A stretch of DNA of 64,000 nucleotides from Syntrophomonas sp. GTDB lineage: Bacteria > Bacillota > Syntrophomonadia > Syntrophomonadales > Syntrophomonadaceae. The stretch lies in NCBI GenBank assembly GCA_016841425.1, contig JAENZE010000001.1, positions 310,001-374,000 on the forward strand, given 5' to 3'. The notes under the pieces are model-generated. The model had not been told where the DNA came from. It ran no database searches and saw only the letters and a program-made list of their open reading frames with translations. Shown piece by piece: positions 1-64,000 of the stretch (its first letter is position 1; each line of letters starts with the position of its first letter). The position numbers and the translations under genes were made by a program.

Positions 1-109
1 TATTCCTCTGCCGTTTATCAGCTATGGAGGAAGTTCCATGATCACCAACCTTCTGGCGGTAGCTCTAATAATAAACGTAAACATTCGCGGCAAGCAAATT
101 GTTTTCTAG
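1..109 (+). CDS. FtsW/RodA-family protein, C-terminal end (partial)
   Basis: The reading frame starting at base 2 gives 35 residues before a TAG at 107-109 and contains the family signature PFISYGGSSM followed by a last hydrophobic segment. This is the C-terminal end of a SEDS polytopic membrane protein (peptidoglycan glycosyltransferase for elongation or sporulation). Upstream of spoIVFA a rodA-type gene is common in Clostridia, so RodA is the likelier identity. The start lies outside the window, so RodA and FtsW cannot be separated here. Confidence 0.85.
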   Translation, partial: IPLPFISYGGSSMITNLLAVALIINVNIRGKQIVF

Positions 110-177
110 GGTGACAAAAGGACCGTCCCCTTGTCACCAGGGGACGGGGGTGACAAGGGGACGGTCCTTTTGTCACC
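110..177. repeat. REP-like hairpin with GGGGACGGT core
   Basis: Perfect 29-base inverted repeat (110-138 and 149-177) around a 10-base loop. Each arm can itself fold, because GTGACAA and TTGTCAC flank the core. It starts directly after the stop codon of the SEDS gene and may end that transcript, but has no U-run. It is one member of a family scattered through this window (see 2084, 10237, 21106, 45415, 46361). Confidence 0.85.
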
Positions 178-642
178 TATCCTAAAATCGAGGGGTGCGG
201 TTTCAGTATCATTTCGCTTATTTATCGAGAAACTATCTTCTGCTGCACCAGCTCTTCCGGTAGCGTGCCAGTCTTCTTTAGTCTCCTTAACAAACAGATA
301 GCCTGTTGTGCAGTTTGATAAGGCTGGTGGGAGATTCTATTGCCAGCTTCCTTCGATTCGATACTTTCAGGTGAACCTGTTCGTACTATGTTACGCGTTT
401 GTGGAACAAACATAAGAATCCTTCTATAACTGCCATCTTGAAATAAAGACTTCTGCATAGTTTCCTCTCAGAAAATCTTTCAGACCTAGATAGTCCTTTA
501 ACTCAAAATAGAATCCACCTTCATATTAGGAAAAAGTATCCACCTGGTATGTCATAAAATGTGGAGTAAAGATATATATTTTAAGAGAATAAGATTCTGC
601 CCATTTGACAAAAGAGGTTAATCTTGGAGGGGGGCAATACTA
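178..642. other. Intergenic region before spoIVFA, one doubtful minus-strand ORF
   Basis: No convincing gene. A 78-codon minus-strand ORF (458 to 222) has only a weak GAGAGG ribosome-binding site 6 bases before its ATG, is basic, and matches no family I know. It may be a remnant. A CATAAAAT sequence near 548-555 resembles a sigma-E -10 element, which would suit spoIVFA, but I see no clear -35 at the right distance. Confidence 0.3.
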
Positions 643-1221
643 ATGCTGGGAAGCTTTAGAATTAGGATGCTGGTGGTAATAGTTATTGCTGCTCTAGCAG
701 GCCTATCCATGCAGTCCGAACATAGCAGCAAAAAAATAGTTGAACCTGTGATCAAATATGTAATGAAAGACTATGGAGTACAGGATAATATGGCCCGGTA
801 TCTATCTAAGCTCAAGGATAAAGAAACTGCCGAAACCGTATCAGTATCATCAACCACTGCTCTGCAGCAGCCCTGCGATTATGCAAATATAGAACGTGAA
901 TACGGCTGGTATTGGAATGAGGATACTCAGCAGCAGGAATTTTTTCCTGCAGTATTGATGAATGTCGAGGAAAACTCGACAGTGAAACCGATCTATGAAG
1001 GCAGGGTAGTCGATATTAGCAGTGATGAAAGAGGTATAACGGTTTTGATTGATCACGGAGGAAGTTTATATTCGTCTTACGGAGGACTAAAGGAAGTTCT
1101 GGTAGAGAAAGAGCGTGACGTGGATAAAGATACTATTATAGGCAGGAGCAGCCGGGAGTTGTACTTTCAGATGACTAGTATAGATGGCCCCCTTAACCCT
1201 AATAAATTATTTGAGCAATAA
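643..1221 (+). CDS. spoIVFA: SpoIVFA-like sporulation protein with degenerate M23/LytM domain
   Basis: 192 residues. A single N-terminal membrane segment (about residues 5-24) is followed by a variable stretch and a C-terminal LytM/M23-like domain (about 115-190). The DHGG part of the peptidase motif is present, but the final HxH metal motif reads LYFQM, so the domain is probably not catalytic. It is followed, with one base shared between stop and start, by the SpoIVFB protease gene. In Bacillus, SpoIVFA holds SpoIVFB in check in the outer forespore membrane until the sigma-K checkpoint. The start is set by GGAGGGGGG about 8 bases before the ATG. The family call rests on architecture and neighbour. 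Confidence 0.8.
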   Translation: MLGSFRIRMLVVIVIAALAGLSMQSEHSSKKIVEPVIKYVMKDYGVQDNMARYLSKLKDKETAETVSVSSTTALQQPCDYANIEREYGWYWNEDTQQQEFFPAVLMNVEENSTVKPIYEGRVVDISSDERGITVLIDHGGSLYSSYGGLKEVLVEKERDVDKDTIIGRSSRELYFQMTSIDGPLNPNKLFEQ

Positions 1222-2078
1222 TGCGTTGGGCCAGAATAGCAGGCATAGACTTTAAGATTAATGGGGTTTTTCTGCTCTTATGCCTGATCTATACCTTGTT
1301 GGGCCTGGGACAGGAAGTCTTACTAATCACCACTGCCGTTCTGCTGCATGAAGTTGCTCATACCATGGTTGCGGTTAATATGGGAGTAAGGATTTCTGAA
1401 GTTGAACTTCTGCCTTTTGGAGGGCAGGCCCGGGTTGAAGATTTCACTGGGCTGGAGCCGGAAAAAGAAATCTATGTGGCACTGGCAGGTCCATTGATAA
1501 GCCTATCTATGGCAGCAGTTTGCTTTTTTCTGCTGTCTGACCGAGGACCTTTAACCGGGCTTTTTATTAACCTCAATTTATTTCTGGGGTGCTTTAATCT
1601 CCTGCCAGCTCTGCCGCTGGATGGTGGCAGGGTAGCACGGGCAGTTTTGTCCCGGAGACTGGGATATCGAAAAGCAACCCTGGCTACCTCATTAATAGGC
1701 AAATTGACTGCAGTGTTAGCTGCTGGGAGCGGAGTCTATTTGACCTATTCTTCCATGTCAGGAGCCAATTTGATAATCGTTGGCATACTATTGTATTGGG
1801 CAGCCAGCAGGGAAAAAAGCCTGCTGGCTTTTGCTTTCATGCGTTTTTTAGTGAATAAAAAGAGCCAGCTAACCCGCCATGGATACATGGAGTGCCAGCA
1901 GATGGTAGCAGCTCCAGATACATTGGTCAAGAAAATCCTTGACAGCAGCCGCCCGTCCTATTATTTAACGGTATTGATTATAGGCCCTGATGAATCGGTG
2001 ATAGGGATCAGAAGCGAAGCTGAACTGATAGAATGTCTGCTGGAGAAAGGACCCGCTGCCTGTATAAAGGACTGTTAG
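1221..2078 (+). CDS. spoIVFB: SpoIVFB-type M50 site-2 membrane metalloprotease
   Basis: 285 residues, polytopic. The zinc motif HEVAH lies in the second membrane segment (about residue 44) and the third ligand motif PLDGGR lies about 90 residues later, as in M50B intramembrane proteases. The C-terminal part has a CBS-like stretch. By analogy with Bacillus it cleaves the pro-sequence of sigma-K in the mother cell. The ATG overlaps the TAA of spoIVFA (TAATG), so translation is coupled. The last 60 residues are the least conserved part. Confidence 0.88.
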   Translation: MRWARIAGIDFKINGVFLLLCLIYTLLGLGQEVLLITTAVLLHEVAHTMVAVNMGVRISEVELLPFGGQARVEDFTGLEPEKEIYVALAGPLISLSMAAVCFFLLSDRGPLTGLFINLNLFLGCFNLLPALPLDGGRVARAVLSRRLGYRKATLATSLIGKLTAVLAAGSGVYLTYSSMSGANLIIVGILLYWAASREKSLLAFAFMRFLVNKKSQLTRHGYMECQQMVAAPDTLVKKILDSSRPSYYLTVLIIGPDESVIGIRSEAELIECLLEKGPAACIKDC

Positions 2079-2083
2079 ACAAT

Positions 2084-2136
2084 CGGTGCCAGGCACCGTT
2101 CTGCAAAGGCCACAATAAAAACGTCCCCCTGTGGCC
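2084..2136. repeat. REP-like hairpins between spoIVFB and the radical-SAM gene
   Basis: Two stem-loops in tandem: CGGTGCC/GGCACCG with a one-base loop (2084-2098), and GGCCACA/TGTGGCC (2108-2136) enclosing an ACGTCCCCC core. The core is a diverged form of the GGGGACGGT element found elsewhere in the window, read on the other strand. Confidence 0.55.
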
Positions 2137-2206
2137 GTCCAGGTTAATCTAGCAAGTTTTATGGTAATATATATAGTATTGGATATTGCTGTTTTGGAGG
2201 CAGATC

Positions 2207-4048
2207 ATGAAAGATAAGATTTTTAGAGATATCCTGCCTAACGTTTCAAAGCCAGCTCGTTATACGGGCAGTGAAGTGAATATTATTAAAAAAGACTGGA
2301 ACAGAAGCAGGATAAAGATGGCTTTTGCTTTTCCCGATGTTTATGAAGTGGGAATGTCACATGTAGGCAGTAAGATATTGTATGGATTGATTAATGAGAA
2401 GAGCGACCACCTACTGGAGAGAGTATATGCTCCATGGCCGGACATGGAAAGAGAATTGCGCAGGCATGAAATTCCGCTTTTTGCCCTGGAGTCTTTTAGA
2501 CCATTGAGCGAATTTGATGTAATAGGGTTTACGCTGCAGTACGAATTAGCTATTACCAATGTATTAAATATGCTGGATATGGCTGGTATACCTTTGTGGT
2601 CTAAGGATAGGCACGAACAATTCCCACTGGTAATTGCCGGAGGTCCGGTGGTTTTTAATCCAGAACCATATGCGGATTTTATTGATGTATTCTTACTGGG
2701 AGATGGAGAGGAAGTTCTAACTGAGTTCCTGGATTGCTGCTGGGATAATCAGCATTTAAAGAGACAGGACCGGCTATTGAAACTGGCCTCAATTGAAGGT
2801 ATCTATGTGCCTTCCTTATACAACGTTAAATATAATGAGGATAGAACTTTCAGCCAGATAACACCGCTGATAGCATCGGTTCCCCATACCATTAAAAAGA
2901 GAGTGGTAATTGACCTGGATAATGCCTATTTCCCAGACAAACCGGTATTACCCTATATGACAATAGTTCATGATCGGGCGGTGCTGGAAGTTATGCGAGG
3001 ATGCCAGCGGGGCTGCCGTTTTTGTCACGCAGGTATGGTATACCGACCGGTTAGAGAGAGGAGTATCGAGACTCTTAAACGGCAGGCAGATCAGCAGCTG
3101 GCTAGTACTGGGTACGATGAAATAGGTCTTACTTCCCTCAGCACCCTGGATTATTCTGGAGTAGATAGTCTGGTTAAAGACCTGGTTAAAAAATACCGTG
3201 AACAGGGTACCGGAGTATCATTGCCATCCCTGCGAGTAGATGCCTTTTCTATTGAACTGGCCAATGAGGTACAGAAAGTTCGAAAAACTACCCTTACCCT
3301 GGCACCAGAAGCAGGTACCCAGAGAATGAGGGATATGATCAACAAGAACGTAACCGAGGAACAGCTGTTGGAAGCAGTAAAAGCTGCATTCAAATCAGGA
3401 TGGTTATCCATAAAATTATATTTTATGGATGGACTGCCCGGGGAGACGGATGCTGATCTGGAGGGGATATTGGATTTACTTAAGAAAGTAAGGACTTTAG
3501 GAGATGAGCATGCTAGAAAGAAAGTGGAGATACGGGCCAGTATTGCCTCTTTTGTTCCCAAAGCCCATACTCCATTCCAGTGGCAACGCCAGAATACTAT
3601 TCAAGAATTAGAAGAGAAAAGAAGAGTTTTGACTCGCAGTAAAATGAAGCGAATTAGAATGAGTTTTCACGATAGCCGGACTAGTTTTCTGGAGGGGGTA
3701 TTATCACGTGGAGATAGGCGGTTGGCTGTACCAATCCATTTGGCCTGGCAGAAAGGCAGCAAATTTGATGGATGGTCAGAATACTTTAATTTCAGCCGCT
3801 GGATGGAGGCTTTCAGGGATTCCGATATCGATCCGGATTTCTACACTTCTCGCCTGCGTTCCTATGACGAGATACTTCCCTGGGATTTTATTGATACCGG
3901 AGTAAGTAAAGCTTATCTGCAGAATGAGAATGAAAAAGCAGCCGCAGGTATCACTACTGGAGATTGCCGCTGGGATGGATGTTCTGGATGTGGGATATGC
4001 CCTGCTTATGAGATAGATCTCGATATCAAGGAGGAAATTGGGAGATGA
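2207..4048 (+). CDS. B12-binding-domain radical SAM protein (TIGR03960-type)
   Basis: 613 residues from the ATG that follows GGAGG by 6 bases; a longer in-frame start at 2186 has no ribosome-binding site. The N-terminal third resembles a cobalamin-binding-like domain. The radical-SAM motif CX3CX2C (Cys266, Cys270, Cys273) sits mid-protein and ligates the 4Fe-4S cluster used with S-adenosylmethionine. A Cys-rich C-terminal tail (CRWDGCSGCGIC) could bind another metal site. The stop overlaps the start of the DUF2344 gene (ATGA). This pair upstream of rng and rplU is conserved in Firmicutes, and in some genomes the two are fused. The substrate is unknown; RNA or ribosome modification is only a guess from context. 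Confidence 0.85.
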   Translation: MKDKIFRDILPNVSKPARYTGSEVNIIKKDWNRSRIKMAFAFPDVYEVGMSHVGSKILYGLINEKSDHLLERVYAPWPDMERELRRHEIPLFALESFRPLSEFDVIGFTLQYELAITNVLNMLDMAGIPLWSKDRHEQFPLVIAGGPVVFNPEPYADFIDVFLLGDGEEVLTEFLDCCWDNQHLKRQDRLLKLASIEGIYVPSLYNVKYNEDRTFSQITPLIASVPHTIKKRVVIDLDNAYFPDKPVLPYMTIVHDRAVLEVMRGCQRGCRFCHAGMVYRPVRERSIETLKRQADQQLASTGYDEIGLTSLSTLDYSGVDSLVKDLVKKYREQGTGVSLPSLRVDAFSIELANEVQKVRKTTLTLAPEAGTQRMRDMINKNVTEEQLLEAVKAAFKSGWLSIKLYFMDGLPGETDADLEGILDLLKKVRTLGDEHARKKVEIRASIASFVPKAHTPFQWQRQNTIQELEEKRRVLTRSKMKRIRMSFHDSRTSFLEGVLSRGDRRLAVPIHLAWQKGSKFDGWSEYFNFSRWMEAFRDSDIDPDFYTSRLRSYDEILPWDFIDTGVSKAYLQNENEKAAAGITTGDCRWDGCSGCGICPAYEIDLDIKEEIGR

Positions 4049-4725
4049 GGTTGAGAGCTGAGTACCTGGTGGGGAGTGATCTGAAATTTTTAGGTAATCT
4101 GGATATGATGAACCTTATGTCCAGGGCTATGCGGAGGGCTGGTATTCCATTTGCCTTGAGTGAGGGATTTAATCCTCATATCAAGTTGTCTATGGGCACA
4201 GTTCTGCCGGTAGGGGTGTGGGGAGACAAGGAATATTTCGATTTGGAGTTAACCCAGGACATGGACCCAAATGAATTTATGAAAAAAATGAATCATGTTC
4301 TGCCTTTGGAGATGGAAATCAAGCAGTGTGTTAAAATAGATGAAAAAGAGCCGGCGCTGATGAAAATTATTAATGCCGCGAGCTATACTTTTATATTGAA
4401 ACTAATAGATCACGGATACTTTGATATATCAGATAGAATTATGAGTCAAAACGAATTACTGGTAAGAAGCAGGGGTAAGCAAAAAGGGATTGATAAGGAT
4501 TTGCGTCCAGGTATTTTCAAAATTACTGTTAACTTCCAGCAGGAGTCTGTTATGATAAGTATATGGGTGAATGTAGGGGAGCCAGTAAATGTTCGTTATG
4601 ACGAATTGCTGGAATTATTAGAAGACTACGGCATAGAACGCGAAGAGGTTGTAGATATATTCCGCAGCGGAAATTTCATACGAGCTGGCAATTTATTTTA
4701 TTCTCCGTTTGAAAAGGTGAGTTAG
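4045..4725 (+). CDS. DUF2344/TIGR03936 radical-SAM-associated protein
   Basis: 226 residues. The family-typical N-terminus reads RLRAEYLVGSDLKFLGNLD, followed by a GFNPHIKLSMG motif. It overlaps the radical-SAM gene by 4 bases and directly abuts rng, so the three genes form one transcript. It probably acts as the partner subunit of the radical-SAM enzyme. No biochemical function is known to me. Confidence 0.85.
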   Translation: MRLRAEYLVGSDLKFLGNLDMMNLMSRAMRRAGIPFALSEGFNPHIKLSMGTVLPVGVWGDKEYFDLELTQDMDPNEFMKKMNHVLPLEMEIKQCVKIDEKEPALMKIINAASYTFILKLIDHGYFDISDRIMSQNELLVRSRGKQKGIDKDLRPGIFKITVNFQQESVMISIWVNVGEPVNVRYDELLELLEDYGIEREEVVDIFRSGNFIRAGNLFYSPFEKVS

Positions 4726-6153
4726 TTGGAAAGAGAAATTATTGTCGAGATATATCCATGGGAATCAAGAGTAGCTATTGTTGAAAATGGCCGGTTGGTT
4801 GAAATATTCTGGGCTGACCAGAATGATAATGTAGGGAATATTTATAAAGGCCGGGTAAAAGATATAATACCTGGTCTATCCTGCGCTTTTATAGATATAG
4901 GTTTGGCCAAGAATGCCTTTCTTTATAAGGGCGATATTATAGTACCTGGTTTCAAAAGGGGAGCCAACATTTTCGATCTCTTGAAAAGTGGACAGGAGAT
5001 AATGGTGCAGGTTAAAAAGGAGGCCTTCTCAGACAAAGGGGCTCGAGTAACTGGGAACATGACTATCCCAGGTCATTATCTGGTCTTACTGCCCTTCCAG
5101 AACGAAGTATCCATTTCAAGAAAGATAACCAATAATGACCGTCGTGAATATCTGCGAACTATTATCGAGTTATATAAACCGGACAATATGGGGGTAATAG
5201 TTAGAACTGCATGTATGGACGCCAAGGATGACGAATTAGTTTCTGAATTACAGGAACTCCTGCAGGTATGGTTAGATATTAAAGAACGCTATGATAGGGC
5301 TCGTACTCCCAGCCTTATTTATGAAGATATAGATACTCTGGAAAGGACTCTCAGAGAATATCTGGATGTTCAAATATCAAGAATCATTATTAATAATAGA
5401 AAGCTTAAAGACCGGATAAGCGCTTATGTAGATAAGAAACACGCTTCCTGCCGGGAAATCATATATGAAGAAGGAGCACTATTTGAAAAATACGGATTAG
5501 AAAAGGATGTTAAGAGGACTCTGCGCCGAAAGGTGTGGCTAAAAAATGGCGGCTACTTGATTATCGATGAAACTGAAGCTATGACAGTAATAGACGTTAA
5601 CAGTGGTAAGTACACGGGCAAAGATGATTTCGAGGATACGGTTTTTAAACTGAATATGGAAGCAGCGATTGAGATTCCAAGACAGCTGCGTCTGAGGAGC
5701 ATCGGTGGAATAGTTTTAATTGATTTCATCGATATGAAAAACAAAGAAAATCAAGAGGAAGTTATTAATACTCTCAGAACTAAACTTGCCAAAGATAAGG
5801 CCAATACTAGAATAGTAGGTATGACCGGCCTGGGATTTCTGGAAATGACTCGGAAAAAATCCCGCTATGGGGTAATTGAATTTTTCGCGGATGACTGTAC
5901 CCATTGTAATGGTAGGGGCCGTACCATTAGCCTGGCTGCAGTATGCTGCGAGATTAAAAGAAAGCTGATAACCATGGACTACATAGAAAATGAAGAAATT
6001 ATTTGCGAGGCCAACCCAGAACTTATAAAGGTATTGTCGGAGGATAAAGCTGACCTGGATTACATCGAGAAACGGATTGGCAAAAAGCTGAAACTGGCGT
6101 CCAAGTCAAAGTATGGAACTGCAGAATACAACATTCTTTCATCTTCTTATTAA
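4726..6153 (+). CDS. rng: Ribonuclease G/E family endoribonuclease
   Basis: 475 residues, the length of RNase G rather than RNase E. An S1 RNA-binding domain (about 35-120) is followed by the catalytic region with the magnesium-binding Asp motifs TVIDVNSGKYTG and LIDFIDM, and the zinc-link sequence CTHCNGRG near residue 395. The start is TTG immediately after the preceding TAG, with AGGTGAG upstream. The enzyme cuts single-stranded A/U-rich RNA and matures rRNA and mRNA in the cytoplasm. Its place just before rplU-prp-rpmA matches many Clostridia. Confidence 0.92.
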   Translation: MEREIIVEIYPWESRVAIVENGRLVEIFWADQNDNVGNIYKGRVKDIIPGLSCAFIDIGLAKNAFLYKGDIIVPGFKRGANIFDLLKSGQEIMVQVKKEAFSDKGARVTGNMTIPGHYLVLLPFQNEVSISRKITNNDRREYLRTIIELYKPDNMGVIVRTACMDAKDDELVSELQELLQVWLDIKERYDRARTPSLIYEDIDTLERTLREYLDVQISRIIINNRKLKDRISAYVDKKHASCREIIYEEGALFEKYGLEKDVKRTLRRKVWLKNGGYLIIDETEAMTVIDVNSGKYTGKDDFEDTVFKLNMEAAIEIPRQLRLRSIGGIVLIDFIDMKNKENQEEVINTLRTKLAKDKANTRIVGMTGLGFLEMTRKKSRYGVIEFFADDCTHCNGRGRTISLAAVCCEIKRKLITMDYIENEEIICEANPELIKVLSEDKADLDYIEKRIGKKLKLASKSKYGTAEYNILSSSY

Positions 6154-6314
6154 AGTTATCCTGGATTGGAGTTTGCTTGACTTAAGAGGCTGAATATGTT
6201 AAATTTGCTTGTGGGTTGCATGTTTGGCAACCGCTCAGTTCAGGTTATCAAAAAGGCTCTGAGCCTACCTGCTAACTGGCGAGTCTTAATAAACATGGAG
6301 GTGCTTATAAAAAA
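6154..6314 (+). promoter_or_regulatory. Probable ribosomal protein L21 leader
   Basis: 161-base leader between rng and rplU with several short complementary segments (for example around 6218-6240 and 6256-6285). Firmicutes carry a structured L21 leader here, thought to bind L21 and control rplU-prp-rpmA. I infer the identity from position and from foldable sequence. I could not match the covariance model by eye. Confidence 0.45.
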
Positions 6315-6629
6315 GTGTATGCATTGATTCAAACGGGTGGAAAACAGTACAAAGTTAGTGAAGGAACCGTAGTCAAAATTGAAAAAGTTGACGGAGAAGC
6401 AGGGGGGAATATAGTTCTAGATCAGGTGCTGATGATTAATGATGAGAATGGCGGCATAAAAGTAGGCAGTCCCCTGCTGGAAAACGCAACTGTTACCGCC
6501 AGGATACTAGAACAGGGTAAAAATAAAAAAATAATCGTATATAAATACAAAAAGAGAAAGAACTATCGCAGGAAACAGGGACATCGTCAGCCCTTTACCA
6601 GGGTTCTTATCGAGAAGATTGAAGGATAA
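6315..6629 (+). CDS. rplU: 50S ribosomal protein L21
   Basis: 104 residues, full length. Starts at GTG 6315 (YALIQTGGKQYKVSEG), with GGAGGTG about 12 bases upstream. The C-terminal KRKNYRRKQGHRQPFT segment is the conserved L21 tail that binds 23S rRNA. The stop shares one base with the ATG of prp. It is the first gene of rplU-prp-rpmA. Confidence 0.97.
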   Translation: MYALIQTGGKQYKVSEGTVVKIEKVDGEAGGNIVLDQVLMINDENGGIKVGSPLLENATVTARILEQGKNKKIIVYKYKKRKNYRRKQGHRQPFTRVLIEKIEG

Positions 6630-6958
6630 TGTTAGAGGTTGAAATAAAATACCAAGAGGGATATATTCGATCTTTTTCAGTTGCAGGCCATGCCGGGTTT
6701 GGCTCGGAAGGCGAAGACATTTACTGTGCAGGAGTATCTGCAGTTACCCAGACTGCGTTACTCGGGCTGTTAGATCATATGATCAAGAAACCTGAATACA
6801 GGATTGAAAAAGGTTGGATGAATTGTGAACTGCCCCCCGGTTTAAGTCAAGAAGATCGGGAAAAGGCTCAAGTGATTCTTTCAACCATGGAAAAAGGCTT
6901 GCTATCTATGGAGCAGGCTTATGCAGGTTACATGAAAGTGCTGGTTAGGAGGTCTTAA
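6629..6958 (+). CDS. prp: Ribosomal-processing cysteine protease Prp (YsxB family)
   Basis: 109 residues. The catalytic His (GHAGFG, about residue 21) and Cys ([11 protein letters not shown], about residue 33) are both present. Prp removes the N-terminal extension of ribosomal protein L27 in Firmicutes. Its substrate is encoded two bases downstream and carries the matching cleavage sequence. Coupled to rplU by the TAATG overlap. Confidence 0.93.
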
Positions 6959-6960
6959 AA

Positions 6961-7263
6961 TTGTTTAAGTTTGATTTACAATTATTTGCCCATAAAAAAG
7001 GGGTTGGAAGTTCCAAGAATGGAAGAGACAGCGAATCAAAGCGGCTGGGAGTTAAAAGATATGATGGACAGGTTGTCAGAGCTGGGAATATCCTGGTTCG
7101 TCAGAGAGGAACCAAAATTCATCCCGGCAACAATGTTATGAAGGGTGGAGACGATACCCTGTTTGCAATTGTTGACGGAAAAGTTAAGTTTGAAAGAAAA
7201 GGCCGGGACAAAAAGCAGGTCAGTGTATATCCTCTGGATGAAATAATGAGTGCTCAGGCCTAG
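6961..7263 (+). CDS. rpmA: 50S ribosomal protein L27 with cleavable N-terminal extension
   Basis: 100 residues. TTG start 7 bases after GGAGG. The first residues, FKFDLQLF followed by AHKKG, are the Firmicutes extension that Prp cuts between F and A, exposing the mature end that reaches the peptidyl-transferase centre. The body is typical L27 ([18 protein letters not shown]). A terminator follows at once. Confidence 0.97.
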
Positions 7264-7287
7264 TGAATATATAACCTGGTATGGTTG

Positions 7288-7315
7288 AACCCCTGGAGTT
7301 TTTCAGGGGTTTTTG
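7288..7315 (+). terminator. Rho-independent terminator after rpmA
   Basis: Stem AACCCCTG / CAGGGGTT (7288-7295 with 7304-7311), 8-base loop, then a T-rich run. It separates the ribosomal operon from the spo0B-like/obg genes. Confidence 0.85.
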
Positions 7316-7345
7316 CTATTATTAGTTAACTGAGGAGGACGAACA

Positions 7346-7801
7346 TTGGACGAGCAGCAGACGTTGAATCTTTTAAGAAGAGTAAGACATGATTTTGGCA
7401 ATCACCTGCAGGTGATACTTGGATATATTGACCTGGGGAAACCAGCATTGACCAGACAGTACCTGATAAATCTCGTCAATGAAATGGCTGCCGAGCGATT
7501 GGTATTTAATAGGGCTAATCCGGAAGTTGCGCTATATTTATATGAACAGCTGTTATTGTCCAGGGATTTAGGAGTAATACTAAGATATGACGAGATACAG
7601 CTCGAATCTATACAAACGTTAATGAAAAATAATGAACCGCTGCGCAGCTTGGAGCAGCTGCTAGGTGGGTGTCAAGACTCGGACCGGGATGAGGACTTGA
7701 TAGTCTATCTGGAGATTTACGAGACAGAACATGGGGTTGATTTGCTCTACAGTTGTGAGAATATGGAGAAAGGCTCCATACTGATAGAAGTCAGGAAGTG
7801 A
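7346..7801 (+). CDS. Spo0B-like sensor-kinase-type phosphotransferase domain protein
   Basis: 151 residues. The N-terminal helical hairpin contains RHDFGNHLQVILGYIDLG, the SpoOB_a/kinase dimerisation motif with a phosphorylatable His near residue 15. The rest is a weak ATPase-like fold. It starts at TTG 7346 after GAGGAGG. It precedes obg by 5 bases, the same arrangement as spo0B-obg in Bacillus, where Spo0B passes phosphate from Spo0F to Spo0A. Clostridia usually lack a full phosphorelay, so the role here is uncertain. Confidence 0.7.
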   Translation: MDEQQTLNLLRRVRHDFGNHLQVILGYIDLGKPALTRQYLINLVNEMAAERLVFNRANPEVALYLYEQLLLSRDLGVILRYDEIQLESIQTLMKNNEPLRSLEQLLGGCQDSDRDEDLIVYLEIYETEHGVDLLYSCENMEKGSILIEVRK

Positions 7802-7806
7802 GTTAA

Positions 7807-9069
7807 ATGTTTATAGACCATGCTAAGATTTATGTCAAAGGTGGCGACGGGGGTAACGGCATTGTAGCTTTCCGGCGCGAAAAATACGTACCCAAAGGTG
7901 GGCCCGCAGGCGGCGATGGAGGCAGGGGTGGAAATGTAGTATTTGTAGCCGATGAAGGTTTAAAAACCTTAATGGATTTCAAATATCGGAAACATTTTAA
8001 AGCGGATAGAGGTGTTCATGGGCAGGGTAAGAATATGCACGGCGCCTGGGGTGAGAACTTATTGATAAAGGTTCCGGTGGGTACTCTAATCTATGACGAT
8101 GACACTGGTGAGGTAGTAGCGGATCTTACCAGAGCAGGTCAGGATGTTACTGTAGCTAAGGGAGGTAGAGGAGGCCGAGGGAATGCCCGATTTTCAACCT
8201 CCACTAATAAAGCGCCCTCTTTCTCTGAAAACGGGGAACCTGGTGAGGAAAGGTGGCTGCGTTTGGAACTTAAGCTGCTGGCCGATGTGGGTCTGGTCGG
8301 TTTTCCCAATGCAGGGAAATCTACTTTTATATCCAGGGTTTCTGCAGCTCGCCCCAAGATCGCAGATTACCCATTTACCACTCTGGTCCCCAACCTGGGA
8401 GTAGTAGTAACCAGGGACAAAGATTCTTTTGTAATAGCAGATATACCAGGTTTGATAGAAGGGGCCAGCGAAGGTACCGGATTAGGTCACGATTTTCTGC
8501 GACATGTTGAGCGCAACCGGGTTTTGTTGTTCATACTGGATGCAGCTGAAACTGAAGGTCGAGATGTCCTGGAAGATTACCGAATTCTTCGTTATGAACT
8601 GGGACAATTCAACCAGAGCTTACTGGATAGGCCCTATCTCATTGCAGCAAATAAGATGGACCTGCCTGAAGCCAGGCCGAATATAGACAAACTCCAGCAG
8701 GAATTTGGCGATAAATTATACTGTATATCAGCAGTAACTGGAGAAGGTATTGATATCCTGGTCGATAAAATCAACCAGATGCTTATGGCACTACCGCCAG
8801 AAAGCATGCCTATTGGAGAAGAAGCTGTTATTAGAAGATATGAAGAGGAAGAGCCTTTCCAGATCGAATTTATCGATGGAGTATGGGAAGTAAGCGGAAA
8901 AAGGATTGAGAAACTCCTGGTGATGACTAATTTTAATAGTGATGAAGGCTTAGGCAGGTTTCAGAGAACTATAGAGAAAATGGGGTTGGAAGAAGCTCTC
9001 CGGGAAAAAGGAATTAAAGAGGGCGATACGGTTAAAATAATGGATTTTGAATTTGATTACAATGAATAG
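7807..9069 (+). CDS. obg: GTPase Obg/CgtA, ribosome assembly
   Basis: 420 residues with three domains. The Gly-rich Obg fold comes first (1-158; GGDGGNGIVAFRREK). The GTPase domain follows, with G1 GFPNAGKST (about 165), G3 DIPGLIEGA and G4 NKMD. The OCT domain is C-terminal (about 340-420). It binds the 50S subunit and links ribosome maturation to growth and sporulation. It follows the spo0B-like gene in one transcript. Confidence 0.96.
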   Translation: MFIDHAKIYVKGGDGGNGIVAFRREKYVPKGGPAGGDGGRGGNVVFVADEGLKTLMDFKYRKHFKADRGVHGQGKNMHGAWGENLLIKVPVGTLIYDDDTGEVVADLTRAGQDVTVAKGGRGGRGNARFSTSTNKAPSFSENGEPGEERWLRLELKLLADVGLVGFPNAGKSTFISRVSAARPKIADYPFTTLVPNLGVVVTRDKDSFVIADIPGLIEGASEGTGLGHDFLRHVERNRVLLFILDAAETEGRDVLEDYRILRYELGQFNQSLLDRPYLIAANKMDLPEARPNIDKLQQEFGDKLYCISAVTGEGIDILVDKINQMLMALPPESMPIGEEAVIRRYEEEEPFQIEFIDGVWEVSGKRIEKLLVMTNFNSDEGLGRFQRTIEKMGLEEALREKGIKEGDTVKIMDFEFDYNE

Positions 9070-9111
9070 ATGATAGAAAACAATCATGTAAACCAGGGTG
9101 AGAGGTGAAAA

Positions 9112-10230
9112 ATGAGAAGACGTATTACCCAGGCTGAACGAATAGTTATAAAGGTGGGGACCAGCACCTTAACCTATGTTAACGGTCAATTGAATTTGCA
9201 GAGAATTGAAAGGCTGGTCAGAGAAATCGCAGATCTCCATAATCGGGATCTGGAAGTGTTGCTGGTCACTTCTGGTGCTATCAGAGTGGGAGCAAATCGG
9301 ATGGGAATGAAAAATATACCCAATACCCTTCCGGACAAACAGGCTTTGGCCGCTATAGGTCAGGGTGCTCTGATGCAGATTTATGAGAAATTATTTTCCG
9401 AGTACAGTAAAACCATGGCTCAGGTACTATTGAGCAGAGGGGACATGGATGACCGCATTCGCTACCTGAATGCCACTAATGCACTGCTGGCAATGCTTAA
9501 CATGAATGTTATTCCAGTTATTAATGAAAATGATACTGTAGGGGTAGAAGAAATCAAATTTGGTGATAACGATACCCTCTCGGCTATGGTGGCCGGTTTG
9601 GTAGACGCTGACCTGCTTATAATATTGTCTGATGTGGATGGACTGTACAGTTCTGACCCCCGAGAAAATGAAAAGGCGGTACTCATGTACCAGGTGGAAG
9701 AAATAACCCCGGAAATGGAAGAAAACTCAACTAATCGAGGCAGCAGTTTTGCCAGCGGCGGGATGTTTACCAAGCTTAAAGCAGCCCGTATGTGTATGGC
9801 TTCGGGTGCATCGATGGTTATAGCTAACAGCGCAGAAAGAAATGTGATCCGCAGGATAGTAGCGGGGGAGGAACTGGGAACCTTTTTTGTTCCCCGGGCC
9901 AAGAAAATGCATGCCCGGGACAGATGGATAGCCTTTGGAAGGCTGGTACAGGGAAAGATTCTTATAGATGCTGGTGCCAGTATGGCTCTGCTGAAAAAGG
10001 GAAAAAGTCTCCTGCCTTCAGGAGTAGTAGGCGTAGAAGGAGAATTTGAGCGGGGAGCAGTTGTGGCGGTAATAGATGGTGATAAGAATGAAATAGCACG
10101 AGGAATGACTAATTATAGCTCAGCAGATATATCAAAGATAAAAGGTAAAAAATCATCCCAGATTAAAGACCTGCTGGGGGAAAAAGATTATGATGAGATT
10201 ATACATAGGAATAACCTCTGGGTGGAGTAA
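9112..10230 (+). CDS. proB: Glutamate 5-kinase
   Basis: 372 residues. The amino-acid-kinase domain (about 1-260; KVGTSTLTY, LLVTSGAI, INENDTV, SDVDGLY) is followed by a C-terminal PUA domain (about 275-365). It catalyses the first step of proline synthesis, glutamate + ATP to glutamyl-5-phosphate. AGGTGAAAA precedes the ATG. proA follows, separated by a GGGGACGGT-family hairpin. Confidence 0.96.
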   Translation: MRRRITQAERIVIKVGTSTLTYVNGQLNLQRIERLVREIADLHNRDLEVLLVTSGAIRVGANRMGMKNIPNTLPDKQALAAIGQGALMQIYEKLFSEYSKTMAQVLLSRGDMDDRIRYLNATNALLAMLNMNVIPVINENDTVGVEEIKFGDNDTLSAMVAGLVDADLLIILSDVDGLYSSDPRENEKAVLMYQVEEITPEMEENSTNRGSSFASGGMFTKLKAARMCMASGASMVIANSAERNVIRRIVAGEELGTFFVPRAKKMHARDRWIAFGRLVQGKILIDAGASMALLKKGKSLLPSGVVGVEGEFERGAVVAVIDGDKNEIARGMTNYSSADISKIKGKKSSQIKDLLGEKDYDEIIHRNNLWVE

Positions 10231-10236
10231 ATAAAA

Positions 10237-10263
10237 GGGAAAAGGAACCTGTCCCCTTTTCCC
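10237..10263. repeat. REP-like hairpin between proB and proA
   Basis: Arms GGGAAAAGG / CCTTTTCCC around a core that reads GGGGACAGGTTCC on the minus strand. The outer arm differs from that of the other copies, but its two halves still complement each other. Confidence 0.7.
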
Positions 10264-10291
10264 GGATTAGACGGATAAGGAGCGATGATCA

Positions 10292-11551
10292 ATGGATATC
10301 AAATTACAAGAGGTGTTGATTGAACAGGGGCAGAGAGCCCGGCAGGCGGCCAGGATACTTGCTACTACCTCAACTGCTTTAAAGGATAAAGCTTTAATGG
10401 ATATGGCCGATGCGCTGGTTGAGAACAGCGCTGAGATATTGGCTGCTAATGATTTAGATCTGAAAAACGGTGAAGCGATGGGATTAACTGCTGCTTTACT
10501 GGAAAGGCTCATGCTCAATGAACAGAGGATAAAAGATATGGCCCAGGGTTTAAGAGAAATAGCAGCCCTCCCCGACCCGGTGGGGGAGGTACTTGGTATG
10601 ACTCGCAGACCTAATGGACTTGAAGTAGGAAGAATACGAACTCCTATAGGAGTAGTTGGAATCATTTACGAATCACGTCCTAATGTTACTGCCGATGCGG
10701 CTGCACTATGCTTGAAATCTGGTAATGCTATAATCTTGCGGGGCGGGGAAGAGGCTCTAAATTCAAATCGAGTGATTGCCAGAGTCATAGCAACTACTGC
10801 CGAAAAATGTGGTCTGCCTGCCGGGGCCATACAGCTGGTAGATAGTGAAGACAAAGAAGCAGCCATATTCTTGATGAAGATGAGCGATTACCTGGATGTA
10901 CTCATTCCCCGGGGAGGTAAAGGACTAAAAAGTGCAGTCGTAGAGAATGCCAGGGTGCCATATATTATGACTGGCATGGGCAATTGCCATGTATATGTAG
11001 ACCAGTTTGCTGATCTGCAGAAAGCGCAGCAGATCGTATTCAACGCCAAAGTACAGCGGCCTTCCGTTTGCAATGCTGCAGAAACCCTGCTAGTCCACAG
11101 TGAGATAGCACTGGACTTTCTCCCCCTGATGCTGGAAGAACTGCACGAAGCGGGAGCAGAGATAAGAGGCTGTCCCAGGACCATGAAAATTGTGGGTGAT
11201 ATCAAAGAGGCTGCAGAAGAGGACTGGGATGAAGAATACCTGGACTTGATACTGGCAGTTAAGATAGTGGATGAACTGGAAGAGGCTATTGACCATATTA
11301 ATTTGCATGGAACCGGTCATAGTGAAGCTATTGTGAGTGAGAGCTACAGCAATGTACGCCGGTTCATGGCAGCAGTCGATGCGGCGGCAGTATATGCCAA
11401 TGCTTCCACCCGCTTCACGGATGGCAATGTTTTCGGATTCGGAGCCGAAATGGGGATCAGCACTCAGAAACTGCATGCCCGCGGCCCCATGGGATTGCCC
11501 GAGTTAACCACCACCAAATTTATTATTTACGGTGATGGTCATATCAGATAG
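10292..11551 (+). CDS. proA: Glutamate-5-semialdehyde dehydrogenase (gamma-glutamyl phosphate reductase)
   Basis: 419 residues, full length for the ALDH-superfamily ProA. The catalytic Cys lies in QRPSVCNAAETLLV (about residue 255), with family motifs GVVGIIYESRPNV and FTDGNVFGFGAEMGIST. It reduces glutamyl-5-phosphate with NADPH. In related genomes nadD normally follows, whereas here about 16 kb of other genes intervene. Confidence 0.96.
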   Translation: MDIKLQEVLIEQGQRARQAARILATTSTALKDKALMDMADALVENSAEILAANDLDLKNGEAMGLTAALLERLMLNEQRIKDMAQGLREIAALPDPVGEVLGMTRRPNGLEVGRIRTPIGVVGIIYESRPNVTADAAALCLKSGNAIILRGGEEALNSNRVIARVIATTAEKCGLPAGAIQLVDSEDKEAAIFLMKMSDYLDVLIPRGGKGLKSAVVENARVPYIMTGMGNCHVYVDQFADLQKAQQIVFNAKVQRPSVCNAAETLLVHSEIALDFLPLMLEELHEAGAEIRGCPRTMKIVGDIKEAAEEDWDEEYLDLILAVKIVDELEEAIDHINLHGTGHSEAIVSESYSNVRRFMAAVDAAAVYANASTRFTDGNVFGFGAEMGISTQKLHARGPMGLPELTTTKFIIYGDGHIR

Positions 11552-11624
11552 TTCCATTCTTTCTATTATTGTAAGAGCAGCGGGTTAGGGGAGAATCTTA
11601 CGGTTGCTTCTATATAGACAGTTG

Positions 11625-11660
11625 AAGGAACTGAGCAAAATAACTGCCCAGTTCCTTTTC
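11625..11660. terminator. Bidirectional terminator between proA and the minus-strand SDR gene
   Basis: Stem AAGGAACTG / CAGTTCCTT (11625-11633 with 11649-11657) with a T-run on the plus side. It lies between two convergent genes and can serve both. Confidence 0.75.
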
Positions 11661-11692
11661 CATTTAATACTTTATGTAACAGGTATAGGCAC

Positions 11693-12538
11693 TTAGCCGG
11701 CAAATACCGGTCGTTTGTTATCCATAATATTGTTGAACCTCTGTTCAATCCGGGGCAGAAATTCGGGGTTGGTCTGGATATAAAACAAGTCTTTTTCCAA
11801 GGCCTCAAATACTATGTCCATGGCCTGGTCCAATTCCATCCCGTTAGGTACCGCATACTGCATCATACCTTGTTTCTTCTTGTAGTCTTCGGTCTGGTAG
11901 TATTCCGCATTCTCATTGATGAGTTCAGCCGGACGGTTGCGTTCTGCCTGGTGTAAATTGGTTTTCACATAAGCGGGACAGAATACAAAAGCCTTTATCT
12001 TGCTTTGGTATTGTTGCAGCTGCAGTTCCAAGGCTTCGGTCAAAGCTACTACCGCATGTTTACCGGTTAAGTAAATGGGTGAATTATGTCCGGAAATCAA
12101 CCCGGCCAGCGAGGATGTATTGATTATAATAGCTTCCTTATCCTGCTTGAGCATCTCCGGGATAAAGGATTTAATGCCATGGATAATACCAAAAACATTT
12201 ACTCCATAGACCCATTCCCAGTCTTTCATGGATAACTCCCAAATGGTACCTGAAATCTCTACCCCGGCATTGTTGAAGAATAAAGCTACATCAGGATAAA
12301 GGGAAAATGTTTTAGCCGCAAAGGTTTGCATTTCTTCAAATTTGGAGACATCAACTTTGGCGGCAAAAAAATCAGCTTTCATTTCTTTGAGTTCTGCTTC
12401 CAGGGTAGCTAGCCCCGCAGCATCGATGTCAGCCAGGGCCAATTTGGCACCCAAGGCATGACATCTCATGGCCATCTCCCGGCCAAATCCACTGGCGGCT
12501 CCGGTTATGGCCACCGCTCTCCCTTTCAATTCGATCAT
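11693..12538 (-). CDS. Short-chain dehydrogenase/reductase (SDR family)
   Basis: 281 residues. The Rossmann dinucleotide motif TGAASGFG (about 14-21), the NNAG motif and the catalytic YxxxK (YLTGK, about residue 157) with upstream Ser (NTSSLAG) are all present. An Asp at the end of beta-2 (ADID) favours NAD(H). AAAGGAGG precedes the ATG. It lies 24 bases downstream of the acyl-CoA dehydrogenase gene in the same orientation, so a hydroxyacyl or alcohol substrate in the same pathway is likely. The exact substrate cannot be read from sequence. Confidence 0.85.
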   Translation of the reverse strand: MIELKGRAVAITGAASGFGREMAMRCHALGAKLALADIDAAGLATLEAELKEMKADFFAAKVDVSKFEEMQTFAAKTFSLYPDVALFFNNAGVEISGTIWELSMKDWEWVYGVNVFGIIHGIKSFIPEMLKQDKEAIIINTSSLAGLISGHNSPIYLTGKHAVVALTEALELQLQQYQSKIKAFVFCPAYVKTNLHQAERNRPAELINENAEYYQTEDYKKKQGMMQYAVPNGMELDQAMDIVFEALEKDLFYIQTNPEFLPRIEQRFNNIMDNKRPVFAG

Positions 12539-12562
12539 TTGTTTGGCCTCCTTTATATTCCT

Positions 12563-13744
12563 TTAGCTCTGCACCTGTCGTACCAAGAATTCCATATTGT
12601 TGTCTTTAAACATATTAATTTGATCAAAGAGTGCTTCAATAGCTCCGCCAGCAATACCCAGTAACCTGGCATCACGCAGAAAGCGTTCTACACCGGTTTC
12701 TCTGACTACGCCCAGTCCTCCGAAAAGTTGGACTGCTTCATTAGCGCAAAGCATTGCTGTTTCGTATCCTTTGGTTTTACACATACGGGCCAGGGCTAGA
12801 GGATAGGTACCGGTATCTCTAATGGCTGCTGTACTAAAAGAAAGTGCACGCAGACATTCAATCTCAGTATCCATGCGGGCAAATTTATGCCGGATAACCT
12901 GATGGGCTTCATACATGGATTTACCTTGCTGCATTCTTTCCTTGGTGTAGGCTAATGCTCTGTCATAACAGGCTTCGGCTATGCCCAGACCTACAGCACC
13001 GCAAGACATATATTCATCACAGGCACTGAGCGCGAAAGCACCCACACTGTCATGCAATGGGCCCAGCAGATTCTCCTTGGGCACCCGGCAGTTTTTAAAA
13101 TAAACCGGACCGGTATTGGACCCATGCCACCCCAATTTATTTTCAAATTTTCCCAGTTCCAAGCCCGGGGTTCCTTTTTCAACTAAGAACATGCTGAATC
13201 CCTTACGAGTCACGTGATCGTAATGATCAGCGGTTCTGGCTGTTACTATATAGGTATCTGCTACCCCGATATTGGTAATAAATATTTTACTGCCATTTAT
13301 TACCCATTCATCACCATCCAGAACTGCTCTACTCTGGAATTCACCCATATTAAAGCAGCCAGCAGCCTCGGTAGAAGCCAGGGCCAGAATCTGTTCTCCT
13401 TTAACGGCCGGAGTAAGATATTTGTGCTTCTGCTCGGTACTGCCCAGGAGGTTTAGGGCTCCGCCGGCCAGGGAACTATGGGCACCAATAGCAATGTTTA
13501 AGGTGGGGTATCCCTTGGATAGTTCTTCGGTTATGAGCAGTTTGGTAATCCAATCTCCTCCCAGTCCACCGAATTCCTCCGGATAAACCACTCCGATCAA
13601 ACCCAGTTCTCCAGCTCTCCTGAAAAGTTGGAGAGGATATTCTTCCTTCATGTCCATTTCAAGGCTTACCGGCAGGACTTCTTGTTCTACGAATTCTCTT
13701 GCCACATTACGCATTAATTCACGTTCTTCAGTCATAAACCACAT
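12563..13744 (-). CDS. Acyl-CoA dehydrogenase, IVD-like catalytic base position
   Basis: 393 residues, three-domain FAD enzyme. Signature stretches are ALASTEAAGCFNMGEFQS and the C-terminal QLFGGLGVVRETGVERFLRD. The usual MCAD-type catalytic Glu (YEGT motif) is replaced by AGGA at about 365-368, while a Glu at 244 (SACDEYM) occupies the helix-G position used by isovaleryl- and long-chain acyl-CoA dehydrogenases. It therefore looks active but may favour branched or long acyl-CoAs. Start: AAAAGGAGG 9 bases before the ATG. It is first in a minus-strand operon with the SDR and is transcribed from a sigma-54 promoter at 13900-13915, divergent from the etf/fix operon that should accept its electrons. 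Confidence 0.92.
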   Translation of the reverse strand: MWFMTEERELMRNVAREFVEQEVLPVSLEMDMKEEYPLQLFRRAGELGLIGVVYPEEFGGLGGDWITKLLITEELSKGYPTLNIAIGAHSSLAGGALNLLGSTEQKHKYLTPAVKGEQILALASTEAAGCFNMGEFQSRAVLDGDEWVINGSKIFITNIGVADTYIVTARTADHYDHVTRKGFSMFLVEKGTPGLELGKFENKLGWHGSNTGPVYFKNCRVPKENLLGPLHDSVGAFALSACDEYMSCGAVGLGIAEACYDRALAYTKERMQQGKSMYEAHQVIRHKFARMDTEIECLRALSFSTAAIRDTGTYPLALARMCKTKGYETAMLCANEAVQLFGGLGVVRETGVERFLRDARLLGIAGGAIEALFDQINMFKDNNMEFLVRQVQS

Positions 13745-13899
13745 CTTGTATTACCTCCTTTTACTTCGACTAGTCTTTACCATTGCCTTAAGAAATATCT
13801 GGATCATCCCTCCCATCAGTCCAAATTCACAGGAGAAAATGCGGCTCGTCAATAGAACGAGACCACATCTGGTATCTAATTACTCCTCAAATATATAAT

Positions 13900-13915
13900 T
13901 GCAATAATTATGCCA
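13900..13915 (-). promoter_or_regulatory. Sigma-54 (-24/-12) promoter for acyl-CoA dehydrogenase/SDR
   Basis: On the minus strand the sequence is TGGCAT-AATTA-TTGCA. It has the invariant GG-N10-GC spacing of sigma-54 promoters and differs from the TGGCAC-N5-TTGCW consensus at one base. It lies about 155 bases before the ATG. Confidence 0.75.
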
Positions 13916-14054
13916 GCAGGTACCAGAGCTTAATACCAGTAAAGGCCGATAGTACCAAGGGCACCAATTCCACTGTTAAACATCAATAGTAATTAATTAA
14001 GGACCTTGCTATTAGTTGCTTTGGACTGGGTATTAATGACACGGTGGGTAATAA

Positions 14055-14067
14055 GTAAACAGTTTAC
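14055..14067. promoter_or_regulatory. Palindrome GTAAAC-a-GTTTAC, candidate enhancer-binding site
   Basis: Perfect 6+1+6 palindrome lying between the two divergent sigma-54 promoters, about 50 bases upstream of the plus-strand -24 box and about 140 bases from the minus-strand one. Its position suits an upstream activating sequence for the Fis-type HTH of the activator encoded at 17761. The assignment is inferred. Confidence 0.4.
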
Positions 14068-14114
14068 ATATCGGTCAGGGTTGGCAAAAGCAGCCATTGC
14101 CTGAGTATATACGG

Positions 14115-14130
14115 TGGCATGGTTCTTGCA
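14115..14130 (+). promoter_or_regulatory. Sigma-54 (-24/-12) promoter for etfB-etfA-fixC-fixX
   Basis: TGGCAT-GGTTC-TTGCA with exact GG-N10-GC spacing, about 65 bases before the etfB ATG. A short inverted repeat CTGTTCA-N5-TGAACAG (14162-14180) lies in the 5' leader and could be a transcript hairpin or operator. Confidence 0.78.
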
Positions 14131-14195
14131 AAAACAGATATGAGTTAAAAAATATGTCATCCTGTTCATTCGTTGAACAGATAGGAGGTTTAATT

Positions 14196-14972
14196 ATGTC
14201 CAGGATAATAGCATGTTACAAATGGGTAGCAGACGAAGCGGATCTAAAAATCAATCCGGATATGTCGGTTGATCTTTCCAAAGCCAAAGGGAAAATCAGC
14301 GATTATGACAAAAACGCCATCGAAGCTGCGGTTCAGATGGCTAAGATCACCGGGGATGAAGCAGTTACTCTGACTTATGGGAGTAAAAAAGCCAAATTGT
14401 CTTTAAAAGATGCCTTATCCCGCGGACCCGCAGAAGGATTTTGGGTCAACAGCGAAAAGGCTGAACAAGCCGATGGGGCCGCAAGTTCCAAAGCGCTGGC
14501 AGCAGCCATAAACAAGATAGGAGATTACCAGTTGATCATATGTGCAGAAGGAGCAAGTGATACTTTTGCCCGTCAAGTGGGGCCCAGTGTTGCTGCCAGA
14601 CTTGGTATTCCCTGTGTATCTTCGGCAATCAAACTGGAGTTCTGCGAAAATGAAGTTAAGGTAAGCAGAAAACTGGAGAACGGTATTGAAATAGTAGCAG
14701 CCCAACTACCGGCAGTGGTATGTATTCTTCCTGAAATCAACCGGCCGCCCATTCCCGGACTGAAAGCCGTTTTGGACGCCGGCAAGAAACCCACCCGCGA
14801 ATATAAGATAGAAGAGTTAGGCCTGGTTGAAAGTGATTTATCGGCCAGAACCGAAACTATTGAATTCAAAGCATATGTAATGAATAGAAAAAATATTGTG
14901 CTGGATGGTGAAACTGCCGCTGACCAAGTCAAAGCCTTAGTGGGCAGTTTAAAGAAAGAAGGGATAATTTGA
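14196..14972 (+). CDS. etfB: Electron transfer flavoprotein beta subunit (FixA/EtfB)
   Basis: 258 residues from the ATG with AGGAGG 7 bases upstream (MSRIIACYKWVADEADLKI); an upstream in-frame start at 14097 lacks a ribosome-binding site and would cover the sigma-54 promoter. Family features are DKNAIEAAVQMAK and ALSRGPAEGFWV. EtfB/FixA with EtfA/FixB forms the flavin dimer that takes electrons from acyl-CoA dehydrogenases. First gene of etfB-etfA-fixC-fixX. Confidence 0.93.
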   Translation: MSRIIACYKWVADEADLKINPDMSVDLSKAKGKISDYDKNAIEAAVQMAKITGDEAVTLTYGSKKAKLSLKDALSRGPAEGFWVNSEKAEQADGAASSKALAAAINKIGDYQLIICAEGASDTFARQVGPSVAARLGIPCVSSAIKLEFCENEVKVSRKLENGIEIVAAQLPAVVCILPEINRPPIPGLKAVLDAGKKPTREYKIEELGLVESDLSARTETIEFKAYVMNRKNIVLDGETAADQVKALVGSLKKEGII

Positions 14973-15889
14973 TGCCAGGTATATACGTATATTCAGATAA
15001 TATGAAACAAGCTGCTGCTCTCATAGGACTAGCGGCTCAATCCGGGAAGGAGGTTTGCTGCATAACCTTGGACTCTAATCAGGCCAATGAACTAAAACAG
15101 TATGGACCTGACCGAATAATTATATTAAATAGCCATAGCCCCTTGCCGGAAAATTATGCGGGGATTATTGCCGAGTTGATTAAAAAAGAACAGGGAGAAC
15201 TGTTTTTGGCAGCTTCCACGGTTAGAGGAAGAGAGCTGGCCGCAAAAACAGCAGGATATCTTGACTGTGGCATGGTTAGTGATGCAGAATCACTGGTATT
15301 TGAAGATGAGAGGATTATAAGCAGCCGCTTGATGTACGGCGGTTCGGTAGTGCAAAAAGCAGTCATTAGCCAGCTGGCTGTAGTTACCGTACCGGCAGAT
15401 AATCTGGAAGCTGTGAAAAAGGAGAATGTCCAAGTTAGCATAGTATCCCTGGAGGTGCAGGCAGACCCAAGGGTAAGGCTTATTGAAACTTTAGCTGGTA
15501 AAAAGGACAAAATTGACCTGGCGGCAGCGGAAAAAGTAGTATGTGTAGGTATGGGTTTGGATAAACAGGAAGATATGAAAATGGTTGAGGAACTGGCTCA
15601 GGTTCTGGGGGCGGAAATCGCTTGCACCCGGGGTATAGCTGAAGAACGGCAGTGGTTGCCGGTTGAATCCTATATTGGAATATCCGGAGCTAAAATCAAA
15701 CCCTCCCTTTATATTTCCATGGGGGTATCAGGACAGGTTCAGCATGTGGTAGGGATCAGGGATTCCAAAATAATAACAGCAGTGGATACCAATGAAAAGG
15801 CTCCCATTATTAGAGCGGCGGATTATTCGATAATAGGTGATATGTATGAAATAATCCCTCTTCTGATCGAGGAACTGAAAAACGCTTAA
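14972..15889 (+). CDS. etfA: Electron transfer flavoprotein alpha subunit (FixB/EtfA)
   Basis: About 305 residues. The N-terminal domain is followed by the FAD-binding C-terminal domain with GISGAKIKPSLYISMGVSG, QHVVGIRDSK and INTNEKAP-like AVDTNEKAPII. The ATG at 14972 overlaps the etfB TGA (TGATG); a TTG one codon earlier is also possible. Heterodimer partner of EtfB. Confidence 0.93.
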   Translation: MPGIYVYSDNMKQAAALIGLAAQSGKEVCCITLDSNQANELKQYGPDRIIILNSHSPLPENYAGIIAELIKKEQGELFLAASTVRGRELAAKTAGYLDCGMVSDAESLVFEDERIISSRLMYGGSVVQKAVISQLAVVTVPADNLEAVKKENVQVSIVSLEVQADPRVRLIETLAGKKDKIDLAAAEKVVCVGMGLDKQEDMKMVEELAQVLGAEIACTRGIAEERQWLPVESYIGISGAKIKPSLYISMGVSGQVQHVVGIRDSKIITAVDTNEKAPIIRAADYSIIGDMYEIIPLLIEELKNA

Positions 15890-15921
15890 CTTGATCATAG
15901 AACTTAAAAGGTGGTGCTAAC

Positions 15922-17214
15922 GTGGGAGAAGAGAATCAATTTGATGCCATTGTGGTGGGAGCAGGACCAGCCGGTCTGGCCTGTTCCTACCTCTTGGCTA
16001 AAGCAGGAAAAGCCGTATTGGTAATTGAACGAGGCGATGCTCCTGGAGCCAAGAACGTTACCGGAGGCAGGATATATTCTTATGCCTTAAATCTATTGGA
16101 TAAAGACCTTGTGGATGATGTCGCTTGGGAAAGAAAGGTAAGCCATGAAGAGATAATGATTATAAACGGTAAGAGGTCTATTACCATGGATTATCATGAT
16201 CCCTCCTTGACTGAAGGAGATGAATCGACTCAGTCATACACGATTCTCAGGGCGGTGTTTGATCAATGGATGGCCGATAAGGCTGAAGAAATGGGAGCCA
16301 TGGTAGTATGCGGAATTCGAGTCGATGATATGATTCAAAGAGAAGGCAAAGTAGTAGGGGTAATAGCCGGGGAAGATGAAATGTATGCTGAGATAGTGAT
16401 CGCAGCGGATGGAGTAAATTCCTTAATGGCTCAGAAGGCAGGGTTGATCCCCGACATCAAAAAAGAAACGGTTGGGGTTGGAGTAAAAGAAGTGATTGAC
16501 CTACCCGCCAAAACTATTGAAGAACGCTTTAAGCTGAGTCAAAACGAAGGTTCGGCCCGGATGATACTTGGCTGTACCCAAGGAATACATGGCGGGGGAT
16601 TTCTGTATACCAACCGGGAAAGTATCTCTCTGGGCTGTGTTTTTATGCCCCAGGAAATTGTGCAGCATGGCATACAGATTCATGATATTTTTCAAGAGCT
16701 AAAAATGCACCCAGCTATTTATCGGCTGATTCAAGATGGAGAAACTGTTGAATATTCGGCTCATTTAGTCAGCGAAGCCGGCTTTCAGGGAATGCCAGCA
16801 AGACTATATAAAGAAGGATTGCTTTTAGTTGGTGATAGTGCCGGCCTGGTGATTAACACCGGTTATTCCATAAGAGGGATGGACCTGGCCCTCTTAAGTG
16901 GTATAGCTGCAGCCCGGGCCATACTTGGTGAAACAGATCTTAGTCAAATCGGCCCTGCATACCTGGCGGAATTGGAAAAAATCTGCTTGCTGCCGACTAT
17001 GAGGTTAAGTGTTGGATATAACCAGTTGCTGGAGATACCAAGAATATATTCCAATTATCCTCAGCTGGCCATAGGAGTAATGCAAAGACTATACCAGGTA
17101 GACGGTCAAATTCCCCAGAACTTTAAAAAACAGGTCATGGAAGCCATAAATGAAAGCGGTCTTACGGTTTGGCAAATGCTAAAAGACGGTTTAAAGGGGG
17201 TTAGGTCAATATGA
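15922..17214 (+). CDS. fixC: FixC-type ETF:quinone oxidoreductase flavoprotein
   Basis: 430 residues. N-terminal FAD motif VVGAGPAGLACSYLLAKAG (about 11-29) and a second FAD-contact motif LLVGDSAGLVINTGYSIRGM near residue 300. GTG start after AGGTGGTG. It has the FixC length (about 430) and lacks its own cluster domain, which is supplied by the overlapping fixX gene. In FixABCX complexes FixC passes electrons towards quinone while a ferredoxin is reduced by bifurcation. Here it would connect acyl-CoA oxidation to the membrane. Confidence 0.92.
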   Translation: MGEENQFDAIVVGAGPAGLACSYLLAKAGKAVLVIERGDAPGAKNVTGGRIYSYALNLLDKDLVDDVAWERKVSHEEIMIINGKRSITMDYHDPSLTEGDESTQSYTILRAVFDQWMADKAEEMGAMVVCGIRVDDMIQREGKVVGVIAGEDEMYAEIVIAADGVNSLMAQKAGLIPDIKKETVGVGVKEVIDLPAKTIEERFKLSQNEGSARMILGCTQGIHGGGFLYTNRESISLGCVFMPQEIVQHGIQIHDIFQELKMHPAIYRLIQDGETVEYSAHLVSEAGFQGMPARLYKEGLLLVGDSAGLVINTGYSIRGMDLALLSGIAAARAILGETDLSQIGPAYLAELEKICLLPTMRLSVGYNQLLEIPRIYSNYPQLAIGVMQRLYQVDGQIPQNFKKQVMEAINESGLTVWQMLKDGLKGVRSI

Positions 17215-17504
17215 GCATAAGGATTATGGAAGCAGCTGAGCTTTTGAGCCTGAATAAATTTAATATCGATGAGGAGCAGGCTCATATTGTGTTGGATAAA
17301 GAAATATGCTCCCGATGCCAGGATAAACCTTGTCTCTTAGTATGCCCGGCGGCATTATACCGACTGGATAAGAACGGAGATATAAGCTTTGATTATGCTG
17401 GTTGCCTGGAATGTGGAACCTGCCGGGTCATGTGCATTAATCGGGGAATCATAAAGTGGGAATATCCACGAGGAACATTTGGGATTAGTTACCGTTATGG
17501 TTAG
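17211..17504 (+). CDS. fixX: FixX ferredoxin-like protein
   Basis: 97 residues. Cys patterns CSRCQDKPC, VCPA and CLECGTCRVMC bind iron-sulfur cluster(s), and the FixX-specific tail WEYPRGTFGISYRYG is present. It overlaps fixC by 4 bases (ATGA), consistent with a 1:1 complex. Confidence 0.93.
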   Translation: MSIRIMEAAELLSLNKFNIDEEQAHIVLDKEICSRCQDKPCLLVCPAALYRLDKNGDISFDYAGCLECGTCRVMCINRGIIKWEYPRGTFGISYRYG

Positions 17505-17760
17505 ATAAATGAGGGGCTTTTTTAGGGGGTGGCATTTCCTTATGCCAATACTCCTAGTATTAACCAACAATAAGCGTAGCCCTATGACGAGAGGAAAATG
17601 TCGAATTATAAAACATAGTAAATTGTTTTAATCTTTAATTAAGTATACAATGGTATTAAAATCACACAGGTTTATTTCTGCATACTATGTTCGGGGATTC
17701 AGAAGCAGTCTAAGATGCAATGGTGATTATGGACGAATAGAATGTGGGGTAAATTAACTG

Positions 17761-19662
17761 ATGAATGAACAAGCATCTTTACTAGTACAGAACATGGAAC
17801 AAGCTTGGCGTTTGTTTATAAAAGAAGGGGTTATTAACGACGATGTGGTTAAGCCGGGTATTGCCAGATCCTGGCGACGCTGCTATAAGCAAAAAAAGCC
17901 TGGGGTAAACATTTCGGACCGGGAATTGCGACAGAGGCAAATAAAAAACCGGATTTTAATAGATATCTCCAAGCCAGTGATCAAAGACCTGGTGAATATT
18001 CATAACCTCCATATGCATAGCTTTTCCATCATGCTTATGGATAGTGATGGAGTAGTTAATTATCGTATCAATTATGGCAACGACATAGTCACCCTGGGGC
18101 ATCACTGCAATGAGACCCACTGCGGTACCAGTGGTCCGGCATTGGCCCTGGCAGATGGCGTAGGCACAGAAGTAACCGGTTATGAACACATTCGTCCCAA
18201 GGCTCATCACTGGCATACCATAGGGGTGCCGATTCATGACCGGGAAAATCGGGTGGCAGGAGCTCTTGCTTTGCTAAATACTACGGGTCAATGTCGTCCT
18301 TTTACCATGCAAACTGTTTCATTAGCCGCCTATTTAATTGAAGCGCGCTTGCTGCAACAGGAATTATTGATGAATGTATCATCAAGCATAATGGATGGTA
18401 TGCCCCAGGCTGCCATGCTGGTCAATGAAGAAGGGACTGTTGTCAGTGCTAATAAAACATGTTTCCATCTCTTCCAGACTACCCCTGAAAAACTGATTGG
18501 CAATACCTTGACTAATAGCCTGGTCAGCGAACCTCCCTGTTTTTTTGCAACTTACTTACAGCAGGAAAGTCCATTTTATCTTCCCATTAAGAACATTGCC
18601 GACAGAAATGATTTCAAGCAGATCTGCCGTATAGATAGGCGCACCATTGAACTGGAACATGATAACCTTTTATTCATGTTTACTTTTAATACTCTGAACC
18701 AACAGATGGCTAACCAGCTGCTTGAAAAACCAGATGCTTTTGCTGGTCTTATTGGGCACAACCAGGATTTCCTGCGAGTCGTTGACTATGCCAGGAAAGC
18801 GGCACGTTTGGCTTCCAATGTGCTTATTGAAGGCGAGAGCGGTACCGGAAAAGAACTGATGGCCCACGCCATTCACCAACAGAGTGGGCGTAAAGGCCGT
18901 TTTATAGCTATAAACTGTGGTGCCATCCCCAGCGAATTATTGAACAGTGAATTGTTCGGTTATGAAGATGGTGCCTTCACCGGGGCCAGGAAGGGCGGAA
19001 ATCCAGGAAAAATTGAACTGGCTCATGGGGGCAGCCTGTTCTTGGATGAGATTGGAGAAATGCCTTTGCCTATGCAGGTTTCCTTGTTGCGAGTGCTGGA
19101 AGATAAAACCGTCACTCGTATCGGCGGAAAAGATTCCAGGAAATACGATGTGCGCATAATTACAGCAACCAACCGTGATTTATGGCAAGAAGTAAAAAGA
19201 GGTAATTTTCGGGAAGACTTGTTCTACCGCCTGAATGTTGTAAATATTAAGTTGCAGCCACTCAGGGATCGTAAGGATGATATTCCCCTCTTGGCCGAAT
19301 ATTTGTTGCGAAAATGCTGTTCCCAAAATGAGCTGGAAAATGTGGAATTTGGCCATGATATAATTGATATTTTGTGTGATTATGATTGGCCTGGGAACAT
19401 CAGACAATTGCAGAATGTTATAGAAAGCAGTCTGGTACTAGCCACTGAAGGTCTAATAACTACCGACATGTTGCCCTATTATATTATTGAGCGCAATACC
19501 ACAGTTGAAAAATTTAGATCAGCCAAATTATATGAGATAGAGCAGGCAGTTATTAAGGAGATTCTGACCAGAAATAGTGGTAATATAAGCCAATCTGCCA
19601 AAGATCTTGGTATTACCAGAAAGACTCTTTACAATAAGATAAAGCAAATAGAAGGGATATAA
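17761..19662 (+). CDS. Sigma-54-dependent transcriptional activator (AcoR-like, GAF-PAS-AAA-Fis)
   Basis: 633 residues. The N-terminal sensory region begins with the AcoR-type SWRRC motif (about 37-41) and a GAF-like domain (about 70-195). A PAS domain (about 205-300) follows, then the AAA+ domain with Walker A GESGTGKE (about 358), the sigma-54 contact loop GAFTGA (about 403) and Walker B GGSLFLDEIGE. The C-terminal Fis-type HTH is GNISQSAKDLGITRKTLYNKIKQ-like. It lies 256 bases after fixX with its own leader. With sigma-54 promoters on both sides of the divergent acd/etf region, it is the obvious regulator, probably sensing a small metabolite. No response-regulator receiver domain is present. 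Confidence 0.93.
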   Translation: MNEQASLLVQNMEQAWRLFIKEGVINDDVVKPGIARSWRRCYKQKKPGVNISDRELRQRQIKNRILIDISKPVIKDLVNIHNLHMHSFSIMLMDSDGVVNYRINYGNDIVTLGHHCNETHCGTSGPALALADGVGTEVTGYEHIRPKAHHWHTIGVPIHDRENRVAGALALLNTTGQCRPFTMQTVSLAAYLIEARLLQQELLMNVSSSIMDGMPQAAMLVNEEGTVVSANKTCFHLFQTTPEKLIGNTLTNSLVSEPPCFFATYLQQESPFYLPIKNIADRNDFKQICRIDRRTIELEHDNLLFMFTFNTLNQQMANQLLEKPDAFAGLIGHNQDFLRVVDYARKAARLASNVLIEGESGTGKELMAHAIHQQSGRKGRFIAINCGAIPSELLNSELFGYEDGAFTGARKGGNPGKIELAHGGSLFLDEIGEMPLPMQVSLLRVLEDKTVTRIGGKDSRKYDVRIITATNRDLWQEVKRGNFREDLFYRLNVVNIKLQPLRDRKDDIPLLAEYLLRKCCSQNELENVEFGHDIIDILCDYDWPGNIRQLQNVIESSLVLATEGLITTDMLPYYIIERNTTVEKFRSAKLYEIEQAVIKEILTRNSGNISQSAKDLGITRKTLYNKIKQIEGI

Positions 19663-20048
19663 TTTCAGTATATCTAATCCGTGGTTGAATTATACAAAAA
19701 TATGCTTGCCTGCCCCATTCTGGAGTTGTTTTTAGCTATTTAGCCTGGGTCGAAATGGATAGAACCCATGTATTCACCTGGGGCTCCTGAAAAGGCTTCT
19801 TAATGTTGAATAAAGCCGGTGGTCAGCTTTAGTTAATGTTTGTTTGGCGATAGGCTACGGTTGAAGGTCTGAGGGCTGCTCAACAGGAGGTGGACTACCC
19901 AAGCTTCCCTGCTCATTTGGTACCCTATCTATCAACTACTCCAAGGCAACAGAGCTTTGGGAGTCTTGCTTATAGTAGCTGTATAATACACCAGATAAGC
20001 TAAGAGCTTATCTGGTGTTTGAGATCGCTCTGGGTAGAATACATGGTT
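19663..20048. other. Intergenic region with a strong stem-loop
   Basis: No coding sequence seen between the activator and the convergent cysK. The only clear structure is a perfect 14-bp stem at 19988-20001 / 20005-20018 with a 3-base loop. It probably terminates one or both convergent transcripts, though the T-run is short. Confidence 0.55.
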
Positions 20049-21083
20049 CTACTCGATTATTTCAAAGGAGTATCTAGCTAAAATATCCAGGTCCTCCTGG
20101 TTCAGTTTATAATCTCTATCCAGCATAGTGCGAGTATCTTCGCTTTCACATAGTACGGTAGACAGATACCGAAGACCGTTATCATTGATCATGGTAACGA
20201 TGCATTTTTTATCCGGATGTTTAAGAGATACTTTTTTGGCTGCGCCCACATTACAACCGGAAGATATCCCACAGAAGATACCCTCTCTTGATGCCAGTTC
20301 TCTCGCAGTTGAAATGGAATCATCAGAACTGACCAGAACTATACCATCTACATAATCCAGATTCAAAATAACCGGCAGCAGGCCGTCGGCGATACCCTGG
20401 ACCTTGTGCTGTCCTATGGTACCTTTGGAAAGCATAGGCGACTCCAGGGGTTCGGATATATAGACCTTGATATCAGGATTCATTTGCTTGAGATACTTGG
20501 CGGTTCCGGTAATTGTACCACCAGTTCCCTGGCACATTATAAATACGTCAACCTTTCCCTCAGTCTGTTCCCATATTTCAGGACCGGTATTATCATAATG
20601 AGACAGCACATTATCAGGACGGAAAAACTGACCGATTTCGAAGACTTTATCGCCATGGTGCTGTTTTATCCTATCTACTTCTTCCAGGACCAGGTCTACA
20701 TCGGTTTCTGCTCCCGGGGTAAGTACCAGCTCAGCCCCGTAAGCCTGGATAGTTTTTTTGCGTTCTTCGCTCATACCTTCCGGCATTACTATAATAACCC
20801 GATAACCTTTGGCTGCTCCAACCATAGCGGTAGCAATTCCAGTATTACCGGTAGTACCTTCCAATAATATCATACCAGGATTTAGATCTCCTCTTTTCTC
20901 AGCCTGTTCAACGATCGAATACACTACTCGGTCCTTTAAACTACCGCTGGGATTAGTATATTCCAGCTTCACACATATGTCGGCACTATAATCTGCCGAT
21001 ATCTTATTTAACCGAATCATGGGAGTGTATCCAATTGCCTCCAATACATTATCCAGCGTTCTTTGTTTTGAGCTCCAGTCCAT
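20049..21083 (-). CDS. cysK: Cysteine synthase (O-acetylserine sulfhydrylase), PLP enzyme
   Basis: 344 residues from the ATG preceded by GGGAGGGA; a longer in-frame start would read through the adjacent hairpin and is rejected. The PLP lysine lies in PSGSLKDRV (about residue 43), the phosphate-binding loop is EGTTGNTGIA, and GTGGTITGTAKYLK and GISSGCNVGAA are typical of CysK/CBS-type enzymes. It makes cysteine from O-acetylserine and sulfide. There is no CBS-pair domain, so synthase is preferred over cystathionine beta-synthase, although the tail is slightly long. Confidence 0.88.
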   Translation of the reverse strand: MDWSSKQRTLDNVLEAIGYTPMIRLNKISADYSADICVKLEYTNPSGSLKDRVVYSIVEQAEKRGDLNPGMILLEGTTGNTGIATAMVGAAKGYRVIIVMPEGMSEERKKTIQAYGAELVLTPGAETDVDLVLEEVDRIKQHHGDKVFEIGQFFRPDNVLSHYDNTGPEIWEQTEGKVDVFIMCQGTGGTITGTAKYLKQMNPDIKVYISEPLESPMLSKGTIGQHKVQGIADGLLPVILNLDYVDGIVLVSSDDSISTARELASREGIFCGISSGCNVGAAKKVSLKHPDKKCIVTMINDNGLRYLSTVLCESEDTRTMLDRDYKLNQEDLDILARYSFEIIE

Positions 21084-21105
21084 ACTGCATTCCCTCCCTA
21101 GCAAT

Positions 21106-21144
21106 ATAAGTGAGTCAGGGGAACCGTCCCCTTGACTCACTTAT
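21106..21144. repeat. REP-like hairpin upstream of cysK
   Basis: Twelve-base outer arms ATAAGTGAGTCA / TGACTCACTTAT around an inner GGGG/CCCC stem. On the minus strand the core reads GGGGACGGTTCCCC. It lies 22 bases before the cysK start, so it is in the leader or promoter region. Confidence 0.85.
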
Positions 21145-21166
21145 AATATATTATCATATTATCAGG

Positions 21167-21787
21167 CTATAACGGCCATTCTTGTTTAAAATATATCTTC
21201 CGTTTAATGGCAAAACGTTCTGCTGGTTTACACGATAATAAGAACTTTGGGAGATGCCGGGTCTCTCTTTCGAAGATGGATAGCAGTTCTGCAAAAAAGA
21301 GCTGTCTTTGGGCGCTATTTCTAAGTGTAAGACCCTGAGCCTTTAAAGCTGTTGCGATTTTATTATTAAGTTCAATTTCATAGTCTGATAGCTGATTGAA
21401 AAAAGCTTTCCAGTGCTGCATGCTGGCTTCATCTTCCCAGGCAATACCAGGACATACAAAATGTCGACATATGGACTCACGCTGTATCTGCTGCAGGAGG
21501 CATCCCCCGTCGCTGCTATGAAAGTAGCATTTATAACTTTCTCCATCGATGGAATTATTAACCGTTAATGAAGCATCCAGGATGGTAACGTCTTTGATAG
21601 TCATGAGGTAATCAACTACTTCGGGATGGTTTTTGAGCAAAAAGGCAAAATCACTGGGATAAAAAACCGGGGAATAATTACCGCAACAACCCTTACCATC
21701 CTGTCGGGGACAGTCCATACATAGGTCAACTTCAATATAACTGCGCAAGCCTTTATTATGGAAAACTAATTCAATATTCCTGATCAT
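21167..21787 (-). CDS. YkgJ-like cysteine-rich (zinc/iron-chelating) protein
   Basis: 206 residues with a Cys-rich N-terminal half: CMDCPRQDGKGCCG, then CYF, GGCLLQ and ICRHFVCPG. The spacing is like the YkgJ/UPF0153 family of putative metal- or iron-sulfur-binding proteins. The C-terminal 80 residues are helical. AGAAGG precedes the ATG. It lies upstream of cysK on the same strand, with a hairpin between. Function is unknown. Confidence 0.65.
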   Translation of the reverse strand: MIRNIELVFHNKGLRSYIEVDLCMDCPRQDGKGCCGNYSPVFYPSDFAFLLKNHPEVVDYLMTIKDVTILDASLTVNNSIDGESYKCYFHSSDGGCLLQQIQRESICRHFVCPGIAWEDEASMQHWKAFFNQLSDYEIELNNKIATALKAQGLTLRNSAQRQLFFAELLSIFERETRHLPKFLLSCKPAERFAIKRKIYFKQEWPL

Positions 21788-21839
21788 ATTTGATACCTTC
21801 TTTTATAGCCAATACATCTATTATATTATAGTTCCTTGA

Positions 21840-22118
21840 AAAGAAAAGAAAGAAAGTTATGAGTTCCTGCAAGATTTGCTGAAACCTGCTGGTTTAAGCT
21901 ATAGGGAAATAGCCAGAGTTACTGATATCGTCCACCCCCTGGTGATCAGTGCATCTCTGGGCTGGTGGTTTCCGGAAGGGGAGGCAGAAAAGCAGTTCGA
22001 ATGGAGAAAAGCAAATTTCAACATGCTGACTTCGGTGGGAAAGCTAGGCCAGGAGTTTGGGACCCCGAACCTGAAAAACCTTCCCTGCCGGGTGCGAAGA
22101 AATGGTAGCAATTTATGA
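21840..22118 (+). pseudogene. C-terminal fragment of a molybdopterin oxidoreductase
   Basis: An open frame with no start signal encodes the tail of a DMSO-reductase-family protein: LLKPAGLSYREIA, then LGWWFPEGEAE, LTSVGKLGQEFGTPNLKNLPCRV. That is the end of the molybdopterin dinucleotide-binding domain. The other 90% of the gene is absent and the sequence upstream is unrelated, so this is a remnant. Confidence 0.7.
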
Positions 22119-22183
22119 ACAATTCATCTCCATTTTTCATAGTCTATCATTAACAGTATAAATGAAAGGATGATAGACTTCCT

Positions 22184-22762
22184 ATGGAAAAATGGGATAT
22201 ATTTGCGGGTTCGCAAGGGGTTCGTTATCGTCTGGGACGCAGCGGACCAGCTGGTCATAAGAGGCAAAAAGCTGGAACTGGCACTAAGAAAACTAAAAAT
22301 ACTACCGGAGAATCACTTGACAGGTTGCCCCCCCGGGATGAGCTGAACGCACTGGATCTTAATACCTCGAGTTTAAGCGCTTTTGGTTATGTGTTTCAGA
22401 TCGATACTCAAAATATAGCAGTTGGATCCAATGTAACTTTCAGTGACAACGGCCCTTTAAATGGTATTAATCATACACCAGGCAGTCCTACTATTGAGGT
22501 CACTCTGGATGGAATTTATAACATTGTATTTTCGATTTACACCACCCAGAACAACCCTCAAGATTGGGCAGTCGTTATTAATGGATTACCTCAATCTCGA
22601 TTTACTTCAGCTGGTCAGACGATAACAGCTGCTGCTACCCTGGATCTTAATGCCCAGGATAGAGTGACTATTCGTAACGTTAATACCATACCGGACCCGG
22701 CCACGCTAAGGGAAGGGGATTTCATTACTGCTTATGTAATGATTTACAAAGTAGACAACTGA
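22184..22762 (+). CDS. Exosporium/BclA-type C-terminal domain protein
   Basis: 192 residues. The C-terminal 125 residues (from SAFGYVFQ) form an all-beta C1q/TNF-like domain as in BclA and related spore-surface glycoproteins (SNVTFSDNGPLNGINHT, TIEVTLDGIYNIVFSIY). The N-terminal part is short, basic and has only traces of Gly-X-Y, so a normal collagen stalk is missing. The ribosome-binding site is weak (AAAGGATG, about 12 bases off). It may be a truncated or recombined gene. Expression during sporulation is inferred from the family. Confidence 0.6.
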   Translation: MEKWDIFAGSQGVRYRLGRSGPAGHKRQKAGTGTKKTKNTTGESLDRLPPRDELNALDLNTSSLSAFGYVFQIDTQNIAVGSNVTFSDNGPLNGINHTPGSPTIEVTLDGIYNIVFSIYTTQNNPQDWAVVINGLPQSRFTSAGQTITAAATLDLNAQDRVTIRNVNTIPDPATLREGDFITAYVMIYKVDN

Positions 22763-22801
22763 AAGACTAGATAAGTGTCTTATTAAGGGGCGAAGTTAAC
22801 A

Positions 22802-23150
22802 ATATGAACTGCCACAGAGATGCATGTCCTGGCCTACTTCTTTCTCACCTATATTTATTAGAACCTTGGCCACTTTGAGTGAAGTACTTAAGGTGGTCTT
22901 CTTGCTATTACCATCAAATATTCTTTTCTTGTATAATAGGTTCCATAAGAGTTTCTCCTTTTCTTTGATGATTGGTTTTTGTGCAATTCCTATTTTATCA
23001 AAGGGGAGATTCCTCTTATTTATTTTTTCTCCTAATTATCCCAAGGTAATTTTACGCTAAGGCGAATGAAATCCTCGATCGGGAGACACCTAACATACTA
23101 GCGATTAGCTTCCTTCTTGCTTTCTTATCAGTCAATAAATATAGGATAAT
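22802..23150 (-). pseudogene. Decayed minus-strand coding remnant with HTH-like segment
   Basis: On the minus strand a stretch reading LTDKKARRKLIASMLGVS-RSRIS (about 23140-23050) looks like a helix-turn-helix. It ends in a stop and is followed, after one further stop, by a second open stretch rich in Lys (to 22802). There is no start codon or ribosome-binding site. It is probably a broken regulator or recombinase gene. The plus-strand ORF across it is Phe/Leu-rich antisense noise. Confidence 0.3.
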
Positions 23151-23201
23151 CTTGTTTCATTTGGGTTGTTAAACAATTTCATCAACATTATACTATTGAA
23201 C

Positions 23202-23541
23202 ATATTTTATTAGCCAGATTAAGCTCAAGGCCATTGGGGTGATGCAAAACAGGCGTGGATCAAATGGCAAGATTAAGGGCTTTTGAAGCAAATGGTGGTG
23301 TAGTGTATGATTTTTTATTAGCCAAGAAAAGAAGTGCATTAAGTAAGGCAAGAAAGCTTAAAGTGGATCAGGATATTTTAAGAAGAGAAACCTGGTTGCT
23401 GCGAATGAAACATTTGGTAACATAGCTATCTTAAACAAAGGTAAGAAAACCATAACCGCGCAGTTCTTAAGATCAATTAGAACCGCTTAATTATTAAAGG
23501 GGATTTTTTATTCTTTAAAAACCCAAAGTAACTTACACGAT
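23202..23541 (+). repeat. Direct repeat copy 1 flanking the TetR/CoA-transferase cassette (340 bp)
   Basis: Nearly identical to 27512-27766. It contains a start-less, frameshifted coding trace: MARLRAFEANGGVVYDF, then, after a frame change, ETFGNIAILNKGKKTITAQF. This looks like the 3' end of a mobile-element gene that I cannot name. Copy 2 lacks about 85 internal bases. Confidence 0.8.
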
Positions 23542-23558
23542 CCACAATATCCGTAAGC

Positions 23559-23587
23559 TTGACACATGAAAAAAAACAGCTTTTAAT
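23559..23587 (+). promoter_or_regulatory. Sigma-A promoter for the tetR gene
   Basis: TTGACA (23559-23564), 17-base spacer, TTTAAT (23582-23587), about 50 bases before the start codon. Confidence 0.55.
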
Positions 23588-23636
23588 AATTAAGGTAGCC
23601 TCGAAAGGTAATTCAGATATAACGGAGGTAAAACAC

Positions 23637-24248
23637 ATGACCGTAGAAAATGGAACTCGCGATAAGATTTTGAACATAGCAATAGATCTATTTGCAGAGA
23701 AAGGGTTTAGTGCTACATCAATAAGACAAATTGCAAAGGCAGTAGGAATACGCGAAAGTTCTATATATAACCATTTCAGCAGTAAGGACGAAATACTAGA
23801 ATCAGTGCTATCAGGCCACGGATTCGGTTTCGTAAAAAACATTCTGGAGAAAAAGTATTTAGAACGAGAAATTGAGGATCCTTATGCTTTATTAACCGAA
23901 ATACTTAATGACATAATGAACCGGTGGACTGATCCGGAAGATCAGCAATTCGTAAAAATATTGTTAATGGAAATGTATAGGACAGAAGTGGCAAGAGATA
24001 CCTATAATAGGGATATTGATACCTCCCGAACATTCCTGATTCAACTATTTCAGAAAATGATTGAATGCAATATGATTAAACCCATGGATCCTTGGGTTCT
24101 TGCTAACGAATTCTTTCAGCTAATTGTCGGTGTTCATGTTGAATACCTAGCTAGGGTTGAGGGGGATGAGGATGTTACTCTAATCTATCAATACCTCAGA
24201 AAACAACATGTGGATTTTTTCTGGAATGCTATTAAAAAGGATTCTTAA
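23637..24248 (+). CDS. TetR/AcrR-family transcriptional regulator
   Basis: 203 residues from the ATG after CGGAGGT. The N-terminal HTH (about 10-55) reads ILNIAIDLFAEKGFSATSIRQIA followed by GIRESSIYNHFSSKDEI, the classic TetR pattern. The C-terminal ligand domain is helical. It precedes the CoA-transferase by 359 bases. A 7-bp-arm palindrome inside that promoter is a probable operator, so it probably represses the cassette until an acyl-CoA or acid ligand binds. Confidence 0.92.
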   Translation: MTVENGTRDKILNIAIDLFAEKGFSATSIRQIAKAVGIRESSIYNHFSSKDEILESVLSGHGFGFVKNILEKKYLEREIEDPYALLTEILNDIMNRWTDPEDQQFVKILLMEMYRTEVARDTYNRDIDTSRTFLIQLFQKMIECNMIKPMDPWVLANEFFQLIVGVHVEYLARVEGDEDVTLIYQYLRKQHVDFFWNAIKKDS

Positions 24249-24445
24249 GAACGGTCTTTGAAAAAAGAGACGCTAATCAATATATCCATTTTGCTGACCC
24301 CAGTAAGCCATATAATAAAAAATTGAAGATTCTCCGTCGTTCACCAGTATAAGATGATCATATATTATTTCCTTCGTCATCCCTCCATAGTGTTCAGATG
24401 CTTTTCATGAACATAAATTAAATCTCAGGTCGTAAACGGACTATT

Positions 24446-24486
24446 GGCTACTCCACATATTTGTAAAGGGAGTGGCCTATTTTTAT
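24446..24486 (+). terminator. Terminator after tetR
   Basis: Stem GGCTACTCC / GGAGTGGCC (24446-24454 with 24469-24477, one G-T pair) followed by TATTTTTA. Confidence 0.75.
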
Positions 24487-24517
24487 GATATTTTACAGAA
24501 GAAGAATTAAAAAACCG

Positions 24518-24547
24518 TTGACTAACGAACGACCGTTAGTTTACAAT
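24518..24547 (+). promoter_or_regulatory. Promoter with overlapping TetR-type operator for the CoA-transferase/dehydratase operon
   Basis: -35 TTGACT (24518-24523), 18-base spacer, -10 TACAAT (24542-24547). The spacer is almost filled by the inverted repeat ACTAACG-N6-CGTTAGT (24521-24540). An operator between -35 and -10 fits simple repression by the TetR protein encoded upstream. Confidence 0.72.
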
Positions 24548-24607
24548 TAACTCAGGATCGATCCTCCTAACTATGGTGCACCTAGTATCTTATCGAGGAG
24601 GGATAAA

Positions 24608-25912
24608 ATGAACATTCAAGAGCTCTATAAACAGAAATTAGTATCTCCAGAAGAGGCTATTAAACGAATTAAATCAAACAGCGAAGTATCTTTAGCATGT
24701 GGTCTGGCAGCCCCACCAGCAATATTGGAAGCCTTGGCGCAAAACTATCAAAACTATGAGAATGTTAGGCTCTACCAGGCAATCGGTCTTTTACCCCATC
24801 GCTATTTTATGGAAGAAGCTATGACGGGGCATTTTGTAAAAGAATCCCTATATAACGCTGCACCGGATAGGGCAGCTAATGCTAAGAATATCTCTACAAT
24901 TCTGGATAACACCATTCATCTGTCAGAGTCGGGTAGGTTCATGACCCACTGGCGAAATGTCAGCGTATTTTTGGGGACAGCTGCGCCGATGAATAAATGG
25001 GGTTATTTAAGCCTGGGTACTAGTACCATTTATGAAAAGGAAGCCCTCAAAAAGGCTGATATAGTGATCCTTGAAGTTAACGAGAATATTCCGTTTACTC
25101 ATGGTGATGCAATTGTGCATATTTCCGAGGTGGATCTGCTAGTAGAAAACAATGTGCCAATGATCGAAGTTCCACTCGCTACTCCCAATGACAAAGATAA
25201 AATAATTGCCCAATATATATCTGATTTAGTGCCAGATGGGGCAACTCTACAGTTGGGAATTGGTGGAGTGCCCGCAGCAGTAGCTACCTACCTTACAGAT
25301 AAAAAGAATCTGGGTGTACACACTGAGTTGTTAGTGGACTCTTATGTGGACCTATGGGAAGCTGGAGTCGTAACCAACCTTGATAAAACCTTGGAACAGG
25401 GTAAAATGATTGGCTGCCTCGCAATTGGCACAAAAAAACTTTGGAACTTTATAGATCATAATCCTGCCGTTGAATTACGTAAGGGTAGTTTTACCAACAG
25501 CGTCCCAATAATGGCGCAAAATAATAAGTTAATCAGCATTAACATGACGATGCAGGCAGACTTTTACGGACAATGCGCCTCTGAATCATTGGGGGCAGTT
25601 CAATATTCTGCTACCGGCGGCCAGCTTGACTGGGTAAGAGGAGCACAGCTTTCGCCAGGTGGAAAATCAATCATTTGTTTTTATTCAACTGCTAAGAATG
25701 ATAAGATTTCAAAAATTGTACCCGCTATCTCAGATGGATCCGCGATTACTACACCCAGAGCAGATATTGACTATGTAGTAACGGAATATGGTGTTGCTCA
25801 CCTTAAGGGCAAGTCGTTTAGTGAACGGGCCCAACTTATGATTCAGCTCGCCCATCCTAAATTTAGGGACCAATTAGAAGAAGAAGCCAAACGTTTAAGG
25901 ATTATTCGTTAG
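24608..25912 (+). CDS. Acetyl-CoA hydrolase/transferase family acyl-CoA:acetate CoA-transferase (Cat2-like)
   Basis: 434 residues. It has the two-domain family I CoA-transferase layout, with the CoA-binding GIGGVPAAVA motif and the catalytic Glu in HTELLVDSY (Glu240), which forms the glutamyl-CoA thioester. It is most like 4-hydroxybutyrate/butyrate CoA-transferases. GAGGAGGG precedes the ATG. The dehydratase gene follows after 12 bases, so the pair probably activates a (hydroxy)acid and then dehydrates the CoA ester. It is a diverged paralogue of the gene at 35265. Confidence 0.9.
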   Translation: MNIQELYKQKLVSPEEAIKRIKSNSEVSLACGLAAPPAILEALAQNYQNYENVRLYQAIGLLPHRYFMEEAMTGHFVKESLYNAAPDRAANAKNISTILDNTIHLSESGRFMTHWRNVSVFLGTAAPMNKWGYLSLGTSTIYEKEALKKADIVILEVNENIPFTHGDAIVHISEVDLLVENNVPMIEVPLATPNDKDKIIAQYISDLVPDGATLQLGIGGVPAAVATYLTDKKNLGVHTELLVDSYVDLWEAGVVTNLDKTLEQGKMIGCLAIGTKKLWNFIDHNPAVELRKGSFTNSVPIMAQNNKLISINMTMQADFYGQCASESLGAVQYSATGGQLDWVRGAQLSPGGKSIICFYSTAKNDKISKIVPAISDGSAITTPRADIDYVVTEYGVAHLKGKSFSERAQLMIQLAHPKFRDQLEEEAKRLRIIR

Positions 25913-25924
25913 GAGGTAAGAATA

Positions 25925-27385
25925 ATGGCTATAAAAACCAGACAGGAATACGTTGAGAGTCTTATAAACGTCAAGCCCAATGTATATATTGCGGGGAAAA
26001 AAATTGAGAACCTTTTGGAAAGTCCCTATTTGAAAACAACTTTGAATAACATGGCTCTTGGATATGATTGGGCCAATGATCCACAGTACGAAAATCTTGT
26101 TACAAATACCTCGCCTTTAACTTGTGAAAAGGTTAGTTTCTGGACTCATATCAGGCAAAACCCTGAAGAACTTGACCAGTTGGTAAAGGCGATTAACCAT
26201 TTTTCATCAAAATATTTGTGTACCATGTGCATGAGCATGGGACTGGGTTCCCTGTGGGCAGCTACCTGGGACATCGATCAGGCGAAGGGCACCGAGTATC
26301 ATCAAAGATTTAAGAATTTCTACGCAGAACTTCAGAAAAATGATTTGCGTTTTGTGCTCGGAGTCATGGATCCCAAAGGTGACCGTACCCTGAGCCCCAG
26401 TAAACAACCTGATCCGGATCTCTTTCTCAGGGTAGTCGAGAAACGTGAGGATGGTATTATAGTCAATGGTGCTAAGATGCATACCACCAGTGCGCCGGTA
26501 GCTCACTACTTCGTGGCTTCCCCCTCCCGTGTTTTAGGACCTGAAGATGAGGCATACGCACTCGCTTTTGCCTGTCCTACAGACACCAAGGGGATCACTT
26601 ACATTACCCGCCCAGCTCATGGACCGCTTGAGAATCGTGATTATGAAAGCCCTATCGGATGCAAAATTGGTTTCGTTGAGAGCCTGACAGTTTTCGATAA
26701 TGTCTTTATACCATGGGAACGGGTATTTATGTGCGGGGAATGGGATTTTACTGAACCTTTCATCAATTATTTCTCCTCCTACGTGCGGTTAGCCAAAGGA
26801 ACTTGCGTTGCAGCCAGAACCGAAATGGTGGCAGGTGTTACCGCTCTAGCCGCAGAGTATAACGGGATAGAAAGAGCAGCTCATGTTCGTAATAAAATCA
26901 CGGACATGATCGTTGATGCCAAAATTGGATATGGCTGTGCTACCGCAGCAGCTAAACTGGCACAGATTCACCCCAGCGGTATATGTTTCCCGGATATCCT
27001 GACCGGCAATGCAGGATTATACCACACCCGGTTAAAATTCGTTCAGCATTTAGGAACAATGCAAGAAATAGCAGGCGGGATCGTTACTACGATGCCTACC
27101 GAAGCTGATTTCAAGGATTCCGAAATCGGACCGTTGGTTGAAAAGTACATGCAGGGCAAAGCAGGCACATCGGCCGAAGAGCGTTACCGTGTGATGCATT
27201 TAATTCAGGATATGACTGCCTCCAGATTGACTGGCTACCTTATGTCCAGCGCCATCTGTGCCGGAGGAACGCCTGAAACGAATTTAGTCGAAGTGTTTAG
27301 AAGCTACAATCTGAAAGAGAAAAAAGAAAACGCTAAAGTCTTGGCAAACATTAAACCTGATCCTTATTGGAAGCCTATAGAATAG
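25925..27385 (+). CDS. HpaB/4-hydroxybutyryl-CoA dehydratase-family flavoprotein
   Basis: 486 residues, the length of 4-hydroxybutyryl-CoA dehydratase (AbfD). Family stretches include KMHTTSAPVAHYFV, ALAAEYNGIERAAHV, GGIVTTMPTEADFK and a flavin-binding fold. The Cys pair CTMC (Cys99, Cys102) and the Cys in LAKGTCVAA could bind the 4Fe-4S cluster, but the His ligand expected seven residues before that third Cys seems to be Val. It may be a dehydratase, a delta-isomerase or an atypical homologue. AGGAGG precedes the ATG, and it shares a transcript with the CoA-transferase. Confidence 0.82.
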   Translation: MAIKTRQEYVESLINVKPNVYIAGKKIENLLESPYLKTTLNNMALGYDWANDPQYENLVTNTSPLTCEKVSFWTHIRQNPEELDQLVKAINHFSSKYLCTMCMSMGLGSLWAATWDIDQAKGTEYHQRFKNFYAELQKNDLRFVLGVMDPKGDRTLSPSKQPDPDLFLRVVEKREDGIIVNGAKMHTTSAPVAHYFVASPSRVLGPEDEAYALAFACPTDTKGITYITRPAHGPLENRDYESPIGCKIGFVESLTVFDNVFIPWERVFMCGEWDFTEPFINYFSSYVRLAKGTCVAARTEMVAGVTALAAEYNGIERAAHVRNKITDMIVDAKIGYGCATAAAKLAQIHPSGICFPDILTGNAGLYHTRLKFVQHLGTMQEIAGGIVTTMPTEADFKDSEIGPLVEKYMQGKAGTSAEERYRVMHLIQDMTASRLTGYLMSSAICAGGTPETNLVEVFRSYNLKEKKENAKVLANIKPDPYWKPIE

Positions 27386-27420
27386 ATCAAGAAACATTAA
27401 CATCTCCCCCCTCTTAAACG

Positions 27421-27492
27421 GCAATACCTAAGGAAAGTCCCCAAACATGCAAGTTGGGACTTTCCAAGGTATTGCCTAAGTTTTTATTAGGC
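27421..27492. terminator. Large inverted repeat downstream of the cassette
   Basis: GCAATACCT...GGAAAGTCCC pairs with GGGACTTTCC...AGGTATTGC (27421-27475), and a second hairpin GCCTAA/TTAGGC follows (27474-27492) around a T-rich loop. It probably ends the CoA-transferase/dehydratase transcript. Confidence 0.6.
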
Positions 27493-27511
27493 ACAGAGGG
27501 GCCTGTCAGCT

Positions 27512-27766
27512 ATATTTTATCAGCCAGATTAAGCTCAAGGCCATTGGGGTGGTGCAAAACAGGCGTGGATCAAATGGCAAGATTAAGGGCTTTTGAAGCA
27601 AATGGTGGTGTAGTGTATGATTTTTCATTAGCCAAGAAAAGAAGTGCGTTAAGTTAAATAAAGGTAAGAAAACCATAACCGCGCAGTTCTTAAGATCAAT
27701 TAGAACCGCTTAGTTATTAAAGGGGATTCTTTTATTCTTTAAAAACCCAAAGTAACTTGACACGAT
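27512..27766 (+). repeat. Direct repeat copy 2 (255 bp)
   Basis: Same orientation and near-identical to 23202-23541, with an internal deletion of about 85 bases. The two copies bracket exactly the TetR / CoA-transferase / dehydratase block. An ORF start-point VDQMARLRAFEANGG is preserved but soon stops. Confidence 0.8.
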
Positions 27767-27862
27767 TCTCATTCGCCTTAGTATTTGCATTTTGTTTATC
27801 TTACAGTTATTATTTAGCTTGGATATTGACAAATTGTGCTTATTTATGAAGGAAGAATGCTA

Positions 27863-28477
27863 ATGACGGTTACATCCCTGGGTATAATTGGAGGGACTTT
27901 TGATCCCGTTCATTTTGGGCACCTTATCGCTGCTGAATGTGCCCGGGCAGAGTTTGGTCTGGACCGGGTTATATTTATTCCAGCTAGAATTCCGCCGCAT
28001 AAGGATGCTAGAGGGATACTTGATGAAGATAAACGCTATCATATGGTGGACCTGGCGGTGCGAAATAATCCGGCTTTTGAGGTATCTGATCTGGAACTCA
28101 AAAGGGGAGGGGTTTCCTATACTATTGACACCATCGAGCATTATCAGAAGGCTTATCCGGGCGGCAGTATATCCTTTATTATGGGGCTGGATTCCTTATT
28201 CATATTGGATACCTGGAAAGATATTGAGCGCCTGGCTCAGATGTGTCGATTTATCATAGTAACCCGTCCTGGTTATAATATCCACGATGAAGAAAAGCTG
28301 TGGGACCGACTTCCAAAGGTATTCTGGCGGCAGGCCGATTTTGTACCAATACCGGGTCTGGACATATCTTCCAGTGATATAAGAAAACGGGTATCTCAGG
28401 GTAAGCCGATAAGATACATGCTGCCCGAGAATGTAGAAAGATTTATTAGAGAAAACCATCTTTACCAGGAAGGATAA
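27863..28477 (+). CDS. nadD: Nicotinate-nucleotide adenylyltransferase
   Basis: 204 residues from the ATG 8 bases after AAGGAA. The nucleotidyltransferase motif GGTFDPVHFGHL lies at the N-terminus, with the C-terminal ISSSDIRKRV. It makes deamido-NAD from nicotinate mononucleotide and ATP. Start of the nadD-yqeK-HEAT-rsfS run, which in relatives follows proA directly. Confidence 0.95.
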   Translation: MTVTSLGIIGGTFDPVHFGHLIAAECARAEFGLDRVIFIPARIPPHKDARGILDEDKRYHMVDLAVRNNPAFEVSDLELKRGGVSYTIDTIEHYQKAYPGGSISFIMGLDSLFILDTWKDIERLAQMCRFIIVTRPGYNIHDEEKLWDRLPKVFWRQADFVPIPGLDISSSDIRKRVSQGKPIRYMLPENVERFIRENHLYQEG

Positions 28478-28481
28478 TCCT

Positions 28482-29057
28482 ATGAAGGCTGATAGAGCTA
28501 GAAAGCTGATTAAAGCAAAGCTTTCTAATGAAAGGTACCAGCATTCTTTGCAGGTGGCTGATACAGCGGCTAAAATGGCCCAGAGATACGGACTGGACGA
28601 GTCCCGGGCCAATCTGGCCGGACTTCTACATGATTATGCCCGGGATCTGTCGGAGGAGGAACTACTGGAGACTGCTGCAAAAAACAACTTGATTGGAAAT
28701 CAGGTTGAAAGAGATGTTCCTGACCTGCTGCATGGACCGGTGGGGGCTTTCCTGCTGAAGCAAGAACTGGGGATAAAAGATACCGAAATACTAAGCGCCA
28801 TCAGTCACCATACCCTGGGTGCTGTGGGGATGAGTGACCTGGAAAAAGTGATATTTATAGCGGATATGATCGAACCGGGCCGGAGCTATAATGGAATTGC
28901 AGAGCTTAGAGAACTGGCTTTTACAGACTTGGACAAGACTATGTTGTTGGGTTTGGAAAGCAGTATCAGGTATTGCATGGATGCAGGAAAAACTCTGCAC
29001 CCGCAAACTGTTGAAGCAAGAAACAGCTTCTTAAAGAAGGTGAATGCTCATGAGTAA
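28482..29057 (+). CDS. yqeK: HD-domain hydrolase YqeK (symmetrical diadenosine tetraphosphatase)
   Basis: 191 residues. HD-domain metal motifs RYQHSLQVADTA, LLHDYARDL and HHTLG are present. YqeK enzymes split Ap4A into two ADP. GGAAGG precedes the ATG, 4 bases after nadD. Confidence 0.92.
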   Translation: MKADRARKLIKAKLSNERYQHSLQVADTAAKMAQRYGLDESRANLAGLLHDYARDLSEEELLETAAKNNLIGNQVERDVPDLLHGPVGAFLLKQELGIKDTEILSAISHHTLGAVGMSDLEKVIFIADMIEPGRSYNGIAELRELAFTDLDKTMLLGLESSIRYCMDAGKTLHPQTVEARNSFLKKVNAHE

Positions 29058-29796
29058 AATACAGATGTATTGTGATAAACTAATGAAAATGAGCGATTGG
29101 GATGATTACTTGCTTCAAAACTCAGGTCTTCCTGGTCCTCGGGGTAATCTAGAACTTATGTGGGCAGTAGTACAGAAAGGAGATAGGGACCTTTTTGAAC
29201 GTTACCTGGCTTACACCGAGCCGTTGGCCCCTATAAATACTCCGGGAGAATTTTTGGCTATGTGCGGTATAGTGGGGTATGGTAGACTGATAACAGAAGG
29301 TGCTCATCAACTTCTGCCCGTTTTGCGTATCTCTGCCTCAGATGGGAGATGGCGATTAAGAGAAGCGGTTGCCATGGCTTATCAAATCATTGGAGATAAT
29401 GATTTTGAAATGTTGCTCAGTGATATGGAAATACTAAAAGAAGGTAATCCCCTGGAGAAGAGAGCCGTTGTTGCCGCTCTGTGCGAGCCCAGGTTGCTCA
29501 AAAATGCCAGTGATGCCGATAGGGTACTAAAAATCATAGCTGAAATAACTGAATGGCTGGCGGATAATGCTCACATGAGAAAAACTGAAGAATACCGGGT
29601 CCTGAAAAAAGGTCTGGCCTATGGCTGGAGCGTGGTGGTTGCAGCGTTTCCCCGGGAAGGGAAACCTATCTTTGAGAAGTGGTTGGAGAGCAGCAACCCG
29701 GAGGTCCGGTGGGTGATGAAAGAAAACTTAAAAAAGAAACGTCTGCTTAAAGTGGATCCTATTTGGGTTGAACAGTGTAATGAAATGCTAAAGTGA
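29050..29796 (+). CDS. HEAT-repeat-like protein of unknown function
   Basis: 248 residues, almost entirely helical. The alpha-alpha repeat pattern (DGRWRLREAVAMAYQ, NPEVRWVMKENLKKK) resembles HEAT/DNA-alkylation-repair-type scaffolds. The start is placed at the ATG 7 bases after GAAGGTG; an ATG two codons earlier is too close. It overlaps yqeK by 8 bases and ends at the rsfS region, so it is cotranscribed. Function not recognised. Confidence 0.7.
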   Translation: MSKIQMYCDKLMKMSDWDDYLLQNSGLPGPRGNLELMWAVVQKGDRDLFERYLAYTEPLAPINTPGEFLAMCGIVGYGRLITEGAHQLLPVLRISASDGRWRLREAVAMAYQIIGDNDFEMLLSDMEILKEGNPLEKRAVVAALCEPRLLKNASDADRVLKIIAEITEWLADNAHMRKTEEYRVLKKGLAYGWSVVVAAFPREGKPIFEKWLESSNPEVRWVMKENLKKKRLLKVDPIWVEQCNEMLK

Positions 29797-29828
29797 TGCA
29801 GGACACCAAGGAAGTAGGAGGGCTGTTA

Positions 29829-30194
29829 TTGGAAAAGATTCAAGATCTGGTAAAGTTGATAGCCGGAGCCTGTGAGGACGAAAAGGCTATCGATGTAACC
29901 GTGCTAAATGTACACGAACTAACGGTATTAGTAGATTATTTCGTCATTGCCAGCGGCAGGAGTATTATCCAGGTAAAGAGTATTGTAGAGCATATCGAAG
30001 ATGTACTGGAAGCGGTTGAGGTAGTACCTTTGCGTCGAGCTGGTCACGGTGAAGGCAAATGGGTGGTACTCGATTATGGTTCTATTATGGTCCACGTTTT
30101 CCGCCAGGAAGAACGGGAATACTATAACCTGGAAAACCTCTGGGGAGATGCCCAGATAATGCAATGGGAACATGCAGAACTCCCCGGGTCTTAA
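29829..30194 (+). CDS. rsfS: Ribosomal silencing factor RsfS
   Basis: 121 residues from a TTG start 6 bases after AGGAGGG (29816-29822); the upstream GTG/ATG at 29793/29796 has no ribosome-binding site and would make an atypical extension. The core is VLNVHELTVLVDYFVIASG, HGEGKWVVLDYGSIMVHVF, EYYNLENLW. It binds L14 and blocks subunit joining when nutrients are low. Confidence 0.93.
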   Translation: MEKIQDLVKLIAGACEDEKAIDVTVLNVHELTVLVDYFVIASGRSIIQVKSIVEHIEDVLEAVEVVPLRRAGHGEGKWVVLDYGSIMVHVFRQEEREYYNLENLWGDAQIMQWEHAELPGS

Positions 30195-30312
30195 CATATA
30201 GCCATCAGTTAATCATTATAAACGGATATGAAGATTAATATGTCTGGTGTGATCGTAATTGGATAAACCTAAAATCATTATGATGATGCTTTTGTATAAT
30301 TCTTTTGCACAA

Positions 30313-30347
30313 AGCCGCCCTGTATATGTCAGCTGGGCGGCTATTTG
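30313..30347 (+). terminator. Terminator of the nadD-rsfS operon
   Basis: Stem AGCCGCCC / GGGCGGCT (30313-30320 with 30335-30342) followed by ATTTGT. The rest of 30195-30460 shows nothing coding. Confidence 0.7.
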
Positions 30348-30460
30348 TATGCACAGCCACTTATAGAACTAAAGATTTCCCCGAGTAAACTTCAGCCAGA
30401 CTATGCTTCTCCCGGAGGATTGTAGCAATGCTTCCTGGAAATGATCACTGCAGTCCTGTA

Positions 30461-30532
30461 ATAACGTTATGCTAAAAATAAAACCCATTTACTTTCCACT
30501 TTCTATGTTATATAATTATAACATAACGTTAA
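30461..30532 (+). promoter_or_regulatory. Promoter and repeated ATAACGTTA sites for DUF3796/XRE pair
   Basis: -35-like TTTACT (30488), 17-base spacer, TATAAT (30511-30516). Two copies of ATAACGTTA (30461-30470 as a perfect palindrome ATAACGTTAT, and 30523-30531) flank the promoter, one upstream and one at the expected start point. They are candidate operators for the small XRE regulator encoded downstream. Confidence 0.5.
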
Positions 30533-30558
30533 GTATTTATAACAAGGAGGTATTGGTA

Positions 30559-30879
30559 ATGAGAAATTGGTTAAAGTATTTGGGATTACTGGGGATGGTG
30601 GGTATCTTAGGGTTTTTTACTTCCAACCCAGGGTTTTACGGTTTCTTTGGGTTTTTTGGCTTTTTTGGATTCAGAGACCAGATGGTTGATGAACGTTTGC
30701 ATAATAACGCGAACCTGGCTGGACGAAACGCCTTTATCATTTCTTTAATTGTGTTTGCTGCTGCCAATGTGATTGCTACTATAATCTCTAATCCTGTGAT
30801 ATATATCTATGCTTTTTCTATCGGATTTGGTCTGCAGATGCTCACGTTTGCTGTATCTATATCAATATCTGAGAGATAG
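30559..30879 (+). CDS. DUF3796-family membrane protein
   Basis: 106 residues from the ATG after AAGGAGG. The N-terminal segment is Gly/Phe-rich ([20 protein letters not shown]), followed by two membrane segments. The [10 protein letters not shown] and GRNAF sequences match DUF3796 proteins, which are usually encoded just before a small HTH regulator, as here. Function unknown. Confidence 0.78.
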
Positions 30880-30889
30880 GGAGATTGGT

Positions 30890-31093
30890 ATGATATTAAT
30901 AACACGTATTAAGGAACTCAGGGCCAAGAATGGCCTGACTCAGGAAGATTTAGCCAGGTTAGTTGGAGTGAGACGGGAAACTATTATTCATCTGGAAAAG
31001 GGGAAATATAATCCTTCCCTCAAGCTGGCATGGGATATAGCCCAGGCATTGGGGACAACCGTTGACGAAATTTTTACCTTCCTGGAGGGTTGA
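30890..31093 (+). CDS. Small XRE-family HTH regulator
   Basis: 67 residues, a bare HTH domain: [38 protein letters not shown], then the VDEIFTF end typical of YgzD/YozG-like regulators. GGGAGATTGGT precedes the ATG. It overlaps nothing and follows DUF3796 by 10 bases. Probably autoregulates the pair. Confidence 0.88.
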
Positions 31094-31118
31094 GGTGGGA
31101 AATACGCAGATGACAGTT

Positions 31119-31658
31119 TTAGTCTTTTTGTCCAAGTGTTTCATATCTAACTGCCTTTTCCAGGTTTAACATATCTAATTTCATCGATAATCCACCCGGA
31201 CCAGAAAAACCGCCCGGAGCGTTTACCCCGACTACCCGATGGCAGGGAATAACCAGCGGGATGGGATTATTGCGGTTAGCCTGCCCGACCGCCCGGGCTG
31301 CCCGGGGACTGCCGATGGCTCTGGCTACCTCACCATAGGTGCGAGTAGTGCCGTAAGGTATGGTGAAAACATATTCCAGGCTGCGGCGGTAAAAGGGTGG
31401 GAGACTGGAGATATCAGGCTTAACTCCCCAATCCTTTATAACTTCGCTCCTATAATAGGCTCTTATATTATTTATCAGAGGAATAGAGTTATCTTCCAGG
31501 GAAATCTGGATGATATTGCTGTTTGCAGTTTCTTTTGACCTCGCCAGGTCATCCGAGTCCAAAACAGACGAAGGCAACAGGAGCCTATAAATGGTATTAT
31601 CCTCCATTAGAACTGCCATGCTGCCTTTATTTGTATCGAACAGGTACCAGGACTTCAT
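31119..31658 (-). CDS. ogt: Methylated-DNA--protein-cysteine methyltransferase
   Basis: 179 residues. The alkyl-acceptor motif IPCHRVVG and preceding GQANRNNPIPL, plus the HTH-like FTIPYGTTRTYGEVARAIG, identify an O6-methylguanine repair protein. The N-terminal domain is poorly conserved, as usual. It ends 15 bases before the leuS stop codon region on the same strand, downstream of leuS, and is probably cotranscribed with it. Confidence 0.93.
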   Translation of the reverse strand: MKSWYLFDTNKGSMAVLMEDNTIYRLLLPSSVLDSDDLARSKETANSNIIQISLEDNSIPLINNIRAYYRSEVIKDWGVKPDISSLPPFYRRSLEYVFTIPYGTTRTYGEVARAIGSPRAARAVGQANRNNPIPLVIPCHRVVGVNAPGGFSGPGGLSMKLDMLNLEKAVRYETLGQKD

Positions 31659-31672
31659 GTGACCCCTCCCCC

Positions 31673-34150
31673 CTATTTAGCTACAATATTAACCAACTTC
31701 CGGGGAACTACAATTATTTTGTTGATCTGTTTACCACTGGTAAGTTCCTTGATCTTTTCCAGTTGAAGCGCCCTGTTTTTCAGTTCCTCTTCCGTGATTT
31801 CAGCAGGAACCCGCAGATGGTCTCTTACTTTACCCATTACCTGTACAACTATCTCAATTTCATCTTGAATCAGGGCTTGCGGATCATATTCCGGCCATTT
31901 CTGCTGACACACACTGCCTTCATTTTGGCACAGATGCCAGAGTTCCTCACATATATGAGGAGTAAAAGGACTCAGCAAGACCAGCAGGGTCTGCAGGGCT
32001 TCTTTAACTACTGCTAAATCAGGCTGCTCCTTATCCTTGTAGGCGGTGAGTGTATTAGAAAGCTCCATAATAGCGCTGATGGCTGTGTTAAAATTAAAGC
32101 GATCACCTACGTCTTCAGTAACCTTCTTGATAGTAGCATGGGTTTTGAAACGCAGGTCTCGGGCATCATTATTCAGGTTTTCAAAAGTATCAGGTACCTT
32201 GATGTCCTGGATGGACCTGGCGTATTCCCTTACCAGTCGCCAAATACGATTCAAGAACCGGTAGGCTCCCTCAACTCCCTGGTCGCTCCATTCCAAATCT
32301 CTTTCTGGAGGAGAAGCAAAGAGTATGAACAACCGCGCCGTGTCAGCCCCATAGGTTCTGATAATCTCTTCCGGGCTTACCACATTCCCTTTTGATTTAG
32401 ACATCTTGGAACTGTCTTTTAGAACCATACCCTGAGTGAGCAGGTTAGTAAATGGTTCTTCACAGGAGAGCATGTTAATATCATAGAGGAACTTGGTGAA
32501 AAACCGGGCGTACATCAAGTGGAGAATGGCGTGTTCCACTCCTCCAATATACTGGTCCACCGGCATCCAGTAATCAACTGCCTCTTTGCTGAAGGGCACA
32601 TCTACTTCATTGGGACTGCAGTAACGGTCAAAGTACCAGCTGGAGCAGACAAAGGTGTCCATGGTATCTGTCTCCCGCCGGGCTTCTCCGCCGCAATCAG
32701 GGCAGGTAGCGCGGGTAAAGCTCTCCACGTAATTAAGGGGCGACTCCCCCGAGGGCCTAAATTCCACATCTTCGGGCAGGAGTACTGGCAGTTGATCCTC
32801 TGTAAGGCATACTATACCGCACTTTTCGCAATATACTACTGGTATTGGTGCACCCCAGTAGCGCTGGCGGGATATTAACCAGTCCCGCAGCCTGAAGTTA
32901 ATCGTTCCGCTGCCGATATTATTATCTTCCATATATTTGATCACTGAAGATATACCTTCCTGAACCTCAAGTCCATTGAAAGCTTCGGAGTTCACCATTA
33001 TTCCATCTCCGGTGTATGCTTCAGTCATATCTTTGGCGTCCGCAGGGGAATCCTCACTTTTTATAACTACCCTAATGGGTATATCATATTTACAAGCAAA
33101 ATCAAAGTCTCTCTGATCATGGGCTGGAACTGCCATTATCGCACCAGTGCCATAATCCATCAAGACGTAATTGGCAATCCAGATTGGTATCCTTTCGCCG
33201 TTCATGGGATTAACAGCGTATGCGCCGGTAAAAACCCCTTCCTTTTCAGCATCAGTTGCAGTCCGGGCCAGTTCAGTTATGTTTTTCATACCCTGAACAA
33301 ACTTACTTACTGCTGATTCTTCAGGGCGACCCGCCGAAATTTTCTCTACCAAAGGATGTTCGGGTGCCAGAACCATGTAAGTAACCCCGAATACCGTATC
33401 CGGACGGGTAGTGAAAACCGTCATTGATTCATCCAAACCTTCTATTGGCATAGAAAACTGGCAGCCTTCGCTGCGTCCTATCCAGTTTCTTTGCATAGTT
33501 TTAACTTTTTCGGGCCAGCCCGGCAGTTTTTCCAGGTCATCCAGCAGCCTCTGGGCGTAATCAGTTATTTTAAAGAACCACTGCTCCAGCTGTTTTTTCT
33601 CCACCTCGGCCTCACAGCGTTCACAGGCTCCATCGACTACCTGTTCGTTGGCCAGTACTGTCTGGCAGGATGGGCACCAGTTTACCGCTGATTTCTTTTT
33701 ATAGGCCAACCCATTTTCATAAAGCTTAACAAACATCCATTGGGTAAATTTATAATAATCAGGTTTACAGGTAGCCAGCTCGCGATCCCAGTCGTAACTG
33801 ATACCCATGGTTTTAAGCTGTTGTTTCATATTTTCAATATTCGCATTGGTCCATACAGCAGGGTGAGTTGCATTTTTTATAGCCGCATTTTCAGCCGGAA
33901 GGCCAAAAGCGTCCCAACCCATAGGATGCAGTACATTATAACCGTTCATACTCTTGAAACGGGCCACTACATCACCTATAGCATAGTTGCGAACGTGTCC
34001 CATATGTAGATTGCCTGATGGGTAGGGGAACATTTCCAGATCATAATATTTCGGTTTATCAGTATCTTCGCTTACTTTAAAGAAATGGTTTTCTTCCCAG
34101 TATTTTTGCCATTTTTCTTCTATAGACCGGTGATCATACTTACTGCTCAT
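31673..34150 (-). CDS. leuS: Leucyl-tRNA synthetase
   Basis: 825 residues, full length bacterial LeuRS. HMGH version of the HIGH motif ([12 protein letters not shown], about residue 50), KMSKS motif ([11 protein letters not shown]), zinc-binding Cys clusters (CPSCQ, CERCE), the CP1 editing domain, and a C-terminal anticodon domain. AAGGAGG precedes the ATG. A T-box leader upstream should raise expression when tRNA-Leu is uncharged. Confidence 0.98.
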
Positions 34151-34180
34151 AATAACCTCCTTGTTAAAATATCAGAAAAT

Positions 34181-34520
34181 AAAAAAGCTCATCCCCGGCA
34201 AGGGACGAGAGATGTTTTCCCGCGGTACCACCCTTATTGACAGATACAATAATGGTGGAGCTAGTGGGATTCGAACCCACGACCTCTTGAATGCCATTCA
34301 AGCGCGCTCCCAACTGCGCCATAGCCCCACGTCATGTCCACTCGGAATTATAACGGAATTTCCGTCACAGGCTAAATATCACCTGTGAAGCTCCCCGGTG
34401 AGTTCAACTGGCATTATATCGTCTCACACCATCCGACGATTCTCTGAAATCGCCTGTCTACTACTCCGGCTCGATGCTTTCTATTATTAAATTGCATACT
34501 ATAAGCGCTTTTCATCCACG
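34181..34520 (-). promoter_or_regulatory. T-box leader of leuS (with a tRNA gene inside)
   Basis: On the minus strand the T-box AAGGGTGGTACCGCGGG is at 34235-34219. It is followed by a terminator stem CTCGTCCC / GGGATGAG (34209-34202 with 34195-34188) and a six-T run (34186-34181), 30 bases before leuS. Upstream, 34500-34340 folds like a Stem I region, and a CTC (Leu) codon at 34402-34400 is a candidate specifier. A complete tRNA-Ala lies between the Stem I part and the T-box (34328-34253), which is not normal for this element. Confidence 0.88.
34253..34328 (-). tRNA. tRNA-Ala (anticodon GGC), CCA encoded
   Basis: 76 bases with all arms. The acceptor GGGGCTA pairs with TAGCTCC (one G-T). The D arm is GCGC...GCGC, the anticodon arm CTTGA-ATGGCAT-TCAAG, the T arm GTGGG-TTCGAAT-CCCAC. 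Discriminator A and a genome-encoded CCA follow. It lies wholly inside the leuS T-box leader and in the same orientation. A TATAAT at about 34361-34356 (minus strand) might give it a promoter of its own, but the -35 is poor. Confidence 0.95.
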
Positions 34521-34526
34521 AGCAAT

Positions 34527-34555
34527 ATTATAGAATATAAAATGATGGAACGCAA
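34527..34555 (-). promoter_or_regulatory. Sigma-A promoter for the T-box/tRNA-Ala/leuS transcript
   Basis: On the minus strand TTGCGT (34555-34550), 17-base spacer, TATAAT (34532-34527). Transcription would start near 34520 and run through Stem I, the tRNA, the T-box and leuS. Confidence 0.75.
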
Positions 34556-34559
34556 GTAT

Positions 34560-35264
34560 TAAGTGCTCATTTTTTCCCAGGCAGCGGCCATATGCAAGTA
34601 TACTTATAGGTGCTGCCAACCTACGACCCATTCTATAATTGGTGTGTAATGATAGTAATTACTGATAATAACCAGAATTTTGGGAAATAGGGACTTGTGT
34701 CCCGGCACCTAAATTACCTGGCTTGGAAGCGACAGATGCAGCGAGTTATGTTTCTCGACCGCATAACCCATATACTCCCAAAAATCGGCATAATAGGATA
34801 AAGTATTATGCAATAGTCGAAATAGTCGCAATATTTAGAATAAAAAGAAGGATTTATTTTATGAATGGATAATATATATACCAGGAGGAGTTTTGTGATA
34901 TTGTAATTGTCTCTAATGATCATGTAATCACTCAAGCAATCAAATATCTTATTACCTTCTAGAGAATGCAGCCTATCCACGATAACCTTTCAGGTGCATA
35001 AGCAGGCATACGCCTACAACCCGTTTCCAACAAAAAAATCGCAACCTAGAAAAAACCATTAAAACATATTAATTTCATATTTTTTTATTACTACTCAAAT
35101 CTCCCTGAACATAATTCCTCCAAATTATATAGAAGGGGGGATCAGCAGAACCTTGAATTAGATAACTTATCGAATTTACCAGGTTTAATAGAGATAAGTA
35201 AAAGAACCATTTTTTTGTGCACAAATAGTGCGTGCAATAATTTATTGAAGGAGGATCTCTGAGT
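34560..35264. other. Long AT-rich intergenic region before the CoA-transferase
   Basis: No gene seen. A small GGGAC/GTCCC hairpin (34690-34703) followed by GGCACC may be a decayed member of the GGGGACGGT repeat family. An 88-codon minus-strand ORF (34980-34714) has no ribosome-binding site and is not credited. A perfect palindrome TTTGTGCACAAA (35214-35225) lies 40 bases before the CoA-transferase start and could be an operator. I could not fix a promoter. Confidence 0.35.
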
Positions 35265-36608
35265 ATGGGTTATATTGAAGAATACAAAAGCAAGCTGGTT
35301 TCTCCGGAAGAAGCTGTTAAAGTAGTTAAATCTGGAGATTGGTTAGATTATGGTTCCTTTAATGGTCAGGTTAGAGCCCTGGATGAAGCCCTGGCCAAAA
35401 GAAAAGATGAATTGGAAGATGTTAAGATCTGGACCTGTGTAAACCCTTATCCAACCAAGGTCAACGAGGTAGATCCCATAGGTGATTCCTTTGTCTGGAT
35501 GAGCTGGCATACTTCTGGAGCAGATCGGAAAATAGCCAAGACTGGAAAGCCAGTTTACTATTCATCAATAAAATATTCTGAACTGCCGCGTTATGTAAGA
35601 GAAAGGATTGAACCTCTTGATGTAGCCATGCTGCAGGTCTGCCCCATCGATAAACATGGGTTTTTCAATTTCGGGCCTCAGGTTACTCACAGCCGGGCAG
35701 TATGTGATAGGGCTAAAGTAATAATGGTTGAAGTAAATGAACATCAGCCGCGCTGTCTGGGTGGATATGAGGAGAAGGTCCACATTTCAGAGGTTGATTT
35801 TATCGTAGAAAGCAACTTGCCTTTAACTCAAATACCTGCTCCGCCAGTTGGCGATATTGATAAGAAAATAGCCGAATATATCATATCAGAAATGAGTGAT
35901 GGCAGCTGTGTGCAGCTGGGTATCGGAGGCATTCCCAATGCTGTAGGTATGATGATAGCTGAATCAGATTTAAAAGATCTGAGCTGTCACACTGAGATGC
36001 TGGTAGATGCCTATGTATACATGGACATGGCTGGTAAGATGACTGGGAAATACAAGGGGATAGATCCCGGCAAATTAGTGTATACTTTTGCCCTGGGAAC
36101 CAAGATGCTCTATGATTTCATCGATGACAATCCCAAATGTGCTGCCTATCCCGTTGACTACACCAATGAACCTTATATTGCCTCCCGGAACGAAAAATTG
36201 ATGACCATTAATAATGCTATCGAAATAGATATATATGGTCAGTGCTGTTCAGAATCACACGGTACACGTCATATAAGCGGTACTGGAGGACAGCTGGACT
36301 TTGTATTGGCGGGATGGTTATCAAAAGGCGGGAAATCTTTTGTAGCCTCACCAGCTGCGAACTACAAGGACGGAAAAGCAGTATCATCGAGAATAGTACC
36401 TACTCTTACCACCGGAGCAATCGTTACTGATCCCAGATCAGTTGCTGATTATATAGTCACCGAGTTTGGTATGTATGCTATGAAAGGTATGTCAGTCTGG
36501 CAGCGTGCTGAAGGTTTAATCAACATAGCTCATCCGGATTTCAGAGATGATCTGGTCAAAGCCGCTACAGCTCAGGGCATCTGGAAGAAAACCAACAAGA
36601 TCAGTTAA
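35265..36608 (+). CDS. Butyryl-CoA:acetate-type CoA-transferase (acetyl-CoA hydrolase/transferase family)
   Basis: 447 residues. CoA-site GIGGIPNAVG and catalytic Glu244 in CHTEMLVDAYVYM, then YTFALGTKMLYDFIDDNPKCAAYPVDYTN, a stretch typical of butyryl-CoA:acetate transferases. GAAGGAGG precedes the ATG. It is monocistronic with a strong terminator. In a butyrate oxidiser this enzyme would activate butyrate using acetyl-CoA, and in the reverse direction recover acetate. Substrate assignment is by family resemblance only. Confidence 0.9.
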   Translation: MGYIEEYKSKLVSPEEAVKVVKSGDWLDYGSFNGQVRALDEALAKRKDELEDVKIWTCVNPYPTKVNEVDPIGDSFVWMSWHTSGADRKIAKTGKPVYYSSIKYSELPRYVRERIEPLDVAMLQVCPIDKHGFFNFGPQVTHSRAVCDRAKVIMVEVNEHQPRCLGGYEEKVHISEVDFIVESNLPLTQIPAPPVGDIDKKIAEYIISEMSDGSCVQLGIGGIPNAVGMMIAESDLKDLSCHTEMLVDAYVYMDMAGKMTGKYKGIDPGKLVYTFALGTKMLYDFIDDNPKCAAYPVDYTNEPYIASRNEKLMTINNAIEIDIYGQCCSESHGTRHISGTGGQLDFVLAGWLSKGGKSFVASPAANYKDGKAVSSRIVPTLTTGAIVTDPRSVADYIVTEFGMYAMKGMSVWQRAEGLINIAHPDFRDDLVKAATAQGIWKKTNKIS

Positions 36609-36664
36609 GTCTAATAACTGGCAGATAAGAGTAACTATATATTTTTTGGCCCACTTATTGGACA

Positions 36665-36705
36665 AACAATCAGGATCGGCCCTGCCGATCCTGATTGTTG
36701 TTTTT
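36665..36705 (+). terminator. Terminator after the CoA-transferase
   Basis: Perfect 16-bp stem (36665-36680 with 36684-36699), 3-base loop, then GTTTTT. Confidence 0.95.
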
Positions 36706-36839
36706 ACTCTAATGAGCCCCAGACTTATAAGAAATGAAAAATATCTAGTCCGAATATGAAAAAAATATTTAGTACACCTCTAACCAGATAATATATAATA
36801 ATTAACAAATAAGTAAATATATGTATAAGGTGAGAGAAA

Positions 36840-37469
36840 ATGTTGGCAGATTTTGATCGGCGCTGGCTGGCTGTGATTATCATTCTTCTCATATTGGCAT
36901 TTGCAGCAGGGATAAAATATCATGCTGTTAACGAAAGCAAGATTAGGCAGGAACAGATATTGATTGAAGATATTATCGACAGCAGTGATATTGAGGAAGT
37001 AAATGAAGAAGAATCTGAAGAAAGCTTGATTCAGGTATATGTGTGTGGAGAAGTAAAAAAACCTGGTATCTATCAAGTTAAAGCTGGAACCCGCCTGCAT
37101 GAGGTAGTGGAAATGGCAGAAGCCATGGAAGGAGCAGAACTAGCCTATCTGGGTATGGCCAGAGAACTGATGGATGGAGAGACAATTCTAATTCGGGCAG
37201 TTGGAGACCCGGGTACCTCTCCAGACAGCCTGCTTCCTTCTCTCAGCAGTGGCCAGATAGGCATAAACACTGGCCTGGTGAATATAAACCAGGCCAGTGC
37301 TGAAGAATTAGCCAGTAAACTCAGTGGTATAGGACCAGTCCTGGCTCAAAGGATAATAGAATACCGATCATCCCATGGACCTTTTAAAAAAAACGAAGAC
37401 CTGCAGCAGGTCAGTGGAATAGGAGAAAAAAAATATAATGATATCAAGGACAGTATATGTACCAGATGA
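36840..37469 (+). CDS. comEA: ComEA DNA-uptake protein (SLBB + helix-hairpin-helix)
   Basis: 209 residues. An N-terminal membrane anchor (about 10-27) and acidic linker are followed by a SLBB domain (IQVYVCGEVKKPGIYQVKAGTRL; about 65-125) and C-terminal double HhH DNA-binding motif (VNINQASAEELASKLSGIG ... ADLQQVSGIGEKK-like). AAGGTGAG precedes the ATG. It binds incoming double-stranded DNA outside the membrane. comEC follows. Confidence 0.94.
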   Translation: MLADFDRRWLAVIIILLILAFAAGIKYHAVNESKIRQEQILIEDIIDSSDIEEVNEEESEESLIQVYVCGEVKKPGIYQVKAGTRLHEVVEMAEAMEGAELAYLGMARELMDGETILIRAVGDPGTSPDSLLPSLSSGQIGINTGLVNINQASAEELASKLSGIGPVLAQRIIEYRSSHGPFKKNEDLQQVSGIGEKKYNDIKDSICTR

Positions 37470-37517
37470 ATGCTTCGGAACAGGCGATAATTGCTTTTAA
37501 GATGGTGGGATATATTT

Positions 37518-39797
37518 ATGGTAGGTTCATGGATAGCCGCGCTATCACTATTTTCAATCGGGCTTATTCTGTCCTATTATGGGGTGTGGCATGGTATACT
37601 GTTGCTCCTGGGTGTGATGTTGGTATTGCTGGTGCTGTTTCCCTCCTGGAGAAGGGAAATTATAGTTACTGCTATAATAGTAGTGCTGGGGTTTGCATAT
37701 TTTCAGCTTCGAAAAGTAGAACAGCTGGTTAATCCAGCAGAAGCTGGAGAACGGGCAATAAGCGGGGTTATTAAGGACTATCCCGTTCGGAAGGCAGGTC
37801 ATACCGGCTTCCTGCTCGAAACGGCAGAAACTAACCCACACTTCCAATATATCCAGGTATATTGTGAATTCTCAGCAGATCTAAATCGGGGAGAGCAGGT
37901 GACGCTGCAGGGTGATCTGGAAGTTCCCGATAAACCTGGGAATCCGGGGGAGTTCGATTATTATAAATATCTGCTGCACCAGCGGGTTTTCTATATATTA
38001 TCTGTTAAACGGGAGCCCGATATAATCAATGTTGTACCCGCTCAAGGAATCAGAAGGCAGCTTAATTCCTATCGAAGCAAACTAGAAGAAACAGTATATG
38101 ATATACTGCCAAAATCGGAAGCTGAAATATTCCTTGGCATGTTGCTGGGGGAAAAGGAAAACATAGAATCCAGCAAATATGAGATGTTCCAGAAAACGGG
38201 TATCGTACATGTTTTTGCGGTCAGCGGCCTGCATATAGGTTTTCTTGTTTTGTTCTTTTCTTATGCGGCATCGCTGGCAGCTTTATCGAAACGAACTCAT
38301 TTTTTGGCAGTAATATTGTGCCTGCTATTCTATGGCAGTCTGATTGGCTGGCCCATATCTGTTCAGCGGGCGGCGATTATGGCGGCTTTGGCTTTGTTGG
38401 CTCACTACCAGGGCCGGGAAGGTGGTTTGGGCAACTCCCTGGGTCTGGCCGGAATAATTATAGTATTGATGGACCCATATGCTTTGTTTACCACCTCTTT
38501 TCAGCTTTCATTTGTTGCTACCTGGGGGCTGATTTGCTTATATCCTGCTTTTAAGAAATATTTTAATTATAAAAACCGGGTGTGGGATATAATATTAATT
38601 CCCCTGTGTGCCCAGCTTTCAGTAATTCCGCTGCTGGCCTATTATTTTAATCTCTTTAGTCCGGCCGGCCTAGTCAGCAATATCTTAATCAGCTACCTGG
38701 CAGGAGGAATAGTAATAACCGGGTTTGCTGCTCTGCTTACTATTTTTTATTCTCCCCTGGCTTCGTTTTTCCTGTATCCGGCTGGCTTTATAATTGAGGT
38801 ATTACAAGAACTAGCAGGCATTATCAGCCAGATTCCGGGGAGTTACCTGTGGGTCAAAACCCCGGGATTGACAATTATTACGTTTTATTATCTGTTGCTG
38901 CTGATCCTTCAGGCGGTCCTGAACTATTCCTGGTCTCGTCGGGGGATGTGGAGTGCAGGAGTTTTGATGGTCCTATCTTTGATCATTATATGTCTTCCTC
39001 CCGGCTTATATAAGAACGGAACCCTGGAAGTTGTATTTCTGGATGTAGGGCAGGGAGACAGCATACTAATTAAAACTCCCCAAGGTAAATTTATACTATT
39101 AGATGGGGGAGGCAGTCAGTTTTATGCGGTGGGCCAGAAAAAAGTAATTCCTTACCTGCATCATCGGGGGATTAGAGAAATATATATATTAATTAACAGC
39201 CATCCAGACAGCGATCATTTATTGGGTTTGCTGGAAACCGCAGAACAGATCCCATTTCGATACGCAATGGTACCGGAAAATCTTATCAATGCCAGGGAAT
39301 ACGATGAACTGAAAAATATTGCTTCGGCCCGGGGAGCAGCATTTATAGCAACCGCCGCCGGCCAGCAGATTGATCTTGAAGAAGGGCTGCAAATAGAAGT
39401 GCTTTATCCACCTCCCAGTATAGAAAACAGCGCCTACAATAACCAGTCCCTGGTATTAAGGTGTGAATATGGCCAGTTTTCATTGCTCCTGCCAGGAGAC
39501 CTGGAAAAAGAAGGACTTGAACATATTATGAACTCAGGCTGCTCCAAGACCACCCTGCTAGTAAAGGTGCCTCATCATGGCAGTCGAGGAGCTCTGTCAG
39601 AAGGGTTTTATGAAAGTCTTAAGCCTTATGCAGCAGTAATATCGGTAGGGGAAAATAATATTTATGGACACCCCAACCAGGAAGTTCTGGACTGTCTGGA
39701 GAAGCAAGGGATCATAATCCTGCGTACCGACCAGAACGGAGCCATTACTTTTAAGAGTGACGGCAAAAATATTGAGATAGATTGCTTTATGAAATAG
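37518..39797 (+). CDS. comEC: ComEC/Rec2 DNA-uptake channel with MBL domain
   Basis: About 759 residues from the ATG after GGTGGGA; an upstream TTG at 37491 is possible. The N-terminal DUF4131 region, a Competence membrane domain (about 200-480; VFAVSGLHIGFL) and the C-terminal metallo-beta-lactamase-like domain (LDVGQGDSILI, NSHPDSDHLLGL, VPHHGSRG) are all in frame. It moves single-stranded DNA across the membrane. comEB is absent between comEA and comEC. Confidence 0.94.
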   Translation: MVGSWIAALSLFSIGLILSYYGVWHGILLLLGVMLVLLVLFPSWRREIIVTAIIVVLGFAYFQLRKVEQLVNPAEAGERAISGVIKDYPVRKAGHTGFLLETAETNPHFQYIQVYCEFSADLNRGEQVTLQGDLEVPDKPGNPGEFDYYKYLLHQRVFYILSVKREPDIINVVPAQGIRRQLNSYRSKLEETVYDILPKSEAEIFLGMLLGEKENIESSKYEMFQKTGIVHVFAVSGLHIGFLVLFFSYAASLAALSKRTHFLAVILCLLFYGSLIGWPISVQRAAIMAALALLAHYQGREGGLGNSLGLAGIIIVLMDPYALFTTSFQLSFVATWGLICLYPAFKKYFNYKNRVWDIILIPLCAQLSVIPLLAYYFNLFSPAGLVSNILISYLAGGIVITGFAALLTIFYSPLASFFLYPAGFIIEVLQELAGIISQIPGSYLWVKTPGLTIITFYYLLLLILQAVLNYSWSRRGMWSAGVLMVLSLIIICLPPGLYKNGTLEVVFLDVGQGDSILIKTPQGKFILLDGGGSQFYAVGQKKVIPYLHHRGIREIYILINSHPDSDHLLGLLETAEQIPFRYAMVPENLINAREYDELKNIASARGAAFIATAAGQQIDLEEGLQIEVLYPPPSIENSAYNNQSLVLRCEYGQFSLLLPGDLEKEGLEHIMNSGCSKTTLLVKVPHHGSRGALSEGFYESLKPYAAVISVGENNIYGHPNQEVLDCLEKQGIIILRTDQNGAITFKSDGKNIEIDCFMK

Positions 39798-39823
39798 ATT
39801 TTTTTGAATCTTAATATTATGAA

Positions 39824-40090
39824 TTATAGTATTAATGAGCAGAGAAACAGACATATTGATCTTTTGCATAAAACGGATTCTATTGTCAGTGATTTAAAAA
39901 CACCGTAAATCATGACCCCCAATAATACAGCAATTAAAGTCTTACCTAAGTGAATTCGGAAAATCAAGCCAGTAAGAATCACCAGAACAACAGTAAGAAT
40001 TAAGGTATTGGCAGCTAAAAGGATAGGTAATCTTCGGATAAAATAAGCCATCACAGCGATAATAATCGAACAAACGATGCACCTACTCAA
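39824..40090 (-). pseudogene. Membrane-domain fragment, possibly from an AgrC-like sensor kinase
   Basis: 88 codons, nearly all hydrophobic: three membrane segments with RRLPILLAANTLILTVV and RIHLGKTLIAVLLGVMIYG. The pattern resembles the N-terminal sensor of GHKL-type histidine kinases, but no kinase domain follows. There is no clear ribosome-binding site. Probably a remnant. Confidence 0.35.
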
Positions 40091-40269
40091 ATCTACTTTG
40101 ATATTACACAGACAAAAGCCAATATATCATCAGGATGGCCTGAGGAATTGATATAGCAAGAGATAGATACCAGGGGATATCATGCAATGAAAAAACCTCC
40201 ATTCCAGATGATGTAAGATTATCCCATATTATATATTTTCTATAAAATAATTGTGTTCCCTGTCGCCGA

Positions 40270-40830
40270 AGTGGCAGTTCACACCCTTAAGTCCAACCAT
40301 AGCAGAATCTGTACATCAAGATTATCCTGGATATTCGGAAATAGGTCAACGCGTCAGACCTCGTGATTATTGGAGAAGTAAGTAAAGTTTATGAACCAGA
40401 AGTTTATGAAATAGTAACTACTGCTAAAGGAGAAAAAATTGGAGTTATATTTACTGTTTCTGATGTAACTGTTGAACAAGTCTTTAAAGGAGATTGTAAG
40501 CCAGGTGACATTATGCAGGTGAAACAGATGGGGGGAAGGTATAATAATAAGGATTATTATACTGAAGAGTTGGAAATTTTTGATACGAACATGAGAGGTT
40601 TCTTTTTCCTGAAGACTTTTTTAGATTATCCAGCAGAGGCAATAAATCCATATCAAGGATTTGTTAAGATTGTGGACAGTAAAGTATATCCTTACGAAAT
40701 TAAACATGATGAAGGCACATATACCGAAGATTTGGATAGCCCAGGCCTGATTCCAGCTGTTGAGGAGACGCTATTCTTAGAAGGTCAAGCTCAGAAAGAT
40801 ATTGAAGAACTTATTATGCAAAATATTTAG
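40270..40830 (+). pseudogene. Frameshifted gene for a secreted protein of unknown function
   Basis: The frame from GTG 40363 gives a 155-residue acidic protein that begins mid-domain (VIIGEVSKVYEPEV). Another frame just upstream (about 40270-40355) reads FTPLSPTIAESVHQDYPGYS and would join it as DYPGYS...NASDLVIIGEV after a one-base shift at about 40348. I recall such an N-terminal order from Firmicutes extracellular proteins. No signal peptide remains, so the gene looks broken. Confidence 0.45.
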
Positions 40831-40843
40831 TTATTGACTAGAT

Positions 40844-41002
40844 CTACCCCCATTTAGTTTAGAACAATAGCATTGGAGACAATAAAGTACAGTTAAATGG
40901 GGGTAGTCTCATATCCTACCTGTTTGCTGTAAATGTATGCAGAAATACAAAAGCTAAAAACTATGGGCTATAAAAAGCAGCGAGCAGCCCGAGAGGTCTA
41001 CA
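40844..41002 (+). mobile_element. IS21-family end and istA N-terminal remnant
   Basis: Inverted repeat CTACCCCCATTTA / TAAATGGGGGTAG (40844-40856 with 40894-40906), then ATG 40933 starting MYAEIQKLKTMGYKKQRAAREV, which is the N-terminal HTH of IstA-type transposases. The similarity stops after about 23 residues and the frame ends soon after. The rest of the element is gone. Confidence 0.55.
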
Positions 41003-41020
41003 TCAAGGAGGTTATTTTTA

Positions 41021-41518
41021 TTGGAAAAGAAATTACCAATAATTATTATTGCTATATTAATATTATTTATGTATACACGAATACATATTAATTTAATAGA
41101 TAATATCCCATCGGTCTTTGATAAATCTAAATTTAGCGTTAAATACCAAAATGGTGGGACCTGGATATATCAAGATAACGAAGATAGACCGGTACATCCA
41201 GTTATGCATGATGATAAAGGAAATCTATACATATTAAATGGGGCTGGAGATGATTTTATAAGATACGGAATATTCGGATTCTACAAGATTGATAAAATAA
41301 ATAAAGAAATAATCATTATAAAAAACCTTAGTAATTTTAAATCTAGAAACAAATCATATTTTCAGGTTATAGAAATACCTAAAGATAGTTATAGTGAGAT
41401 TATTACAAATGATAAGATTCGGATTCGTATTAAATTTAGAAGTGCATATCAACTAATAGAATATAATTTTCAAAATAAAGATTTTAAAATCATTGATTAC
41501 AACATATATGCTAAATAG
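41021..41518 (+). CDS. Hypothetical membrane-anchored protein
   Basis: 165 residues from TTG after AAGGAGG. One N-terminal membrane segment (KLPIIIIAILILFMYTRI) precedes a basic, beta-rich extracytoplasmic domain. Notably AT-rich and Ile/Lys-rich compared with the neighbouring backbone genes, which suggests acquired DNA. The ribosome-binding site falls inside the end of the istA remnant. No family recognised. Confidence 0.55.
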   Translation: MEKKLPIIIIAILILFMYTRIHINLIDNIPSVFDKSKFSVKYQNGGTWIYQDNEDRPVHPVMHDDKGNLYILNGAGDDFIRYGIFGFYKIDKINKEIIIIKNLSNFKSRNKSYFQVIEIPKDSYSEIITNDKIRIRIKFRSAYQLIEYNFQNKDFKIIDYNIYAK

Positions 41519-41872
41519 CCTTCTGCATAATTAGTTTTTATAATAATTATAAACTCAATTGGTACAAATTGAATAGAAAGAAGCAATGGAGTAAGTTTAA
41601 AAATACCGGCTTCTTCATGAAAATTATAATTATTGAAAGAACCAAAGCAACATTCTGCTAAATATTATTCTCAAGATCGAAGAATAAGCTTTTTCAAAGT
41701 AATGTTGATACAGGGGAAAAATGGACGGTGATTTTTGACCAGTAAATCAGTCAGTTTTTGGACAAATTGCATCGTCTATCTCAGGACAATATGGTTAGTA
41801 CTAGCATTCGTATAATCAAAAGAGTTTTGTGAAGCTAAGCTTCTACAGACAATGGAACGAGGTTGGTGTTAA
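41519..41872. other. AT-rich intergenic region, nothing recognised
   Basis: No ORF with a ribosome-binding site, no clear hairpin or promoter. It lies in the decayed segment between IS fragments. Confidence 0.4.
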
Positions 41873-42350
41873 ATGGTAAATAATAAGATCAGAATGATTT
41901 TATTGATTATGGTTATGGTAATATTTTTAATGCCAGGGTGCGATCCGGGGAATGGAGTCGAAATCGTTATGAATGACGAGAAATATTCAAAAGAAGAACA
42001 TGAGAAAATTGTTATGACAACGATTCAAACCACCTATTCCTTAACAAGTAAGAATGTAGATGTAACCATAAAAAATAACACTTTCGATACTGTTTATGCT
42101 GGATTTGATTATTCCATTGAATATTATAATGGTACCTCATGGAATGAATTGTCACTAGATATCATTTATCTTCTGTCCCGTATTACTATTTCAGCAGGAA
42201 TCTAAAGACTTTAGTATTGATTTACACACTGAACAGTATAATTACCAGCCAGGCAAATACCGTGTATGTAAAACTGTTTCAACTTCTAAGCGAGAAGACG
42301 ATCCTGAAGGGAGGACATTTAAATTAACTGCTGAATTTAAAATGGAGTAA
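41873..42350 (+). pseudogene. Frameshifted lipoprotein gene
   Basis: ATG 41873 starts a lipoprotein signal (IFLMPGC lipobox, Cys at about residue 23) and a beta-rich domain (KNVDVTIKNNTFDTVYAG). The frame ends prematurely at 42205. A second frame continues as QQESKDFSIDL, YNYQPGKYRVCKTV, and stops at 42350, matching the rest of an Ig-like domain. A single indel near 42150-42180 would restore one protein of about 158 residues. Confidence 0.6.
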
Positions 42351-42355
42351 ATACT

Positions 42356-42500
42356 TCACATATTGACATTGACTCCAGTAGTGCGGGGAAACCTGACGCT
42401 GAGGAAGTCAGAAGGCTTCGTAAGGAGTTAGCTGACCTGGAAGGGAAAAACGCTATTTAAAAAAGGGGTGGCCTACTTCACGAAAAATCAGAAATAAAAA
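42356..42500 (+). mobile_element. IS3-family OrfA C-terminal remnant
   Basis: Reads PDAEEVRRLRKELADLEGKNAI, stop; with one small indel it continues LKKGVAYFTKNQK-like. This is the C-terminal leucine-zipper end of an IS3/IS150-type OrfA (usually ENEILKKAAAYFA). No OrfB follows. Confidence 0.6.
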
Positions 42501-42533
42501 AGTTTAGTTATCTGGACTGAAGGAAGAGGAAGA

Positions 42534-43862
42534 TTATAAAATGCCACTCCTTCGGGTAACGCGCATAAAGGACTCCTGAACCTGCTTTCTCAATTCGCTT
42601 TCGTCAATGGTATTCAATCTGCCATTCAACATAAGTACTTTCCCATCCACTATGCTGCAGTAAACATCGCTGGATCTGGCTTGATAAACCAGTTGAGAAT
42701 ATACACTGGCGGCACTCGTAGGCTGGGTGTGCCAGCCGGTAAGATCTACTAATACGATATCGGCTTTTTTACCGACTTCCAAACTGCCTATTTCCTTGTC
42801 CAACCCCATGGCCCGGGCACCACCCAGGGTAGCCATTTCGAATACAGTTTCTGCCGGCATGCTGGTTGGCCCTTGCTCAGGCTTCTGTATAAGGGAGGCC
42901 AGGCGCATCTCCTGAAACATATCCAGATTATTATTACAGGGAGGTCCATCAGCACCCAGTGCAATCTGTGCTCCTTTTGCCAGCAGGGCCGGTATTCTGG
43001 CTATACCGGATGCCAGTTTAAGGTTGGCAGAAGGACAGTGAGCTATATTTGTTTTACTGGCAGATAATATATCCATTTCAGCTTCATCCAGATGAATGCA
43101 GTGGGCTAAAATAAGTTTATCGCTGCAAAACCCTAATTTATTCAGATAAGTTACGTTTCTCATTCCGCTCATCTGTTGCACCGCTTTCACCTCTGCCAGG
43201 TTTTCTGAAGCATGGGTGTGGATAGGAATATCATATTTTTCGGAGAACCTCTTTATTTCTAATAATAAGCTCTCTGTGCAGGAGAGGACAAAGCGGGGGC
43301 ATAAGGCATAGTTTATCCGGCCGTTTTCTCTGCCGTTCCACCTATGATAGAGTTCCATGCTTTCATCTATGGCATTACTGCTGCTGTCGAGCAGAGTGCT
43401 TGGAACTTCAGGCCCCCAATCCATCATACATTTGCCGCCCAGGTAACGTATGCCCGCTTCTTGAACCGCTGTAAATATTGATTCAGTATGGTGAACAGTT
43501 CCCATGTCAATGATCGCAGTTGTGCCCCCGCGCAGGCACTCAGCACAGCCCAGGAGGGCTGAATAATACAAGGATTCTTCATCATGGCTGCCTTCCAGGG
43601 GCCAGATGCGCAGTTTTAACCAGTCCAGGAGTTCCATATCATCGGCACAACCTCTGAACAGGGTCTGACACAGGTGGATATGGGCCTGAATCAGACCGGG
43701 GATAACCAGCATGCCGCTGGCGTCAATAACCTGCTGGGAAGGTTTATCTATGCCCGCAGATATGTCTATTATGCGATCTTCCTGTACCAGGATATCTGCT
43801 TTAATAACCTCCCGTCCGCTATTCATGCTTACCACAGTACCATTTTTTATCAATAACGACAT
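42534..43862 (-). CDS. Amidohydrolase-family deaminase (MTA/SAH deaminase / TrzN-AtzA-like)
   Basis: 442 residues. Metal motifs HIHLCQT (about 61-67), HTHASEN, HCIHLDE and GADGPPCNNNLDMF belong to the cytosine-deaminase-like amidohydrolases that include 5'-methylthioadenosine/S-adenosylhomocysteine deaminase and chlorohydrolases. GGGAGGG about 10 bases before the ATG. It stands alone, divergent from the MATE gene. MTA/SAH or 5'-deoxyadenosine is the most likely substrate, but this family cannot be split by eye. Confidence 0.85.
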   Translation of the reverse strand: MSLLIKNGTVVSMNSGREVIKADILVQEDRIIDISAGIDKPSQQVIDASGMLVIPGLIQAHIHLCQTLFRGCADDMELLDWLKLRIWPLEGSHDEESLYYSALLGCAECLRGGTTAIIDMGTVHHTESIFTAVQEAGIRYLGGKCMMDWGPEVPSTLLDSSSNAIDESMELYHRWNGRENGRINYALCPRFVLSCTESLLLEIKRFSEKYDIPIHTHASENLAEVKAVQQMSGMRNVTYLNKLGFCSDKLILAHCIHLDEAEMDILSASKTNIAHCPSANLKLASGIARIPALLAKGAQIALGADGPPCNNNLDMFQEMRLASLIQKPEQGPTSMPAETVFEMATLGGARAMGLDKEIGSLEVGKKADIVLVDLTGWHTQPTSAASVYSQLVYQARSSDVYCSIVDGKVLMLNGRLNTIDESELRKQVQESFMRVTRRSGIL

Positions 43863-44015
43863 ATTATCTAGACCCTCCCCGGTTTTTCAATCAATTGCTT
43901 TTCAGGTAAATCTTACCTTATCTAATTAAAACATACTATTGTAAATTATTTATTCATAGCTTTATTCAGAAGGGGGAAGATATGCATCAGAAATAACCTT
44001 ACAATAAATAGCAGT

Positions 44016-45413
44016 ATGTTAACCCAGGGAGTTGGCTACTTATTGGCCCGGCTTTCGCTTCCCGCGATGGCCGGCATGATTGTTTTTTCTATGTTCAGTC
44101 TCATTGATACCTGGTTTGTAGCCAGGCTGGGCGCTGACAGCCTGGCGGCATTAACTATGGTGATACCGGTTCAGGTATTGATATCTTCTATGGCTTCTGC
44201 CACTGGAGTTGGCATTACATCTCTTATCGGGCGTACTCTGGGAAGCGGCGAAAAGTCCTACGCTGATAATACCGCATGGCATGGTCTCATTTTAAGTATT
44301 ATTTATAGCCTGGTATTTATGCTATTGGGTTTAGCTTATATCGATGAACTGCTGCTTTTTTTTGGCTGCTCCAACAAAATACTGCTTCTAAGCAAAGGTT
44401 ATATGCAGATACTATTGGTAGGATGTGTATTCACCTTTGTGCCTATCATATTGTGCAGTGTCATACAGGGGGAAGGCAATACTCTGCTGCCGGTGCTGAT
44501 ATCTTTAGTAGGGATTATCTTCAATGTAGTACTAGATCCAATATTCATTTTTGGCCTGGGATCAATTAAAGCAATGGGATTGGAGGGAGCTGCCTGTGCT
44601 GGGGTACTGGCTCAGATATTGGCCACGGCTCTGGCCGGAATTCTGGTGGTGAAAAAGAAGAGGTTTTTAACCTGGTCAACAGCCAATTTTAATCCCAGCT
44701 TAAAGGTCCTGGTGGATATATATAGGGTTGGATTCCCTACTCTAGTAATGGAACTGGCCGGGGTTATGGTAATGGGGTATATGAACCGCATCCTGGCGGG
44801 TTTCAGTTTTACCGCTGTTGCAGCTCTGGGAGTATTCCTGCGTATCAGATCCATGCTTTATATGCCCGTTTTTGGATTAGTCCAGGGGACTATGCCTGTA
44901 GCTGCATTTGCGTATGGAGCTGGAAACCTGGACCGGGTAAAAGAGACCATCATAAAAGCAGCGGTAACATCATTTGTTTTAATGATGGCAGCCTGGTATG
45001 TCATGCAGTTTCATCCACTTATGCTTATAATACATTTTTCCCGGGATCCGGCCTTGACTGTTCTTGGTGTTAATTGCATAAGATTAGCCACCATTTTCAT
45101 ACCCCTCATAGGTCCAGTACTGATACTGAATACAATTTTGCAGGCAGTTGATCGTGGATTTACCGCTATGTTTTTATCGCTCAGCCGGCAGCTGGTCTTT
45201 TTTTTACCACTATTAGTATATCTCCCCGGGCATCTGGGACTGAACGGGGTTTGGCTGGCTTTCTCTTTATCGGAGCTCTTAGCTGCTATGCTGGCTCTTC
45301 TAATATTTATACGCTTATGGCGTACACTGCAGATTAAGAAGGAAACACCATTCTTTTTAGCCTTTGGCTGGCCTTATGTTATGAAAAGAATCTATGCCTG
45401 GCTTAAATGGTAA
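44016..45413 (+). CDS. MATE-family multidrug/Na+ antiporter
   Basis: 465 residues with about 12 membrane segments. MATE features are LPAMAGMIVFSMFSLIDTWFVARLG, the repeated QGEGNTLLPVLISLVG and the second-half LGVFLRIRSM. The ATG at 44016 has no ribosome-binding site. GGGGGAAG lies 30-40 bases upstream before an ATG (43982) whose frame stops after four codons. The MATE frame is open back through NNLTINSS, so the true start may be further upstream or non-standard. Confidence 0.88.
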   Translation: MLTQGVGYLLARLSLPAMAGMIVFSMFSLIDTWFVARLGADSLAALTMVIPVQVLISSMASATGVGITSLIGRTLGSGEKSYADNTAWHGLILSIIYSLVFMLLGLAYIDELLLFFGCSNKILLLSKGYMQILLVGCVFTFVPIILCSVIQGEGNTLLPVLISLVGIIFNVVLDPIFIFGLGSIKAMGLEGAACAGVLAQILATALAGILVVKKKRFLTWSTANFNPSLKVLVDIYRVGFPTLVMELAGVMVMGYMNRILAGFSFTAVAALGVFLRIRSMLYMPVFGLVQGTMPVAAFAYGAGNLDRVKETIIKAAVTSFVLMMAAWYVMQFHPLMLIIHFSRDPALTVLGVNCIRLATIFIPLIGPVLILNTILQAVDRGFTAMFLSLSRQLVFFLPLLVYLPGHLGLNGVWLAFSLSELLAAMLALLIFIRLWRTLQIKKETPFFLAFGWPYVMKRIYAWLKW

Positions 45414-45414
45414 T

Positions 45415-45444
45415 GGGAAGCAAAAGACCGTCCCCGTGCTTCCC
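45415..45444. repeat. REP-like hairpin between MATE and MBL genes
   Basis: Arms GGGAAGCA / TGCTTCCC (45415-45422 with 45437-45444). On the minus strand the core reads GGGGACGGTCTTTT. It lies between two convergent genes. Confidence 0.75.
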
Positions 45445-45448
45445 CGTG

Positions 45449-46348
45449 CTACATTTTATAGAAATAAACTCGGCCATTTTCGATCTGATATTTTAAAGAT
45501 CTCTGATTATATAGATATGTTACCAGTGCTGCTATAGTTGAACTTAAGAGGTAGTATTCATTCAGGTCTGCTGATAAATCTTCCAGGATTATGATCTCCT
45601 CCAATAGTTCCTCCCGGCTTTTGGGCTGGTCGCTTAAATCCAAACAGAGGTCCAGATACTTATTCAGAGTCTGACGATTCAATTCAATTAATGCAGGCAG
45701 TTCTTTGCGGTTATATACTTTGTCCGCATGCCCCAGAACGAAATAATCGTAGTCCAGGGTTCCTAGTGTGTCAAGCGTATCGAGCTGAGCTTGTATATCC
45801 ATGATGAACGGGACCGAATACTTCTGCAGTATTTCAGTACTGAAAAGCGCATCTCCCACAAAACATACACTATCTCTAGTCCCTATTCCGATCTGTCCCC
45901 GGGCATGTCCGGGCAGGGGAATGATATCGAATTTCTCGCTGTTGATTTTCTCTGTTCCTGGTTGGAGCAAGTAATCCAGTTGCATAGGTTTTGATTTTAC
46001 ATAGTCCCGGGAAAGTTCCAGGGGTGGATTGCCTCCAAAAATATACAGCGGGAAAAGATATGAATTTTCTACAAACAGGGCGGATTCCCGGGAACTGTAA
46101 AAAATACTCCCGGGAAAGTTTTCCCGGATAAAAATATTACCTCCCCAATGGTCGAAATGTTCATGGCTGTTGATGATATATTTTATGGATATCCCCTTGG
46201 CAGACAGCAGGGAGCTTATTTTTCTAGCTTCACTGTTATCACTGCCGGTGTCTATTAATAAAGAATACTTGTCTTTAAACTGGAATACCCCGATATTGGT
46301 GGGAGCAGGGATATAGTAGGTATTGCCATTAATTTTGGTAAGTTCCAT
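45449..46348 (-). CDS. Metallo-beta-lactamase-fold hydrolase
   Basis: About 299 residues. Zinc motifs NSHEHFDHWGGN (about 60-71), PLPGHARGQIGI, GDALFS and GHAD give the full MBL set. The C-terminal 80 residues are helical, possibly a substrate lid. The start is the second ATG after AGGAGG (5-base spacing). A glyoxalase II-like or thioesterase role is possible, but the substrate is unknown. Confidence 0.85.
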   Translation of the reverse strand: MELTKINGNTYYIPAPTNIGVFQFKDKYSLLIDTGSDNSEARKISSLLSAKGISIKYIINSHEHFDHWGGNIFIRENFPGSIFYSSRESALFVENSYLFPLYIFGGNPPLELSRDYVKSKPMQLDYLLQPGTEKINSEKFDIIPLPGHARGQIGIGTRDSVCFVGDALFSTEILQKYSVPFIMDIQAQLDTLDTLGTLDYDYFVLGHADKVYNRKELPALIELNRQTLNKYLDLCLDLSDQPKSREELLEEIIILEDLSADLNEYYLLSSTIAALVTYLYNQRSLKYQIENGRVYFYKM

Positions 46349-46360
46349 CATTTCCTCCTA

Positions 46361-46487
46361 ATGCGACAGAGTGCGACAGGGGACGGTTCTCTTGTTGTCG
46401 CATTTTTAATTTAGTTTATTCAATATCCCGCGCCTTGAAATGCGACAACAAGAGAACCGTCCCCTGTCGCGCTGTCGCGCTGTCGCC
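46361..46487. repeat. Large inverted repeat made of two GGGGACGGT hairpin elements
   Basis: Perfect 31-base inverted repeat (46373-46403 with 46440-46470) around a 36-base spacer. Each arm is a full GCGACA-core-TGTCGC hairpin. Short GCGACAG repeats extend both ends. It lies between DUF4097 and the MBL gene. Confidence 0.85.
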
Positions 46488-46493
46488 CGCAGC

Positions 46494-47381
46494 TTATTGT
46501 TTGAGCTGGACATTGCCGGATACAGTCTCAACATTGATCTTATTATCTCCCCCGCCTACCACTTCTTCTAACTTTCGTCTGGAGCTGCTGACCATAGTGC
46601 CGGGGAAATCGGTCTGTACTTCACCTGATACAGTCTGGAATATTAAACGGAAAGATGCATCCGGGGGCAAATAAAACACCATGTTTCCCGAGGTGGTCTT
46701 GGCATCTATATTACTGGCCAAGGTTTTATAGGATGTCTTGATATTACCGGAGATTGATTCAAAGTTAAGGTCACCATTCATTTCATTTATATCTGCCGTT
46801 CCAGAAGTAAAATTTAATTTGATCTTATCAGCAGTTAACCGTTCCCCCTTCATATCTCCGGAGATTGATTGGTAATTGAAGGACTCAAGGTTAAGCTCGG
46901 GAATGTTCAGGTTGCCTGAAACAGTGCTGACACTGATATTATGAGAATATTCCGCTGGTAAGACTATGTCAAGTTTAAGATTGCTGCTCGGTAAATTAAA
47001 TCCCGGACGGTGCCGGACTTCCAGATAGAGGGTGGTATCATCTTGGATTTCACCTGCCAAGGTAACATATGGATTATGATTCTGGTCATAGGCGGTTTCA
47101 CCGCTTAAAGCCACACTTATTGCCCCGGTTTCGGCATTTATTAAGTTAACATCTGCACTGACGGTCTTGACCACGATGTACTCAATATTCTCAGACGGTA
47201 AAGTGAGTTTTTCATCAATAGTGTGTTCTAAACCCTGCACAATTTCATGTCTGAAATTAAGATAATTGTTAATACCTGAAGACAGGCTGCCATTATAGAA
47301 TAGTACTGCCGAAATTCCGAAAGAAAGAAAAGTTATGATAATTAAGGCTATTATTATTTTGGGAGTAATACTTTTCCACAT
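46494..47381 (-). CDS. DUF4097 beta-repeat protein (YvlB-like)
   Basis: 295 residues. An N-terminal membrane segment (about 8-30) is followed by repeated beta strands with the family pattern VSGNLNI, SISGDMKGE, TTSGNMVF, TVSGEVQTD. AAGGAGG precedes the ATG. It is last in the PadR-DUF1700-DUF4097 operon. Such proteins are linked to envelope stress responses with PspC/LiaR-type systems; a structural or adhesin role on the outer face is inferred. Confidence 0.82.
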   Translation of the reverse strand: MWKSITPKIIIALIIITFLSFGISAVLFYNGSLSSGINNYLNFRHEIVQGLEHTIDEKLTLPSENIEYIVVKTVSADVNLINAETGAISVALSGETAYDQNHNPYVTLAGEIQDDTTLYLEVRHRPGFNLPSSNLKLDIVLPAEYSHNISVSTVSGNLNIPELNLESFNYQSISGDMKGERLTADKIKLNFTSGTADINEMNGDLNFESISGNIKTSYKTLASNIDAKTTSGNMVFYLPPDASFRLIFQTVSGEVQTDFPGTMVSSSRRKLEEVVGGGDNKINVETVSGNVQLKQ

Positions 47382-47386
47382 ATAAC

Positions 47387-47986
47387 TTAAACCTCCTTGT
47401 TACGTACAATACTCATATTGAGTTTCAGATACTTAATGGTCAGATTGTAGAATAAAATGCTCAGATAAAAAGTCCCGATGAATAATAGGATGCCTGAAGT
47501 TATTATTCCCACTGCCGCTAATAAACCGGCCACTATCATTTGTGTGTCTCCCAGCACAAATCCAGAAAGATGAATAGTGGAGGGGAGTAAGGGGTGTAAT
47601 ATAATACCTATAAATACTCCGATTCCTGCCACAACCATGCTCAAGGAAACGGCGAAAAGGGATATTAAAAATGCCGCTACGGCTATAAACGGACCGAGCA
47701 CGATAATAAGGTTGAATAAGCCCAGGCCAAGAATAGCCAACACTGCTCTGACAATATTGGCAGTTGATTTATGTTGTTCTGCCTGCTTTACCATATAATC
47801 AGCCCGGTATTGACGAGCAATGTTAGTGGGATTACCCAGTTTGAGAGCTATTTCTTCCTCCGTCTGGCCCGCCTCCAGTCCGATGTTAAAGTGTTCTTCA
47901 TAATCATAAATAATATCATTGATATCCTCAGTCTCCATGTCTGCCAGTGATTTTCGCAGTGAGGAAATGAAATCCTGTTTATTCAA
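47387..47986 (-). CDS. DUF1700/HAAS-domain membrane protein
   Basis: 199 residues from the TTG 7 bases after GGGAGGTG ([14 protein letters not shown]), the usual DUF1700 start; a GTG three codons earlier lies inside the ribosome-binding site. The N-terminal HAAS helical domain (about 1-70, DYEEHFNIG) precedes four membrane segments. HAAS-domain proteins typically pair with a PadR regulator, as here (8-base overlap with padR). Confidence 0.85.
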
Positions 47987-48302
47987 CTGCCGCACCTCCC
48001 TTCACGATATTATTCACCTTTTCAACGAAATTGTACCATTCCTCATCGAGGGCTTTCCGGGCCTCTTCACCCTGCGCAGTCAGGGCGTAATACTTTCTGG
48101 GGGGACCTTCCTGTGATTCCTGCAGGTAGGTTTCCACATATCCTTCATTTTTCATTCGGCGCAGCAGTGGGTATATAGTACCTTCGGATATAGTGATATT
48201 CTGCGAGATGTCGTTTACCAGTTCATAGCCATAGCAGTTCTTTTGCTTCAGAATAGAGAGGACACAGAGCTCGAGGACTCCTTTTTTGAACTGGATATTC
48301 AT
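47979..48302 (-). CDS. PadR-family transcriptional regulator
   Basis: 107 residues from the ATG after AGGAGATG. Winged helix with [42 protein letters not shown] and [14 protein letters not shown], the PadR core. First gene of the operon. A palindrome overlapping its promoter suggests autoregulation. Confidence 0.95.
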
Positions 48303-48319
48303 TTGGAAGCATCTCCTTT

Positions 48320-48369
48320 CTATAGTCCTATTGTGACTATAGTATAACACTTACTACTAAGTAAAGCAA
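48320..48369 (-). promoter_or_regulatory. Promoter and palindromic operator of the padR operon
   Basis: Minus strand: TTGCTT (48369-48364), 17-base spacer, TATACT (48346-48341). The inverted repeat CTATAGTC-N7-GACTATAG (48320-48342) covers the -10 end and start point, where PadR would block transcription. Confidence 0.7.
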
Positions 48370-48444
48370 GGTACTAAATATAAATCAGTATGGGGCTTTA
48401 TGATTTTGCCAGAGGTTTATCTTCATGAAGCAAAAGGTGATAAT

Positions 48445-48546
48445 ATGATAAAAGAAGATTTTTTTAATCAGCCTGTAATAAAACAGATATTAACAGCGTC
48501 TAAGCTAATGAAACCAAATCAAACCGGTTTGATAGGTGGTGATTAA
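48445..48546 (+). CDS. Small 33-residue protein leading the ECF sigma operon
   Basis: ATG 48445 has AAAAGGTGA 5 bases upstream. It encodes MIKEDFFNQPVIKQILTASK followed by 13 residues, soluble and helical. The stop at 48544-48546 overlaps the start region of the sigma gene, so translation coupling is likely. No family recognised. The good ribosome-binding site and position support it being real. Confidence 0.45.
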   Translation: MIKEDFFNQPVIKQILTASKLMKPNQTGLIGGD

Positions 48547-49099
48547 TCTGACCCAGGGATATAACGAACTGGAGGCAGAGAATTTTTACAAACAGGAATA
48601 TCCTTATTTGTACCGGTATGCTATGTACTTGATAGGGGATGAGGAAAAAGCCCGGGAATTATGCCAGGAGACATTTATCCGCTGGTTTGACAATTCCAGG
48701 AATATGCAAATAGTAAATCCCCGGGCCTGGTTAAAAAAGGTCCTGAGTAATCTGGTTTACAGTGACTTCCGACACCGTAAGGTTCAGTCGGCTGTAGAAC
48801 AGAGACTGCAGGATAGCTACTTGGAAAGTAGGAGCAATAATGATAAGGATATACTTCGTATCGAAGTGCAGGATGTACTATCGCGCTTGAAGTGGAGAGA
48901 TCAACTGCTGCTCAAGATGAGGATGTCAGGAATGAGCTATACTGAGATAGCAGAGGCATTAAGTATTTCTCCTGGTTCAGTAGGGACCCTTCTGGTAAGA
49001 GCCATGAGGAGGTTCAAACTGGAGTACGAAGGAAAGGAGGCGAATAAGCAGGATGACATGCCTGAAAGACAATCAGATCTTAATGTTTTTAGAGGGTGA
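48536..49099 (+). CDS. ECF-type RNA polymerase sigma factor
   Basis: About 185 residues. Sigma region 2 (LYRYAMYLIGDEEKARELCQETFIRWF; about 22-50) and region 4 HTH (LLLKMRMSGMSYTEIAEAL, SPGSVGTLLVRAMRRF) are intact. The start is uncertain: GTG 48536 or 48539 lie in the AGGTGGTGA ribosome-binding site itself, and a CTG at 48548 has the best spacing. It overlaps the anti-sigma gene by 47 bases, the usual sign of a sigma/anti-sigma pair. Confidence 0.92.
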   Translation: MVINLTQGYNELEAENFYKQEYPYLYRYAMYLIGDEEKARELCQETFIRWFDNSRNMQIVNPRAWLKKVLSNLVYSDFRHRKVQSAVEQRLQDSYLESRSNNDKDILRIEVQDVLSRLKWRDQLLLKMRMSGMSYTEIAEALSISPGSVGTLLVRAMRRFKLEYEGKEANKQDDMPERQSDLNVFRG

Positions 49100-50129
49100 G
49101 CTAAGCAGCAGAGAGATGCAGGATATCAAAGAGCACCTGGAGGAATGTCCCCAATGCTCCCGGCACCTTAAGGAGATAAAGTCTGACCTGGAGTTCAGCC
49201 AGCAATATCTTGCTCGCTTATTCCAGGACGAACAGGACGCGCTGGTTAAAGGACAGGATATTACCTGGAAAAATATCAAGACCCGGAGTCCGGGTTTAAA
49301 GAAAGAAGGTAGTGTTTTGAAGATGAAGAAATTTATAGCGGCGGCCGTGATTTTAGTAGCATTGGTCTTCGCTGGTTCCATCCCTTCAGTACAGGTTTTT
49401 GCATCAAATCTGCTGCAAGCGTTTAGAGTACAGCAGGTGGATGTGCTGACTATAAGCCAGGCCGATATGGAAAAAATCGAAAGGGCAATTATGCAGGGGG
49501 ATGAGAGTCTGGATCTGGATAGATATGGTAAAATTGATATTATCGGAGAAAGCGAATCGAGACTTATTAAACCACAGGAACTGGCTAAGCTGCCTTTTAC
49601 TCCGATACTTCCAGCGAATGCTGATGAATCTGAGCTGGAATATCAACTGCAGAAAATTGCAGCTATTGAGATAAGTCCCCGGGTTGACAATCTTAATCAA
49701 CTCTTACAGGCGATGGGTAGTGAATATTACCTCCCTGCAAGCCTGGATGGGCAAACCTGCCGAATCACTATTGGAGATACATTTAAGGTTGCCAGTGAAG
49801 ATTATCAGTTAATGCAGTGTCCGGCACCAGTGATCGAAGTACCGGCAGGTATCAATGTTACTGAGGTAGCAGATGCGATGGTGAGTCTTCCTATCTGGCC
49901 AGAGGATATTAAGAGACAGTTGGCAGCAGTCAGTGATTGGGAACATACCCTCTTAATTCCATCCCATGAAGGAGCCGAGAAGGTGAAAGTAAGAGGTCAG
50001 GATGGGGTATATCTGGATGATGAATTCTCGACGGTATTGATATGGGAAGAAAATGAAATACTATGCTTTTTAGCCAGTTCCCCCAATAAAAATATAGATT
50101 TAATTTCGACAGCTGAATCTCTGAGGTGA
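49053..50129 (+). CDS. Zinc-finger transmembrane anti-sigma factor
   Basis: 358 residues. The N-terminal ZAS/zf-HC2 domain has HLEECPQC (HX3CX2C, about residues 28-35), one membrane segment (about 92-112), and a long C-terminal outside domain that probably senses an envelope signal. AGGAGG lies about 11 bases before the ATG. It overlaps the sigma gene and ends in the ABC gene start. Confidence 0.9.
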   Translation: MTCLKDNQILMFLEGELSSREMQDIKEHLEECPQCSRHLKEIKSDLEFSQQYLARLFQDEQDALVKGQDITWKNIKTRSPGLKKEGSVLKMKKFIAAAVILVALVFAGSIPSVQVFASNLLQAFRVQQVDVLTISQADMEKIERAIMQGDESLDLDRYGKIDIIGESESRLIKPQELAKLPFTPILPANADESELEYQLQKIAAIEISPRVDNLNQLLQAMGSEYYLPASLDGQTCRITIGDTFKVASEDYQLMQCPAPVIEVPAGINVTEVADAMVSLPIWPEDIKRQLAAVSDWEHTLLIPSHEGAEKVKVRGQDGVYLDDEFSTVLIWEENEILCFLASSPNKNIDLISTAESLR

Positions 50130-50134
50130 GAAAT

Positions 50135-51046
50135 GTGCTTAAAACGGAAAGTTTAAGCAAGAGATATGATAAGCAGACGGCCTGCAAAGATATCTGCCTC
50201 TCCATAAAGGAGGGGCAGGTCTTTGGTCTGCTTGGACCTAATGGAGCTGGAAAGAGTACCCTGGTAAAAATGCTGATAGGTCTGGTCAGACCCAGCTCTG
50301 GCCAGGCTAATATTATGGGCAGGGCTGCAGGAAGTCTGGAGATAAGGCATAAGATTGGATATCTGCCAGAAATGTTTCGTTTTTATGACTGGCTGACCGG
50401 AGGAGAATTGTTACGGTTTTTTGCTCAGGTTTACCGATTACCAGCCCATCAGGAGAAGCTTGCTATACAGGAAGTTCTGGAATTGGTCGGTCTACAGGGG
50501 CGGGAAAAAGATAAGATTAAGAACTATTCCAAGGGGATGCAGCAGCGTCTCGGGCTGGCCCGGGCAGTCCTGCATCAACCCGCACTGGTATTTCTGGATG
50601 AACCAACCTCGGCCCTTGACCCACTGGGGCGCAGAGACGTACGGGATGCTATAAAAAGGCTGCAGCAAAAAGGCACTACGATATTTTTAAACAGCCATCT
50701 GCTGGGAGAGGTTGAGATGACCTGCTCCCACCTCGGTTTTATAAAAAAGGGACAGCTAATAGCTGCCGGGCCGGTAGAAGATTTCATCAGCAAGGAGCAG
50801 GATATTATTGTTGAAGTAAAAAATTTTGATAATAAACTTCTCATCCGGTGGAATAAGGAAGGACGCTCGGTAAGGGTTAATGAACATCTGTTGCACTTAA
50901 ATGCTGTGAATCGAGAAGAAGTGCCGCTTATAATCAGGGAGATAACAGAAGCCGGGGGAATGATATATCGGGTAGAGAGCAGGAGCAGAGGGTTGGAGGA
51001 AGTATTTGTTGATCTAATTGAGAATGATGGGGCTGTACTGAAGTGA
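50135..51046 (+). CDS. ABC transporter ATP-binding protein
   Basis: 303 residues from GTG 50135, which has GAGGTGA 5 bases upstream; GTG 50126 overlaps that site. Walker A GPNGAGKST (about 35), signature YSKGMQQRLGLA, Walker B LVFLDEPT and the H-loop NSHLL are intact. The C-terminal 80 residues match NosF/CcmA-like exporters. The permease gene overlaps by 4 bases. Confidence 0.93.
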   Translation: MLKTESLSKRYDKQTACKDICLSIKEGQVFGLLGPNGAGKSTLVKMLIGLVRPSSGQANIMGRAAGSLEIRHKIGYLPEMFRFYDWLTGGELLRFFAQVYRLPAHQEKLAIQEVLELVGLQGREKDKIKNYSKGMQQRLGLARAVLHQPALVFLDEPTSALDPLGRRDVRDAIKRLQQKGTTIFLNSHLLGEVEMTCSHLGFIKKGQLIAAGPVEDFISKEQDIIVEVKNFDNKLLIRWNKEGRSVRVNEHLLHLNAVNREEVPLIIREITEAGGMIYRVESRSRGLEEVFVDLIENDGAVLK

Positions 51047-51879
51047 GACATATAATCAAGCTTACTTTAAAAGAGGTTGTAAACAAAAGAATAATTCATC
51101 TGGGTATAATATTGACCTTAATCTATATCCTGGTTTATGGGACAGGTCTATATTATACGGCTAAAGATATGGTTTTTGAAGGAGAAAATTTCCTCTGGGG
51201 TCAGCAAATAGGTTACCAGTTATTAACTATGGGATGGTATGTATCCATATTCATGGTCGGTGCTATAGCGGTAGTAACCGGAGCGAGCAGTATTTCACAG
51301 GAAATTGAGAACGGCACTATACTTGGATTGGCCTCAAGTCCCATAAGACGCAGAGACATTTTGCTGGGTAAATTTATTGCTTATTCCATGGTGACTTCAC
51401 TCTATAGCATCGTTATGATTGCTGTTATCATATCCCTCAATGTTTACTTTTTCCACCTGATGATTGATCCTCTGGATGCTGCCGCCGGGGTATTGATATA
51501 TACGCTTCTCCCGATCACAATACTGGCGTTTACTATCCTTTGTTCAGCTATGTTGAGCACGATGACGGCTGGTATAAGTTCTTTTATGTTCTTTTTAGTC
51601 ACTGTAATCGGGGGTTTTGTTGAGCAGATAGGTGCCTTGATTAGCAATGCCTCACTGGTAAACATCGGCATTATATCCAGTCTGTTAATGCCAACTGATG
51701 CTGTTTATCGTCTGGCCCTGGCCCGCGCCACTGGCACTATGGGTCACAGCAGTATAGTGAATTTCGGACCTTTTGGGACCGCATCCAGTCCGAGTACTTT
51801 GATGTTTGTCTATACTCTGGTATATATAGCTGTATTATTAAGACTGGCAGTATATTACTTTGAGAGAAAAGACCTTTAG
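51043..51879 (+). CDS. ABC-2-type transporter permease
   Basis: 278 residues, six membrane segments, GTG start overlapping the ATPase stop (GTGA). ABC-2 features are GASSISQEIENGTILGLASSPIRRRDILLGKF. NosY-like. Substrate unknown. With the ECF sigma pair upstream, an envelope-protection exporter is a fair guess. Confidence 0.9.
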   Translation: MRHIIKLTLKEVVNKRIIHLGIILTLIYILVYGTGLYYTAKDMVFEGENFLWGQQIGYQLLTMGWYVSIFMVGAIAVVTGASSISQEIENGTILGLASSPIRRRDILLGKFIAYSMVTSLYSIVMIAVIISLNVYFFHLMIDPLDAAAGVLIYTLLPITILAFTILCSAMLSTMTAGISSFMFFLVTVIGGFVEQIGALISNASLVNIGIISSLLMPTDAVYRLALARATGTMGHSSIVNFGPFGTASSPSTLMFVYTLVYIAVLLRLAVYYFERKDL

Positions 51880-51889
51880 GTCTCAAAAA

Positions 51890-52435
51890 TTATCTGCTGC
51901 CAAAAACATACCAGGGGGCGATTCCAATTTCCATACCTTGATTATGCTGCTCTTTCAGAAAAGACAGCAGTACATCTTCCTTTACCAGTATGACTTCAAT
52001 ATCTTCTCCTGGCCCCAGGTTCTGAACCGGCTTTAGATTAGGTGCATATGTTTCATCTATCTCCGCATTTATGACGTAGACATAATCATCGATAAAAGCA
52101 GGATTGCTTTTAAGAGGTGGGCTGATACTCGTTATTTGACCGGTAAAACCAGTTTCTTCTTGAAGTTCTCTCAGGGCTTCTGCTTCAATGTCATCTGAGT
52201 CTGCCACCCCGGCGGGAAACCCTATAATATAATTATTGATAGCCGGACGATATTGCTTGATGAGTACAATTCTATTGGATGGAATTAAGCGGGGAACGAT
52301 AACTAATCCTGTTTGCCGGTTTCTCCGTTCCACACACTCCCATTTAATGATCTGCCCCTCCGGTCCGGATAACTTTAATACTTTCAAGGTAATCCAATTT
52401 CCAGCAAATAGTATCTCTTCAGTTAATTTCTTCAT
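51890..52435 (-). CDS. NUDIX hydrolase (ADP-ribose pyrophosphatase type)
   Basis: 181 residues. NUDIX box G-X5-E-X7-REXXEEXGF is complete (GVADSDDIEAEALRELQEETGF region, read in two parts around residue 80-102). It follows the FAD-oxidoreductase gene by 15 bases on the same strand. Probably cleaves ADP-ribose or related nucleoside diphosphates. Confidence 0.88.
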   Translation of the reverse strand: MKKLTEEILFAGNWITLKVLKLSGPEGQIIKWECVERRNRQTGLVIVPRLIPSNRIVLIKQYRPAINNYIIGFPAGVADSDDIEAEALRELQEETGFTGQITSISPPLKSNPAFIDDYVYVINAEIDETYAPNLKPVQNLGPGEDIEVILVKEDVLLSFLKEQHNQGMEIGIAPWYVFGSR

Positions 52436-52450
52436 AATGCAATTGCCCTT

Positions 52451-53836
52451 CTAATGAGCCGGAGCTTTTTTAAGTACATCCTCTGCAGCTATAACCCCTG
52501 AGGCACTGGCTTGTATCAATCCGCGGGTAACCCCTGCTCCATCACCTACTGCCCACAGGCCTTCTATTTCAGTCTGCAGAGATTTGCTGAGACTGGGTCG
52601 GGCTGAATAGAACTTGGCCTCAATACCGTATAAAAGGGTATGATCAGAAGCCACGCCGGGCATAGCTTTGTCCAGAGCCTCCAGGCACTCCTTGATTCCT
52701 ACCATGAAACGGTGGGGAAGTACCAGGGATAAGTCCCCGGGCACCGCCCCTTTAAGGGTAGGTTCAACCAGGCCTTTTAACAGGCGGTCGGGGGTAGAAC
52801 GTCGGCCTCGTTTTAGATCGCCATAACGCTGTACTATTATTGACCCGCTCAACATGTTGGCCAGGCTGGCGATACGTCTTCCATATAATATGGGGCGATT
52901 AAAAGGCTGGGTGAATTCCTGACTCATTAAAAGCGCAAAATTAGTATTGCAGCTCTGGCTTTCTGCATAAGAGTGCCCGTTAACAGTAATAATGCCATTG
53001 GTGTTTTCCATGACTACGTGGCCGTTGGGATTTACACAGAAGGTCCGGACTACATCATCGAATTCGCGGGTGTTGAATATTATCTTGGGTTCCCAGATAT
53101 TATCGGTATAATCCTGCATGGTAACTGCAGGCACTTCTACTCTTACTCCAATATCTACCTGGTTGTTACGCATAGCAATACCCAGCGATTTAGCTTGTTC
53201 AGCAAACCACTGCGCGCCATCCCGGCCTGGAGCAGCAATTATTATCGGCGCATGGTATTCATTGTGATTTGTTGTTACTCCTATAACGCGATTGTTCTCT
53301 ACTAATATTTTTTCAACTATTTCCGTGGTTTGAATAGTATGTCTTTGCTTGAGGTTATCATATATATTACGAAGAACCTTGATGGTGTTTTCCGTGCCCA
53401 TGTGCCTTATCCGAGCCGGCACTAGTTTCAACCCGGCCCGGGCCGATCTAAGTCTTAAGTCTTCAATAGTTTCGCTGTCATGTCCAAAAACCCTATCTGG
53501 TGCACCGTATTTTACGTATATACCATCAGCATATTCGATCAGGGACTGGAGCTTTTCTTTGCCTATGTAATCCTGCAGCCAGCCTCCGAATTCTGTGGTT
53601 AAAGTCAGTTTACCGTCAGAAAACGCTCCCGCGCCCCCCCAGCCGCACATAATAGAACAGGGCTGACAATTAACACAGGCATCGGCTTTATCTCCGATAA
53701 GACAGTTTCTCTTATCCACAGTCCGTCCTTTTTCAATTATTAATACCTTTAGTGAGCTTTTTTGGCTGATCTCCAGAGCAGCGAAAATACCTGCTGGACC
53801 GGCGCCGATTATGATTACGTCATAGTTTTTAATCAA
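52451..53836 (-). CDS. NAD(P)/FAD-dependent oxidoreductase
   Basis: 461 residues from a TTG 9 bases after GGGGAGG (LIKNYDVIIIGAGPAGIFAA); a longer frame to 53893 lacks signals. FAD motif GAGPAG (about 10-15), a Cys cluster CVNCQPCSIMCGWGGAGAFSDGK and a C-terminal GLWAVGDGAG. This is the uncharacterised FAD-dehydrogenase family (COG2509-like). Substrate unknown. Confidence 0.82.
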   Translation of the reverse strand: MIKNYDVIIIGAGPAGIFAALEISQKSSLKVLIIEKGRTVDKRNCLIGDKADACVNCQPCSIMCGWGGAGAFSDGKLTLTTEFGGWLQDYIGKEKLQSLIEYADGIYVKYGAPDRVFGHDSETIEDLRLRSARAGLKLVPARIRHMGTENTIKVLRNIYDNLKQRHTIQTTEIVEKILVENNRVIGVTTNHNEYHAPIIIAAPGRDGAQWFAEQAKSLGIAMRNNQVDIGVRVEVPAVTMQDYTDNIWEPKIIFNTREFDDVVRTFCVNPNGHVVMENTNGIITVNGHSYAESQSCNTNFALLMSQEFTQPFNRPILYGRRIASLANMLSGSIIVQRYGDLKRGRRSTPDRLLKGLVEPTLKGAVPGDLSLVLPHRFMVGIKECLEALDKAMPGVASDHTLLYGIEAKFYSARPSLSKSLQTEIEGLWAVGDGAGVTRGLIQASASGVIAAEDVLKKAPAH

Positions 53837-54003
53837 TTTATACGCCTCCCCGCTTAACAGGAACCAAAAAGAAGGAAATAAACTTTTTATCAAAGGAATT
53901 ACCCTATCGCTCTAGATTATAGCATATGCTGTTCTCAATATAATAATGAATGTTAAGCTTTAACTGGTATAATTATAAGGAGAATTATATCAGGAGATTA
54001 ATA

Positions 54004-54984
54004 ATGAACGAAAGCAGTCTATATTTCCTGTGGGGGAAAGAACAATTTTTGATAAACCAACAGATTGATAAGATCGCCGCCCAGGTCCGTGAAGAACTGG
54101 GCGAAGAGCCTGAGGTTCTGTACTTTGATACTGACGAAATGGCTCCCCATGAATTTAGAGAACAATTGGAGTTCAGTCCGCTTTTTAACCTCTATCGGGT
54201 GGTGGTCATAAAGAGACCTTATTGGTTGGGGAAGGGGAAGAAAAGGGGAAATAAGAGCGAAGAATTCATTCGGGCTGTTAACGATTACCTGGATAGTGAG
54301 CCCCAGGGGCAGACTTTGATTTTTAGTGCTGAAGGGCAAGAAAAGACAAATCCGCTGGTTAAGAGGTTTAGTAAGGAGGCCCGGATAATTGAGTGCAATA
54401 GCCTTGATGCCAAATATATGAGTAAATGGGTCAATGATGAATTTGCTGCCAGAGACCGGACCTGTACACCGGAGGTGGTTAAACGACTTATTAACAGCGG
54501 TCAAGACATGTATTATCTTTATAATCTAATCGAAAAGCTATGCCTGCAGATAGAAGGAAGGAAAATTGATGAAAAAGATATTGAAGCAGAATTGAGTATC
54601 CGCGATGAAATAAAAGTATTTAAATTAACGGATGCATTGCTTAAAAGAAATTTATCAGGTTCGCTCCAGGCTTTTCACCAGCTTCTGGAGCAGGGAGAAC
54701 ACCCGTTGCTGTTTTTAATTATGACTGCCAGGCAGTTTGCAAGTATGGCCCGGGTAAAAGCCTATCAGGAACAAGGTTATAATAATAAAAAAATTGCCGA
54801 AATAACTTCGATGAAAGACTTCATGGTAAGGAAATTCATCGAATCTGGACGCCATTTCTCCTGGAAAGAAATCGAGGCATGCTTTGAACAGTGCCTGGAT
54901 ATCGATTTCAAAATAAAGAATACCTCCCAGGATGCAGTATTTCTTCTAGAAGGATTAATTATAGAAATATGTACCCGAAAATAA
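54004..54984 (+). CDS. holA: DNA polymerase III delta subunit
   Basis: 326 residues from the ATG with CAGGAG upstream (MNESSLYFLWGKEQFLI). The HolA pattern is clear: LYFLWGKEQFLI N-terminus, FSPLFNLYRVVVIK, and a C-terminal AAA-lid-like helical domain (DIDFKIKNTSQDAVFLLEGLI). It opens the sliding clamp in the clamp-loader. Conserved position before rpsT. Confidence 0.93.
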   Translation: MNESSLYFLWGKEQFLINQQIDKIAAQVREELGEEPEVLYFDTDEMAPHEFREQLEFSPLFNLYRVVVIKRPYWLGKGKKRGNKSEEFIRAVNDYLDSEPQGQTLIFSAEGQEKTNPLVKRFSKEARIIECNSLDAKYMSKWVNDEFAARDRTCTPEVVKRLINSGQDMYYLYNLIEKLCLQIEGRKIDEKDIEAELSIRDEIKVFKLTDALLKRNLSGSLQAFHQLLEQGEHPLLFLIMTARQFASMARVKAYQEQGYNNKKIAEITSMKDFMVRKFIESGRHFSWKEIEACFEQCLDIDFKIKNTSQDAVFLLEGLIIEICTRK

Positions 54985-55024
54985 ATTGAAAGGGACGAAA
55001 TCCATAATTCAAGTTTCCCAAAAA

Positions 55025-55055
55025 GAAAAACCTGTCACGAAGACAGGTTATTTTT
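55025..55055. terminator. Bidirectional terminator between holA and rpsT
   Basis: Stem AACCTGTC / GACAGGTT (55029-55036 with 55042-55049) with A-rich and T-rich flanks on both sides, serving the convergent holA and rpsT genes. Confidence 0.9.
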
Positions 55056-55320
55056 ACTGTGCCAATGCATTAAATTTTTTGGCTAGAGCTGATTTCCTTC
55101 GGGCTGCTGTGTTCTTGTGCATTATGCCTTTGCTTACACTTTTATCGATCAGGGAGGTTACTTGCAACAAACTACCCTTTGCGGCTTCAGTATCTTCTGT
55201 TGCTAGTGATGCTTCATATTTATTTATAGCTGTTTTCAGCCTGGTCTTATAAGACTTGTTCCTTAGACGATTTGCTTCGGCTCTTCTGGCTCTCTTAGCC
55301 GGAGTTTTGCTTTTTGCCAC
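55054..55320 (-). CDS. rpsT: 30S ribosomal protein S20
   Basis: 88 residues, GTG start with GGAGGTG 6 bases upstream. AKSKTPAKRARRAEANRLRN start and KGIMHKNTAARRKSALAKK end are diagnostic. Monocistronic and opposite to holA. Binds 16S rRNA. Confidence 0.98.
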   Translation of the reverse strand: MAKSKTPAKRARRAEANRLRNKSYKTRLKTAINKYEASLATEDTEAAKGSLLQVTSLIDKSVSKGIMHKNTAARRKSALAKKFNALAQ

Positions 55321-55356
55321 AACTTCACCTCCTTATTATTTTAAGCTAACAGAGTT

Positions 55357-55385
55357 ACTATATCATTACCTTTTCCAAAATGCAA
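55357..55385 (-). promoter_or_regulatory. Sigma-A promoter of rpsT
   Basis: Minus strand TTGCAT (55385-55380), 17-base spacer, TATAGT (55362-55357), about 35 bases before the start codon. Confidence 0.75.
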
Positions 55386-55533
55386 GACAAAAGAGTGCTT
55401 TTTTAGCCTGTTGACTGATTATAAGGTGAACATGGGAAAGAATAATGACTAGCCTCTTCTACCAATTCAGAAATGAGTTCTAATTATGTTAATTTAACAT
55501 AGATTTTAACATATTGCAGGAGAGGTGGACAGG

Positions 55534-56580
55534 ATGCATAAGTTAAGTTTACAGAACTTCATAAAGAGCATTTTTTTTATGCAGATATTCATAGTTATCA
55601 TCCTGGCAGGATTAAGTCTTGATATAAGCAACAGCCCTCTGACTACCTGGTCGCCAAGAAATGAAGCCCCAGGCAGCTCTTTTTTACGCCTCAAAATTAA
55701 CGAAAAATTTGCCCAGAGACTAATCAGCAGTGTAAACTCAGCCATGGCCGGGGAAACTGATGTTGAGTACCTATCACGTGATTATATGGGCCGGCAATTT
55801 GCAGAAAATATGTTCACAACCAGTATAAATGCACTGGCTTATAGTAACGATAGTGGTGAACTTCAAACTGCAGTTAATTCAAATCCTTCCAGTAATGACA
55901 TTCAACTGCCAGCAATCAGGATGGAGACTGAAGAACCGGTATCACCAGTGCTAATTAAATTGGCGAAAGATTCCCATATTGTTTTTTATTGTACTCATAG
56001 TACTGAAACCTACATTCCGGATTCTGGTAAAGCCAGGTTAGATGGGAAACGGGGTCTGGTAAACAATGTGTCTGCATATATGGCAGATATTCTGGCAAAA
56101 AAAGGACTGGCTGCAGATTACATAAATACTGTACATGACTGGCCAGAATATAATGAGAGCTATACTAAATCGAGAGAGACGGTTAAACAGATAGTTGATT
56201 CTGGTGGTTCTAATATAATGGCTTTATTTGATGTGCACCGGGATAGTATCCCGGGATCAACCCAGGCTGCCACTGTCACGGTCGAGGGACGGGAGAGTGC
56301 AGTCATTTTAATTGTAGTAGGAACTGATGAACGAAAAGAACATCCTCATTGGAAAGAAAATCTTGCTTTTGCCCAGGAATTGTACCGGCAGGGTCAGCTG
56401 ATGTATCCAGGTTTAATAAAAGGGGTTAGAACCAAGGCTGGAACTTACAATCAGGAGTATCATAACCATGCTTTGCTGCTGGAAATGGGAAGTGACTATA
56501 ATAGTTTGGAGGAAGCAAAATATGCAGGAGAGTTATTCGTTGATGTGCTGCTGCAAGTGCTGGAGAAAGAAGTGGAATGA
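55534..56580 (+). CDS. spoIIP: Stage II sporulation protein P
   Basis: 348 residues from the ATG after GGAGAGGTGGA. An N-terminal membrane anchor (about 8-30) and linker are followed by the amidase/endopeptidase domain (about 155-345): FYCTHSTETYIPD, FDVHRDSIPG with catalytic His, and LLLEMGSDYNSLEEA. With SpoIID and SpoIIM it degrades septal peptidoglycan to drive engulfment. The germination protease gene gpr, which normally lies between rpsT and spoIIP, is not here. Confidence 0.94.
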   Translation: MHKLSLQNFIKSIFFMQIFIVIILAGLSLDISNSPLTTWSPRNEAPGSSFLRLKINEKFAQRLISSVNSAMAGETDVEYLSRDYMGRQFAENMFTTSINALAYSNDSGELQTAVNSNPSSNDIQLPAIRMETEEPVSPVLIKLAKDSHIVFYCTHSTETYIPDSGKARLDGKRGLVNNVSAYMADILAKKGLAADYINTVHDWPEYNESYTKSRETVKQIVDSGGSNIMALFDVHRDSIPGSTQAATVTVEGRESAVILIVVGTDERKEHPHWKENLAFAQELYRQGQLMYPGLIKGVRTKAGTYNQEYHNHALLLEMGSDYNSLEEAKYAGELFVDVLLQVLEKEVE

Positions 56581-56865
56581 GTGCGGAGTATTGGTATAAG
56601 CATGATGTTGGTAGTAATGATTTCTCTCATGGCATCTGCGCTAAACATCAGCAATGAAAGTATCAACCAGCTTACTGGAGAAGAACGGAAAGCAATGATA
56701 GCTGTTAATATAGATGATAGAAATATGATATTAATGGGGGAAGAGTATCAGCTTTCAGAGCCAGTTGAAAAGTCACGGCAATTATTTAATTATTATTGCT
56801 CTTCGATTCGTAATCATCTGCTCAGTATATGGAACATATTTGATGCAGTTGTTTTGCAGCATTAA
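56581..56865 (+). CDS. Small secreted/membrane-anchored protein after spoIIP
   Basis: 94 residues, GTG start directly after the spoIIP TGA. A hydrophobic N-terminal segment (about 3-20) suggests export, and the rest is charged and helical. Cotranslation with spoIIP is likely from the zero-gap layout, though the GTG has only GAAAGAAG upstream. No family recognised. Confidence 0.5.
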   Translation: MRSIGISMMLVVMISLMASALNISNESINQLTGEERKAMIAVNIDDRNMILMGEEYQLSEPVEKSRQLFNYYCSSIRNHLLSIWNIFDAVVLQH

Positions 56866-57196
56866 TTAAATGACATAGATAGTACACCAAGGCTAATGGA
56901 ACTAAGCAACCAGCGGCCTTTTTTGCGGATTCAACAATATAGTTTTTAAACGATTTTTTTTGTTCCTGTTAAGCTGGCAATTAGACTTTTCTTCTTTTGA
57001 TCCGTTGTTTTTGTCCTAATATGCATAGGGCGATTTCCCTTTCTTTTTTTACATTTTTATAAAAATAACGGAACCTTTTGGGCTTTCAAATTGAGTATAT
57101 TACGAGAGCTTTTTTAAATATAAAATGGATTAATTTACAATCCTCAGAAGCAGTTCTTTGAATAGATAATACGGTGATGTTAAAATATGGGATAAA
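56866..57196. other. AT-rich intergenic region before the small toxin locus
   Basis: No supported gene. Several T-rich runs (near 56920 and 56955) could end the spoIIP transcript, but no clean stem precedes them. Confidence 0.35.
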
Positions 57197-57205
57197 TGCT
57201 ATAAT
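57197..57205 (+). promoter_or_regulatory. Extended -10 promoter for the small toxin mRNA
   Basis: TGC-TATAAT (extended -10) about 58 bases before the toxin ATG. The -35 is poor, as is common for TGn-type promoters. Confidence 0.5.
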
Positions 57206-57262
57206 AGAACATAGGTTCGTGGGGTTCCCCGACTGCGTTTCAGCAGAAGGGGGTGATAATGA

Positions 57263-57331
57263 ATGAATACATATGAAGTCATGTTATTCATGGTCATAAT
57301 ACTGTTCGTTCTGGCCCTCATAATGAAATAG
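57263..57331 (+). CDS. Holin-like small toxin (type I toxin-antitoxin)
   Basis: 22 residues: MNTYEVMLFMVIILFVLALI followed by MK, stop. The polar MNTYE start and one hydrophobic helix match the putative holin-like toxin family of Firmicutes. AGAAGGGGGTGATA lies just upstream. An ATG four bases earlier (57259) opens a five-codon ORF and probably is not used. A stem GCCACTT / AAGTGGC (57333-57356) follows and can terminate both strands. Confidence 0.72.
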   Translation: MNTYEVMLFMVIILFVLALIMK

Positions 57332-57421
57332 GGCCACTTACCTGAAAGGAAGTGGCTCCTTAATCTAGTAGTATTAAACTGCTGGATTCGTTGTTGGGGG
57401 TGACAAAACCCCACGAATCTT
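57320..57421 (-). ncRNA. Predicted antisense antitoxin RNA of the holin-like toxin
   Basis: A minus-strand promoter TTGCCA (57456-57451), 17-base spacer, TATAAA (57433-57428) would start an RNA near 57421 that runs into the 3' end of the toxin message. It would fold a strong hairpin (GATTCGT...ACGAATC, 57415-57380 region) and end at the shared GCCACTT/AAGTGGC stem. This convergent overlap is the type I layout. The extent is predicted, not observed. Confidence 0.5.
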
Positions 57422-57754
57422 AATATATTTATATCATATTAAATTCAATATGGCAATTAATTACAAAACAAATCAGCTGAAAGTAAAGCCTGTGTTAATA
57501 GGGAGAATATCAACTTAAATGAAGGTAATATTTCAAAACTCTCTATGTTGGAAAAGCTAAAGAAATGGGAAATGGTGACTTATATCAATGCAACTTACAG
57601 CCCGTTTATTGGTGAGGCAGCAAGTGGAACCTTTTGCTGTATCTGCTGTTTGCGAGTATCTATTTGAGGATGGTGATTTTTGTAAGATATCGAGTATAAT
57701 TATATCCATGTATTCTGCTGCATACTAAATCCTGCAGAGACTGGAGTTGAGATC
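57332..57754 (+). other. Region between the toxin locus and murJ
   Basis: Besides the antisense RNA, an open frame without ribosome-binding site (about 57592-57732, MQLTARLLVRQQVEPFAVSA...) looks like a degraded gene end of unknown type. Nothing else recognised. Confidence 0.3.
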
Positions 57755-59317
57755 TTGAGTGAAACGGGTCAGCGGGTTGCAAAAGCAGCATTGCTTTTGA
57801 TGATGACTGTAGCTGTATCAAGAATTTTAGGATACGGCAGAGAAGTTGCCCTTTATACACTGTTTGGGCAGAATTACGTTACGGATGCGTACCGCGCAGC
57901 ATTTTCGGTCCCGGATTTCCTATATATGCTCCTGGTGGGAGGCGCATTAAGTTCTGCCTTCATCCCCGTATTTTCATCATGTCTGGTCACGGGTAAAGAA
58001 GCCCAGGGCTGGAAATCGGCCAGCATAGTATTCAATTTCTCCATCATCTGCTTAACTATTTTGGTTATCACCGCTTATATCTATACGAGGCCTCTGGTTA
58101 TCCTCTTGGCCCCGGGACTCCCTGAACAGTATTTGGCCCTGGCGGTCCACCTTACCCACATCATGTTTTTGCAGACCATATTCATGAGCCTGAATGGATT
58201 TGCCATGGGAATATTAAATTCCTATCATAATTTTACTGCTCCTGCTTTAGGAAGTCTGGTTTATAATCTGGTCATCATCTTAGTCGGGGTACTTTTTGTA
58301 GAGAAACTAGGAGTTGCAGCATTTTCTTATGGGGTGGTCATAGGGGCTGCCCTCAATTTTGCAGTTCAGATACCTGCCCTGCACCAGGTAGGCATTAAGT
58401 ATCATTTTTCTTTAAATTATAGAGATGATGGATTCAGACAGATAATCATACTGATGCTGCCGGTATTGATCGGACTGGGGGTAATACAATTAAATCTGTT
58501 TGTAACCCAGAACATTTCATCTACTCTGGGATCGGGAACCATAAGTACATTAAACTTGGCCCAGAAGGTTATGAATCTACCCATTGGAATTTTTGCCGTA
58601 TCCATAGCAATAGCAGTATTCCCTACCCTTACCACTTTGGCCGCCAAGGGAGAAATGGAACTCTTCAAACAGAAAACCTCCCTGGGTTTAAGGGCTATAT
58701 TCCTAGTGAGTATACCTGCTTCGCTGGGCTTAATAGCAGTTGGGGACGCCCTTATTAAACTGCTGTTTCAGCAGGGTGAATTTACTGCGATAATGACTCT
58801 AAACACCAATCAGGCCCTAATATATTACTGCCTGGGGTTATTTGCTTACTCTGCCATACAAGTATTGAACCGGAGCTTTTATGCGCTCAAAGATACCAGG
58901 ACCCCTATGATAGCTGCTGCAGTTACAATAGCGATAAACATATTTCTTTCCCTGCAGTTATCTGGTTCGTATAAGCACCAGGGATTGGCTCTGGCATATT
59001 CGCTGGCCGGGATAGTGAACCTGGTGCTGTTGACAGGTGTTTTGCGGATAAAAATAGGTAAATTAGGAGGAGGTCGTATACTGTACAACCTGCTGATATC
59101 TGGTGCGGCATCACTGCTGATGTTCTTTGCAGTACGTTATTCACTGATTCATCTGCTGACAGTATTGCCAGCCGACAAAGTTGGTTTGCTGCTAGGGACT
59201 GGTACAGCTATCTTAATCGGGATAATTGTATATGGGGTTTTAATTTATCCTTTTAAGATGGAAGAGACCGAATTGCTTCTTAATATGCTGCGCAGGAAAT
59301 TACCGGGCAGGGTCTAA
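57755..59317 (+). CDS. murJ: Lipid II flippase MurJ (MviN family)
   Basis: 520 residues, 14 membrane segments. MurJ features: AALLLMMTVAVSRILGYGREVALYTLFGQNYVTDAYRAAF start, GGALSSAFIPVFS, and the helix-7/8 SLGLIAVGDALIKLLFQQGEF. TTG start 8 bases after GGAG. It moves lipid II for peptidoglycan or spore-cortex synthesis. Its location between spoIIP and lepA is not the usual one. Confidence 0.93.
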   Translation: MSETGQRVAKAALLLMMTVAVSRILGYGREVALYTLFGQNYVTDAYRAAFSVPDFLYMLLVGGALSSAFIPVFSSCLVTGKEAQGWKSASIVFNFSIICLTILVITAYIYTRPLVILLAPGLPEQYLALAVHLTHIMFLQTIFMSLNGFAMGILNSYHNFTAPALGSLVYNLVIILVGVLFVEKLGVAAFSYGVVIGAALNFAVQIPALHQVGIKYHFSLNYRDDGFRQIIILMLPVLIGLGVIQLNLFVTQNISSTLGSGTISTLNLAQKVMNLPIGIFAVSIAIAVFPTLTTLAAKGEMELFKQKTSLGLRAIFLVSIPASLGLIAVGDALIKLLFQQGEFTAIMTLNTNQALIYYCLGLFAYSAIQVLNRSFYALKDTRTPMIAAAVTIAINIFLSLQLSGSYKHQGLALAYSLAGIVNLVLLTGVLRIKIGKLGGGRILYNLLISGAASLLMFFAVRYSLIHLLTVLPADKVGLLLGTGTAILIGIIVYGVLIYPFKMEETELLLNMLRRKLPGRV

Positions 59318-59410
59318 TTGATAGGACTCTATTTATAGGATATAATCTTGTAAGATTCAGAGGTTTAAAGATGGTAATTATTGATCAAAGTTCTGGAGGT
59401 TAAATAAAAA

Positions 59411-61210
59411 TTGCAGGATAGAATCAGAAATTTTAGCATAATAGCTCACATAGATCATGGGAAGTCCACTTTGGCAGATCGCTTGCTGCAGTTCACCGGC
59501 GCGCTGACTGAAAGAGAGATGCGGGAGCAGTACCTGGATAAGATGGACCTGGAAAGGGAGAAAGGTATCACTATCAAGCTGCAGCCGGTCAGATTAAAAT
59601 ACAGGGCCAGAGATGGGAAGGAATATATACTGAACTTGATAGATACTCCGGGTCATGTGGATTTCTCTTATGAAGTATCACGCAGCCTGGCGGCATGTGA
59701 AGGAGCCCTGCTGATTGTAGATGCCTCCCAGGGCATTGAAGCTCAAACCCTGGCTAATGTTTATATGGCCATGGAATTAAATCTTGAAATTATCGGAGTA
59801 GTTAATAAAATTGACTTGCCTGGTGCAGAGCCGGAAAAAGTTAAACAGGAAATGGAAGACGTGCTGGGGATCGAGAATAGCGAGATTATTCCCATATCAG
59901 CCAAAATGGGTTTAGGTATTGAAGAGGTATTGGAAGCTATTGTTAAGAAGATACCAGCCCCGGTTGGTGATGAAGAAGGTCCATTGCAGGCATTGATCTT
60001 TGATTCCTATTTCGATTCATATAAAGGTGCTATATCTTATATCAGGGTAGTTGCCGGAGAAGTTAGAAAAGGTGATCTGATTAAGATGATGTCCTCCGGT
60101 AAGCAATACGAAGTAACTGAAATTGGAGTTATTAACCCTTACATGAGCGAGGTGCAAACCTTGAAGGCAGGGGAGGTTGGATATCTGTCAGCGGGTATAA
60201 AAAATGTTATCGATACCCGGGTAGGTGATACCATAACCGGAGCCAGGTCGCCAGCCCCCAGGGCCTTGCCCGGTTATCAGGAAGTAAAACCTATGGTTTA
60301 TTGTGGGCTATATCCATTGGAGAATAATGATTTTGAAAAGCTAAGGGATGCGTTAGACAAACTTAAGCTCAATGATGCGTCTTTATTTTATGAACCTGAG
60401 AGTTCAGATGCGCTGGGCTTCGGTTTTCGCTGTGGTTTTCTGGGTCTCTTGCATCTGGAAATCGTCAGGGAACGACTAGAGCGAGAATATGATCTAAGCC
60501 TTATGGCTACAGCCCCGGTGGTGGTGTACCGGATATTGTTAACTGATGGAAGTGAAAAGGATGTGCAAAACCCCACTCACTGGCCGCCAGCTCAAAAAAT
60601 ACAGGCGGTGATGGAACCCTACTATAGGGCTACCATAATGGTTCCTCAAGAATATGTAGGTACTATTATGGAATTATGCCAAGAAAAACGGGGTGCTTAT
60701 CTTAACATGGAATACCTGACTGCTCAGAGAGTAATAATTACTTATAAATTGCCTCTGGCCGAAATTCTCTATGATTTTTTCGATCTGATGAAGTCAAGAA
60801 CCAGAGGATATGCTTCTCTTGATTATGAATTGAGTGATTATGAGATTTCTGACCTGGTGAAACTTGATGTTATGCTAAATGGTGAAGTAATAGACGCTTT
60901 GAGTTTCATAACTCATAGGGACAACTCCTATCAGAGAGCTAGATCTATTACCCAGCGGCTTAGGAAAATTATTCCCCGTCAGATGTATGAAGTAGTTATT
61001 CAGGCGGCAATCGGCAGCAAGGTCATCGCTCGAGAAAACATTAAAGCCATGCGAAAAGATGTGCTTGCAAAATGTTACGGCGGTGATATCACCCGTAAAA
61101 AGAAGTTGCTGGAGAAACAAAAAGAAGGTAAAAAGAGGATGAAACAAATTGGGCGCATTGAAGTGCCCAAAGATGCCTTTATGAGCGTAATGGATATTGA
61201 AAAAGACTAG
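59411..61210 (+). CDS. lepA: Elongation factor 4 (LepA)
   Basis: 599 residues. G1 [10 protein letters not shown]3 DTPGHVDF, G4 NKIDLPGA, then EF-G-like domains and the LepA-specific C-terminal domain ([14 protein letters not shown] end). TTG start with GGAGG about 10 bases upstream. Ribosomal back-translocase / assembly GTPase. hemW and hrcA follow as in most Firmicutes. Confidence 0.97.
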
Positions 61211-61426
61211 GATCTCCATATCATCACCAGGTATTGCGGGGAGATTAATGAATCGCCTTCCCCGCTGCACTCTGCTTGAACACAAAACATCCCCCGGTGT
61301 CCTGAGTTTTGCAAAACGTTTAGAAGGAGTCTGCTGGTCTTATAGAATTATTTAACTACGCCCGATTTAAGGATAAAAGTACGGTATTTTTCCTTTTAAC
61401 TATAAAATGAGATGAGGCAGGTAGTG

Positions 61427-62587
61427 ATGCCAGTGCTATATGAAACGAACGACAGGGGCCTTTATATACACATACCATTCTGTTTAAAGAAATGCAGTTA
61501 TTGTGATTTCTATTCTCTGCCTGCAGTTTCTACGGTGCTAGTAAACCGATATATCAAGGCATTACAGAAAGAATTGGAAATCAAGGCCGCATCTTTGAAG
61601 GATACCCGGATGAAAACAGTGTATGCAGGTGGAGGAACACCCAGCATATTATCTGGCGAAGAATTAAAAATCCTGATGGCCGTGGTAAGAAAACATCTGG
61701 AAATCGAAGAAGCCGCCGAGATAAGCCTGGAAGCTAATCCGGCTACTCTAAATGCTGACAAGTTAAAATCCATAAGGGAGGCTGGTTTTAATCGGATATC
61801 CCTGGGGGTGCAGAGTTTTCAAGACGATGAGTTATTTGTTTTGGGTCGCTCTCATAATTCAGTCGATGCCTTAAAAACTATCAAGCTTATACAGGACAGT
61901 GGGTTAAGCAATTATAATATTGATTTAATTTATGGTATACCTGGGCAAACTATAAGCAAATGGGAGGAAAGCCTGGGAATTGCTATAGAAGCCAAACCTG
62001 CTCATTTGTCTATGTATCTGCTGCAATTGGATGAAAGTACTCCGCTGGCAGATGATATAAGAAAAGACCGTTTCCAGCTACCAGGTGAGGAAATTGAAGC
62101 TCAGATGTATGATATTGGTATGGATATGCTTAAGAACCGGGGCTTCAGGCAATATGAGATATCCAATTTTGCTCGTCCTGGATATGAGTGCAGGCATAAT
62201 TTGTTGTACTGGGAAGCCATGGAATATATAGGCATAGGTGCTGGTGCAGTTAGTTTTACCGACCAACGGCGCTATATCAATAAGAAGGATTTAATTCAAT
62301 ATTTGTGGGCGATAGAGAACGGTAGGGAGTCTCCCGCGGAGGAATTGGAAGAGATGGACCAGAAAGAGCTGGCTGCAGACGCCATTATCCTGGGACTCAG
62401 ATTATGTGATGGAATTAACCTGGAACAGTTCCGTTTGAGGTTTGACATAAAAATCATGGATTATTATAAGGATATAATAGAAGATTATATCGATAGAGGT
62501 TTATTAAATATAAGCAATGGCAGATTAAGCTTTAGCAGGAAGGCATATTTTGTGTCTAACCAGGTCCTGTGCCATTTTATTGCTTGA
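61427..62587 (+). CDS. hemW: HemW radical SAM heme chaperone
   Basis: About 386 residues. The N-terminal HIPFCLKKCSYCDFYS gives the CX3CX2C cluster plus the HemW-type CDF extension, then GGGTPSIL, SLGVQSFQD and a C-terminal winged-helix. The start is uncertain: ATG 61427 has GCAGGTAG nearby, ATG 61412 would add five residues. HemW is not a coproporphyrinogen oxidase but a heme-binding protein. Confidence 0.92.
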   Translation: MPVLYETNDRGLYIHIPFCLKKCSYCDFYSLPAVSTVLVNRYIKALQKELEIKAASLKDTRMKTVYAGGGTPSILSGEELKILMAVVRKHLEIEEAAEISLEANPATLNADKLKSIREAGFNRISLGVQSFQDDELFVLGRSHNSVDALKTIKLIQDSGLSNYNIDLIYGIPGQTISKWEESLGIAIEAKPAHLSMYLLQLDESTPLADDIRKDRFQLPGEEIEAQMYDIGMDMLKNRGFRQYEISNFARPGYECRHNLLYWEAMEYIGIGAGAVSFTDQRRYINKKDLIQYLWAIENGRESPAEELEEMDQKELAADAIILGLRLCDGINLEQFRLRFDIKIMDYYKDIIEDYIDRGLLNISNGRLSFSRKAYFVSNQVLCHFIA

Positions 62588-62595
62588 TTAGAGGC

Positions 62596-62665
62596 TTGAC
62601 AATAAGTACTGCAGGTGCTATTTTTTAATAAATACTGGTTAGCACTCAACTGACGAGAGTGCTAA
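62596..62665 (+). promoter_or_regulatory. hrcA promoter with CIRCE operator
   Basis: TTGACA (62596-62601), 17-base spacer, TATTTT (62619-62624). The CIRCE element TTAGCACTC-N9-GAGTGCTAA is perfect at 62639-62665, at the transcript start, so HrcA represses its own operon until heat or misfolded protein titrates the chaperonin. Confidence 0.95.
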
Positions 62666-62681
62666 CAGGCAGGTGAGCTAG

Positions 62682-63710
62682 ATGACCCTGGATAATCGCA
62701 AAAGCAAAATATTAGAATCAATTATTCGGGACTATGTTGAAACTGCCGAGCCGGTAGGGTCACGTTCGGTAGTAAGGAAACATAATCTCAGAATAAGCGC
62801 TGCTACGGTTCGAAATGAAATGGCTGATCTGGAGGATATGGGATATCTGGAGCAGCCCCATACTTCTGCGGGCAGAATACCTTCAGAAATGGGTTTCAGG
62901 TATTATGTGGACTGTATGATGCAAAAGGAGACCCTGGACGATTCTGAGCTGGAACTGCTGCAAAAGATACTAAATGAAAATATAGGCGAATGGAGCGATA
63001 TTGTTAGCAAGGTGGGGAATTTTCTGTCCCAGGTAACTAATTACGCCTCTTTCGTCATAGTCCCTTCCATAAAATTGAGTGAGTTTAAGAATATACAAAT
63101 TATTCCAATAGCCAATGGAAAAGCTATGCTGCTGGTAGTAACCGATGTTGGCGTGCTGATGCATCGGCAAATAGATATCCCGACATCTATCGCCAGTGAA
63201 GAACTGCAGCTAATAGGGAAAGCATTTACCAGGGTTTTATCAGGTACCAGGCTGGAGGAAATGAGGCGTAATGAACTGAAAGCTCTGCGTGAAGATCTAA
63301 AAAACCGCAGAAAAGTGATCGATAAGGTACTGGAAGCGGTTGATATTATGATGCAAGGTTCCAGAGACGAAAGTGTAGTCATAAGCGGTGCGTTGAATAT
63401 ATTAAACGAACCGGAATTTAAGGATCTGGAGAAATTAAAACGGATATTGACCATCCTGGAAGAAGATGTTCTATTAAAGCAGATTATTCCTGATCCCATC
63501 AGTGAAGAGGTAAATATCACTATTGGCAAAGAAAATAAAGCTGAAGATATACAGGAAATGAGTCTGGTGATAGCCGGTTACAATAACTTTGGGGAAATGG
63601 GGAAAATAGGGGTTATTGGTCCGGTCAGAATGGAATACTGGAAGGCAGCGGGGACCGTTGAATCTCTCCGAAACATTCTAGACCAGGTATTAAGCAAGAA
63701 ATATTTCTAA
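62682..63710 (+). CDS. hrcA: Heat-inducible transcription repressor HrcA
   Basis: 342 residues. Winged-helix N-terminus ([53 protein letters not shown]), then GAF-like dimer domain and [11 protein letters not shown] end. GGTGAG precedes the ATG. Binds the CIRCE site upstream. In most Firmicutes grpE follows; here a chaperonin gene is next. Confidence 0.97.
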
Positions 63711-63735
63711 GATTGATAATATCAAGGAGGCGTTA

Positions 63736-64000
63736 ATGTCTGATCATATGCTTACCGGTCAACAGGAAGCAGAGGAGAATTTTCGGACTCTGCTTAATAA
63801 TACCAGCGCTGCTCAGGCAGTATCCCGGGTGGTTGAGGGAACTATTGGACCCAAGGGCCTGGATGTTATGCTCATCGATAATCTGGGTGGTATAGCTGTA
63901 AGCAATGACGGTCTCACTATATTAAAATTAATGGAAGTTAACCATCCAGTAGCCCGGATGATTATTAGTGCAGTTAAATCACAGCAGTCTGAAGTAGGAG
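63736..64000 (+). CDS. Archaeal-type (group II/III) chaperonin, N-terminal part
   Basis: The first 88 codons are in the window, starting at an ATG 7 bases after AGGAGG. GTIGPKGLDVMLIDNLGG and SNDGLTILK are the nucleotide-site motifs of thermosome/CCT-like chaperonins (archaeal form: GPKGMDKML, TNDGATILK), and EVNHPVARMIISAVKSQQSEVG fits the same family. They do not match GroEL (TLGPKGRNV, TKDGVTVAK). Bacterial group III chaperonins of this type occur in the dnaK operon of some Clostridia, as the hrcA context suggests. The gene runs off the window end. Confidence 0.88.
   Translation, partial: MSDHMLTGQQEAEENFRTLLNNTSAAQAVSRVVEGTIGPKGLDVMLIDNLGGIAVSNDGLTILKLMEVNHPVARMIISAVKSQQSEVG

Follow-up and report, generated by a model that had tools for sequence, protein, structure and literature searches.

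In a T-box riboswitch, an uncharged tRNA that contacts both Stem I and the T-box bulge stabilizes an antiterminator, and a charged tRNA leaves the terminator in place. The canonical leuS T-box (RF00230) consists of a Stem I with a CUC specifier, Stem II and the IIA/B region, a discriminator of the form RRRxG-Stem III-AA with a short Stem III loop, the T-box sequence and a terminator that shares a strand with the antiterminator, with leuS located downstream. Mixed tRNA-mRNA operons, such as thrU-tyrU-glyT-thrT-tufB and metY-nusA-infB in E. coli, are made as one transcript, the parts of which are separated by processing. With regard to T-box leaders themselves, that of B. subtilis thrS is cut by RNase J1/J2 (PMC2777011), the Stem III located between RRRxG and AA is an indispensable part of the discriminator, which senses the tRNA 3' end (PMC7583486), and T-box insertions without an assigned function have been reviewed in the same work.

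The locus described here shares all of these elements with the canonical leuS T-box but differs in the Stem III loop, which is not short and instead holds a complete, apparently functional tRNA-Ala gene. As in the mixed operons, a tRNA and an mRNA lie on one transcript that processing would part; there, however, the tRNA stands beside the mRNA, whereas here it is nested in a tRNA-sensing riboswitch, between the two sites that contact tRNA. Similarly to the thrS leader, cleavage of a T-box leader and a new 5' end for the downstream mRNA would be expected, although in this case the cut would be made by tRNA-processing enzymes and would release a tRNA. The reviewed insertions (PMC7583486) and tandem T-boxes similarly add sequence to the variable regions of a T-box, Stem III among them, but none of the described insertions that we found is a tRNA gene. 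Likewise, the open-licence literature, including T-box reviews, and databases yielded no account of a tRNA gene nested in a T-box, and an earlier report may exist elsewhere. The parts are all of known kinds, and the nesting is what is new: a regulatory RNA whose sensing of a tRNA depends on its being in one piece harbors another tRNA, which needs to be excised, and this poses the question of the order in which sensing, termination and tRNA processing take place on one nascent RNA.

The whole stretch of 64,000 nucleotides of Syntrophomonas sp. DNA that was analyzed is called the window here, and the leader lies on its minus strand. A first-pass annotation of the letters alone had described a promoter TTGCGT-N17-TATAAT, a candidate CTC specifier, a tRNA-Ala(GGC) with encoded CCA and then the T-box, the terminator and leuS, and all of them were located at the following positions:

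34527-34555, minus strand: leader promoter, with -35 TTGCGT (34555-34550), a 17-nt spacer and -10 TATAAT (34532-34527); 9 of 12 consensus bases.
34390-34477, minus strand: T-box Stem I, from the RF00230 alignment.
34400-34402, minus strand: specifier codon CUC (Leu), with tRNA-Leu(GAG) as reader tRNA; placed in the RF00230 alignment.
34349-34387, minus strand: Stem II / IIA-B region, with the helix CACAGG/CCUGUG and next ACGG..CCGUUA; from the RF00230 alignment.
34335-34343, minus strand: discriminator motif GAGUG (RRRxG, 34343-34339) and Stem III 5' arm GACA (34338-34335); from the sequence, the motif as in PMC7583486, and covariation.
34253-34328, minus strand: complete tRNA-Ala(GGC) in the Stem III loop, with G3:U70, A73 and encoded CCA; from ARAGORN and RF00005 (68.1 bits).
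34237-34242, minus strand: Stem III 3' arm UGUC (34242-34239) and conserved AA (34238-34237); from the sequence and covariation.
34221-34233, minus strand: T-box sequence GGGUGGUACCGCG, in which UGGU (34230-34227) is the pairing partner of the tRNA-Leu 3' end; from the RF00230 alignment.
34181-34209, minus strand: intrinsic terminator, hairpin 34209-34188 plus T run; from a terminator scan and the RF00230 alignment.
34209-34201, minus strand: 5' strand of the terminator, CUCGUCCCU, common to the antiterminator; from the RF00230 alignment.
31673-34150, minus strand: leuS, leucyl-tRNA synthetase, 825 aa; TIGR00396, 1168 bits, and open reading frame.

Covariance scoring with Rfam models yielded one T-box match, which covers the whole model, at 34483-34198 (RF00230, model positions 1-219, 115.9 bits, E=6e-25; gathering score 93 bits), the span of which includes a tRNA match at 34328-34256 (68.1 bits), typed by ARAGORN as tRNA-Ala(ggc) at 34328-34253 on the minus strand. 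The proposal that a tRNA-Ala gene lies within the leuS T-box leader was thereby borne out. In the RF00230 alignment the tRNA is contained in a 92-nt insert of the apical Stem III loop, flanked by the discriminator motifs RRRxG and AA, and the model needs both flanks of the tRNA, so that no T-box fits wholly downstream of it. Contrary to the first-pass annotation, the tRNA does not lie loosely beside the antiterminator; it occupies the loop of Stem III, the variable discriminator hairpin, which a covarying helix closes. The element belongs to the T-boxes by its full-length score above gathering, a CUC specifier that matches leuS, and the presence of GAGUG...AA and UGGU; similarly, the cloverleaf, the G3:U70 alanine identity and the GGC anticodon mark the nested tRNA as an apparently functional tRNA-Ala gene. 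A tRNA-Leu(gag) able to read the CUC specifier is encoded in the same genome, together with 11 other T-boxes, none of which contains a tRNA. A plain thermodynamic fold of the whole leader did not return the proposed architecture (z=-1.17), as expected of an RNA that has pseudoknot and kink-turn motifs, and lends this architecture no support.

Comparison of leuS leaders with and without the tRNA showed that it takes the place of the short Stem III loop, since an ordinary short Stem III hairpin occupies the same place in leuS T-boxes that lack it. For 82 distinct arm pairs, the mean Stem III energy was -9.43 kcal/mol with the leader's own arms versus -6.12 kcal/mol with swapped 3' arms, a real value that was reached in 0 of 20,000 permutations, and base pairs 1-4 of the helix were above shuffles in anchored covariation counts based on 49 distinct arm pairs. 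Helix length ranged from 4 to ~16 bp across species, with strong helices in some of them (-30.4 kcal/mol in L171) and short ones, of -3 to -6 kcal/mol, in many. As judged from this covariation, the two arms of Stem III pair around the nested tRNA.

In order to describe conservation, we refer to 95 distinct leaders that were gathered from other genomes. The embedded tRNA was tRNA-Ala(GGC) in every one of them. The specifier was CUC in each of the 94 leaders that have a readable Stem I, three of which were read by eye as GAGACUCGCC. A U at position -1 of the nested tRNA was present in 87 of the 95, with a short single-stranded 5' flank also kept, while G3 was found in 68/68 leaders of the first set and U70 in all 64 of these that end in CCA. 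With the insert in place, T-box scores of the relatives were mostly 94-142 bits, some divergent or truncated leaders scoring below 93, and the T-box core, the CUC, the discriminator motifs and the strand common to antiterminator and terminator were kept across very divergent genomes. The leuS gene was directly downstream in nearly all leaders; those without an adjoining leuS included some at the end of a contig or slice and others with leuS further on.

Several individual leaders deserve mention. An acyl-CoA-synthetase-like gene (458-2368), which may be under leucine T-box control, separates the T-box/tRNA leader from leuS in Desulfofundulus thermosubterraneus (L139), and in L331 (G102) about 2.8 kb of repeated DNA with a unit of ~662 bp (about 2650-5215) lies between leader and leuS. 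In family f23 (L206-L213 and L130), only ~35 nt extend from the specifier to Stem III; these leaders have the nested tRNA but seem to lack Stem II and the IIA/B pseudoknot. A metagenome-assembled genome labelled Coprothermobacterota (L184:2087-2325) has a T-box with a nested tRNA-Ala and a very short Stem I without its distal part. A degenerate tRNA in G031 was considered and rejected, as the otherwise intact nested tRNA is interrupted by an assembly gap (NN).

The copy number of tRNA-Ala(GGC) was obtained by combining a pattern search for this tRNA in 109 genomes with the census of leuS upstream regions presented below; GGC matches of 38-39 nt resembling tRNA-Leu variable arms, and a non-tRNA-like one in G139, were discounted. 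Of the 23 sampled genomes with the nested gene, 21 showed no further tRNA-Ala(GGC) gene, as befits a gene that the cell needs, and G087 and G125 each had one more. Of the 45 tRNAs of the single-contig genome G026, all of them typed, one was GGC (the nested gene), one CGC and one UGC. The assembly that contains the window holds GGC once and CGC once; some tRNAs are absent from it, probably those in unassembled rRNA operons.

Taken together, the leader is likely to be bifunctional, namely a leucine-specific, transcription-terminating T-box riboswitch in which a functional tRNA-Ala(GGC) gene serves as the Stem III loop, and one RNA appears to be both a regulator and the precursor of an essential tRNA. 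From this anatomy we infer the order of events, the processing enzymes and the response to leucine as follows. The RNA would start at the single promoter seen in the sequence, from a start site predicted accordingly, and the CUC of Stem I would bind tRNA-Leu(GAG), as is known for the family and in keeping with the reader tRNA present in the genome. The 5' arm of Stem III, the tRNA and the 3' arm would then be transcribed in this order, the tRNA folding alone and the arms pairing around it. Uncharged tRNA-Leu would stabilize the antiterminator and allow readthrough into leuS, and charged tRNA-Leu would leave the terminator. Because the tRNA is upstream of this decision point, it would be made on every initiation, whether leuS is read or not; each initiation would yield pre-tRNA-Ala, the terminated leader being itself a pre-tRNA, and T-box "off" transcripts can in this way be useful products. 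RNase P and 3' processing would later excise the tRNA, as suggested by the U at -1, the encoded CCA and the sole-copy status, and the leftover leuS mRNA would begin near Stem III or the antiterminator. Pairing in cis of the nested tRNA's CCA with the T-box bulge was rejected as a general mechanism, given that 13 of the 95 leaders encode no CCA there.

The first-pass annotation had recognized that processing would part Stem I from the antiterminator, and this tension is real. It had offered two ways out, the first of which, an insertion that is tolerated in a riboswitch acting before processing, is favored here: since Stem III closes around the tRNA via a covarying helix, the riboswitch could form around the tRNA before any cut, and regulation first and excision second is most likely, being the most economical order. 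We hold it to be rather unlikely that, according to the second, tRNA maturation is mechanistically coupled to leuS control; the nested tRNA-Ala would then be processed, by RNase P or at its 3' end, in competition with the T-box decision or so as to finish it, resulting in a partly two-piece riboswitch that Stem III and the bound tRNA-Leu hold together, and in a supply of tRNA-Ala(GGC) tied to leucine status. Also unlikely is a scenario in which processing sits within the switch itself, RNase P cutting the nascent leader ahead of T-box synthesis, parting Stem I from the antiterminator and forcing termination, so that leuS induction would depend on a race between RNase P and antitermination, or on the halves being kept together by Stem III as a split riboswitch. 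This would fit with a tRNA whose transcription is finished before that of the antiterminator, with the retention of U(-1) and of the short single-stranded 5' flank, and with a Stem III that at up to ~16 bp could hold a nicked RNA in some species, as in L171. However, the short helices of many species are unlikely to hold cut halves unaided, the timing is not visible in sequence, and the simpler reading has no need of coupling.

A bifunctional leader on one transcript also has to be weighed against two overlapping separate units, in which a promoter within the leader would serve the tRNA alone and the T-box, working or not, would be on another transcript, the overlap being an accident of compaction. 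Such a promoter has a candidate in the window, TAGCCT-N16-TATAAT (9/12), with a similar one in the genus, and some independent transcription of the tRNA from this site may occur at the window locus. This site, however, is not conserved in the 86 leaders in which promoters were scored, where the stretch from specifier to tRNA reached 6.36 versus 6.13 when shuffled, i.e., no better, while 59 of the 86 have a promoter with 10-12 of 12 consensus bases ahead of Stem I, at the place equivalent to the leader promoter of the window, where relatives read TTGACA/T-N17-TATAAT. Furthermore, a terminator scan of the region detected none ahead of the tRNA, the hairpin at 34209-34188 being the sole terminator-like site there on the minus strand, so that neither a promoter above chance nor a terminator separates Stem I from the tRNA; and separate units would have no need of covarying Stem III arms. 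We regard separate units as improbable. Even less probable is that one part is a relic, either a tRNA pseudogene or a T-box that does not switch; T-boxes have been lost in some lineages with the tRNA retained, but the tRNA is intact with its identity elements and usually the only GGC gene, and the conserved T-box elements listed above persist over very divergent genomes. Draft and metagenome assemblies account for many of the genomes, which would favor an assembly or annotation artifact, but the probability of this is negligible: the arrangement is present in the single-contig genomes G026, G041, G048, G054, G081 and G088 and in named isolates, among them D. thermosubterraneus DSM 16057 and Thermosyntropha lipolytica DSM 11003, and its recurrence across independent genomes already refutes an artifact.

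Among genomes with leader sequence, the arrangement was present in every one of the same genus (G001-G004) and in the majority of those from the same family and order. Of 299 genomes from the window's phylum, 60 matched a strict pattern, as did 24 of 301 from another phylum, to which a Thermomicrobiaceae genome, Ktedonobacter and Thermomicrobia belong, and the reversed control pattern gave 0 matches in the 600 genomes of both surveys. Chance is excluded as the origin of the arrangement, because it is the same in 95 distinct leaders and the reversed control never matched. When 84,980 species genomes were scanned by pattern for any tRNA T-arm near a T-box, at least 118 stretches matched, and among the matches listed tRNA-Ala(GGC) was the only tRNA identified by ARAGORN; other tRNAs within T-boxes were dismissed, the remaining examined matches among those listed being ordinary T-boxes or coding sequence. 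Such nested genes can escape surveys in which tRNAs are masked or T-boxes are scored on their own. That the arrangement is widespread, always with the same tRNA and gene and usually as the sole source of that tRNA, lay beyond the view of the first-pass annotation, and so did its age, which we read as ancient.

A census of 105 leuS upstream regions across the phylum revealed a T-box with tRNA-Ala in 23, a T-box only in 31, tRNA-Ala only in 2 and neither in 49. In a quick LeuS tree the combined state was strongly clustered but scattered, requiring at least 22 changes compared with 54.8 in shuffles. We read this as one old insertion followed by many losses, because the tRNA, its position, the specifier and the gene never differ in kind; the tree alone is no proof of it. 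In G072 (L349) and G077 (L341), a strong promoter is followed by tRNA-Ala(GGC), a hairpin terminator and leuS, and a covariance search of these leuS upstream regions found no T-box. The terminator of G072 still starts with CCUCGUCCCU, the T-box terminal motif, and both loci appear, from their sequence, to be relics in which the tRNA outlived the riboswitch. In the distant relatives G047 and G131 (L391, L392), a cluster of six tRNAs (Pro, Glu, Asp, Thr, Tyr, Gln) adjoins leuS upstream, without a T-box.

Elsewhere in the window, a ribosomal protein L21 leader was found at 6219-6296 on the plus strand (RF00559, 49.8 bits), and a butyryl-CoA:acetate CoA-transferase-like gene at 35265-36608, also on the plus strand (TIGR03948, 582 bits, below the cut-off of 674.8), is divergent from the leuS leader.
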